A stretch of DNA of 41,123 bases from positions 1 to 41,123 of the forward strand of contig JALZWO010000171.1 of NCBI GenBank assembly GCA_023300375.1, in the 5' to 3' direction. This stretch comes from Granulosicoccus sp. GTDB taxonomy: Bacteria > Pseudomonadota > Gammaproteobacteria > Granulosicoccales > Granulosicoccaceae. Below the pieces are notes generated by a model. That model did not search any database. It saw only the letters and a program-made list of their open reading frames with translations, and was not told the DNA's origin. This document shows positions 1-41,123 of this stretch, piece by piece; position 1 is the first letter of the stretch; every line of letters starts with the position of its first letter. A program made the translations under genes and the position numbers.

Positions 1-33
1 CTGACTGACCCCTTGCGCCACTCAAGGTCGTTC

Positions 34-882
34 CTAATTAGCCGTAACTTGTCCACTGGAGTCCAAAAAGCTTGCCATGCCTTCAATGTTTAACGGCAAC
101 CAGCTTTCGTAGTTTGACCAATCTTTATAGTCGTCCATGGTGACCTCAGTTTTCAGGTCATCTAACGATTTGCCTTCATTGAGCCCAGCAAGCACAGCGG
201 TTTTGAGTTCTTCCATATAGATTCGTGCATCGGTGGCATCTGCCTTCACGCCCACGTTGCCGTGAGCGGGTGCAAAAATATCAAAATCCAGAGATTCAAC
301 CTTGCGCACCTGATCAATCCAGTCATCGATATTGGCGCCACCCATGTTTTGCCACGGTAGGCGCTTGGGAGCGGCCACATCGGTAATAAAAGCGACGTTT
401 CCGGGTCTGACGACCACGGCAATAAGATCTTCACCGTGTCCAGGGCCTAGCCAGGTAAGCTCGAATGTCTTGTCGCCATGAGCAAATTCATGAGTATCGT
501 CAAAACGCAATGTTGGCTCTACTCCGTCAATTTGCGCTGGTGCGTTAGCTTGCGCAATAACTGTGGCATCGTTGGCCAGTACTGCACCGCCGGAGGCATG
601 ATCACCGTGGCTATGGCTGTAAATGAGATGGGTAATGGGTTTGTCAGTTAATTTGGCGACTTCGGCCTTTAACCATTCTGCAGCATCAGCGTTAATCGGA
701 TCGGTAACTACGGCACCTTCACCGGTTATCACGACCATCGAATAGTGAAAGTTGTTCTGTAGACGATAAATATCAGGGGCGACTTCAGTGATAGAGCGCG
801 CGGCAACATCCTGCGCAAGTGTCGGCTGGGCTTGTACTAATAAAAGCGTCGCCAGAGCGACGGACGAGAGCAGTGCTTTCAT
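34..882 (-). CDS. Periplasmic metallo-beta-lactamase-fold hydrolase
   Basis: A 282-residue protein with a clear N-terminal signal peptide (about residues 1-23, ending in TLAQ), so it should act in the periplasm. The full metallo-beta-lactamase metal set is visible: H90-x-H92-x-D94-H95, then H149 in GPGHGED, D168 in ITD and H207 in PAHG. This predicts a binuclear metal hydrolase. The substrate cannot be read from the sequence; related secreted members include SoxH-like and other proteins of unknown substrate, and true antibiotic hydrolysis is not implied. The ATG is preceded by an AGGA about 9 nt upstream. It is divergent from the DUF2330 gene with about 205 bp between starts and shows no operon partner inside the window. 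Confidence 0.88.
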   Translation of the reverse strand: MKALLSSVALATLLLVQAQPTLAQDVAARSITEVAPDIYRLQNNFHYSMVVITGEGAVVTDPINADAAEWLKAEVAKLTDKPITHLIYSHSHGDHASGGAVLANDATVIAQANAPAQIDGVEPTLRFDDTHEFAHGDKTFELTWLGPGHGEDLIAVVVRPGNVAFITDVAAPKRLPWQNMGGANIDDWIDQVRKVESLDFDIFAPAHGNVGVKADATDARIYMEELKTAVLAGLNEGKSLDDLKTEVTMDDYKDWSNYESWLPLNIEGMASFLDSSGQVTAN

Positions 883-1087
883 TGGTGTAATTCCTGCGTG
901 TCTTGGGGGATAATGGCGTCAGACTAAAACTTTGTATGATTAGTTCCGCGTATACACCTTTTTACACCATGCGATGGAAGCTTCACATTGCTGTTACTTT
1001 TATCCTTGGTGTCTCTGCGTTAAAACATTGAAAATCAGGCTTTGTCAGTCTGAAATATATTTCCTACCCACCCTACGGAAAACACCT

Positions 1088-2752
1088 ATGAGCCTCTTAA
1101 ATCGAACCAGTAAAGTGGCATTGTTAGCTATAGCAGGCTTGCTTCTACCGTCAATGAGCAGCGCTTGTGGTGGTTTTTTCTGCACAACAGTGCCGATCAA
1201 TCAGGCCGCTGAGCAAATTGTGTTTAGCCAGCAAGGCGACCAAGTGAGCGCCATGGTGCGTATTGTGTATTCGGGTAACGCTGAGGATTTCAGCTGGGTG
1301 GTGCCGGTGCCCGATACGCCTGAAATTTCATTGGGTGCAAATGCCACCTTTACAGAACTGGACTTTGCTACACAGCCTCAGTTTTTATTACAGCAAGAGG
1401 GCAACGTTTGCGAAAGTGATCAATTCGTCGCACAACCTGTTAACAACTCAACGACAGATAGCGCAGCTGAATCGGCTGGAGGCGTCACAATTGAGGAGCA
1501 GCTGACCGTCGGGCCTTTTGACATCGATATTGTTAGTAGTGACAACCCAGATGATATGTCGATATGGCTACAAGATAACGATTACTTACTCACCGACCGG
1601 GGCCGTGACCTTATAGAGCCTTATGTGCTTGCCGGCATGAAGTTTGTTGCGTTGAAACTGAGAAGTGGTGAATCCAGTGGCAGTATTCAGCCACTGATCA
1701 TGAAATATCCCAGCGTTAAACCGATGGTGCCAATCAGGCTCACCGCTGTTGCCGCTGAAGATGATATGGGTGTCATAGTTTGGGTGGTTAACGACGCACG
1801 AGCAATCCCTGAAAACTACGAACATGTCACGCCCAACTACACCAAGCTGGATTGGTATTCAGGTAGCGCAAACGCTTATGCAAGCTACCAGACACTCATC
1901 ACCGATGCCATGAATGAGGCAGGTGGGCAAGGTTTTGCCACCGATTATGCTGGGCCACTTAATGATGCTATTCACTCGTCATTAACCGGCGCTGAAGTTG
2001 TCGAAAACAATCTTGTTCAGCTAGATGCTATTGCTAACAATGCTCAGTACGTTACCAATAGTCTTTTTATAACTACCGACTTTGCCGGCGCGCTAGCTAG
2101 CTTACCTTCAATATTGCCATTACCTGAAGGGTTTGACACCAATCTGTACTTTGACAGTAATCAGTTGGAGTCTGTGTTCACACCCGAAGAACTGCAGCAG
2201 GCACGAATCGATGTCAGAGCATCGATTGTTATGCGTGAACTCGAGCCCATTCGCAACGGCGTGGCGCTGCTACCTCAAGACGCGTACATAACGCGGATGT
2301 ACACGACGTTATCGGCAGATGAAATGACTGTAGACCCCACATTTAATTACAACGCCACCATGCCAGAGCAGTCTCGACAACGAGAGGCGCAGCTCAGCGC
2401 GAGCTGTAATAATGATGTGTCTCAGTGGAGTCTAACGCTAGGGGATGGCACCGGACGTGCCGGCGAGACGGTTTTAGAGGTCACTGGGCAACCCATTCCT
2501 GGAATCACGTTACCACAGCCCATCGATGATCAACCTGCAGCGTTTTTAAGGCAACGTACCTCTGCAACAGCTGCACCTGAGTTGGTGTTTCAAGCTGACT
2601 TGGCGTTGTTGCAAATTGACGCTAGCGATAGCATCGTGGGCGCGTCCGTTGTAGACAGTAGCGATGATGATTTTCTAGGTGCCAGTGGTGTGTACTGGTT
2701 GCTGTTGGGTGGTGTTGCTGTCTGGTGTCGCAAGCGCTATTGCGTGGCTTAG
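1088..2752 (+). CDS. DUF2330 domain protein with C-terminal membrane anchor
   Basis: About 554 residues when started at the ATG at 1088. An in-frame upstream extension to 974 adds residues that do not look like a signal peptide, so the internal start is preferred. The N-terminus is a signal peptide (LLAIAGLLLPSMSSA) followed by the ACGGFFC stretch typical of DUF2330 proteins. The body is extracytoplasmic and cysteine-poor. The C-terminus is an acidic serine/aspartate segment, a hydrophobic helix (GVYWLLLGGVAVW) and a short basic tail (CRKR). That tripartite end resembles protein-sorting tails of the GlyGly-CTERM kind, or is a plain membrane anchor. Family function is unknown. It converges on the ankyrin gene with a 61-bp gap. 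Confidence 0.82.
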   Translation: MSLLNRTSKVALLAIAGLLLPSMSSACGGFFCTTVPINQAAEQIVFSQQGDQVSAMVRIVYSGNAEDFSWVVPVPDTPEISLGANATFTELDFATQPQFLLQQEGNVCESDQFVAQPVNNSTTDSAAESAGGVTIEEQLTVGPFDIDIVSSDNPDDMSIWLQDNDYLLTDRGRDLIEPYVLAGMKFVALKLRSGESSGSIQPLIMKYPSVKPMVPIRLTAVAAEDDMGVIVWVVNDARAIPENYEHVTPNYTKLDWYSGSANAYASYQTLITDAMNEAGGQGFATDYAGPLNDAIHSSLTGAEVVENNLVQLDAIANNAQYVTNSLFITTDFAGALASLPSILPLPEGFDTNLYFDSNQLESVFTPEELQQARIDVRASIVMRELEPIRNGVALLPQDAYITRMYTTLSADEMTVDPTFNYNATMPEQSRQREAQLSASCNNDVSQWSLTLGDGTGRAGETVLEVTGQPIPGITLPQPIDDQPAAFLRQRTSATAAPELVFQADLALLQIDASDSIVGASVVDSSDDDFLGASGVYWLLLGGVAVWCRKRYCVA

Positions 2753-2813
2753 CTTGAGCGCCTACGTTGGATAAAGATCGGAAATTTGTGTTGTTGGAGG
2801 AAGCCTGCAAGCT

Positions 2814-3503
2814 TTAGTTAGCATCCTCTAACAATTCCACCATTTCCTGGTACCCGCGACTTTTCGCGTGTGCCAACGGTGTAACGCCTCGTCGGTCAGC
2901 TATGTCCTTGTCAGCACCCGCGTTGACAAGGGCCACAACGGTTGCCACGTGATCTGCTCCACCATCACCGAGTATCACGGCTTCAATAAGGGCTGTCCAA
3001 CCTAGGTTGTTCACATGATCCAAAGGCGCGTTGGATTCAATTAATCGTTGTACAACAGCTGCGTGGCCAAGGTGTGCTGCGGCAATAAGCGCTGTGCCAT
3101 CGTATGGGCTAGTAACGTTCCCGGCACTCGCCCCAAGTTGTAGCGCAAGATCCATTATTTTCAGATCGTTATCTACGGCTGCTATGGTCACTATATCGTA
3201 GGCCTGTGACTCTAAAGCGTTCAGATCGGCATCAGCTTCAGCCAAGCGCGCTACAATGGCCTCATGCGATGCAAAAGCTGCAACATGCAATGGAGTTCTA
3301 CCAGAGCCATCGCGAACCTCAGTGTCAGCATCAGCTGCCAAGAGCGCATCAAGTTGTTCCAGATTGCCCTCATGTGCCGCTGCGTGAAGTGCTTTGTATC
3401 CGGCAATATCTTGTGCTGTCGGAGCGCTTTGCGCTGATACGCTTGTAGCGATAAAAGGTAGCGATCCTAAAAGTAGCAGGGTTGTCAGTGTTCTAGTAAT
3501 CAT
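2814..3503 (-). CDS. Secreted ankyrin-repeat protein
   Basis: 229 residues. Residues 1-24 form a signal peptide (ending SVSAQ), and the rest is almost entirely ankyrin repeats. Five to six units can be seen, starting near residues 36, 69, 102, 135, 168 and 206, with recognisable TPLHVAA, TALIAAAHLGH and TALIEAV helices and GADKDIAD-type turns. Such periplasmic ankyrin proteins are protein-binding scaffolds; some pseudomonad members sit next to catalase genes, but no catalase is present here. It is divergent from the plus-strand imelysin gene across about 200 bp, so a shared control region is possible. The partner is unknown. Confidence 0.87.
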   Translation of the reverse strand: MITRTLTTLLLLGSLPFIATSVSAQSAPTAQDIAGYKALHAAAHEGNLEQLDALLAADADTEVRDGSGRTPLHVAAFASHEAIVARLAEADADLNALESQAYDIVTIAAVDNDLKIMDLALQLGASAGNVTSPYDGTALIAAAHLGHAAVVQRLIESNAPLDHVNNLGWTALIEAVILGDGGADHVATVVALVNAGADKDIADRRGVTPLAHAKSRGYQEMVELLEDAN

Positions 3504-3660
3504 TAAAATGTGTATTTCCCAAATGTTTCAGATGCAGCAAACCATCGCTCCTTGGATCTACCATACTGTGACTGTGGGGCTAGCTGTCCCAAGTAGGTAA
3601 AATAGCAGGTGCAAGAAGGCTAATGTACAGCTTTGCTCAAGACCGGTTTAGAGGGTTGAT

Positions 3661-3676
3661 TGAACTGCTTAGTTCA
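3661..3676. promoter_or_regulatory. 16-bp perfect palindrome, possible operator
   Basis: TGAACT-GCTT-AGTTCA is a 6-bp perfect inverted repeat with a 4-bp centre, 32-47 bp upstream of the imelysin ATG at 3708 and in the divergent region shared with the ankyrin gene. Its position fits an operator, but no matching regulator is identified. Confidence 0.28.
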
Positions 3677-3691
3677 GAGTTCTGGTCATTA

Positions 3692-3710
3692 AATTGTGAT
3701 AATCAAGATG
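3692..3710 (+). promoter_or_regulatory. Weak Fur-box-like sequence at imelysin start
   Basis: A 19-bp stretch centred on GATAATC (3698-3704) matches about 13 of 19 positions of the classical Fur consensus by eye and overlaps the start codon. It is far weaker than the palindrome at 8885-8913. It is supported mainly by the gene downstream being an imelysin, a family often under Fur. Confidence 0.27.
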
Positions 3711-4796
3711 TATAGAAAATTGAATCGATCGATTTTATTTGCCTTGCTAGTCAGTGTTGTGCCGTGCACATACGCACAAAGCCAGCCTACGCCAGTGCAA
3801 GCAACGGATACTCACTTTGCTATTGGACACAGATTGCTTTACGACGTTTATCAGCCATTGCACATTGAATTTGCTCAGGCGGCTGAGCAATGGGCGGGTG
3901 ATGTTCAGGGTCTTTGTGAGCAACGTACTGCATCAAGCGTGTATAAGCTTCAAGTAAAGTTTGGCCATTTGATTGAATTGTTTGCAGCCGTTGAATTGTT
4001 TCGGGTAGGGCCCTTGCTTGAAGATAATCTACGCAACCGACTATTTTATTGGCCCGACAAAAGGCGTGTTGGTGAGCGCCAGTTGAGAGCGCTTCTAGCC
4101 GCTATGCCAGAACAACCAGTAAACGTTGAAGCACTCGCTGGAAAAAGCGTAGCGTTGCAGGGTTTTACAGCGCTCGAACGTCTGTTTTACTCAGCCGGTT
4201 ATCAGCCGGTAGAGCAGGCGCCTCAATGTCAGCTTATCCCTGTGATTGTGGATAATATTGCCACGATGGCTACAACGTTGAATGATGGTTGGAGTGCAGA
4301 CACCGAAATCACCCAAGCGCTGCTACAACCTAACTCCGAGTCCAAATACTTTCGTACTCAGGATGAGGTGATCGTCAGTGTGTTTACACAAATCAAGGTA
4401 GGGCTCGATATTGTGATAGACGCTAAACTCAAGCCCTTGCTGTCGCAAGATCAAAAGCTCATGCGCCAAACTCCACTGTGGATCAGCCAACGAACTGTCG
4501 CCATGCTTGCAGGTAATGTTCGCGGTTTGCAAGCGCTCCTGCTAGGCTCCGATTTACTGAAAGAGGGCAGGTTGAAAAAAAAATTACGCACAGAGTTCAA
4601 TTATTTAAATCATGTGTTGGAGGAGCTAAAACCCATTGTGTATTTTCTTGACCAAGACAACACCATGACGCCAAGAGTTACCGTACTGCTGAATAAACTG
4701 GCAGCTTCGTTGGTGGGTGTAAAGTGGCTGGTGAATGAAGAGGTATCCTTGGCATTAGAGGTAAAAGCTGGATTTAACAGTGAGGATGGTGACTGA
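3708..4796 (+). CDS. Imelysin-family periplasmic protein, second paralogue type
   Basis: About 362 residues from the ATG at 3708; a GTG at 3696 would add four residues before the signal peptide and is less likely. The signal peptide runs to about residue 24 (YAQ). The fold signature is an all-helical imelysin/M75 protein. At the usual GxHxxE position it reads GFTALE (about residues 152-157), so the histidine is replaced while the glutamate is kept. This GF-ALE form is characteristic of the second imelysin of these clusters. It probably binds metal or a partner rather than acting as a peptidase. It runs toward the DUF1513 gene, leaving only 20 bp between the stops. In the pseudomonad-type cluster this gene is normally co-directional with the others, so it is inverted here. 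Confidence 0.8.
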   Translation: MYRKLNRSILFALLVSVVPCTYAQSQPTPVQATDTHFAIGHRLLYDVYQPLHIEFAQAAEQWAGDVQGLCEQRTASSVYKLQVKFGHLIELFAAVELFRVGPLLEDNLRNRLFYWPDKRRVGERQLRALLAAMPEQPVNVEALAGKSVALQGFTALERLFYSAGYQPVEQAPQCQLIPVIVDNIATMATTLNDGWSADTEITQALLQPNSESKYFRTQDEVIVSVFTQIKVGLDIVIDAKLKPLLSQDQKLMRQTPLWISQRTVAMLAGNVRGLQALLLGSDLLKEGRLKKKLRTEFNYLNHVLEELKPIVYFLDQDNTMTPRVTVLLNKLAASLVGVKWLVNEEVSLALEVKAGFNSEDGD

Positions 4797-4816
4797 CATG
4801 AAAAGTGTTAGTACCT

Positions 4817-6004
4817 CTATACCGTAGGCAGGTGATACATATGATTATCCCAGTGCAATGAATGCTGGGCAAGCACCGTTACGCTACCGTGTGCGGCTTG
4901 CATAATGCTGCCAGTGCCAGTGGTGATCATTGCGCCAAGCGACGTGTCATCAGTGGCACCGTGAGCAGCCATGTTGGGAGTCATGGGTGCCACGCCACTG
5001 CAATCAAAAATAGACAAGCTGTGCTCTAATTGCTTGGTGCTACGATTAACCGTAAAGGCAACTGAGCCTTTGGCTGCAGTATAGATAACGTAGTCACCAA
5101 CAACAGCAATTGACGTCATATAGTGTTGTGCCTGTATTTGCAGTTCAGCGGGTACGTCTATCAACGTTAGTCCTGCTTGTGACTTGCCTGCTTTAAAGCT
5201 GCTCAACGTTTCATCAATGGATATGACTCCCGCAAGCCCATCGACAAACGGCTGGTCGCCTTCATACTGACTGGCGAACCAGACGTGACTATCGACGTAG
5301 GCAAGATGCCTTATCGACATTTGATGTAAATCGTCAGGCAAAAAATGCTGTCCAACAATATCGCCTGTACGTGCATCTATGATGGCTATAGAGGGTTGCA
5401 TAGCGTCGATGTTGAGTTTGTCTCGCCCTGAATCTGGGTGTGTTCTTATGCCGCCATTGGCAATGACCAACAAAGGTGAATCTGGAATGCGAATAACATC
5501 GTGTGGCCCAATACCACCCGTAGCAATCTCTGCAATCCTCTTATATTGCTGCTCGGTGTCATAGATGCCAAGTACACCTTGTGACGTTTCAAAGTTATTC
5601 TCGGTGGCGTATAACAGCTTGCCGTTAGTGGAGTAGGCACCATGGCCATAGAAATGCCTGCCAGCGACAGGTTCGATGCTGCGTTGTTCACTGGGTGAGT
5701 GGATATCAAAGGTATTCATATACAGGCCCGGGCGTCTGGCAAACAAGCAAGCCTGTCGTGTTTGTGGATGCGATGCAGCACCATGTGCACGAGCGCTCAG
5801 CGGCACGCTGGCAAGTATATTTCCGTGTTGATCAAAGATAACGGCCACAGGCGATTCATCCGCTAATACAGCGCCGCCGACATAGCGCTGCATTTGAGAG
5901 TCATCAGCCGCCACCAGAGTGGATGTAGTGATGGCATTGCTTGCGAAGCCTGAGGCTAATAAGCTCTTGAGCAACAGTCGCCTTGATGGATCAGTTAAGG
6001 GCAT
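4817..6004 (-). CDS. DUF1513 family protein, Tat-type export signal
   Basis: 395 residues. The N-terminus carries a twin-arginine-like signal (SRRLLLKSLLASGF), suggesting folded export to the periplasm. The remainder looks like a beta-propeller built of strand-rich repeats with scattered histidines (HGAASHP, GHGAYS, GPHDV, IRHLAYV, AAHGAT), as in DUF1513. No enzymatic activity is established for the family. It is the last gene of a minus-strand unit following the di-haem protein with a 47-bp gap. Its constant association with imelysins and DUF1111 proteins points to iron handling. A GAGG sits very close to the ATG, so the exact start is slightly uncertain. Confidence 0.85.
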   Translation of the reverse strand: MPLTDPSRRLLLKSLLASGFASNAITTSTLVAADDSQMQRYVGGAVLADESPVAVIFDQHGNILASVPLSARAHGAASHPQTRQACLFARRPGLYMNTFDIHSPSEQRSIEPVAGRHFYGHGAYSTNGKLLYATENNFETSQGVLGIYDTEQQYKRIAEIATGGIGPHDVIRIPDSPLLVIANGGIRTHPDSGRDKLNIDAMQPSIAIIDARTGDIVGQHFLPDDLHQMSIRHLAYVDSHVWFASQYEGDQPFVDGLAGVISIDETLSSFKAGKSQAGLTLIDVPAELQIQAQHYMTSIAVVGDYVIYTAAKGSVAFTVNRSTKQLEHSLSIFDCSGVAPMTPNMAAHGATDDTSLGAMITTGTGSIMQAAHGSVTVLAQHSLHWDNHMYHLPTV

Positions 6005-6051
6005 ATCCTCAGTTACTCTAGTTGCTGTTGCTAATAATACCGTTGCTGCGC

Positions 6052-7545
6052 TTACAACGATTCAAGAAAGCGGACCAGCTGCTCGCGCGCCTGCTGATTC
6101 ATTGTTAACACCCTCTCCAAAGAAGCCTGAGCTTCACCACCATGCCACAACACAGCGTCAAGTAAAGTGGCTGCGCGGCCGTCATGCAGAAAGCTGGTGT
6201 TGGGATTAACCGTTTGCGCTAAACCAATACCCCACAAGGGCGCTGTTCGCCATTCTGTACCTGTGGCGTAACCTTCGCCTGCATTATCTGCTAGATCCTC
6301 GCCCATGTCGTGTAGTAGCAGATCGGTATAGGGCCAGATCAGTTGGAATTGCAGTTCATCCTGTTGAGCCTCTCGAGAGGTCACATGTTTAGGTGTATGA
6401 CAAGCGGCGCATCCACTGCTGTAAAACAGCTGTTTCCCAGCTAGTACGTCTGGGTTGGAAACATCTCGTCTTACCGGTACCGCAAGGTTCTGTGTGTAGA
6501 AGGTGATTAGATCAACAACCTTGTCTGGCGCCTCCCCTTTGCCAAGCCGTGCCTGATCGCCGTGAGCCAGTGTTTCGCAAACAGTTTGTAATGCTGTGCA
6601 ATCACCTTGTGGATTGTTTAGCGAACCTGCCGAAGACGATAAGCCCATGTCGGTGAACAGCGCATGAATAGTTTGCTCTTTTACCGTAGACATAGCCGCT
6701 TTGTGTCCGAAGCGGCCTAGTGCGCGTTCGCCATTATCCAGAACTTGCCAGTTGGCTTTGCCAGAAATTCCATTGTTATCGGTGTCGTCTGGATCAGCAT
6801 AAGCAAGGATGTGAGCGGCATCAATGGACTCGAGTAGACCAAGGCCATGAACCGCAGGTGCTAGTCGTGGAGACAGGCGTGTGTTGCTGTCTAAATTGCC
6901 GTAAGCAAGATTATCTAACGAATAAATAGGTTTTTGGAGAACATGCTCAGTGCCGTCAGTGAATGTCCTCACTAGGGGTTCGTGCGTAATAGAGACTGAG
7001 CCTTCCGCATCAACACCGGTCACTGCTGCGGTATGCCATTGTGCTCCGTACATTGGATCAGGCCCCCAACGGTTGTTTAGGGCATTTTTAAGTTGCAGTA
7101 CCAGTGAGGAGGATCGCTCTTTTGCTGATTGAGGGAGTTGACCACGCCCGTCTTTCAGGTGACACGCTTGACAAGCTCGGGCATTGTAAAAAGGCCCTAA
7201 GCCATCGGATGCCTGAGTAGAAGAGGGGGAGGCTACCCAGAATTTATTAAACAGCGCGTTGCCTAACTTGAACGTTTGCAGATGTTCAAAGCCGAGTGTG
7301 GCTGTTTCCTGAGAGTAGGCGTTGCGGTCAATATTGGTTGTTTGTGTGGCCGCACCGCCTTGCATCAATTCAAAGCTTTCTGCCTTTAAAAAATCATTGG
7401 TATGTGCAAGAACACCTCGGACACGTTCGTTTTCTGGCCAGAGCTCTACCGGCAGAGCCGAGCCCTCATCAGACTTTGCAACAGGCACCATTAGCGAACA
7501 CGTCATGACAAGCGCAATGGTTGAACGCGAACTTCTCTGGAACAT
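6052..7545 (-). CDS. Di-haem oxidoreductase family protein (DUF1111)
   Basis: 497 residues with an N-terminal signal sequence. Two c-type haem motifs are present: CQACH at residues 125-129 and CAACH at 379-383. This matches DUF1111, the di-haem oxidoreductase or putative peroxidase family, and the length is typical. The protein should be matured by the periplasmic cytochrome c system. It lies between the lead imelysin and DUF1513 on the same strand, with gaps of 56 and 47 bp, so co-transcription is likely. A role in changing the redox state of iron, or in peroxide-linked chemistry, is inference from haem content and neighbours. No direct substrate is known. Confidence 0.9.
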   Translation of the reverse strand: MFQRSSRSTIALVMTCSLMVPVAKSDEGSALPVELWPENERVRGVLAHTNDFLKAESFELMQGGAATQTTNIDRNAYSQETATLGFEHLQTFKLGNALFNKFWVASPSSTQASDGLGPFYNARACQACHLKDGRGQLPQSAKERSSSLVLQLKNALNNRWGPDPMYGAQWHTAAVTGVDAEGSVSITHEPLVRTFTDGTEHVLQKPIYSLDNLAYGNLDSNTRLSPRLAPAVHGLGLLESIDAAHILAYADPDDTDNNGISGKANWQVLDNGERALGRFGHKAAMSTVKEQTIHALFTDMGLSSSAGSLNNPQGDCTALQTVCETLAHGDQARLGKGEAPDKVVDLITFYTQNLAVPVRRDVSNPDVLAGKQLFYSSGCAACHTPKHVTSREAQQDELQFQLIWPYTDLLLHDMGEDLADNAGEGYATGTEWRTAPLWGIGLAQTVNPNTSFLHDGRAATLLDAVLWHGGEAQASLERVLTMNQQAREQLVRFLESL

Positions 7546-7601
7546 AAAGCTAACGATACCTGTTAAAAAAATTGACCTGACACAGAAAATAATAATCGAT
7601 G

Positions 7602-8876
7602 TTATTGAAATACTGACGACGGACTATCAAGGCTATCAGAGCCCTCAAACGAAATCCCAGATACATCCAGAGCCGCCACCGCACGTTCCATGTTACGAGT
7701 TTGATACACCAATGCATCAATAGCGCTCTGAACCATCTGATTACCTTCAGTGTAGCCTTCGGCAATTAATTGATCGTACGCTTTACCCTCGTTTTGACTT
7801 TCTAGCAGGACGTTTAATGAGTCAACACTGGCTACAAGATCCTGTTCCAGTTCGTTGGCAAGCGATTCGTCAACGCTTGCAACCAGCTCCTTGAGTGAAG
7901 CTCCGGCAACTACGCTTCCGTTAACGCGTGTGTAGCGACCTTGGTAGACGTTTTGAATACCTAACCCATCGTAGAAATGTGATGCTGATGTGTTATCAGA
8001 AAAGCAATCATGCTCTTCTTCGGGGTCATGAAGCATCAAGCCTAACTGCATGCGTTCACCGGCTAGTTCGCCATAGCTTAAAGATCCCATGCCAGTTAAC
8101 ATCGCAGCGAGGCCAGCTTTATTATTTTCAGCTGTTAGCGCTGCGCGTGCGTCACCGCCATTTAGCCATGCATTTGTCATGTACTCGAGGTCGCTGATGA
8201 GAAGGTCAGTGGCCGCGCTGAGGTAGTCACCACGTCGATCGCAATTACCGTTGGAGCAATTGTCCAGATCGTAGTCGGTGTGTGAACGTGTACCCGCGCC
8301 ACTGTTACTACCGTTGAGATCCTGACCCCACAACAAGAACTCTATGGCGTGGTAACCCGTGGCAACATTGGTCTCAATGCCACCGGCCTCATGTAACTGC
8401 GTACCCAGTAGCTCTGGCGTAATGGTGGTGGCATCGATCTGCTGACCGTTTATAACAAGGCTGGGGCTGGCGATAATGTTTGCCGTGTAGAGGTCATTGT
8501 CTTCTGAGCCCACGCCGTAGCTACCATCTACGTAGTCAATTAGGCCTTCGTCCAATGGCCAAGCGTTCACTTTGCCTTCCCAGTCGTCAACGATAGGGTT
8601 GCCAAAGCGATACACCTCAGTTTGTTGGTACGGCACTCTGGCTTGTAACCACGCGTTGCGAGCGTTATCGAGTGTGCTCGTGGAAGGTGTATCAATCAGT
8701 GCTTGAACCGCTGTTTTAAGCTCTTTAGCGGTGAGCAGAGCATCTTCATAGCCAGCGTGTGCGATATCTGCGTAAGTATCTAGCACTTGCTCTGAGGTTA
8801 CTGTAGCGGCGGTCACATAGCCGCTGCTCAAGAGCAAGAGGCTGAAGCCTAATCGGTTTAGATAATTAATGTTCAT
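7602..8876 (-). CDS. Imelysin family protein (M75), lead gene of iron cluster
   Basis: 424 residues. The signal peptide ends near residue 23 (VTAA). The imelysin signature GYHAIE is at residues 174-179, giving the GxHxxE metal-binding motif shared with the C-terminal domain of EfeO. The family includes IrpA of cyanobacteria and IcmP of Pseudomonas and is linked to iron uptake or regulation; proteolysis in this family is doubtful. A near-perfect Fur-like palindrome lies 9-37 bp upstream of the ATG, so repression by iron-loaded Fur is strongly suggested. It appears to be the first gene of the unit with the di-haem oxidoreductase and DUF1513. Confidence 0.92.
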   Translation of the reverse strand: MNINYLNRLGFSLLLLSSGYVTAATVTSEQVLDTYADIAHAGYEDALLTAKELKTAVQALIDTPSTSTLDNARNAWLQARVPYQQTEVYRFGNPIVDDWEGKVNAWPLDEGLIDYVDGSYGVGSEDNDLYTANIIASPSLVINGQQIDATTITPELLGTQLHEAGGIETNVATGYHAIEFLLWGQDLNGSNSGAGTRSHTDYDLDNCSNGNCDRRGDYLSAATDLLISDLEYMTNAWLNGGDARAALTAENNKAGLAAMLTGMGSLSYGELAGERMQLGLMLHDPEEEHDCFSDNTSASHFYDGLGIQNVYQGRYTRVNGSVVAGASLKELVASVDESLANELEQDLVASVDSLNVLLESQNEGKAYDQLIAEGYTEGNQMVQSAIDALVYQTRNMERAVAALDVSGISFEGSDSLDSPSSVFQ

Positions 8877-8884
8877 GAATTTAA

Positions 8885-8913
8885 ATGCTAATAAGAACGA
8901 TTCGTATTAGCAT
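8885..8913 (-). promoter_or_regulatory. Fur-box-like palindrome
   Basis: The arms TGCTAATA (8886-8893) and TATTAGCA (8905-8912) are exact reverse complements, extended by one further pair, and the centre carries a GAA/TTC pair. The core AATAAGAACGATTCGTATT resembles gammaproteobacterial Fur boxes. It sits immediately upstream of the imelysin start, where a bound repressor would block transcription of the minus-strand cluster. Confidence 0.72.
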
Positions 8914-9617
8914 CTTAGCAGCTGAAAAGATGTCTGTGCAACTTTGTGGGTTGTGAATTTAATGGTAAGCCAATATTTATCGCCTGTCGCAGTAAACTAG
9001 TTCAAAGCTATTAGCTCGCATCGCTTCTCTATATGGGAACTGGTGCCGTTTGAGGTGAGTTAATTCCTTCAATAGCAATATGTTCGATCTCACAGTAAAT
9101 TTGAGAATGCCGTTGGCATTGCGAGAAGGTACATTCACTTTTTTAAAGGCCACAGCGTTTCACTTTGCGACCGGATAGAACATTAAGAAATAGCCTGTTT
9201 TTACTAAATCTAGCTCGTCTGTTGAAGCTTGCGCTATTTGTGCCAGTCGACAAAATGCAACGTGTTTACACAATTACGTGAGGACTCTAACGCTTTCTGG
9301 CAAGAGGGTATTTAATGTTTTGAGACTAGTGGTCGCTAAGCGCTCAATGACGAGAATGCTAAAAATCTTCGTTGTGAAGTACCCATGAGGGCAATTGCCC
9401 ACAGAAGCGAGTTACTTGATTTTTGTAAAAGGTGAGCGTGATCAGTGTTGTCAATTTGATTCAGGTAATACAGCTCGCTTCCGCCGATGAAATGTAAAAG
9501 CAGGTATTACAGTTTTCGCTACTTTTAACGAATTAGAGCCAAAAATTTATAAGGAATAAACAACACTACAAGGAAGTAAAAATTCCGTGGAACCCGCGTA
9601 ATTATTGGAGACCGAAT
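8914..9617. other. Gene-poor intergenic region
   Basis: About 700 bp with no convincing coding frame on either strand. It holds two small perfect inverted repeats: AATGCC-GTT-GGCATT at 9106-9120 and GGGCAATTGCCC at 9389-9400. Neither is followed by a T run. The right end supplies the ribosome binding site of the small gene at 9618. No RNA gene could be recognised, but a small RNA or a decayed gene is possible. Confidence 0.5.
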
Positions 9618-9926
9618 ATGAATACGAGTATCAGCTCTGACCTACTGTCGGCGACGATATCAAAACCTCAGTCTAGCTCTCGCCCTGCGCCCCCTGAAGT
9701 TAGCAACAAAGGTGGAGCAGAAAACGTGTCAGCGGTACAAACCGCAAGCAATAAATCCACTATCAATGCCAAAAATTCATTGATGGAGGGAGTAACGGAG
9801 CTTCAGGAATCAGGTGCCAGCTTCGTAGACATAAAGTCATACGTGAACAGCGAGATAAAGGCTAGTGGTATCGATGAATCCAGTGGATCGCGACGATCTG
9901 GATATCTTATCTACGTAAAGGCTTAG
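9618..9926 (+). CDS. Small orphan hypothetical protein (102 aa)
   Basis: A 102-residue frame with a good ribosome binding site, GGAG at 9607-9610, 7 nt before the ATG. There is no signal peptide or membrane segment. Residues 1-50 are rich in Ser, Ala, Asn and Pro and look disordered. Residues 53-82 (SLMEGVTELQESG, VDIKSYVNSEIKASGID) look helical. The end, GSRRSGYLIYVKA, is a short basic/hydrophobic tail. I do not recognise the family. It stands alone after a 740-bp non-coding stretch and converges on ygiQ, so the context says little. The SD and codon pattern support a real gene. Confidence 0.6.
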   Translation: MNTSISSDLLSATISKPQSSSRPAPPEVSNKGGAENVSAVQTASNKSTINAKNSLMEGVTELQESGASFVDIKSYVNSEIKASGIDESSGSRRSGYLIYVKA

Positions 9927-10148
9927 GCCTAAGTTGCTGTGGCTAATAGTCAAGCGCACCTAATACTTTACTACCGCCTTTCAATCGGCCACGAAAGTTC
10001 GGCATATCTGCATGAGCATGATTGTTAAATCGGTCTCCGGCAGACGGCCGATTAGCGTTGGCTAAGTTGGATGGGGTTGAGTGCTCTTAACACAGCCCCT
10101 TATCCAGCTTCTATGTCGTTTGCTATACGAGTTTTGTTAGCAAAAAAC

Positions 10149-12377
10149 CTAATTAACTTCCCGCGGTGGCAAGCCTGTGTGCTGTGACAGAATTTGACCT
10201 TCTCTAATCTTACTGCCCGCACCACGTCCCTTACGACGCTCAACCGGTGAGCTGTTTTTGCTCCGAGCGCTTTGGTAGCCCTTTCCAGCTTTGGGCTGAT
10301 AGGTAGGGATGAGATGGTGCTTGCCGTTACCAATCAGATCAACGCGCCCCATCGACTTAAGTGCCTCTCGCAGCATAGGCCAGTTATCTGAGTCGTGATA
10401 ACGCAGAAACGCTTTATGCAGTTTGCGCTTAGCACCACTTTTTGGCACTGGCACATCTTCACTATCACGCTTGACGCGCTTTAGCGGGTTTTTGCCGGTG
10501 TGGTACATCGTGGTGGCTGTGGCCATGGGCGATGGGTAAAAATTTTGTACCTGGTCAGCGCGAAAGCCATTGCTCTTTAGCCACAGCGCCAGATTCATCA
10601 TGTCTGCGTCTGTGGTGCCGGGATGTGCTGCTATAAAATAGGGAATCAGGAACTGTTTTTTGCCCGCTTTCTTGGTGAATTCTTCAAACATGGATTTGAA
10701 TTCGTCGTATGCCCCGATGCCAGGCTTCATCATTTTGTCCAGCGGTCCACGCTCTGTGTGCTCAGGTGCAATCTTCAAGTATCCGCCTACATGATGCGTT
10801 ACCAGCTCTTCCACGTACTCCGGAGATTTGATAGCTAAGTCGTAGCGTAAGCCTGATGCAATAAGCACTTTCTTAATGCCAGGCAGTTCACGCGCTGTTT
10901 TGTACAGTTGTATCAATGAGGAATGGTCTGTGTTCAGGTTGGAACACACATCTGGGTAGACGCAAGAGGGTAGTCGGCAGTTGGCTTCTATCTCTCGAGA
11001 CTTACAGGCAAGGCGGTACATGTTGGCCGTTGGGCCACCTAAGTCTGATATTACACCGGTAAAACCTGGAACCTCATCGCGAATAGTTTCAATCTCTTTG
11101 ATGATAGATTCTTGAGAGCGATTCTGAATAACGCGACCTTCGTGCTCAGTGATACTGCAGAATGTGCAGCCACCAAAACAGCCGCGCATGATGTTCACTG
11201 AAAAGCGAATCATCTCGTAGGCTGGAATGCGTGCGTCACCATAGTGCGGGTGCGGTACGCGTGCATACGGCTGATCGAACACATAATCCATTTCTTCAGT
11301 GGTCAAAGGAATAGGTGGCGGGTTCAGCCACAGCTTTTGTCCACCTTGATTTTGTACTAGCGCTCGTGCGTTACCTGGGTTGGTTTCAAGATGCAATACA
11401 CGATTGGCATGCGCATAGAGCGCTTTGTCGTGCGTGACCATATCGAACGAGGGTAGGCGCAATACCGTTTTGTCACGTTTGTTTTGCCGAATGGCGCGGC
11501 GTTCTTCAGAACTCATGAAATTGAGCACTTGCGTGTTGTTCTCTTCAGGGGCTTTTGGCGCGCTGTCCTGACACGCTTTGCCTTCACCTTGTGCCTCGTA
11601 CTCGGGCACCACGTAGGGGTTTACGGGTTGTTCAATGCGCCCAGGTTTATCAACCTTGCTTGAATCGATGACAATCCAGTCTTCTGGTATGTCTTCGATC
11701 ATCATGGCAGTACCGCGGATGTCGTGCATCTGTTTGATGTTCTGACCCGCTGCCAAGCGGTGGGCAATTTCTACAATCGCGCGCTCGCCATTGCCATACA
11801 CCAGCATGTCGGCTTTGGCATCGGTGAGAATGGAGTGGCGAACTTTGTCTTGCCAGTAGTCGTAGTGAGCAATTCGGCGAAGTGATGCTTCGATTCCACC
11901 GATCACTACGGGCGTGTCAGTGAAAGCCTCCCGACAACGGTGTGAATACACAACAGAGCTTCTGTCGGGGCGTTTACCACCAATATCGTTGGGCGAATAT
12001 GCATCGTCGGAGCGAATTTTTCGATCAGCGGTGTAGCGGTTGATCATCGAATCCATATTTCCAGCGGTAACGCCGAAAAATAGATTAGGCGCGCCGAGCG
12101 CCTCAAATGCCGATTTGTCATGCCAGTCAGGCTGAGAGATGATACCTACGCGAAAACCCTGTGCCTCGAGCAATCGGCCTACAATAGCCATTCCGAAACT
12201 GGGGTGATCGACGTAGGCATCGCCTGTGACCACGATAATGTCGCAGCTGTCCCACCCAAGCTCGTCCATTTCGGCTCGGCTCATGGGTAAAAACGGGGCG
12301 CGTCCGTAGCATTCTGCCCAATAGGTCGGGTAGTCGTACAAGGTACGTGCTTTGGGCATCTTGTTAGTTGCGAGCAT
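10149..12377 (-). CDS. ygiQ: YgiQ family radical SAM protein
   Basis: 742 residues, very similar throughout to Escherichia coli YgiQ as I recall it: [15 protein letters not shown] near the start, [32 protein letters not shown] and [17 protein letters not shown]. The radical SAM cluster motif C400-x3-C404-x2-C407 lies within [18 protein letters not shown]. It should bind a 4Fe-4S cluster and SAM in the cytoplasm; the substrate is not established. The C-terminal 60 residues are basic and low-complexity, as in the family. The ATG at 12377 is used here, though an internal ATG six codons downstream is also possible. It is divergent from the RND operon with only 56 bp between starts. Confidence 0.95.
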
Positions 12378-12433
12378 GGTGCAAAGGTTTCGGTGAAACT
12401 AAAACTACAAAGAATTGGGTATCTTAACGATTT

Positions 12434-13612
12434 ATGGTGAATCTGATCAGTAAAACGCTCAAATTTGTGCTTCCAGTGGCTATTGTGGTGCTGGCTTTGG
12501 GCGCAGCGCGCCTAATAGGCGCTAATAAACCTGAGCCTAAAACCCGTGATGCTCAGACGAGTGAGCTCATTGTCGAGGCCACTCGGCTTAGTTCGTCATC
12601 CTATCCGGTGGTTATTCGCACCCAAGGTACCGTACAACCTGCATTGTCCAGTACGTTGGTTCCGGCTATTGCCGGGACGGTCATCGAGCTCAATGAGGCT
12701 TTTGTGGTGGGTGGGCGCTTTTCGCAAGGCGATCTGCTGTTAAAGATTGATCCTCGAGATTTTGAGATAGCCTTGAAGCAGGCGCAAGCCAATCTGGCGC
12801 AGGCGGCCGCGCAACTTGATGAGGAAGTGGCCTTGGCTGAGCAGGCACGTGCTGACTGGCTTTCTCTTGGGCGTGGCGGTCAGCCTTCGGCCATGACCTT
12901 ACGCGAGCCGCAAGTGGCTGCCGGCGAAGCTAACCGAGATGCAGCGCTTGCACAGGTTGAAATCGCCGAGCTGGAACTTGAAAGAACGCAGATGTTCGCA
13001 CCCTATGAGGGCATTGTTAGCGAAAGGCTGATCAATCTTGGGCAATTTGTAGCCCGTGGTGCGCCTGTTGGGTCTATCCACTCTATTCACGCTTTCGACG
13101 TCCGACTCCCTCTAAGCAATCGCCAGCTCACTTATCTGTCCTTGCCCGAGTCCTCTAACCCTGTCAAGGCTGCCAATGTCGAACTCAACGCAACCATCGG
13201 CGCGCAGCAGCAGCTGTGGATTGGATCCTTGGTTAGAGCAGAAGGTATTGACCCGCTAACTCAACAGCTTAACGTCATAGCTCGTATCAACAACCCGTTC
13301 ACACAGAGCTCTCGGCCATTACGATCTGGCCAATTCGTGCAGGCATTGGTGCAAGGCCAAGTGTTAGACAATGTTTTTGTTGTGCCACGTTCAGTATTAC
13401 GTGAAGGGCGCGAAGTGCTCATTGTAGATAACAACAACCAGATCCATCGACGCAAAGTTAACGTTGCTTGGAGCGATGATGATGTTGCCGCAATTGACTC
13501 AGGCCTTGTTGAAGGTGATGTTCTAGTACTTACGCCCATGAGCACCGTCACCAATGGCACTCCAGTGCGGGCGACTATTGATGGTGTTCAATCCGCTCCC
13601 TTGGACGTCTGA
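12434..13612 (+). CDS. RND efflux periplasmic adaptor (membrane fusion protein)
   Basis: 392 residues. An N-terminal membrane anchor or uncleaved signal covers about residues 8-28 (LKFVLPVAIVVLALGAA). It is followed by a split lipoyl-like domain (GTVIELNEAFVVGGRFSQGDLLLKID and APYEGIVSERLINLGQFVARG), an alpha-helical hairpin rich in Ala, Gln and Glu between them (about 105-170), a beta-barrel region and a membrane-proximal domain. It links the inner-membrane pump to an outer-membrane channel. The stop overlaps the permease start by 1 nt (TGATG), so the two are translationally coupled. No outer-membrane factor gene follows, so a TolC-type protein elsewhere is expected. No strong Shine-Dalgarno precedes the ATG. 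Confidence 0.93.
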   Translation: MVNLISKTLKFVLPVAIVVLALGAARLIGANKPEPKTRDAQTSELIVEATRLSSSSYPVVIRTQGTVQPALSSTLVPAIAGTVIELNEAFVVGGRFSQGDLLLKIDPRDFEIALKQAQANLAQAAAQLDEEVALAEQARADWLSLGRGGQPSAMTLREPQVAAGEANRDAALAQVEIAELELERTQMFAPYEGIVSERLINLGQFVARGAPVGSIHSIHAFDVRLPLSNRQLTYLSLPESSNPVKAANVELNATIGAQQQLWIGSLVRAEGIDPLTQQLNVIARINNPFTQSSRPLRSGQFVQALVQGQVLDNVFVVPRSVLREGREVLIVDNNNQIHRRKVNVAWSDDDVAAIDSGLVEGDVLVLTPMSTVTNGTPVRATIDGVQSAPLDV

Positions 13613-16600
13613 TGCACGCGCCAATTGGCTGGTTTGCCCGCAACTCCGTCGCCGCCAACTTGCTGATGGTGTTTATCATCGCCTGGGGTTTATCGGCCCT
13701 TTTCACGCGTATTCCTCTCGAAGTGTTTCCCAGCTTCGAACTCGATACCGTGACTATCAGCATCCCATTCAGAGGTGCATCACCTGAGGAGGTGGAAGAG
13801 GGTGTCACCGTTAAGGTTGAGGAGGCTATCCAGGATATAGAAGGCATCAAACGCATAAATTCAACGTCGAGTGAAGGGGTGTCCAGTATCTTTGTAGACA
13901 TTGCCAATGGATACGATACGCTGGAAATACAGAACGAGATAAAACAGCGCGTTGATGGCATCAGTACCTTTTCTGATGAGGTGGAAGCAGCGCTGATTAA
14001 CATACCGCAAGCAGATCGTGAAGTGATCAGTGTAGTCGTGGCCGCTGGTATGCCTGAAAAAGAACTGCGCATCATCGCCTCGCGTGTGCGTGATGAGCTC
14101 GAGTCCTTACCCAACGTATCAACTGTTTCTGTTACAGGTGCCAGAGACTATGAACTGGCCATTGAGATATCACAAGCAGCACTTGATCGCTACGACCTGA
14201 CACTCGCAACGGTTGCTCAGGCTGTGCAATCCAGCTCGATTGATCTTGCCGCAGGCGCCATAACCACCAGCACCGGTGAGGTGTTGTTAAGGGCAAGTGG
14301 CCAGGCATCCACTGCACAGGATTTTAGCGCGATCGTGGTCTTGGCTGAAGCAGACGGCACTAACGTGACTTTGGGTGAACTAGCCACGATTAGCGACGGT
14401 TTTGAACAGACGCAGTTGCTGCAGCAATTCAATGGACAAAACAGTATTCAGATTGATGTTTTTCGCACAGGCTTACAAAGCGCTATTACTGTAGCTGATG
14501 AAGTCAAAGAGTACTTGATTGAGGCGCAAAATCGCATGCCTTATGGTGTCACTCTAGGCTACTGGCGTGATTGGTCTCGTACGGTTAAGGCGCGTGTAGA
14601 AACCCTAACCACCAGCGCGCTGCAAGGTGGTGTGTTGGTAATAATCCTACTGACGTTGTTTCTACGTTTCTGGGTTGCCGCGTGGGTGTTTGTGGGTGTG
14701 CCAGTGTCCATTCTCGGCGGCATAGCTTTGATGCCCGTGTTTGGTGTCAGCTTGAATTTACTCAGTCTGTTTGCGTTCATTCTGGTGCTGGGTATTGTGG
14801 TGGACGATGCGATCGTTACCGGTGAGAATATTTACACGCACATGCGTCGTAAAAAAGACTCTGTGCAAGCAGCGATTGACGGCACTAATGAAGTTGCTGT
14901 GCCGGTTACCTTTGGCGTGTTAACGACAGTCGCAGCCTTTACCCCTTTACTACTCATAGAGGGTGCACGAGGTCAGATTTTTGCACAGATTCCTCTGGTC
15001 ATTATTCCGGTACTGCTGTTTTCAATCATTGAGTCCAAGTTTGTGTTGCCTTCGCACATGAGCCATCTAAATTTTCACGACGAAAAAACACCTAATATGT
15101 TTGCCCGTTTGCAACATCGGATTGCTGATGGGTTTGAAAGTTTTGTTGAAAACCAATACCAGCCTGTGTTGGCCTGGGCACTGCGAAATCGCTACCTCGT
15201 GTTGTCGGGTTTTATCGGTGGTGCCATCATTGTATTTGCATTGATCAGTTCTGGGCATGTACGGTTTGTGTTTTTTCCACGAGTTCAGGCTGAGACGGCT
15301 AGAGCCACCTTGGAGATGCCCTCTGGTACGCCATTTAATGTCACTCATGCGCATATACAGCGCATGAATGAGGCGGTTGAAGCGCTACAAGCAAAACATG
15401 TAGATCCAGATACTAACGAAAGTGTTATCGAGTCTATTTTGTCAACCACTGGCAGCTCTGGAGGGGCTAGGGGAAGTCATTGGGGGCGAGTCATGTTTGA
15501 AATTGTGCCGCCCGAGCAACGTACCTTGCAAATCAGTAGTGCAGAGTTGGTGAGTGAATGGCGCGAATCTATTGGTGAAATACCCGGTGCCAGAAGTGTG
15601 AATTATCGCGCTGAGATTGGTGGTGGCGGCTCACCCATTGACATTGAAATATCAGGTATTGATTTTGACCAGCTCAATGCGGTGTCCGAGGCCTTCAAGG
15701 AGAAGTTACAACAGTACCCGGGTATCAGTGATATTGAAGATACCTTTGAAGGTGGAAAAGAAGAAATTGTATTGGAGCTTAAGCCATCGGCCAGGCAACT
15801 GGGCATCACTTTATCTGAAGTTGCTAATCAGGTTCGTATTGCGTATCTGGGCGCTGAAATTCAGAGCTTGCAGAGAAACCGGGACGAGGTGAAAGTCTTC
15901 ATTCGTTATTCTGCTCAAGAGCGAGCATCTCTTTCACAGCTTGAACGTTTAACGATCCGCACCCCTAATGGCGACTCGGTGCCGTTAGCCAGCGTAGCTG
16001 ATTTTGACATTGGGCGTGGCTTTGCTCAAATTCGTAGAGTGGATCGAAAACGAACCCTGAATGTGCGCGCCGATGTCGATAAACAGAGCGCTAACATCGA
16101 GGGTATAAAGGAAGACCTTGCCAGCTTGGCTGACGAACTTGAACCGCGATTTCCTGATACGCAGATATCACTTGAGGGTGAGGCTCGTGAGCAACGTGAA
16201 TCATTTGCCAGTCTGCGTGTTGGATTGATATTCGTACTGCTGGTAATTTACGCTCTGTTAGCTATTCCTTTTAAGAGTTATGTGCAGCCATTGATGGTGA
16301 TGGTTGTTATTCCGTTTGGTGTGGTTGGTGGTGTGCTGGGCCACATGATTATGGGTATGTCGCTAAGCATTATGAGTTATATGGGCATGTTGGCGTTGTG
16401 CGGAGTGGTGGTCAATGATTCATTGGTGTTGGTCGATTGGGTTAACCGACAACGCAAGCTAGGTGTCGAATTAGTTGACGCGGTGCGTAGTGCCGGGGTG
16501 GCGCGCTTTCGCGCAGTGATTTTGACATCACTCACTACCTTCTTTGGGCTGCTACCATTGATTTTTGAAAGTAGCACTCAGGCGCAGTTCATGATTCCTA

Positions 16601-16746
16601 TGGCAGTCTCGTTGGGCTACGGAATCGTGTTTGCTACGGTGGTCACCCTGGTGCTTATTCCGGTGAATTATCTGGTGCTTGAGGATATCCGAGCACTGTG
16701 TAAAAAAGTGCTCGGCTTGCGCATTACCAAAGCCAAGGCAGTGTAG
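13612..16746 (+). CDS. RND efflux transporter permease (AcrB/HAE-type family)
   Basis: 1044 residues, the expected size for a full RND pump with two repeats of one plus five helices and two large periplasmic loops. The proton-relay aspartates are present in the fourth helix (GIVVDDAIVTGENI, D398-D399). In the second half, the helix corresponding to the AcrB Lys940 region reads GVVVNDSLVLVDWVN (N935-D936), so the lysine is absent, as in a distinct RND subgroup common in marine gammaproteobacteria. Substrate cannot be predicted. It is coupled to the adaptor gene upstream. Codon usage and composition match the surroundings. Confidence 0.94.
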   Translation: MHAPIGWFARNSVAANLLMVFIIAWGLSALFTRIPLEVFPSFELDTVTISIPFRGASPEEVEEGVTVKVEEAIQDIEGIKRINSTSSEGVSSIFVDIANGYDTLEIQNEIKQRVDGISTFSDEVEAALINIPQADREVISVVVAAGMPEKELRIIASRVRDELESLPNVSTVSVTGARDYELAIEISQAALDRYDLTLATVAQAVQSSSIDLAAGAITTSTGEVLLRASGQASTAQDFSAIVVLAEADGTNVTLGELATISDGFEQTQLLQQFNGQNSIQIDVFRTGLQSAITVADEVKEYLIEAQNRMPYGVTLGYWRDWSRTVKARVETLTTSALQGGVLVIILLTLFLRFWVAAWVFVGVPVSILGGIALMPVFGVSLNLLSLFAFILVLGIVVDDAIVTGENIYTHMRRKKDSVQAAIDGTNEVAVPVTFGVLTTVAAFTPLLLIEGARGQIFAQIPLVIIPVLLFSIIESKFVLPSHMSHLNFHDEKTPNMFARLQHRIADGFESFVENQYQPVLAWALRNRYLVLSGFIGGAIIVFALISSGHVRFVFFPRVQAETARATLEMPSGTPFNVTHAHIQRMNEAVEALQAKHVDPDTNESVIESILSTTGSSGGARGSHWGRVMFEIVPPEQRTLQISSAELVSEWRESIGEIPGARSVNYRAEIGGGGSPIDIEISGIDFDQLNAVSEAFKEKLQQYPGISDIEDTFEGGKEEIVLELKPSARQLGITLSEVANQVRIAYLGAEIQSLQRNRDEVKVFIRYSAQERASLSQLERLTIRTPNGDSVPLASVADFDIGRGFAQIRRVDRKRTLNVRADVDKQSANIEGIKEDLASLADELEPRFPDTQISLEGEAREQRESFASLRVGLIFVLLVIYALLAIPFKSYVQPLMVMVVIPFGVVGGVLGHMIMGMSLSIMSYMGMLALCGVVVNDSLVLVDWVNRQRKLGVELVDAVRSAGVARFRAVILTSLTTFFGLLPLIFESSTQAQFMIPMAVSLGYGIVFATVVTLVLIPVNYLVLEDIRALCKKVLGLRITKAKAV

Positions 16747-16773
16747 GCTGTCCTTAACCGAATCCACTGAAGG

Positions 16774-17484
16774 TTATTTATCGCCTTCCATATCCGAGTC
16801 AAACGTTGTTGGTACATGATGACTTGGCACAGTTGCCCCGTGTTCGTCTAGAATCTCTAGCGCCATGTCCATAGGCTCAGCCGCATTCAATCTGGGTTCC
16901 GTCTGATCTGCAGCTAAACCTTTATCCAGTGCAGCAGTATCTTCATTTGTTTGTATCAGTACGGTTTGATCACTTTTCCTTGCTGCGATGCACCCTCCAG
17001 AGATGGAGATGAATTCCTTTGGATAGCTTAGGCAGTCATCCATGGTGTTGCCCAGCAGTCCGGATTCGCAACGCCCTACAGTGAGTTCAATAATCCGCTT
17101 TGAGCTAAGCTTAGGATCGGTACTGAAAGAAAATACGTAATTGATGAGGTTGCGTGTACCTTTGTTGATTTGTTGTGAGCCACCGTAAACATCGTATACA
17201 CCCTCTACGGTATCTTCCTGACGCATTCTTGCAACAGTGTCAATGGCAAAATTGCGCGCAATCCGGCAATCGAGGCTATCAATTTTTCTAGCAGTTTTAC
17301 TCAGTCGGTGGGTCGTCTCTTCTGCAGCACATGGAGTATCGTTGTAGGTTGTGCTACCGTCACCGGCCACACATTTGTACACGGCTGCTTGCACCGGACG
17401 TTGCGATACAGGTAAAACGAATACGACGCCCAGAGCCAAGCTCAGTAGACAGCATCGTCGATGGCTAGAAATATTACTGTTCAT
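16774..17484 (-). CDS. DUF4124 domain secreted protein
   Basis: 236 residues. A signal peptide (about 1-33, ending PVQA) is followed at once by a DUF4124 module: AVYKCVAGDGSTTYNDTPC, the YKC...YxDxPC pattern with two cysteines probably forming a disulfide. Residues 55-160 are a further cysteine-containing region with no family I recognise (cysteines in DCRIA, GRCESG, DDCLSY and GGCIA), and the C-terminal 60 residues are acidic and low-complexity. It probably sits in the periplasm or outside the cell; function unknown. It is convergent with the RND permease, with a 27-bp gap. It may be read through from the small gene upstream at 17656, 171 bp away. Confidence 0.78.
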   Translation of the reverse strand: MNSNISSHRRCCLLSLALGVVFVLPVSQRPVQAAVYKCVAGDGSTTYNDTPCAAEETTHRLSKTARKIDSLDCRIARNFAIDTVARMRQEDTVEGVYDVYGGSQQINKGTRNLINYVFSFSTDPKLSSKRIIELTVGRCESGLLGNTMDDCLSYPKEFISISGGCIAARKSDQTVLIQTNEDTAALDKGLAADQTEPRLNAAEPMDMALEILDEHGATVPSHHVPTTFDSDMEGDK

Positions 17485-17655
17485 AGGCCACTAACGGCTA
17501 AATAGTGAAAAATATGATTAGCCGAGTGTAAGATTTGTGATAAACCTAGGCTTACATCACATTTTGAGGTCGCGCGAGTCACCCGCGACGTGTAGCCTGC
17601 TGTCAAGCACCTAGGCTAAAGGTTGTAAACACTTTTCGCAGGTGGTGCCTACATA

Positions 17656-18000
17656 CTAAGTTGAGACTATGTTTTTGAATGGTAGCCATTGTGGCACCGC
17701 TATCTCGTCTATTTTTAGTAAGGCACGAGAATGAATAAAATCGGCATCGAGTATTTTTGCCTGTTTACCATGGAGCTCACCATCAACAATGGCGATACGG
17801 TCACCCAATGTCATAGAGGGCTGGCGCTTGCGCAAAGCCGCTTGTTGACGTTGTTCGTTGCTGGTTAGCATATGCTTTAATGCTTTGCGTCGAGCTTCTC
17901 GCTCTTCGGCAGACATCTCGACGAGATCATTTGTGAGTTCGACAGGCTTAAGTTCTGTCATATCTGCACCGGGTTTGGGCAGACTGGATTCATCGCTCAT
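17656..18000 (-). CDS. Small KOW-like hypothetical protein
   Basis: 114 residues, cytoplasmic, with no signal peptide. The middle (about 46-66) is a charged helix (SAEEREARRKALKHML...EQRQQAALRKRQ). The C-terminal 45 residues, GDRIAIVDGELHGKQAKILDAD, resemble a KOW motif, the small beta-barrel element found in ribosomal and NusG-type proteins. RNA or protein binding is therefore plausible but inferred from pattern only. It lies between ppsA and the DUF4124 gene on the same strand. A strong hairpin sits 38-72 bp upstream of its start. Confidence 0.65.
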   Translation of the reverse strand: MSDESSLPKPGADMTELKPVELTNDLVEMSAEEREARRKALKHMLTSNEQRQQAALRKRQPSMTLGDRIAIVDGELHGKQAKILDADFIHSRALLKIDEIAVPQWLPFKNIVST

Positions 18001-18037
18001 GTTAGCTGCTGCCTCTAAGGGATACCTTAGCCATTAA

Positions 18038-18072
18038 CAGGCACTCCTGCACGTACGATGCAGGAGCGCCTG
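18038..18072. repeat. Strong 14-bp-stem inverted repeat downstream of ppsA
   Basis: CAGGC-a-CTCCTGCA, a 7-nt loop CGTACGA, then TGCAGGAG-c-GCCTG: an 8-bp perfect inner stem, one mismatch and a 5-bp outer stem. It lies about 110 bp after the ppsA stop and in the 5' leader of the small gene at 17656-18000. No T run follows on the minus strand, so it is not a classical terminator. It could be an RNA stabiliser, attenuator or protein-binding site. Confidence 0.5.
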
Positions 18073-18183
18073 GAGGCAATTTCCTTGGGCCTGTGTTGTG
18101 TGTCCTTTTGGTCTTATCATTGTCTATCCTTTTACAGTTACCACTTACGCTCTGGCCTTGTTAGCTCAGTTCAGCTGGATACA

Positions 18184-20556
18184 CTAATTGCTATCTGTTT
18201 TTGGCGATGCTAGAAATTGCCACGTCTCTACAATAGTATCAGGGTTCAGTGATACGCTGGAGATGCCTTGTTCCATTAGCCAATAAGCCAGATCAGGGTG
18301 ATCAGATGGACCTTGGCCACAAATGCCTACGTATTTGTTTTGCTTGTGTGCAGCTTTAATAGCCATGGCCAGCAATCTCTTTACAGCCTCGTCGCGTTCG
18401 TCAAACAAATGAGCTACCAAGCCGGAATCTCTATCTAGGCCCAGAGTCAATTGTGTGAGATCGTTTGAGCCTATGGAGAAGCCATCGAAGCGTTCGAGAA
18501 ATTCGTCTGCCAATATGGCGTTGCTGGGTACTTCGCACATCATAACCACGCGTAAGTCTTCTTTGCCTCTCTCAAGGCCATTGTCTATCATCAGAGCCAG
18601 TACTTGATCTGCCTCGTCTAGTGTTCTGACAAACGGCACCATGAGCTCAACGTTCTTGAAGCCCATGACTTCACGTACTCTCTTGAGAGCGCGGCATTCG
18701 AGCTCAAAGCAATCCTGGAAAGAGGATGAGAGATATCTGGATGCGCCGCGAAAGCCGATCATTGGATTCTCTTCGTCAGGTTCAAATAACTGACCTCCCA
18801 CCATATTGGCGTACTCATTGGATTTGAAGTCTGATAGGCGAACAATGACTGGATGGGGAGAGAATGCGGCAGCTAGTGTGGAGACACCTTCGACAATTTT
18901 TTCCACATAGAAACTCACAGGATCTGCATAGCCTGCAGTACGTTCATCGATCTTCTTTCTAATATCCTCAGGCATCGAGTCGTAGTTGAGTAGCGCCTTC
19001 GGGTGTATGCCAATCGTATTGCTGATAATAAATTCTAGGCGAGCAAGACCAATCCCGTTGTGCGGTAACTGGCTGAAACCAAAAGCACGCTCGGGGTTAC
19101 CCACGTTCATTGTGAGTTTGAATGGCAGTTCGGGAAGATTGCCCAAGTCGGTCTGTGAGATAGTAAATTCAAGATTACCGTCGTAGATGTAACCTGTGTC
19201 GCCTTCGGCACAACTTACAGTAACAGTGCTGCCATGAATAAGATTTGCAGTGGCATCGTTGCAGCCCACAACAGCGGGAACGCCAAGTTCACGTGCAATG
19301 ATGGCAGCGTGGCACGTACGCCCCCCACGGTTTGTCACTATAGCGGCTGCACGTTTCATCACAGGTTCCCAGTCAGGGTCAGTCATATCAGTGACCAGCA
19401 CATCGCCATCTTGTACGCTGCCTATGTCATCTAGCGAGCTCACTACACGCACGGTTCCAGAACCTATTCTCTGACCAATACTGCGGCCAGTCACTAGTAC
19501 TGATGCTCTGTGATCGGCAAGTTGATATCGGGTAATAACGTTTTTGTTGGTACGCGATTCAACGGTTTCTGGACGGGCTTGTAATATGTAGAGCTGATTG
19601 TCGATTCCATCCTTGCCCCATTCGATATCCATGGGGCGGCCATAGTGGTTTTCTATGGTGGCAGCCATTGTGGCCAACTTTGTCACGTCTTCATCGCTCA
19701 GAGATAACTTCATTTGGTCAACGACGTCGACATCTATGGTCTCTACAGCTGTTGTGGTGCCATAGATCATTTTTATGCGTTTTTCACCTCTATTGCGTTT
19801 GAGAATGGCAGGTCTGCCAGCCGCTAGCGTCGGCTTGTGTACATAGAATTCGTCTGGGTTTACTGAACCCTGAACCACGCACTCTCCCAAACCCCAGGAT
19901 GAAGTGATGAACACAGCGTCGGAGTATCCTGATTCGGTATCTATGGAAAACATGACTCCACTGGCACCCACATCGCTTCGCACCATGCGTTGTATGCCGG
20001 CAGATAGCGCTACATCAGCATGTGCAAAACCTTGATGAACACGATATGAGATAGCACGATCGTTGTATAGAGAGGCATACACCTCGCGTATACGAACCAA
20101 TACATCTTCCAGTGTTTGAACGTTGAGAAAGGTCTCTTGCTGGCCGGCAAAAGAGGCCTCTGGCAAATCTTCTGCGGTAGCGGAGGATCGTACTGCCACT
20201 GATACCTCGCCATTAGAGGCTTCAATCATGCTCTGATAGGCCTCGCTGACAGCTACGATGAGTTTTGGTGGCAACGGTTCATCAATAACCCACTGACGGA
20301 TCATGGCGCCCGTGGATGTCAGTGCCTGCATATCGTCGGTATCAAGGTTATCCAAGGCATCGTTAATTTTCTTTTCGAGGCCTCCAGCTTGCAAGTGTTC
20401 CCGAAACGCATCAGCGGTGGTAGCAAAACCATCAGGTACGCTGATACCTGCGTTGTTCAGATTGGCGATCATTTCGCCCAGTGAGGCGTTCTTGCCTCCA
20501 ACAACGGGAACATCGTTCATTCCCAGATCTTTGAACCACAAAATATATTGAGTCAT
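18184..20556 (-). CDS. ppsA: Phosphoenolpyruvate synthase
   Basis: About 790 residues, the normal size. It converts pyruvate plus ATP to phosphoenolpyruvate, AMP and phosphate for gluconeogenesis. Three parts are visible: an N-terminal ATP-binding half ([37 protein letters not shown]), a central phosphohistidine domain ([21 protein letters not shown], catalytic His about residue 416) and a C-terminal PEP/pyruvate barrel ([33 protein letters not shown] with the active-site Cys). A GTG at 20562 is in frame, but it overlaps the GGAG (20562-20565) that is correctly spaced, 5 nt, from the ATG at 20556, so the ATG is chosen. It is divergent from ppsR, whose product controls its activity. Confidence 0.96.
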
Positions 20557-20679
20557 ATTCACTCCATTATTGTTAGGCTGGTGTTGCCAATATGCTCAGC
20601 GCGATACAGCTGCTTCGAGGCGTGGATAGTTCGTTGGATTAGGGGTTGTTCGATACTTCAGTTCGTTTTCAATCCAACA

Positions 20680-20707
20680 TTGTCAGGTATTTAACTTGCA
20701 GTATATT
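20680..20707 (+). promoter_or_regulatory. Candidate sigma-70 promoter for ppsR
   Basis: TTGTCA (20680-20685) and TATATT (20702-20707) are separated by 16 bp, close to the sigma-70 consensus, with a predicted start of transcription near 20714 and about 60 nt of leader before the ppsR ATG. Confidence 0.5.
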
Positions 20708-20773
20708 TTAATTACAGTGCTTCTATTTACGTGCCCCTAATTGCAGCATTTGATAGTCGAATTTAGGAAAATC

Positions 20774-21601
20774 ATGCCAAACACTATAAAAAGAACTGCA
20801 TTTATTGTATCTGATAGAACCGGCCTAACAGCTGAGGCTATGGCGCATAGCTTATTGAGCCAGTTTCCTACTATCGACTTCCAGATAGAGACATTTACTT
20901 TTATTGATAATAATGACAAAGCGCGTGAGGTTGTCAGGCGTTGCCAGAGTATCTTGCAAGAACACGGCCTAGGTCCTATGGTGTTTCTGACCATGGTTAA
21001 CGATGAACTACGTTCACAAATCACCAGTGCGGGTGTTGAAGTTTTTGATTTGTTTGAAACCTTTATTGGGCCAATGGAGACGCGACTGGGAGTTAAGTCT
21101 TCGCATACTATTGGTAAGTCACATGGGGTTCAAGACGAAAACGCGTATACCTCGCGTATTGCTGCTATGCATTTCGCCATGCAAACAGATGATGGTATGG
21201 ATAGCGATTACTACCGTAAGGCCGACCTTATCATTGTGGGTGTATCACGTTGCGGCAAGACGCCAGCGTCATTGTACATGTCATTGCATTATGGACTTTA
21301 TGTGTCAAATTACCCATTGACCGACCACGAGCTTGAGTTCAAGCGATTGCCGAAAGAACTTACTGCTTATCGCGAGAAATTGTTTGGATTGACGATTGAT
21401 CCACATCGGTTGCTACAAATACGCCAACAACGCTATAAAGGCTCAACTTACAGTGACGCCACAACTTGCATGCGTGAAATCGCTCAGGCTGAGAGTATTT
21501 TTCGTACAGAAAAATTGCCCTATCTCAACACCACAAGCATGTCGGTAGAAGAAATAGGTGCAATGATTGTCAACAAAACCAAGCCTGTAAAGCGCCTGTA
21601 G
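20774..21601 (+). CDS. ppsR: PEP synthase regulatory protein (kinase/pyrophosphorylase)
   Basis: 275 residues from the ATG at 20774, which has AGGAAA a few bases upstream. A TTG at 20741 would add 11 residues with no family match. The N-terminus, RTAFIVSDRTGLTAEAMAHSLLSQF, is characteristic of DUF299/PSRP proteins, and the P-loop GVSRCGKTPAS is clear in the second half. The enzyme inactivates PpsA by ADP-dependent phosphorylation of a threonine next to the catalytic histidine and reactivates it by phosphate-dependent removal. The threonine is present in the PpsA here (GGRTCH). The divergent ppsA-ppsR pairing is the classical arrangement. Confidence 0.95.
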   Translation: MPNTIKRTAFIVSDRTGLTAEAMAHSLLSQFPTIDFQIETFTFIDNNDKAREVVRRCQSILQEHGLGPMVFLTMVNDELRSQITSAGVEVFDLFETFIGPMETRLGVKSSHTIGKSHGVQDENAYTSRIAAMHFAMQTDDGMDSDYYRKADLIIVGVSRCGKTPASLYMSLHYGLYVSNYPLTDHELEFKRLPKELTAYREKLFGLTIDPHRLLQIRQQRYKGSTYSDATTCMREIAQAESIFRTEKLPYLNTTSMSVEEIGAMIVNKTKPVKRL

Positions 21602-21616
21602 CTTCCCCGTACATTG

Positions 21617-21685
21617 CGTCATCCCCACAAAAGTGGGGATCCATGGTTCGGAAGAGCATAGATTCCCGCCTGCGTGGAAATGACG
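21617..21685. repeat. 69-bp MITE/REP-like intergenic repeat with two hairpins
   Basis: Outer ends CGTCAT and ATGACG are inverted. Inside lie a perfect hairpin ATCCCCAC-AAAA-GTGGGGAT (21621-21640) and an imperfect one ATTCCCGC-CTGC-GTGGAAAT. This CGTCATCCCC...GGAATGACG form is a widespread class of small non-autonomous intergenic repeats in proteobacteria. It lies between the convergent ppsR and peroxiredoxin genes, 15 bp from the ppsR stop, and may act as a bidirectional terminator. Confidence 0.75.
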
Positions 21686-21720
21686 GGTCTCACCAAGCCA
21701 ATCAGACTGAGGCCCCTTGT

Positions 21721-22380
21721 TTATTTAGGTTGATCAACATAACGAAGGTAGGGCTTCACTTTGCGAAACCCTTGTGGGTATTTTTTGTTGGCTTCTTCGT
21801 CTGACACGGCCGGGATGATGATCACCTCGTTGCCATCCGTCCAGTTGGCAGGTGTAGCCACTTGGTGAAGGGCTGTGAGCTGCATTGAATCGATCACGCG
21901 CATAATTTCATCAAAGTTGCGACCTGTCGTCATTGGATAGGTCATGATCAATTTGATTTTCTTGTCTGGCCCGATGATATAAACCGCACGCACGGTAGCA
22001 TTTGTTGCTGCTGTGCGACCTTCGGAGGTGCCAGATACGTCTGTCGGAAACATGTTGTAGGCTTTGGCCACCGCCAAGTCGGTGTCGCCGATCATGGGGA
22101 AATTAACCTTGGCGCCTTGTGTTTCGTGAATATCGTCTGCCCACTGCGCATGATTTTCCACGGGATCGATGCTAAGCCCAATGACCTTGCAGTTGCGTTT
22201 TTCGAATTCGGGCATCAGATGAGCAACCGTACCAAGCTCCGTGGTGCATACCGGCGTGAAATCTTTGGGGTGAGAGAATAACACTGCCCAGCCACCACCA
22301 ATCCAATCATGAAACGAGATTTCACCTTGTGTTGTTTGTGCAGTGAAATCAGGTGCTAAGTCGTTGATTCTCAATGACAT
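21721..22380 (-). CDS. 1-Cys (Prx6-type) peroxiredoxin
   Basis: 219 residues, the size of Prx6-type peroxiredoxins. The active site HPKDFTPVCTTELG gives the PxxxTxxC motif with peroxidatic Cys45. The C-terminal domain (VIIIPAVSDEEANKKYPQGF, KPYLRYVDQPK) matches the 1-Cys class, with no second conserved resolving cysteine. It should reduce hydrogen peroxide or organic hydroperoxides in the cytoplasm. It is convergent with ppsR across the repeat element, and its start is 112 bp from the protease gene start on the other strand. No OxyR-like site could be called by eye. Confidence 0.94.
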   Translation of the reverse strand: MSLRINDLAPDFTAQTTQGEISFHDWIGGGWAVLFSHPKDFTPVCTTELGTVAHLMPEFEKRNCKVIGLSIDPVENHAQWADDIHETQGAKVNFPMIGDTDLAVAKAYNMFPTDVSGTSEGRTAATNATVRAVYIIGPDKKIKLIMTYPMTTGRNFDEIMRVIDSMQLTALHQVATPANWTDGNEVIIIPAVSDEEANKKYPQGFRKVKPYLRYVDQPK

Positions 22381-22492
22381 GTTTTTTACATCCTAATCAG
22401 AGTTTAACGGTAATTAAAAGTATAACGCCTAAAGATATATTTCGTGCTGTCGATCACAACATCAACAAGCAATTTCTTCAGGTTGTGCTCCA

Positions 22493-23863
22493 TTGCCGAT
22501 TCCAGTTCTTCAATATTGTTTCTATTTGTTATTGCTGGCTAGCAGTGGCAGCGCGCTGTCTTCTTGGAGTCCATTAGTCACTGAGGGTGACATTGTGGTG
22601 GCTGAGCGCCTTACTGCCCGTTCTGTAGCTACAGGTGAGGACAGTCAGCTATGGGCAGCAGGGGTCATTCCCTACAGTATCGACAACACGCTTCCCGACG
22701 CAAGCATTGCAGCTATTGAAGTGGCTATTGCGCGATGGAACGCTGTGCCAGGAATTAGTCTGCGACCTTTGAACAATAGTGAGGCTTTAGCCGCATTTTC
22801 CACTCGCGATGCGGTGGAATTTGTTGCTGGCGAATTTTGCGCCTCCTGGGTGGGCAGGCGTGGGGGCACACAAAAACTATGGGTATCTCCACAGTGTTCT
22901 GTTGGTGGTGTCATGCACGAAATTGGTCACCTTGTCGGTTTTGAGCACGAGCACACGCGTCGTGATCGCGACCAGTACATTCAGATTCATTGGGAAAATA
23001 TCGACACCTCCAAGACACACAATTTTGACTTCGCACCCATTGGGGCAGAGGTCATCGGTGAATACGATTACGCCTCAATCATGCACTACGGCGTACTTAA
23101 TTTCTCCAACAACGGACTACCTACTATCAGTCGGCTTGATGGTTCAAACGAGGAGATAGGGCAGCGTCGGCGATTGAGTCAGGGTGATTTGCATGCCGTG
23201 CAAACTTTGTATAGCACCGATCTTTCCCTAACACTACAGCAAGACAGCGATTTGGATGTACTCGAAATCTACGTGAGCAATGAGTCGGTTCGTGGAGCAC
23301 ATGGGGTGTCTATTAATGTTCCAGATAGTGGATTGTCTGAATCATGGAATACACAGCTACTCAATGACAACTGGACATGCGCTAGCGCCTCCGTCGAGAC
23401 GGTGACCTGCACGATAGATCGGCTGCCCGGTGGTGCTGTTGAGCGACTGAGTTTGCCATTGACGCAAGATCAAAGTACTCACTATATTGAGGTGTCGTTG
23501 AGTTCCCTAACGCCAGATCTTGACCCTGGCAACAACGTCAGCAGAATCGTGATGGATACCGCTACCGATGAGCCTATGCAGGACCCTCCACAACAGGTTG
23601 TTTCAGCGGTAGCGCTTGCCGCATCGGTAGACAGCAAACTGCCGATACAAAATGACGGTGACGCTCAGGTGGTGACAGGCGCGATCGACGGGCTGTTCAT
23701 ATCGATGGTTGGTCTTTTTCTGGTGTTATTCAACCGGAAAGCCGGTAGCTGGGTCAATGACCGGCGCGTTTTGGACTTCCCCAGCAAGGTTGGGCAGGTT
23801 GGCGTCTGCGCGGGCAGCACCTGCAACTTCTCTAGCTTGAGCGTTGCGGTTAGGATCGCGTAG
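22493..23863 (+). CDS. Astacin-like (M12A) zinc metalloprotease
   Basis: About 456 residues from a TTG; no in-frame ATG gives a better signal peptide, and the start is uncertain. The N-terminal YLLLLASSGSAL stretch suggests secretion. The zinc site is textbook astacin: HEIGHLVGFEHEHTR with His142, Glu143, His146 and His152, followed by the Met-turn region SIMHYG. Residues 240-370 form an extra beta-rich domain. A hydrophobic helix near residues 400-415 (LFISMVGLFLVLFN) suggests a C-terminal anchor. The last 46 codons lie antisense to the next gene. A stop in another frame occurs at 23746-23748 just after the helix, so a late frameshift is possible. Substrate unknown. Confidence 0.85.
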   Translation: MPIPVLQYCFYLLLLASSGSALSSWSPLVTEGDIVVAERLTARSVATGEDSQLWAAGVIPYSIDNTLPDASIAAIEVAIARWNAVPGISLRPLNNSEALAAFSTRDAVEFVAGEFCASWVGRRGGTQKLWVSPQCSVGGVMHEIGHLVGFEHEHTRRDRDQYIQIHWENIDTSKTHNFDFAPIGAEVIGEYDYASIMHYGVLNFSNNGLPTISRLDGSNEEIGQRRRLSQGDLHAVQTLYSTDLSLTLQQDSDLDVLEIYVSNESVRGAHGVSINVPDSGLSESWNTQLLNDNWTCASASVETVTCTIDRLPGGAVERLSLPLTQDQSTHYIEVSLSSLTPDLDPGNNVSRIVMDTATDEPMQDPPQQVVSAVALAASVDSKLPIQNDGDAQVVTGAIDGLFISMVGLFLVLFNRKAGSWVNDRRVLDFPSKVGQVGVCAGSTCNFSSLSVAVRIA

Positions 23864-24319
23864 CGCAGCCGGATCGACAACCTCTTGCCGCTGTGTGATC
23901 TGTTCTTCAACGATAACTGCTTCGGCCGGAGAGCCGCTGGGTAGGAACTGCTCTGAATTACCCCCGCTGGAGGCAGAATCTCCCATCATCAATACCAACT
24001 CGATAATCTTTTGCTCTCGCGAATCGCGAACGAGCATATTATTAGGACTGAGTTTGACCAGCGCTTTTTCCAGCGGCTCCTCGATGATGTCCAGATTGAC
24101 GCGAGCTTCGGTATTGCCTGTGACAACGACACTAATGCCTAAAGATTCACTAATTTCCGCGGCTAGTTCACTGGCTGATACGTTGTTTGCTCGCACCGAC
24201 AGCAGCCCATTGGCTGACTCTATTTGCACGTTACCCTGAGCGAAAACTGCATTAGAATTTGCCACAAACAAAAAGGTAATGCCAATCAGAGCAGTGAATT
24301 TGTTGAGATGTTTAAGCAT
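23726..24319 (-). CDS. Secreted STN-like (secretin/TonB N-terminal-like) small protein
   Basis: 197 residues. The signal peptide runs to about residue 28 (VFAQ). Residues 30-100 (LLSVRANNVSASELAAEISESLGISVVV...RVNLDIIEEPLEKALVKL) follow the beta-alpha-beta pattern of an STN-type module as found at the N-terminus of secretins and TonB-dependent transducers. Residues 100-197 are Gln/Asn/Ala-rich and probably disordered. No membrane channel domain follows, so it is a stand-alone accessory protein. It overlaps the convergent protease gene by 138 bp. Role unknown; a link to secretion or signalling is only suggested by the domain. Confidence 0.7.
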   Translation of the reverse strand: MLKHLNKFTALIGITFLFVANSNAVFAQGNVQIESANGLLSVRANNVSASELAAEISESLGISVVVTGNTEARVNLDIIEEPLEKALVKLSPNNMLVRDSREQKIIELVLMMGDSASSGGNSEQFLPSGSPAEAVIVEEQITQRQEVVDPAALRDPNRNAQAREVAGAARADANLPNLAGEVQNAPVIDPATGFPVE

Positions 24320-24454
24320 CAGCGTGTTTTCGTGAAGCCTGTGTCGGAGATGTCAATGGTACGTCCTTCTGACAGGCTGCACATGTCATCTTGGAAAGTT
24401 ATGCATAGAGTTTAGGTCTAAAAGTGTTGGCTATATCACGCACGCAATACGGCT

Positions 24455-25654
24455 ATGCTTACCGCCATGCACAATGCCACCGCCGAGCAGCGCTTTTCGA
24501 TCTACTATGCTGCCCTGTTTAGCAGTATTGGCGCGGTTGCACCGTTCGCTGCCGTGTGGATGGATCACGTGGGAATTTCGGCCTCGATGATTGGCCTTAT
24601 TGTCGCAGCACCCTCTGTGGCGATGTTACTCACCACGTTTGCGATAGGCCGATGGGCAGATGGCCTTGCTGATAGGCGCCAAGCTATTGTTGTTGGAAAC
24701 TGGCTGATTCTGGTTGTGCAGCTTGCTTTGTTTGTAATTACCGATGCAACGTGGGTGTTGCTGGTTTGGTTGGTTTCAGGCGTTGCCATGCATGCCATGA
24801 TTCCCATTACCGACGCAGCTGCGTTAAGCGTGACTCAAAGGCATGGTAGCGACTATGCGCGCGTGCGGATGTTTGGTTCAATCGGGTTTGTCTGTGCGCT
24901 CACCTTGGCAGGCGGTGTTTACGATAGTTTGAGTATCGGTGTTTTTGTGGCTATCTTGCTGACAGTGAACACACTGCGCTTGGTATCGGCATGGTACTTA
25001 CCCGACATGTCACAACTTTCAATGGATAAGCTGGCCACTCATAAAGTGGATAACACCACGAGCGCAGAAAGCTCGGGCTTCAATCCGATATATCAACCTG
25101 GCATGTTATTGACCTTGCTCGGTGGAGCGCTTATCAATGCATCCCATGCGATGGTAAACACGTATGGCATTCTTCTGTGGACTCAACAGGGCTTATCTGA
25201 ATTGGTCGCCAGTTTGGCAGTAGGTATCGGTGTAGTGATTGAAGTAGGTTTGATGTGGTGGTTCCGGTCGTTAACTGGCAACTTGTCCGCTCGAGCATGT
25301 TTGTTACTGGCTGCTGCATGCGGTCTGGGTCGCTGGATACTACTGGCCAGTGATCCGTCGATTACAGTCCTGTTTGGTGCGCAGATGCTTCATGGGGTGA
25401 CGTTTGGCCTGACGTTTCTCTCCTGTGCCAATTTTATTGCCGGGCGAGTTCCGGAACGCTCTGCCGCGCGTGGCCAGAGTTTACTGGCAATATTGACAAC
25501 GGCATGTATGGCCATTGCCACCTATCTTAGTGGCCAGTTATTTGATGAATGGGCGGCTAAGCTCTATTGGATAATGGGTGGTCTATGTGTATTGGCTATG
25601 TTTGCCATTGCCGGTAGCTATCGATTCAAATTCACCGATAATCAAGTAGCCTAG
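24455..25654 (+). CDS. MFS transporter, 3-phenylpropionate-transporter (HcaT)-like
   Basis: 399 residues with about 12 hydrophobic helices, the standard MFS size. The N-terminal half contains the A-motif-like loop GRWADGLADRRQ between helices 2 and 3. The sequence style (YYAALFSSIGAVAPFAAVWM, RVRMFGSIGFV, LHGVTFGLTFLSCANFIA) fits the PPP/HcaT branch (MFS_1-like). The actual substrate is unknown, and the family name should not be read as function. Two ATGs (24455 and 24467) are possible. Its 3' end overlaps the end of the GlxA-type regulator by 23 bp, convergently, and it is not in an operon with the sox genes. Confidence 0.85.
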   Translation: MLTAMHNATAEQRFSIYYAALFSSIGAVAPFAAVWMDHVGISASMIGLIVAAPSVAMLLTTFAIGRWADGLADRRQAIVVGNWLILVVQLALFVITDATWVLLVWLVSGVAMHAMIPITDAAALSVTQRHGSDYARVRMFGSIGFVCALTLAGGVYDSLSIGVFVAILLTVNTLRLVSAWYLPDMSQLSMDKLATHKVDNTTSAESSGFNPIYQPGMLLTLLGGALINASHAMVNTYGILLWTQQGLSELVASLAVGIGVVIEVGLMWWFRSLTGNLSARACLLLAAACGLGRWILLASDPSITVLFGAQMLHGVTFGLTFLSCANFIAGRVPERSAARGQSLLAILTTACMAIATYLSGQLFDEWAAKLYWIMGGLCVLAMFAIAGSYRFKFTDNQVA

Positions 25655-26612
25655 AGGTTTCTTTACGCGCAGAGCTTGGCGAACATCCAAAGTGTTTGGC
25701 AAAGCTACGGCTAAAATGTGCACCACTAACAAATCCACAATTATCAGCAATGCTAGTTATCGATTCGCCACTTTGTAATAGCATTTGATGGGCACGGTTT
25801 AGGCGTAGTTCCATATAGTAACGGGCCGGACTTGTATTAAAGTGTTGCTGAAACATTCTTTCAAGGGCGCGCTTTGAGACACCAAGATGGGCAGCCATGT
25901 CATCACGACTCAGTGGTTCGTCGAGGTTATTGCGCATTAGTTGTAGTGCGCGTTGAAGTCTAGCTGGAATGAGAGCAGGTGCTAATTCGTGCACCGGCGT
26001 ATTGTGATCGGGTGTCTGGTCGCCATCGGCTTTTAGAATATGTCGTACCGCACTCACAGTGTCACCGCCATGAAGACGTTGAATCAGTAAGAGCATAAGT
26101 TCAAAACTGCCGTTTGGCCCTGCCGCTGATAAGCGGGTTCTATCGAGGACCATTGAGTCGCTGCGTATTAACAAGCTGGGAAAATTACTGCGAGCATAAC
26201 CGTGATCGTGTCGATGTAGTGTGCAAGCAAACCCTGTCATTAACTTCGCGTGTGCTAAAGCGATAACGCCGTTCCAGAGTCCGCCTATTAAAGCGCCTGA
26301 TTTGTCAGCTGCAACTAAAAATCGTGTCAATTGAGTATCAGGGTGTAGCGCGCAACGGTAGCCGCCACAAACAATCAATAGGTCGGCCACAAAGGGCTTG
26401 TCAGCACAGGCGTGATGGTCGGCCTTGATGGTAATTGACAGGTCGCTGATTACAGGCTCCTGAGTAAGGCTCACTGTGGATAATGAAAACCGTTCTTGCT
26501 CTAGCACCAGATTGGCTGTGGTCAGTGCATCCGCAGCGGCGGCAAACGCCAACAGAGAAAAATGCGGTTGGACGAGAAACAGAACTTTGACGGTGTCTTT
26601 CATACTGATCAC
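25632..26612 (-). CDS. GlxA-type AraC transcriptional regulator, likely sox regulator
   Basis: 326 residues. The N-terminal two thirds are a DJ-1/PfpI (GATase1-like) domain. Its elbow reads GGLWNGVIALAHAKL, so the usual nucleophile cysteine is absent and the domain is a ligand sensor, not an enzyme. The C-terminal 100 residues carry two AraC helix-turn-helix motifs (PLSRDDMAAHLGVSKRALERMFQQHF and ITSIADNCGFVSGAHFSRSFAKHFG). It is divergent from soxB with 139 bp between starts. GATase1-AraC regulators such as GbdR and SouR of Pseudomonas control glycine betaine and sarcosine catabolism, so this is most likely the sarcosine or betaine-responsive activator of soxBDAG. Confidence 0.9.
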   Translation of the reverse strand: MISMKDTVKVLFLVQPHFSLLAFAAAADALTTANLVLEQERFSLSTVSLTQEPVISDLSITIKADHHACADKPFVADLLIVCGGYRCALHPDTQLTRFLVAADKSGALIGGLWNGVIALAHAKLMTGFACTLHRHDHGYARSNFPSLLIRSDSMVLDRTRLSAAGPNGSFELMLLLIQRLHGGDTVSAVRHILKADGDQTPDHNTPVHELAPALIPARLQRALQLMRNNLDEPLSRDDMAAHLGVSKRALERMFQQHFNTSPARYYMELRLNRAHQMLLQSGESITSIADNCGFVSGAHFSRSFAKHFGCSPSSARKETSRLLDYR

Positions 26613-26624
26613 AATAGCGCCTAG

Positions 26625-26640
26625 GTCACAAAGAAGTGAC
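26625..26640. promoter_or_regulatory. Inverted repeat GTCAC-N6-GTGAC in regulator/soxB intergenic region
   Basis: A perfect 5-bp inverted repeat with 6-bp spacing. It is nested inside a longer pair, AGCGCC (26616-26621) and GGCGCT (26657-26662). The location between a divergent AraC-type regulator and the sox operon fits an operator, but no motif comparison was possible. Confidence 0.3.
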
Positions 26641-26751
26641 GCTTTGAGTTACATTTGGCGCTGATGGGCAAGTATTGTACGCTTGCAGTCAGGCGTGGAG
26701 GTGGGTGAACTTGCACAATGACTCCCTCAGAGTTGTCCGCCGCTGGTAAGT

Positions 26752-28011
26752 ATGAATATGGGTCGATTTTCAGGATTTGGATTGGTCAAACAGGCCTTTC
26801 GCCACCAGGAACACTGGCAGCGAATGTGGCGCAATCCTAAGCCCAAAAAACACTACGATATCATCATTGTTGGAGGTGGTGGTCATGGTTTGGCAACGGC
26901 ATTTTATCTTGCCAAAATGCATGACAAAATCAACGTGGCAGTCATTGAGAAAGGCTGGATAGGTGGTGGTAACACAGGGCGTAATACGACCATTGTGCGC
27001 TCCAATTACCTGTGGGACGAAGCGGCTCATCTTTACGAGCATGCCATGAAGCTATGGGAAGGTTTGTCCCAAGAGCTTAATTACAACGTGATGTTCTCTC
27101 AGCGTGGTGTCATGAATCTTGGTCACACCTTGCAAGATATGCGCGATATCAATCGCCGCGTTAATGCAAACCGGCTTAACGGTATCGACGGCGAAGTGCT
27201 CGATGCGCAAGGGTGTGCCGAAATAGTACCCATCATGGATTGTTCGGGCAGCACTCGTTATCCGGTACTTGGGGCATCTTGGCAGCCGCGTGCTGGAGTA
27301 GCACGCCATGACGCCGTTGCTTGGGGCTATGCAAGAGGTGCAGATAGCTACGGCGTTGATATCATCCAACAAACCGAAGTCACCGACATCATTATCGAGG
27401 ACGGTGCAGCTGTAGGTGTGCAGACGCCGCAGCATGGTGTTATCAAAGCGGATCGAATCGGCTGTGTGACCGCTGGCAACTCGAGCGTGTTGGCAGGCTA
27501 CGCAGGTTTTGAATTGCCGCTGGAATCACACCCCTTACAGGCGTATGTGTCCGAACCCATAAAGCCGATACTCGACACGGTGGTAATGTCCAACGCTGTG
27601 CATGGGTATATGTCGCAGTCAGACAAAGGTGATCTCGTCATCGGAGCGGGTATTGATGGTTATGTCGGTTATGGGCAACGTGGTTCTTTCCCTGTTATTG
27701 AGCACACTATGCACGCCATACTGGAGTTGTTTCCGCAGGTGTCGCGCGTGCATATGAATCGCCAATGGGGAGGCATCGTTGACACCACGCCAGACGCCTG
27801 TCCTATTATTTCAAAAACCCCTGTAGAAAATTTATTCTTCAATTGTGGCTGGGGTACTGGAGGTTTTAAGGCAACCCCGGGTTCTGGGCATGTGTTTGCA
27901 GATTTACTGGCCAATGGTGAGCCAAATAAATTGGCAAAGCCGTTTAACTATTGGCGTTTTCATGATGGCTCATTGATTGATGAGCATGGCGCTGCTGGTG
28001 TTGCACACTAG
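26752..28011 (+). CDS. soxB: Sarcosine oxidase subunit beta
   Basis: 419 residues. This subunit carries the site that oxidises sarcosine to glycine, formaldehyde equivalents and hydrogen peroxide. Visible features are the dinucleotide fold [20 protein letters not shown] (glycines about 41-46), the [14 protein letters not shown] stretch and [14 protein letters not shown]. In the last, His186 corresponds to the histidine that carries covalent FMN in the family. It is the first gene of soxB-D-A-G. Two nearby ATGs (26752 and 26758) are possible and no strong SD is visible. A 49-bp gap precedes soxD. Confidence 0.96.
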
Positions 28012-28060
28012 TGTTTTTTATTCCCCACGCATTACGCGTCGTTACTAAAGTGTATTTGTC

Positions 28061-28432
28061 ATGTTTCTGATTCATTGCCCGTACTGCGAAGAACATCGAG
28101 AAGAAGAGGAGTTTCATGCGGCTGGGCAGGCTCATATGCCTAGGCCCCTAGATCCTGACTCCCTTAGTGATGAGCAGTGGGCTAACTGGCTGTATTACAG
28201 AAAAAATCCTCGCGGTGAGCATCGAGAGCTTTGGGTGCATGCTGCGGGTTGTGGAAAATACTTCAATGTGTTGCGCAATACCCAAACGTATGAAATCTAC
28301 GCCACTTATAAATCAGGTGAAATGCTAGAGATGTCAGGCCCCACTACTGTGACAGCAACGGGTTCTGTGCTTAATTTTAGCAAGGCTCATGCTTCAAGCC
28401 AAACGGATCGTAAGCCGGGTAAGAGCTCATGA
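28061..28432 (+). CDS. soxD: Sarcosine oxidase subunit delta
   Basis: 123 residues. The small zinc subunit shows the expected ligands: C6-PY-C9, His60 and Cys64 (CPYC...WVHAAGC). Residues beyond about 98 (VTATGSVLNFSKAHASSQTDRKPGKSS) form a variable tail. It structurally supports the tetramer. Its stop overlaps the soxA start by 4 nt (ATGA), so translation is coupled. Confidence 0.96.
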   Translation: MFLIHCPYCEEHREEEEFHAAGQAHMPRPLDPDSLSDEQWANWLYYRKNPRGEHRELWVHAAGCGKYFNVLRNTQTYEIYATYKSGEMLEMSGPTTVTATGSVLNFSKAHASSQTDRKPGKSS

Positions 28433-31400
28433 TGACGCAAGCGCAGCTGAAAATTCAGCAACGTAATCGCCTGACAACTGGCGGCAGAATTAATCGTGAA
28501 AAGCCTCTTATGTTCACATTCGCCGGTAGGCGTTTAATGGGCTACGAGGGGGACACTGTTGCATCTGCTTTACTCGCTAACGGCGTTGATATTGTTGGCC
28601 GTAGTTTTAAATACGGCAGACCACGTGGCATCATGACCGCTGGTGTTGAAGAGCCCAATGCAGTGCTGCAGATCGGTGGTACTAAAGGCACCACCATACC
28701 TAACGTAAAAGCCACCGAGCAAATGCTCTACAACAAGTTAGCCTGTCGTCCGGTCAATGGCTGGCCAAGTGCTGAATTTGATTTAATGGGTGTATTCGGG
28801 CGAATCGGTGGTGAACTGATGACGCCAGGGTTCTACTATAAAACGTTCATGTGGCCAAAGTCGCAATGGGAGACTTATGAAAAATTCATTAGAAAAGCAG
28901 CAGGTCTAGGCAACAGCCCAGAGGTGCCTGATGTTGATTTGTACGATCACATGAACAGACATGCTGATGTTTTAGTGGTTGGTGCGGGGCCAGCGGGATT
29001 AACTGCCGCATTAAGTGCAGCGCGCAGTGGCTCAAGAGTGCTCATCGCCGATGAGCAACACGAATTCGGTGGGTCCTTGTTATTCTCTAACGAGACTATT
29101 GATGGCAAGCCAGCGATGCAATGGGTTATGGGTGTGGTTGAAGAGTTACGCGCTAATCCTCGAGTGACAATGCTGGACCATGCCACAGTGAATGGTTATC
29201 ACGATCACAATTTTTTAACGATCAGCGAACGGTGCACTGATTACCTCGGCGATCATGCACCACGTGGCAAGGTTCGCCATCGAATGCACAAGGTGCGTGC
29301 AGGTAGTGTGGTGCTGGCTACAGGTGCGCACGAGCGCCCATTAGTGTTCGCTAACAACGATATACCTGGTTGTATGGTTGCTTCTAGCGTGTCGCATTAC
29401 ATTAATCGATTTGCCGTAGTGCCGGGCGAGCGTCTGGTTGTCATGACATGTAACGATGGCGGCTATCAATGTGCACTTGACTGGCACGATGCGGGCCGTA
29501 CGGTTGTGGCTATCGTAGATAGTCGAAAAGCGCCTGATGGCACCTCGGTAGAACAAGCTGCTGAGCGTGGCATTAAAGTCATCACAGGATCTGCTGTTAT
29601 TGAAGCACAAGGTAAGAAACGAGTGCATGCTGCGCTTGTCACACCTGTGAATGCTGCAGCCAGTTTTGTCACCGGCGATTGTCAGTACCTGTACTGCGAT
29701 ACGATTGCCAGCAGCGGTGGTTGGAGTCCGGCGGTGCATTTGTCTTGTCACACCGGTAGCCGTCCGGTTTGGTCGCAAGAGGTACTGGGCTTCGTACCTG
29801 GTTTAACCACTGAGCAACGGTGGACAGCAGGTGTACTTACCGGCAAGGTATCACTGTCTGATGTGCTTAGCGACGGTATAACCGCAGGAACCGATGCGGC
29901 AAATGCTGCAGGCTTTACGGGTGCATCGGGCTATGTTGCGCCGTCGGTATCTACTGACAATCAAGTGGTGTGTGATGCGCAAGAGATGTATTTGCTACCT
30001 CACACTAAACCTAGTAGCCGTGCGCCTAAGCAGTTTGTCGACATGCAAAACGATGTGACAGCTGCGGGCATCGAGATGTCCACCCGCGAGGGCTTTGAAT
30101 CAATCGAGCACGTTAAGCGCTACACCGCTTTGGGTTTTGGTACTGATCAAGGTAAAACTGGCAATATCAACGGCATGGCCATTGTTGCTAAGGCCTTAGG
30201 TAAAACTATTGAACAAACGGGCACCACGGTATTTCGGCCTAACTACACACCGGTGAGTTTTGGTGTTGTCGCAGGTGCACATACGCGTGAGCTGTTTGAT
30301 CCGCAGCGGTTCACTGCCATGCATGAGTGGCACCTGAAAGCCGGTGCTGAATTTGAGAGTGTAGGGCAGTGGATGCGTCCTTGGTATTACCCACAAGGCG
30401 AAGAGACAATGCAAGAGGCTATCGCTCGCGAGCAGCTAGCCGTGAGAGCCAGTGTAGGTTTTCTTGATGCATCAACGCTTGGTAAAATTGATATACAAGG
30501 GAAAGATGCACGTGAGTTTCTGGGTCGTGTGTATACCAATGCCTGGGCTAAGTTAAAACCGGGTTTTTGTCGTTATGGTTTGATGTGTGGCGAAGACGGC
30601 ATGGTTATGGACGATGGTGTTACTGCTTGTCTTGCAGAAAATCACTTTCATATGACAACGACCTCGGGTGGTGCTGCCAGAGTGATGTCCTGGCTTGAAA
30701 TCTACCATCAAACAGAATGGCCTGAGATGGAAGTGTTTTTTAATAGCGTGACCGATCACTGGGCAACCATAGCCATTGCTGGCCCCAATGCGCGAAAGCT
30801 GTTGGAAAAGCTGACTGATGCTGATGTGAGTGCAGAGAATTTTAAGTTTATGCAATGGATTGATGCAACAGTCGCTGGCGTGCCTGCACGTGTGTTTAGA
30901 ATTTCATTTACGGGTGATTTATCGTTCGAGGTCAACGTTGCATCACACTATGCTTTGGCAGTATTGGAGGCATTGGTTGAGGCTGGCAAGGAATTCAATC
31001 TCACACCTTACGGCACTGAAACCATGCACGTGCTGCGTGCAGAGAAGGGCTTTATCATTGTTGGCCAGGACACCGATGGCTCCATGACGCCGCATGATAT
31101 TAACCATGGTTGGGCAGTTGTAGATAGCAAGCCATTTAGCTATCTAGGTAAGCGTGGAATGAACAGAGCCGATTGTTTACGATCTGATCGCAAGCAGCTA
31201 GTGGGTTTGATGACCACTAACCCGCAAGTGACGTTACCTGAGGGTGCACAAGCGGTGCGAAACCCCAATGAGGCTATCCCGATGACGATGGTCGGGCATG
31301 TGACCTCAAGTTATCATAGTGCGTTTCTTGGTCGGACGATAGCCATGGGTGTGATAAAAGATGGCCTCAACAGAATGGGAGAGAAGGTCTATTTCCCTCT

Positions 31401-31479
31401 ACGCGATGGCACAACGGTTGAGGCAGTGATCTGTTCTACCGTATTTCTTGATCCTGACGGCGCGAGGCAGAAAGTATGA
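28429..31479 (+). CDS. soxA: Sarcosine oxidase subunit alpha
   Basis: 1016 residues. In order: a ferredoxin-like N-terminal region (about 15-100; YEGDTVASALLANGVDIVGRSFKYGRPRG), an NAD-binding Rossmann domain (VLVVGAGPAGLTAALSAARSGSRVLIADEQ, near 180-210, with a second ATGAHERPLVF segment) and a C-terminal aminomethyltransferase (GcvT-like) folate domain from about 620. The folate domain passes the one-carbon unit to tetrahydrofolate to give 5,10-methylene-THF. Length is close to the family norm. It starts inside the soxD stop, and its own stop overlaps soxG by 4 nt. An alternative ATG lies one codon downstream. Confidence 0.96.
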   Translation: MMTQAQLKIQQRNRLTTGGRINREKPLMFTFAGRRLMGYEGDTVASALLANGVDIVGRSFKYGRPRGIMTAGVEEPNAVLQIGGTKGTTIPNVKATEQMLYNKLACRPVNGWPSAEFDLMGVFGRIGGELMTPGFYYKTFMWPKSQWETYEKFIRKAAGLGNSPEVPDVDLYDHMNRHADVLVVGAGPAGLTAALSAARSGSRVLIADEQHEFGGSLLFSNETIDGKPAMQWVMGVVEELRANPRVTMLDHATVNGYHDHNFLTISERCTDYLGDHAPRGKVRHRMHKVRAGSVVLATGAHERPLVFANNDIPGCMVASSVSHYINRFAVVPGERLVVMTCNDGGYQCALDWHDAGRTVVAIVDSRKAPDGTSVEQAAERGIKVITGSAVIEAQGKKRVHAALVTPVNAAASFVTGDCQYLYCDTIASSGGWSPAVHLSCHTGSRPVWSQEVLGFVPGLTTEQRWTAGVLTGKVSLSDVLSDGITAGTDAANAAGFTGASGYVAPSVSTDNQVVCDAQEMYLLPHTKPSSRAPKQFVDMQNDVTAAGIEMSTREGFESIEHVKRYTALGFGTDQGKTGNINGMAIVAKALGKTIEQTGTTVFRPNYTPVSFGVVAGAHTRELFDPQRFTAMHEWHLKAGAEFESVGQWMRPWYYPQGEETMQEAIAREQLAVRASVGFLDASTLGKIDIQGKDAREFLGRVYTNAWAKLKPGFCRYGLMCGEDGMVMDDGVTACLAENHFHMTTTSGGAARVMSWLEIYHQTEWPEMEVFFNSVTDHWATIAIAGPNARKLLEKLTDADVSAENFKFMQWIDATVAGVPARVFRISFTGDLSFEVNVASHYALAVLEALVEAGKEFNLTPYGTETMHVLRAEKGFIIVGQDTDGSMTPHDINHGWAVVDSKPFSYLGKRGMNRADCLRSDRKQLVGLMTTNPQVTLPEGAQAVRNPNEAIPMTMVGHVTSSYHSAFLGRTIAMGVIKDGLNRMGEKVYFPLRDGTTVEAVICSTVFLDPDGARQKV

Positions 31480-32141
31480 GTGAGTCTGACAATATCGTTG
31501 TAATGGATCAGTTTTCAAAAAACATTGATGCTAGTACTGCTTCAGTTGTACATACTGGTCAGTTGAATGTTGATGCCTCTGATAATGGTGCAAATAGCAA
31601 AGCTCACGTGCGTTTAGCTGAGCAGCCTGTTGCCGGGCTACTCATGTTGCGTGCGAGCAGTGAAGAGCAAATGGCAGCCCTTGGTGCTGCGTTACAAACT
31701 CACTGCGGTGTGGCCTTAGCGTCACGCTTAGCATCGAACACATCGGGTGATTATTGCGTTCGTTGGATGAGCCCTGATGCGTGGTTGTTATCGTGTCCTT
31801 TGTCCGATGCATTTAGCATTGAGCAAAAATTACGCGGTGTAGTGAGTGGACACGTCGCCATTGTACAAATCTCAGGCGGGTATTCGGTGTTTGAACTCAG
31901 TGGTGCCAAAGCACTTGAGGTGCTACAAAAAAGCTCAGGTTACGATACACATCCGGACAATTTTCCCGTTGGCAAAGTGGTCAACACCACATTTGCCAAA
32001 GCACAAATCACGATACGAGCAGTACAAACTGGTGACGAGGCCAGCTACGAGTTAATCGTGCGCCGAAGCTTCAGTGACTACATCTGGATTTGGCTGCAAC
32101 GGGCGTCTTATGAATATGGACTGGACTCGGTAGGCGGCTAG
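31476..32141 (+). CDS. soxG: Sarcosine oxidase subunit gamma
   Basis: 221 residues, with GcvT-related fold characteristics (WMSPDAWLLSCPLSDAFSIEQKLRG, VVQISGGYSVFELSGAKALEVLQKS, ELIVRRSFSDYIWIWLQRASYEYGL) typical of SoxG. The first 40 residues are low-complexity and variable. It completes the heterotetrameric enzyme. Its start overlaps the soxA stop by 4 nt. No folD, purU, glyA or sdaB-type genes follow, so one-carbon disposal genes must be elsewhere. Confidence 0.94.
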   Translation: MSESDNIVVMDQFSKNIDASTASVVHTGQLNVDASDNGANSKAHVRLAEQPVAGLLMLRASSEEQMAALGAALQTHCGVALASRLASNTSGDYCVRWMSPDAWLLSCPLSDAFSIEQKLRGVVSGHVAIVQISGGYSVFELSGAKALEVLQKSSGYDTHPDNFPVGKVVNTTFAKAQITIRAVQTGDEASYELIVRRSFSDYIWIWLQRASYEYGLDSVGG

Positions 32142-32190
32142 CTTGGCGCTTACCGACTAGAGGAAGCCGCTAGCGGGTAATCAGCAAGCA

Positions 32191-33105
32191 TTAAAATGCT
32201 ACCGGGCGAACCAACTTCAGTACTCTTTTTCTAGATTCTTCATCAATCAAGGTGTTCTTCCCGTAGCTTTGAAGTATTTCATTCATAGCTTTTATATGTG
32301 GCATGAGCAGATCTTTATCTTTATTTTTTACAGCAAATTGATTTATCGTTCTTAGTAGTGCTACAGATGCACTATTTAAGCTATTGTTTTGTCTTGGTGT
32401 CGGATTATCATGTGGCGTCGCCAAGCCTAGTTTTTCAATAACGCTCTGCACCACATCACCTTTGTATTCTAGTGCCAAGACGCTACTTTCACCAAACAGT
32501 GCTTGGCAGTCGGTGACGAAGCCTTGATAATTTAAATGTTGCGAAAACCAATGAATATCAAGCATTTCAGCAAAGCTTAAATTACTTCCATAGCACTGAT
32601 TACCTTCAATTTTTGGATTGCGAATACACTGCTTGTAATAGCTTTCAATAAATTCAAGCGGATCACGAAACCACACCCATATTTCTGTATCGAAAAGAGT
32701 GCTTAGTTCGGCTAAGAGAGCTTTAGACTCATCTGGAAAATCCCACCAGTAATTGTAGATACCTTCAGAAGACAGAAGGATGGTGTGCGTAGCCATGTCC
32801 ACTTGAGACAAAATGTTTTTGAAATTTTCGAGAAAATGCAGCGTATGTGCTGTTACCAAATTCTTTTCAAACCATTGATGCTTCGGAGCAAACGGATTAG
32901 TAATTTTTTGTGTGTTATGCGGAAACAACAAACCCTTGCGCCTCAGTTTCCCTTGCTTTCTATTAAGATAGGTTTGCAAACTGGTTGTTCCGGTTTTCGG
33001 CGTACCTGCATGCAAGATCAATTTTAATTTCAGTGCCCTTTGCTGCTCTATTGGTTGTAATAACTCAGTCAGTTCTTGAGTGAAATGGTTAGTTGAATTT
33101 CCCAT
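32191..33105 (-). CDS. Sulfotransferase-like protein
   Basis: 304 residues, no signal peptide. Near the N-terminus LILHAGTPKTGTTSLQTYL gives the PAPS-binding 5'-phosphosulfate loop (TPKTGTTS, about 35-42) of sulfotransferase families. The IWVWFRDPLEFIESYYKQ segment fits the second, 3'-phosphate-binding region (RDP). It probably transfers sulfate from PAPS to a carbohydrate or small molecule, but the acceptor is unknown, and remote homologues may lack activity. Codons are noticeably AT-richer than in the sox genes. It is convergent with soxG and divergent from the lipoprotein gene, with 400 bp of non-coding sequence between. No polysaccharide genes are adjacent. Confidence 0.8.
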   Translation of the reverse strand: MGNSTNHFTQELTELLQPIEQQRALKLKLILHAGTPKTGTTSLQTYLNRKQGKLRRKGLLFPHNTQKITNPFAPKHQWFEKNLVTAHTLHFLENFKNILSQVDMATHTILLSSEGIYNYWWDFPDESKALLAELSTLFDTEIWVWFRDPLEFIESYYKQCIRNPKIEGNQCYGSNLSFAEMLDIHWFSQHLNYQGFVTDCQALFGESSVLALEYKGDVVQSVIEKLGLATPHDNPTPRQNNSLNSASVALLRTINQFAVKNKDKDLLMPHIKAMNEILQSYGKNTLIDEESRKRVLKLVRPVAF

Positions 33106-33506
33106 AACAACAGGTTAGCAAGCTTCAAGGCTTGGCGGTGAACTGATGTGCTACAGCTAGCTACTATAGGCTACGGCAGGTAAGCTTATTAAGCGGTGGC
33201 GGCTGACCCCGCACAAGCGGCCGCGGCTGTTTAAGCAGACACGCTGATCGTACACGCAAAAGAATGACATTTAAACTTCAACCATTGATGCGCAGAAACT
33301 GGCTGATACAACGGGAGGACAGCTCTTCGTAATTGAGGGTGTCAATCACATATAGAAGGAGGCGCCTGCGAGTAGTAGCCAGAGTGTTCAGAATGCCATT
33401 TATCTGATAGTGGTCGCATAATGAACACTATAGAAAGCGGTAATTAAACCGGCTCGTAAATGACATTTTATTGTAGCCTGTACCGGTTAATTGCGGGATA
33501 GTTACT
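33106..33506. other. Intergenic region between divergent genes
   Basis: About 400 bp without a credible gene. It carries an imperfect inverted pair (ATTAAACCGG near 33443-33452 and CCGGTTAATT at 33483-33492) directly upstream of the lipoprotein start, plus GC-rich clusters near 33205-33230. No promoter could be called with confidence. Confidence 0.4.
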
Positions 33507-34637
33507 ATGAACCTAACAGCACTTTCTTTAGCGACAGCTACAATTCTACTAACTGTTGCTTGCAGCTCTGACAGCAATAATTCTGCAATAGATGATTCTG
33601 GTTTAGTCATCGTCGATGGTTCACCTGCTGATGACAACACCACCAATCCAAGCCTACCGTCAGTCCCACTAGATGACATTCGAGCACAGGTGCTTAGTGA
33701 ACTAGCAGGGTATCAAAGTGAATCTTTAGCAGAATTAATGTACGAACTTGCTACCAATATAGAAGCAACGACAACCAGTGTTCAATTGCCAGGTACAGTT
33801 GTTGAAACTGAGGTTGTTTCGTTTACCGACCCTAGTACACGTAACAGCTTTGACTGCCAGTTCGGTGGCACCATGGTTAGAGTTAGTGACAGCATCCGTG
33901 AGAGCTTAGGCGGCCCGACATCAGAAACTAATAGATATGAATTATATGAATTTGACCAATGTATTACAGCTATAAGTGGTGGCTCCCTAGCTGACGGAAA
34001 TTATGAGTTAAACGGTAGCTATACTTATGAAACTTTCATACGGTCCAGCTCAGGTGGAAGCTTTCGAAATACTGTTGCTACGTGGGATGCTTTTAAACTT
34101 CAACAAGTGGATGGAGTTTCTTACGAGTTAATTGGATCACTGACGCTTGGATTGCTAACAAATTCAGCATCGGCTGAAACCACCCGAGATAGCCAGATCC
34201 TTCGCTATTTAGAATCAAGTGGTGATATGACAACAGTTGAGTTTGTTGACGTGGAATTCCATCAACAAAGACGGCCGATATTTATTGGGGGAAGTGTTCA
34301 AGGCCAGAGAGAAGTTCGGATCAATGGCGCATACACTGGCCCACTGTCTCAAGGCGAGACGCTGCAGGTAAGCACCGACACTGACTTCACAGAGTCAATT
34401 TCTTCAAACGTTGAATTCACTGAGCCGCTTACTGGAAACTTACAAATTACTTCAAGTGATGGCGGTGTGCTTACCATGACCGCCAACGGGGCTCTGGCAA
34501 TTAGCTTTCTTAGTGCCGATGGGACAACAATTGAATCAACTCTCGAAGAACTTCCTGTTTTTGACTTACTTGGGCCCGGTTGCATACCTGGTGGAGACTT
34601 TTTCGATACTATCGAGATTGAATCTTGCTCATTTTAG
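33507..34637 (+). CDS. Putative lipoprotein of unknown function
   Basis: 376 residues. The N-terminus is a short hydrophobic signal ending in LLTVAC, with Cys19 as the probable lipidation site (TVAC, a slightly imperfect lipobox) followed by SSDSNNSA, a typical flexible linker. The mature part is beta-rich with many Ser, Thr, Gly and Asp residues. It has two candidate disulfide pairs: FDCQFGG with FDQCITA, and GPGCIPGG with the final ESCSF. I do not recognise a family. Residue +2 is Ser, so outer-membrane sorting is expected. It stands alone between two non-coding stretches and looks like an accessory gene. Confidence 0.75.
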   Translation: MNLTALSLATATILLTVACSSDSNNSAIDDSGLVIVDGSPADDNTTNPSLPSVPLDDIRAQVLSELAGYQSESLAELMYELATNIEATTTSVQLPGTVVETEVVSFTDPSTRNSFDCQFGGTMVRVSDSIRESLGGPTSETNRYELYEFDQCITAISGGSLADGNYELNGSYTYETFIRSSSGGSFRNTVATWDAFKLQQVDGVSYELIGSLTLGLLTNSASAETTRDSQILRYLESSGDMTTVEFVDVEFHQQRRPIFIGGSVQGQREVRINGAYTGPLSQGETLQVSTDTDFTESISSNVEFTEPLTGNLQITSSDGGVLTMTANGALAISFLSADGTTIESTLEELPVFDLLGPGCIPGGDFFDTIEIESCSF

Positions 34638-35121
34638 AGTGATGCAAAATCTTACAAAATGCGCAGAAAAACATTGGACCGTAGACAGCTTGGAACAGAA
34701 ATAAAGCCAACGTTATAGGAAATTCCACCATGGCCGCACTAAGATAGTTACGAAGTTATCTTCGACGCAGGTCTAACATAGCCTTGCAGCAAGCACTTGA
34801 CCCTGCCACACAACCTAGCTGTCGCAAAAACGAGTATCAGTCTCCAGTGTTTCTTGTGCCAGATGTTAGCCGTACCAGTCAAATACTTTGTTGTAGACGT
34901 AAATTCAATGCTACACGAGCAGTTTGCGGCGGTGGGTTCAGCCGGTAGCGATATCAGCTTAATTCTGCAAAGTGGCGATATTTTTCGCCGTATTCTGTAT
35001 AGCCTACAGATATAGAATTTTGCTCAGATTTTGCCCCTTGTACTGGGCGTGTCCAGCGCAATACGACGTGTATTACGCTGGGGCACGATGGTCACCTGAC
35101 AGAGACCGCCTTTACAAAATA
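34638..35121. other. Gene-free convergent intergenic region
   Basis: About 480 bp after the lipoprotein gene and before the pyc stop. Small open frames here have no SD and no protein-like composition. The region contains the strong hairpin at 35048-35087 and a weaker one, TCTGTA-TAGCC-TACAGA, near 34994-35010. Confidence 0.5.
35048..35087. terminator. Long hairpin downstream of pyc
   Basis: CCAGCG-c-AATAC, loop GACGT, then GTATT-a-CGCTGG gives 11 pairs with one mismatch, and CGTG/CACG extend the stem with one bulge. It lies about 35 bp past the pyc stop. No T run follows in either direction, so it may be a stabilising 3' hairpin or a non-canonical terminator. Confidence 0.4.
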
Positions 35122-38100
35122 TCAGGCAGGGGCATCTTCCTTAACTTCAATCCTTACCATTAAGTCCTTGGCATCGATCTGATCGCCAGCTTTAACTAGC
35201 ATTTCGTCTACAACACCATCAATTTCACTGTAGATGGCTGTCTCCATTTTCATAGCTTCTATGGATAGCAGAATATCCCCAGCCGCAATACTCTGACCTG
35301 TTTTCACGTTCACGGTGGATACAACGCCTGGCATCGGTGCACCAACTTGAGCAGGGTTGCCTGCTTCAGCTTTGGCGCGTACCGCAGATGCGTTGGCGCT
35401 TTGTAGTCGGTCGGGTACTGCCACAGAGCGAGGTTGTCCATTGAGTTCGAAGAACACGCGCTTCATGCCTTTGTCGTTCACTTCGCCAATAGCAAGGCAA
35501 CGAATGACCAGTGTTTTACCTTTCTCGATCTCTACGAAAATCTCACTTCCAGGTTCCATGCCGTAAAAATATACTGGCGTTGGCAAAGCACTGGTAGGCC
35601 CGTACGTGTCTTGTGCGGTGCGAAAATCTTTGAACACCTTAGGGTACATATTGTACGAGGCCAGTTCTTGCTCAGACACATCATGGCCAATAGTCTCCGA
35701 CAGTTCCGATTTTACAGCTGGTAGGTCAGCGGCAGGCATTACAGCACTGGCTCGCTCTGATAGTGCAGTTTCGCCTTTAAGTACTTTATTTTTAATGCCT
35801 TCTGGGAAGCCACCAGGTGTCTGGCTTAGCTCACCACGCATCATGGATACAACTGAATCCGGGAAGGCGATGTCTGTATCAGGATGCTCCACATCATCGA
35901 TCGTCATATCCTGACTGATCATCATCAAGGCCATGTCGCCAACCACCTTGGATGAAGGTGTCACCTTAACGATATCGCCAAACATTTGATTAACATCGCT
36001 ATAGGCTTTGGCAACTTCATGCCAGCGAGAATCCAGCCCCATTGAATGCGCTTGCTCTTTTAAGTTAGTGAACTGTCCACCCGGCATCTCGTGTAAGTAA
36101 ACTTCGGAAGCGGGGCCCATCAAGTCACTTTCGAACGCTGCATACTGGTTGCGCACTGCTTCCCAATAGAATGAAATTTGCTCGATAGTCTCACGACTCA
36201 AGCCTGAATCGCGCGGTGTGCCACGCATGGCTGCCACCAGTGATCCGAGACAAGGCTGCGAGGTAAGGCCAGATAAAGAATCCATGGCCGCGTCAATGGC
36301 ATCAACGCCTGCATCAACCGCTGCTAAGGTTGTTGCTGCTGAAATACCGGATGTGTCATGCGTATGGTAATGAGTGGGAAGGCCTATCTCGTTGCGCAGT
36401 TCTTTGAAAAGCACTGTCGCTGCCGCAGGCTTCATCAGACCGGCCATATCTTTGATACACAGGATATGAGCACCGGCTTTTTCTAGCTCCTTAGCGAGAT
36501 CGATGTAGTATTTGAGATTGTATTTTGATCGTCCCTTATCTAGCATGTCGCCGGTATAGCAGATCGACGCTTCACACAGTTTGTCTGCCTCGAGCACCGC
36601 GTCCATTGAGACGCGCATGTTATCTACCCAGTTGAAGCAATCAAACACACGGAACAAATCGATACCTGAGCTAGCTGCCTGCTTGATAAAATGCTGAACC
36701 ACGTTATCGGGGTAGTTGGTATAACCTACACCGTTTGCTCCGCGAATTAGCATTTGTAGCAGGATGTTGGGTACACGCTCACGAATCATCTCTAAGCGCT
36801 CCCAAGGATCTTCAGTTAAGAAGCGCATGCTGACATCAAATGTTGCGCCGCCCCAGCATTCTAGGGACAAAAGCTCTGGTAGACCTTTGGCGTACGACTC
36901 ACTGATATTAATAATGTCGTTAGTACGCATACGCGTTGCAAGAAGTGACTGATGTGAATCGCGCATGGTGGTATCGGTCACCAAGACATGTGGTGTATCA
37001 CGTAGCCATTGTCCAAACGCCTTTGGACCAATCTCATCTAGGAGGTTCTTGGTGCCAGGCTTGATGTCATTGTCAAACCAAGGGGCTTTTGGTGCGAGTG
37101 CATTGATTCTGGGTTTGGGGCGATTGCGTGTTTCAGGATGTCCATTAACAGTGACGTCAGCCACGTACTTGAGTAGCTTTGTGGCGCGATCTTGCCTTCT
37201 AACTTGTTCAAATAAAGCTGGCGTGGTGTCAATGAACTGCGTTGTGTAACTGTTGTTACGAAAATTTTCGTGGCCGATAATGTTTTCGAGAAAGGTCAGG
37301 TTTGTGGCCACACCACGTATCCGAAACTCTCTTAGCGCACGATCCATACGCTTGATGGTCTCTTCTGGCGTTGGTGCCCAGGCAGTAACCTTTTCTAGTA
37401 GTGGATCGTAGAAGCGATTGATCACGGCGCCAGAGTAGGCGGTACCACCATCCAAGCGAATACCGAAGCCTGAAGCCCCTCGATAAGCGGTTATGCGTCC
37501 GTAGTCAGGTACAAAATTCTGCTCAGGGTCTTCTGTAGTGATACGACACTGCATGGCATGACCATTGAGCTTGATATCTTTTTGGGCAGGTACGCCAGAT
37601 TCAGGTGAGCCGATGGGATGGCCCTCTACTAGGTGTATCTGTGCTTTGATAATGTCAATGCCTGTGACTTCTTCTGTCACGGTGTGCTCGACCTGTACAC
37701 GCGGGTTTACTTCAATGAAGTAGAAAGCACCCGTGTCTATGTCCATCAGGAATTCGACAGTACCTGCGCCAAGGTAGTCGGTGGCATTGGCAATCTTTAG
37801 CGCATAGCTGCTCAGCTCTTCACGTTGTTCTGTACTCAAGTATGGTGCGGGTGCGCGTTCTACTACTTTTTGGTTACGCCGCTGAACGGTGCAATCACGC
37901 TCAAACAAATGCACGGCATTACCGTGCGCGTCACCCAGTATTTGCGCCTCGACGTGTCTTGCCCGCTCTACTAGTTTCTCTAAGTATATTTCATCTTTGC
38001 CGAAAGCGGCTTGTGCCTCTCGACGCGCTTCGTTGGATTGCTTCTCAAGCTCGTCTTCGCTGCGAATAGTTCGCATGCCACGACCACCGCCACCCCAAGA

Positions 38101-38601
38101 TGCCTTGAGCATGATTGGATAGCCAATACTCGCGGCCATTTTTTTAATAGTGGGTAAGTCTTCTGGTAACGGCTCCGTTGCAGGTACGACAGGTACACCA
38201 GCTTCGATAGCTAAGTTTCGAGCAGCCACTTTGTTGCCAAGTCGACGCATGGTGTCAGCTTTGGGGCCAATGAAGGTTATGCCAGCAGCGTCACAAGCGT
38301 CAACAAACTCAGGACTCTCTGACAACAAGCCGTAACCGGGATGAATAGCATCGGCCCCTGACTGTTTTGCCACGCGTAGCACTTCATCGATGGATAGATA
38401 TGACTCGATGGGGCCCATGGTCGCGTCAAGATGTGGGCCTGCACCTACTTGATAAGCCTCATCTGCCTTGAAGCGGTGCAATGCCAGCTTGTCTTCCTGT
38501 GCCCATATGGCAACGGTCTTGATCCCCAGTTCGTTGGCTGCTCTGAATATACGGATAGCAATTTCAGAACGATTGGCAACAAGGATTTTCTGAATGGACA
38601 A
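35122..38601 (-). CDS. pyc: Pyruvate carboxylase, single-chain
   Basis: 1159 residues with the complete domain order. Biotin carboxylase covers about 1-455 (ILVANRSEIAIRIFRAANELG, KASWGGGGRGMR, FIEVNPRVQVEHTVTEEVTG). The carboxyltransferase barrel covers about 530-830 (VTDTTMRDSHQSLLATR, CIKDMAGLMKP, HTHDTSG). A tetramerisation region follows, then a C-terminal biotinyl domain with EAMKMETA and biotin on Lys1118. It makes oxaloacetate from pyruvate, replenishing the TCA cycle and feeding gluconeogenesis together with ppsA. The start codon is a TTG at 38601, supported by AGGAG (38610-38614) 8 nt upstream; no in-frame ATG competes. The single-chain form is less common in gammaproteobacteria than two-subunit or PEP carboxylase routes. 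Confidence 0.96.
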   Translation of the reverse strand: MSIQKILVANRSEIAIRIFRAANELGIKTVAIWAQEDKLALHRFKADEAYQVGAGPHLDATMGPIESYLSIDEVLRVAKQSGADAIHPGYGLLSESPEFVDACDAAGITFIGPKADTMRRLGNKVAARNLAIEAGVPVVPATEPLPEDLPTIKKMAASIGYPIMLKASWGGGGRGMRTIRSEDELEKQSNEARREAQAAFGKDEIYLEKLVERARHVEAQILGDAHGNAVHLFERDCTVQRRNQKVVERAPAPYLSTEQREELSSYALKIANATDYLGAGTVEFLMDIDTGAFYFIEVNPRVQVEHTVTEEVTGIDIIKAQIHLVEGHPIGSPESGVPAQKDIKLNGHAMQCRITTEDPEQNFVPDYGRITAYRGASGFGIRLDGGTAYSGAVINRFYDPLLEKVTAWAPTPEETIKRMDRALREFRIRGVATNLTFLENIIGHENFRNNSYTTQFIDTTPALFEQVRRQDRATKLLKYVADVTVNGHPETRNRPKPRINALAPKAPWFDNDIKPGTKNLLDEIGPKAFGQWLRDTPHVLVTDTTMRDSHQSLLATRMRTNDIINISESYAKGLPELLSLECWGGATFDVSMRFLTEDPWERLEMIRERVPNILLQMLIRGANGVGYTNYPDNVVQHFIKQAASSGIDLFRVFDCFNWVDNMRVSMDAVLEADKLCEASICYTGDMLDKGRSKYNLKYYIDLAKELEKAGAHILCIKDMAGLMKPAAATVLFKELRNEIGLPTHYHTHDTSGISAATTLAAVDAGVDAIDAAMDSLSGLTSQPCLGSLVAAMRGTPRDSGLSRETIEQISFYWEAVRNQYAAFESDLMGPASEVYLHEMPGGQFTNLKEQAHSMGLDSRWHEVAKAYSDVNQMFGDIVKVTPSSKVVGDMALMMISQDMTIDDVEHPDTDIAFPDSVVSMMRGELSQTPGGFPEGIKNKVLKGETALSERASAVMPAADLPAVKSELSETIGHDVSEQELASYNMYPKVFKDFRTAQDTYGPTSALPTPVYFYGMEPGSEIFVEIEKGKTLVIRCLAIGEVNDKGMKRVFFELNGQPRSVAVPDRLQSANASAVRAKAEAGNPAQVGAPMPGVVSTVNVKTGQSIAAGDILLSIEAMKMETAIYSEIDGVVDEMLVKAGDQIDAKDLMVRIEVKEDAPA

Positions 38602-38693
38602 GACACTGACTCCTCAAATCATAAGATGCATACGATTCTACGCGTTCAAGCCGTACGCGTCATGAATCACGGTGTTTTGGCACTTTGCTTGGG

Positions 38694-38712
38694 AGTTAGT
38701 TAGTTAGTTAGT
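38694..38712. repeat. Tetranucleotide repeat (AGTT)4.75
   Basis: A 19-bp run of AGTT units just past and across the stop codon of the cytochrome b561-YceI gene. The first in-frame TAA lies in the repeat, so changes in copy number would not alter the protein. Confidence 0.8.
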
Positions 38713-39876
38713 GGGATCTAGTCCGATATCAAAACGGAATTTGACCGTGACATTAAAGCCAACTGTACCGTCACCACTCTGGCTTCGCATGCCGATGTTG
38801 TATTCCTTGCGATCAATAACGAACTCACCACGCGCCACTTGCGTGTCTTCCTCGTTTGTTATCACCATAGGGAAGCTAACCTCTGTTGTGGTCTCTTTTA
38901 TGGTTAGGTTGCCAACCACGGCAAGCGTACCATCATCGTTAGCGCTAATGGCAGTGGATTCAAAACGAGCCTCGGGGAAGCCTTCCGAATCAAACCAATC
39001 GGTGTCTGGCAGAGAACCTTCAACCTGTGCATTGTCGCTGGTTAAAGTGCCAGTTTGAACGACAGCTATAATAGAGCTGTTGGATGGGGTGGCGGTGTCG
39101 ATAGTGGCCGTGACGGCGCTGTCGATAAACACTCCGGGTGTTTCAGAGCTGCTTACCAGGGCTATGAAACTGACTTCGCTTTCACCTGCAGCCAACAGGG
39201 CCGAATAGCGATCAATCGTGTTGTAGTAAAAAAGTCCTCCAGTGATCGCTAGGACAATGACAACGAGCCCAGCGATGTGGCGTTTGAAAGAGCGTGATGC
39301 TGTGTCAGGCGACATTCGCAGCAGCGTAGTGTCTTTGTCGACGAAGTGATGTTTGATTGCCGCCCCTGAATGAACAAGCAGGAGCACGATAAGAGCGTGG
39401 GAGGCAAGCTCATGATATTCGTGAAATGAGGCGGCAATAGCCTCTCTGTTAGCAAGCTCTGTAAACGGCGGTAAGTGGGGGATGGTGATGACATCGAACA
39501 ACACGGTGTTAATGTTCAAAGGGGAGGCGGATACCATGATCCAGCCAGTAATGGGCATCGCAAACATCAATGCGTAGAGAATCCAGTGTGCAATGGATGC
39601 GCTTCGCTGCTGCCATAACGCAATTGAGCTTGGTTCAGCTGGAGGGCGATGCGTGAATCGCCATATAATTCTCAGCACCGACAAAGCAAGAACTGTGAGA
39701 CCAAAACTCTTGTGCCATTGCGTAAGCGCGAAACGCACAGGCGAGTTTTCATCAAGGCTTGTCATGAATTTGCCGACGATCAGCAAACCTATTATGAATA
39801 AGGCAATGAGCCAGTGAAAAATCACAGCAACGTCGCTGTAGCGCTGTAGCGCAGAAGGTTTCGCAGCAGATGTCAT
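38704..39876 (-). CDS. Cytochrome b561-YceI fusion protein
   Basis: 390 residues in two parts. Residues 1-215 are a cytochrome b561-type membrane domain with hydrophobic helices and likely haem-ligand histidines (VIFHWLIAL about His21, QWHKSFG about His55, FHEYHELASHALIVLL, HSGAAIKHH). Residues 225-390 are a YceI-like beta-barrel domain (VQTGTLTSDNAQVEGSLPDTDWFD, FESTAISANDDGTLAVVGNLTIKETTTEVSFP). YceI domains bind isoprenoid-type lipids such as quinone analogues, so a membrane electron-transfer role with a quinone-like ligand is plausible. The stand-alone YceI gene lies 130 bp upstream on the same strand. Confidence 0.9.
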   Translation of the reverse strand: MTSAAKPSALQRYSDVAVIFHWLIALFIIGLLIVGKFMTSLDENSPVRFALTQWHKSFGLTVLALSVLRIIWRFTHRPPAEPSSIALWQQRSASIAHWILYALMFAMPITGWIMVSASPLNINTVLFDVITIPHLPPFTELANREAIAASFHEYHELASHALIVLLLVHSGAAIKHHFVDKDTTLLRMSPDTASRSFKRHIAGLVVIVLAITGGLFYYNTIDRYSALLAAGESEVSFIALVSSSETPGVFIDSAVTATIDTATPSNSSIIAVVQTGTLTSDNAQVEGSLPDTDWFDSEGFPEARFESTAISANDDGTLAVVGNLTIKETTTEVSFPMVITNEEDTQVARGEFVIDRKEYNIGMRSQSGDGTVGFNVTVKFRFDIGLDPTN

Positions 39877-39914
39877 TGGCAGGAGTCGCTCACAACGTTG
39901 AATGGATCGAAAGT

Positions 39915-39946
39915 AGGCGCCGCATCAAAGTTAATGAACGGCGCCT
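39915..39946 (-). terminator. GC-rich inverted repeat between the two YceI genes
   Basis: AGGCGCC (39915-39921) and GGCGCCT (39940-39946) form a perfect 7-bp GC-rich stem around an 18-nt loop, downstream of the stand-alone YceI gene. Only ACTTTC follows on the minus strand, so it is at best a weak terminator or attenuator that could lower expression of the downstream fusion gene. Confidence 0.35.
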
Positions 39947-40006
39947 CGCACGAATCCTAAGCTGCAAATGCTAGCTTATAAAGAATTTGATGATCAGAAG
40001 ATAAAA

Positions 40007-40624
40007 TTACTCTGCAGCTTTTGTCATCTCGACTGACAGATTTAAGGCAATTTCATCACTCACTGGTGGAATACCACCCATACCAAATTCTGAACGCAGC
40101 ACAGTACCAGAGGCATCGAGGCCGATCACTGGATCGCCGCTCATTGGGTGATTCATCGCAGCGTTAATGGAAATATTCAGCTCTACTGGTTTGGTGAATC
40201 CTTTGATGGTTAAATCACCGGTGGCTTTGTAAGCGCCATCGCCGGCACTTTCAATAGCGGTTGACTGAAACGTAATCTCAGGATTGTTCGCAGTATCGAA
40301 CCACTTTTCACCGATCAAATGATCTTTCCAGATTTCTGAGCCAGAAATAATGCTGTTTGGATCAATCGTTACATTGATTGAGGACTGAGTTGGGTCTGCG
40401 TTGTCAAGATTCAGATCGACTGTAAAGTCATCGAAGCTTAGTGTTGGGTTCGACAGCCCTAAGTGGTTGTATTGGAAATTGATGTAGGCGTGAGTAGGAT
40501 CCAGCTCATAAGCTCCAGAGGGTACGGCGCTTAAGTCCACCGCAGATGCTCCGCCAGACAATAGTGCGCTCGCAAGAATGGCGCTTGAGACGAAAGAGCT
40601 AGAAATTTTAACAAACGAATTCAT
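40007..40624 (-). CDS. YceI family periplasmic protein
   Basis: About 205 residues from the ATG at 40624, which has GGAGA at 40632-40636 with 7-nt spacing. A longer frame from 40660 would put 12 residues before the signal peptide and is rejected. The signal peptide ends near GGASA. The mature part shows the YceI pattern: YELDPTHAYINFQYNHLGLSNP, WFDTANNPEITFQSTAIE, GDLTIKGFTKPVELNISI and LRSEFGMGGIPPVSDEIALNLSVE. These lipocalin-like proteins bind polyisoprenoids, and some respond to alkaline or osmotic stress. It is probably followed in the same transcript by the cytochrome b561-YceI fusion. Confidence 0.94.
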   Translation of the reverse strand: MNSFVKISSSFVSSAILASALLSGGASAVDLSAVPSGAYELDPTHAYINFQYNHLGLSNPTLSFDDFTVDLNLDNADPTQSSINVTIDPNSIISGSEIWKDHLIGEKWFDTANNPEITFQSTAIESAGDGAYKATGDLTIKGFTKPVELNISINAAMNHPMSGDPVIGLDASGTVLRSEFGMGGIPPVSDEIALNLSVEMTKAAE

Positions 40625-40660
40625 AAAACGATCTCCATGAGGATTTTTTGGTACTGCCAA

Positions 40661-41078
40661 AGGTTGAACAACTGGGTTTTCAGCGAATGGACAACTGTTG
40701 TGTTGCTTAATCTAGACCCTCGCCTTAACTAAGCTTTGGTTGGCCAGTATTAGCAAATCTTGACCTTTACGTTGAGATTACTCTGTTGTATGACTTGCGA
40801 AGCAAAGCTGGTGACATTCGATAAAATAACAAGCTGTTGAGCTACGTGCCACTGAATGCTAGAGCATCAAACGTGTATTAGCTCAGGGTATTGAAAAGCT
40901 TATTGGAGTAGGCGAAGTCTTGGCCACGGCTGTACTCAGAAGTGATTTCGATCAGCGGACTTGGGCGTGCTGCCCAGTTCAGACGGGCAGAGACTATTCT
41001 GTTTTCTCAACAGTGCGCTATGGCGCGTCGCGGTAACAAGGAAAGCTTACTTCTGTTGCAATGCAATGTTGTTGAAAT
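40661..41078. other. Intergenic region between YceI gene and tRNA
   Basis: About 420 bp with no coding frame of any quality. It contains a small hairpin TGGGC-GTGCT-GCCCA at 40962-40976. The yceI promoter should lie in its left part, but no clear -35/-10 pair was found. No T-rich terminator was evident after the tRNA on the minus strand. Confidence 0.4.
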
Positions 41079-41123
41079 TGGCGCGCCCGGAAGGGTTCGA
41101 ACCTCCGACCACCTGGTTCGAAG
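41079..41123 (-). tRNA. tRNA-Arg(UCG), 3' part, cut by window edge
   Basis: Read on the minus strand, the sequence ends with an encoded CCA, discriminator G73 and acceptor strand CGGGCGC. The T arm is GGAGG-TTCGAAC-CCTTC, with a 5-nt variable loop TGGTC and an anticodon 3' strand CCAGG. The window stops at the anticodon loop CTTCGAA. With U33 and a 5-nt variable loop, the anticodon is UCG. G73, C35 and the acceptor sequence match known arginine tRNAs such as E. coli tRNA-Arg(CCG). The 5' half lies outside the window. Confidence 0.85.

Follow-up and report, generated by a model that had tools for sequence, protein, structure and literature searches.

The closest described counterparts of the locus presented here are PA4370–PA4373 of Pseudomonas aeruginosa and the VC1264–1266 region of Vibrio cholerae, which by their published description comprise two imelysins (one with a GxHxxE and one with a GxxxxE motif), a DUF1111 di-haem protein and Fur control, with no EfeU in the operon (PMC3143127). 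Operons of this type were called Efe-like, Fur-regulated and devoid of EfeU in 2011, in the passages devoted to them by Xu et al. (2011, PMC3143127). A related set, hemP-irpA-bfd-bfr-RSP_1545-1543 of Rhodobacter sphaeroides, is reported to be cotranscribed and to encode, besides IrpA and two additional proteins, a "thiol oxidoreductase with 2 cytochrome c heme-binding sites"; it differs from the present locus in holding bfd and bfr within the operon and in its IscR/Iron-Rhodo-box control, and most of its genes are reported to be higher in an iscR mutant (PMC4618611). Judging from gene order, RSP_1544 and RSP_1543 probably correspond to imelysin 2 and the DUF1513 protein described below. For Vibrio, Aliivibrio and Rhodobacter, published work describes the genes that it names as counterparts as responsive to iron, IscR or IurV. 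EfeUOB and EfeM resemble the locus through their M75 domain with an HxxE site and through an exported haem enzyme encoded nearby, as far as they are described in PMC9174327 and PMC3577903.

Gene Content and Arrangement of the Cluster

The window, that is, the whole stretch of DNA analyzed from this marine Granulosicoccus (41,123 nucleotides), encodes the two imelysins, the two-haem DUF1111 protein (DHOR) and the Tat-type DUF1513 protein that an earlier note had recognized; all four assignments are confirmed by matches to PF09375, PF06537 and PF07433 and by two CXXCH motifs, with export signals judged by eye (table 1).

Table 1. Features of the imelysin/DHOR/DUF1513 cluster; positions are those of the window.
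Feature	Position	Strand	Evidence
Imelysin 1 (ICMP/IrpA type, lead gene)	7602..8876	-	PF09375, E=1e-80; GYHAIE at residue 174
DHOR/DUF1111 two-haem CcP/MauG-fold protein	6052..7545	-	PF06537, E=1.2e-85; two CXXCH (125, 379)
DUF1513 beta-propeller, Tat-like export signal	4817..6004	-	PF07433, E=3.7e-85
Imelysin 2 (IPPA type, GxxxxE)	3708..4796	+	PF09375, E=7.4e-27; alternative start GTG 3696
Fur-type operator, 29-bp palindrome	8885..8913		12/14 pairs; predicted from sequence

As in the PA4370–4373 type, a GxHxxE-bearing imelysin adjoins the DUF1111/DHOR gene and a predicted Fur-type operator lies upstream of this lead imelysin. Profile searches found M75 as the sole domain of each imelysin, without a cupredoxin domain, and inspection of imelysin 1 by eye revealed no lipobox. 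The closest PDB sequence match of imelysin 1 is the insulin-cleaving metalloproteinase 7xrx (E=1.2e-111); imelysin 1 ends in EGSDSLD...VFQ, whereas in this P. aeruginosa chain the alignment runs to four residues from its end and leaves no room for such a tail, although the construct may be cut short.

The locus departs from the PA4370–4373 type in its second imelysin, which is inverted, belongs to a paralogous clade and is not part of the same transcription unit: It is encoded on the other strand and converges with DUF1513, and the four genes therefore cannot form one operon here. Between the convergent genes no terminator was found, the sole terminator-like site of positions 3550–4830 falling inside imelysin 2 (1.2 expected), and a consensus search called no sigma-70 promoter at 8870–9000. 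The gene set is not new, being of the PA4370–4373 type; what is new is an operon without a second imelysin of its own, with a paralogue of the stand-alone type placed tail-to-tail beside it.

Across 80 related DUF1513 loci, the four families occur in one order and strand at 71, DHOR is present at 78, and a ferritin-family gene lies inside or adjoining the cluster at 23. An apparent natural DHOR–imelysin fusion at one locus (L147) proved to be an artefact, its 904-residue frame running out of frame over DHOR. The distribution among relatives is patchy, with M75 found in 14 of 57 genomes.

A Predicted Fur-Type Operator Common to Imelysin 1 and an Iron-Type Importer

The palindrome ATGCTAATAAGAACGATTCGTATTAGCAT is the sole 29-mer of such quality in the window; 40 first-order Markov windows held a mean of 0.05 and a maximum of 1. 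Its 19-bp core, AATACGAATCGTTCTTATT (8890–8908, minus strand), lies 13 bases upstream of the imelysin 1 start codon. The earlier description of this site as a near-perfect Fur palindrome stands for the symmetry and for the reality of the site within the genus. The Escherichia coli-type 19-bp Fur consensus, however, has no match in the window at up to three mismatches, so "near-perfect" refers to symmetry and not to consensus fit.

The operator is kept upstream of imelysin 1 in six further Granulosicoccus genomes. At up to two mismatches, 27 genomes of the genus hold 23 matches, 22 of them upstream of imelysin 1 (7) or of the iron-type ABC importer genes fbpA (13) and fbpB (2); the remaining one lies at a contig end, adjoining ABC-3 permease genes. 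At up to three mismatches several sites in the genus adjoin unrelated genes (e.g., L071, L072, L074, L079, L087, L089, and L090), and in the genome under study, which encodes a Fur protein, there are two matches only, the imelysin 1 site and one upstream of fbpB. Outside the genus the operator is weaker in three genomes (G031, G034, and G045) and missing in two (G050 and G029), and none was seen by eye in G002. No Fur-type site was detectable for imelysin 2, whose best score is −1.0 where imelysin 1 scores 27.2. Between the imelysin 1 and DHOR genes, a further candidate (7588–7606) reaches 11.6 of 31.4 bits, too weak to claim.

On these sequence comparisons the palindrome is predicted to be a real Fur-type operator, common to imelysin 1 and fbpA/fbpB in the genus. 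The link to iron that had been proposed is supported by this shared site, by the ferritin-family neighbours and by the published responses of the counterpart genes. One genome (G008) has the fbp operator without an imelysin, and importer and cluster are therefore separable. Loss of fbpA beside fbpB was considered as a reason for the cluster and rejected: G008 lacks both fbpA and imelysins, and the genome under study retains fbpA, split into two pieces that lie on different contigs from fbpB.

The Second Imelysin and Its C-Terminal Tail

In imelysin 2 the GxHxxE motif is replaced by GFTALE, and the protein, which ends in GFNSEDGD, groups in the stand-alone paralogue clade (support 100/99). At the related loci, all 78 second imelysins lack GxHxxE and carry a terminal F-[NS]-x-x-D-G-D at the very last residue, a tail that is disordered in the sole solved structure. 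Docking of this tail on operon partners is weakened as an explanation because four stand-alone paralogues (L047, L048, L049, and L051) end in DGD too. Our literature search found no published account of the tail; it covered few subscription journals, and the tail may be in print.

DHOR and the DUF1513 Protein

The DHOR model is predicted to adopt the di-haem CcP/MauG fold, in keeping with its two CXXCH motifs. Its matches to di-haem peroxidases, MauG and the hydrazine synthase subunit 5c2v_C are tied at Z values of about 14–15.7 (2vhd and 1iqc, both di-haem cytochrome c peroxidases, 15.5; MauG, 14.4–15.1; the MauG-like copper-homeostasis protein 6e1c, 14.5), with 13–19% identity in the fold matches listed; given these ties we do not claim hydrazine synthase as a relative. 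A PDB sequence match to armadillo proteins (E=2.8e-09) is an artefact, one weak match spread over four repeats, each with E of at least 3.

Judged by eye, the DUF1513 N-terminus, SRRLLLK, resembles a Tat signal; its second arginine is invariant across an alignment of 42 rows, and the first is present in at least 90%. The structural matches of the model (pLDDT 89.6) are propellers, and the PDB sequence matches are generic propeller matches. No papers on DUF1513 were found in the same literature search. MauG with methylamine dehydrogenase, and hydrazine synthase, have a CcP-fold di-haem protein working with a beta-propeller partner; with propellers common and Z values tied, this parallel may serve as a lead only.

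FTR1 and Alternative Explanations

The earlier note had also proposed a possible functional parallel to EfeOB that would need a separate inner-membrane transporter or serve as a buffer. Xu et al. (2011, PMC3143127) had already published the parallel itself, terming the operon Efe-like, and the M75 fold and GxHxxE motif are indeed common to both systems. An EfeU-type permease is not supported: FTR1 (EfeU, PF03239) is absent from the genome under study (97.5% complete) and, among 57 relatives, from each of the 14 genomes with M75. The suggested check for co-occurrence with efeU/ftr1-like permeases found FTR1 in 2 of 50 DUF1513-bearing genomes and none in 48; of 14 control genomes, 4 gave a match in the same search, E. 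coli included. Nor does the cluster encode a DyP-type peroxidase EfeB; the haem protein is of PF06537, a di-haem c-type enzyme of the CcP/MauG fold. The absence of EfeU/FTR1 and the fold of the haem protein show that the cluster is not EfeUOB, from which it also differs in lacking a cupredoxin domain, although forms of EfeM are described that likewise lack one. EfeU is accordingly rejected as the partner, and an Efe-type system in which imelysins and DHOR feed a distant FTR1/EfeU-type permease is very unlikely, being largely refuted for FTR1.

The cluster might instead protect the periplasm of iron-starved cells from peroxide and loose iron, with DHOR as a peroxidase and the imelysins keeping iron from Fenton chemistry without any import. 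This would agree with the peroxidase matches of DHOR and with the ferritin-family neighbours; we consider it rather unlikely, as an operator common with an importer suggests capture, and repression under plentiful iron would suit storage or detoxification less well. Those same peroxidases are matched about as well as MauG and 6e1c, and an invariant tryptophan in both imelysins (seen in our alignments) would also suit a MauG/MbnH-like maturation module, in which DHOR might oxidize side chains of an imelysin or the DUF1513 propeller to form a metal site or cofactor. The tie with ordinary peroxidases speaks against this, we know of no modified residue, and such a module seems decidedly improbable. 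A role of the cluster in protein degradation, with the imelysins acting as peptidases (MEROPS M75), would agree with the first description of ICMP as an insulin-cleaving protease, as told in PMC3143127; that paper reports no known metallopeptidase site in imelysins and suggests that the early preparation was contaminated (Xu et al. 2011), and iron control and the gene neighbours make this explanation barely tenable.

Proposed Role

We favor, with a probability of roughly 0.55, an iron-starvation module for periplasmic iron handling, of the known PA4370–4373/irpA kind, that feeds an ABC importer and not EfeU. Fur would shut the operon when iron is sufficient; under shortage the imelysins would bind iron in the periplasm, imelysin 1 through a His-Glu site and imelysin 2 through acidic residues that may include those of the DGD tail. 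The two-haem DHOR may then alter the redox state of the imelysin-bound iron, and DUF1513, which its Tat-like signal would export in the folded state, may dock or assemble the haem protein. Iron would pass to an ABC importer, either FbpB together with FbpA, which is displaced from it, or the ABC-3 permeases encoded adjacently. The substrate could instead be peroxide or another metal. A more detailed joint version is distinctly doubtful: Imelysin 2, having lost the GxHxxE histidine, would use its mobile acidic tail as a swinging iron ligand or as a hand-off signal read by a partner, a di-haem/propeller complex of DHOR and DUF1513 would shift the redox state of imelysin-held iron, and the FTR1-independent route would be tied to the Fbp-type importer.

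The imelysin/DHOR/DUF1513 operon is widespread and, in published work on its counterparts, iron-responsive. The question of what it does is narrowed by its seldom occurring with EfeU/FTR1, by the operator common with an Fbp-type importer in the genus, and by the strictly kept, crystallographically disordered DGD end of the second imelysin.

Gene content and gene order

The four genes named in the earlier note were correct, as were their coordinates: the lead gene imelysin 1, the two-haem DUF1111 protein (DHOR), the DUF1513 propeller protein and the second imelysin. The gaps are 56 bases between imelysin 1 and DHOR and 47 bases between DHOR and DUF1513, and 20 bases separate the end of imelysin 2 from that of DUF1513. 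The two imelysins are the only M75 proteins encoded in the source genome (4.58 Mb, 97.5% complete).

Features of the iron-linked cluster and its surroundings in the window
Feature	Position	Strand	Remarks
Metallo-beta-lactamase-fold protein	34-882		Exported-looking; best NCBIfam model, far under cut-off, quinoprotein relay hydrolase
Ankyrin gene	2814-3503		Exported-looking; adjoins imelysin 2
Imelysin 2	3708-4796	plus	GFTALE
DUF1513	6004-4817	minus	
DHOR (DUF1111)	7545-6052	minus	Two CXXCH
Second-best Fur-type match	7588-7606		11.6 bits out of 31.4; ahead of DHOR, overlapping the stop codon of imelysin 1
Imelysin 1	8876-7602	minus	GYHAIE
Fur-type operator	8885-8913		29-bp palindrome
Small ORF	9618-9926		No Pfam match; ORF at locus L087:2677-2988 loosely similar by eye

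Among 57 relatives, M75 was found in 14, DUF1513 in 12 and DHOR in 15 (above 90 bits; weaker rows of 20-32 bits resemble another peroxidase family). To describe gene order we used the best 80 of 575 confirmed DUF1513 stretches, mostly from Alphaproteobacteria: DHOR is present in 78 of these 80, and in 71 the genes run imelysin 1-DHOR-imelysin 2-DUF1513 along a single strand. In three loci imelysin 1 and DHOR are divergent from the remaining genes. The other six comprise three loci cut by contig ends (L109, L132, and L174), one whose imelysin 1 is broken into two frames (L123), one with the usual order and an overlapping-frame call (L147), and L169, on the same contig as the genus member G011, where DHOR and DUF1513 have no imelysin 2 between them, as in the window. 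Further orders are imelysin 1-DHOR-DUF1513-imelysin 2 on one strand (genome G034) and DHOR-DUF1513-imelysin 2 (genome G379). A ferritin-family gene, so labeled from a Pfam check on one gene, lies in or beside the cluster in 23 of the best 80 loci. In 21 it sits between imelysin 1 and DHOR, and in five of these it overlaps a DHOR frame called too long; in L122 it separates the divergent halves, and in L117 it follows the cluster.

Origin and tail of the second imelysin

Phylogenetic analysis of 19 rows placed imelysin 2 of the window with the stand-alone copies of genus genomes (five rows, 100/99 support), outside the group of in-operon second imelysins of its genus; its nearest relative is the stand-alone copy of G026 (51-53% identity). 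Judged from these sequences, the simplest reading is that the operon's native second imelysin was lost and that a paralogue now adjoins the operon in the opposite direction. No Fur-type site was detected for imelysin 2. Stand-alone second-imelysin paralogues occur tail-to-tail with a long frame at L047:1279-3789 and L049:1-2778; Pfam identifies the L047 frame as a fatty acid cis/trans isomerase (CTI), and that of L049 is similar by eye.

In the best 80 of 575 loci, no GxHxxE occurs in any of the 78 second imelysins, and every one of them has F-[NS]-x-x-D-G-D as its exact C-terminus. Of 77 first-imelysin frames (including three gene pieces: L123 twice and L134), 0 end in DGD; they carry an SDSL-type tail pattern (71/77), a variant of it (5/77), or are an N-terminal piece (1/77). 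A class sample of 369 genomes gave 28 matches, spread over 25 genomes; 23 of the matches are of the no-histidine type, with DGD in 18, DADGDF in two, and GDND or SDSD in three. Four stand-alone paralogues from the relatives terminate in DGD and three distant ones in GDND (L054, L056, and L057), and the second imelysin of G002 ends in DADGDSG. The Psychrobacter structure 3pf0 also has the DGD end, its last six residues being disordered; Xu et al. (PMC3143127) do not mention "DGD" in their main text. The tail might serve as a docking signal for operon partners or take part in the protein's own work, such as metal binding; the latter is more likely, because stand-alone copies keep DGD.

A Fur-type operator shared with fbp genes

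The palindrome before imelysin 1 is the sole 29-mer of such quality in the window (0.05 expected), and a Fur protein is encoded in the source genome (PF01475, E=1.6e-41). In seven genus genomes the operator core lies 13-31 bases upstream of imelysin 1 and is more conserved than its surroundings. Searching 27 genus genomes with AATACGAATCATTCTTATT at up to three mismatches gave 59 rows, each strand of one palindrome counting separately, versus 16 for the reversed-pattern control, a figure covering all rows up to three mismatches without breakdown by mismatch number. At up to two mismatches there are 23 places: seven precede imelysin 1 (in G000, the source genome, and G006, G012, G019, G023, G024, and G026), 13 precede fbpA, two precede fbpB (G008 and contig C138 of G007), and one (G007, C66) adjoins ABC-3 permease genes where its contig ends, with the next gene out of view. 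Neighboring genes were inspected for part of the three-mismatch places: some precede fbpA or fbpB (G000, G013, G020, and G026) and several lie beside unrelated genes (L071, L072, L074, L079, L087, L089, and L090). Beside the three-mismatch fbpA site of G026 are a ferritin-family gene, a fur-like frame, and a Bfd-like frame named by eye, which has no Pfam match. The only two sites of the source genome with up to three mismatches precede imelysin 1 and fbpB.

By Pfam, the putative FbpA is a solute-binding SBP_bac protein and the putative FbpB a BPD_transp_1 protein, with ABC-3 (PF00950) permeases as neighbors; we take them to be FbpA and FbpB from these families, gene order, and resemblance. In the source genome (G000:C44:35199-37262, L064) and in G008, fbpA is absent from its usual spot between the Fur-type site and fbpB; the arrangement in G007 looks alike, spread over two contig ends. 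The source genome carries fbpA in two pieces on other contigs (C103 and C98), and fbpA was not found in G008.

Outside the genus the site is mixed: classical-looking in G045, weaker in G031 and G034, and with no Fur-type site in G050 and G029. Within it, visual inspection of the available bases of G002, a member with a divergent imelysin and without DUF1513, showed no operator. In G006 the same operator lies between imelysin 1 and the oppositely oriented DUF1513 and ankyrin genes; this ankyrin-repeat gene (L023:7643-8089), which precedes DUF1513, shares it with imelysin 1.

Permease, haem protein, and published counterparts

The check on co-occurrence with efeU/ftr1-like permeases proposed in the earlier note gives a negative answer, and the FTR1 prediction fails: as a rule, no FTR1 accompanies the cluster. 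FTR1 (PF03239) was found neither in the source genome nor in any of the 14 M75-bearing relatives, and in two of 50 DUF1513-bearing genomes (hand-picked from 80, completeness unstated, four also among the 57 relatives); the same search matched four of 14 control genomes, including Escherichia coli.

The predicted DHOR structure (pLDDT 86.6, pTM 0.88) comes closest to 5c2v_C, a subunit of hydrazine synthase (Z 15.7, rmsd 3.1, 220 aligned), to the di-haem peroxidases 2vhd and 1iqc (Z 15.5), and to MauG, with Z reaching 15.1; it also matches 6e1c, a MauG-like protein linked to copper (Z 14.5). On this model these matches are ties. The DUF1513 model is a propeller (pLDDT 89.6) with Z 26-31 to many propellers, including nitrous oxide reductase, YncE, and 5c2v_B. 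EfeB is called a DUF1111 member by Xu et al. (PMC3143127) and is assigned to the DyP family in the abstract of another paper; in Pfam, the haem protein of the window hits PF06537 and none of the DyP models.

Xu et al. (PMC3143127) describe the PA4370-4373 operon as Fur-regulated, Efe-like, and lacking EfeU; therefore the Efe-like, EfeOB-parallel periplasmic iron system proposed for 3708-8913 repeats a published hypothesis. VC1264-1267 and Aliivibrio counterparts are among IurV- or iron-responsive genes (PMC7600106, PMC4324432), and the Rhodobacter sphaeroides operon, with bfd and bfr, is under IscR (PMC4618611, PMC4344238). The cluster is real, iron-linked, and of an already known kind, with a local rearrangement; its imelysins would bind iron and its DHOR would provide the redox step.
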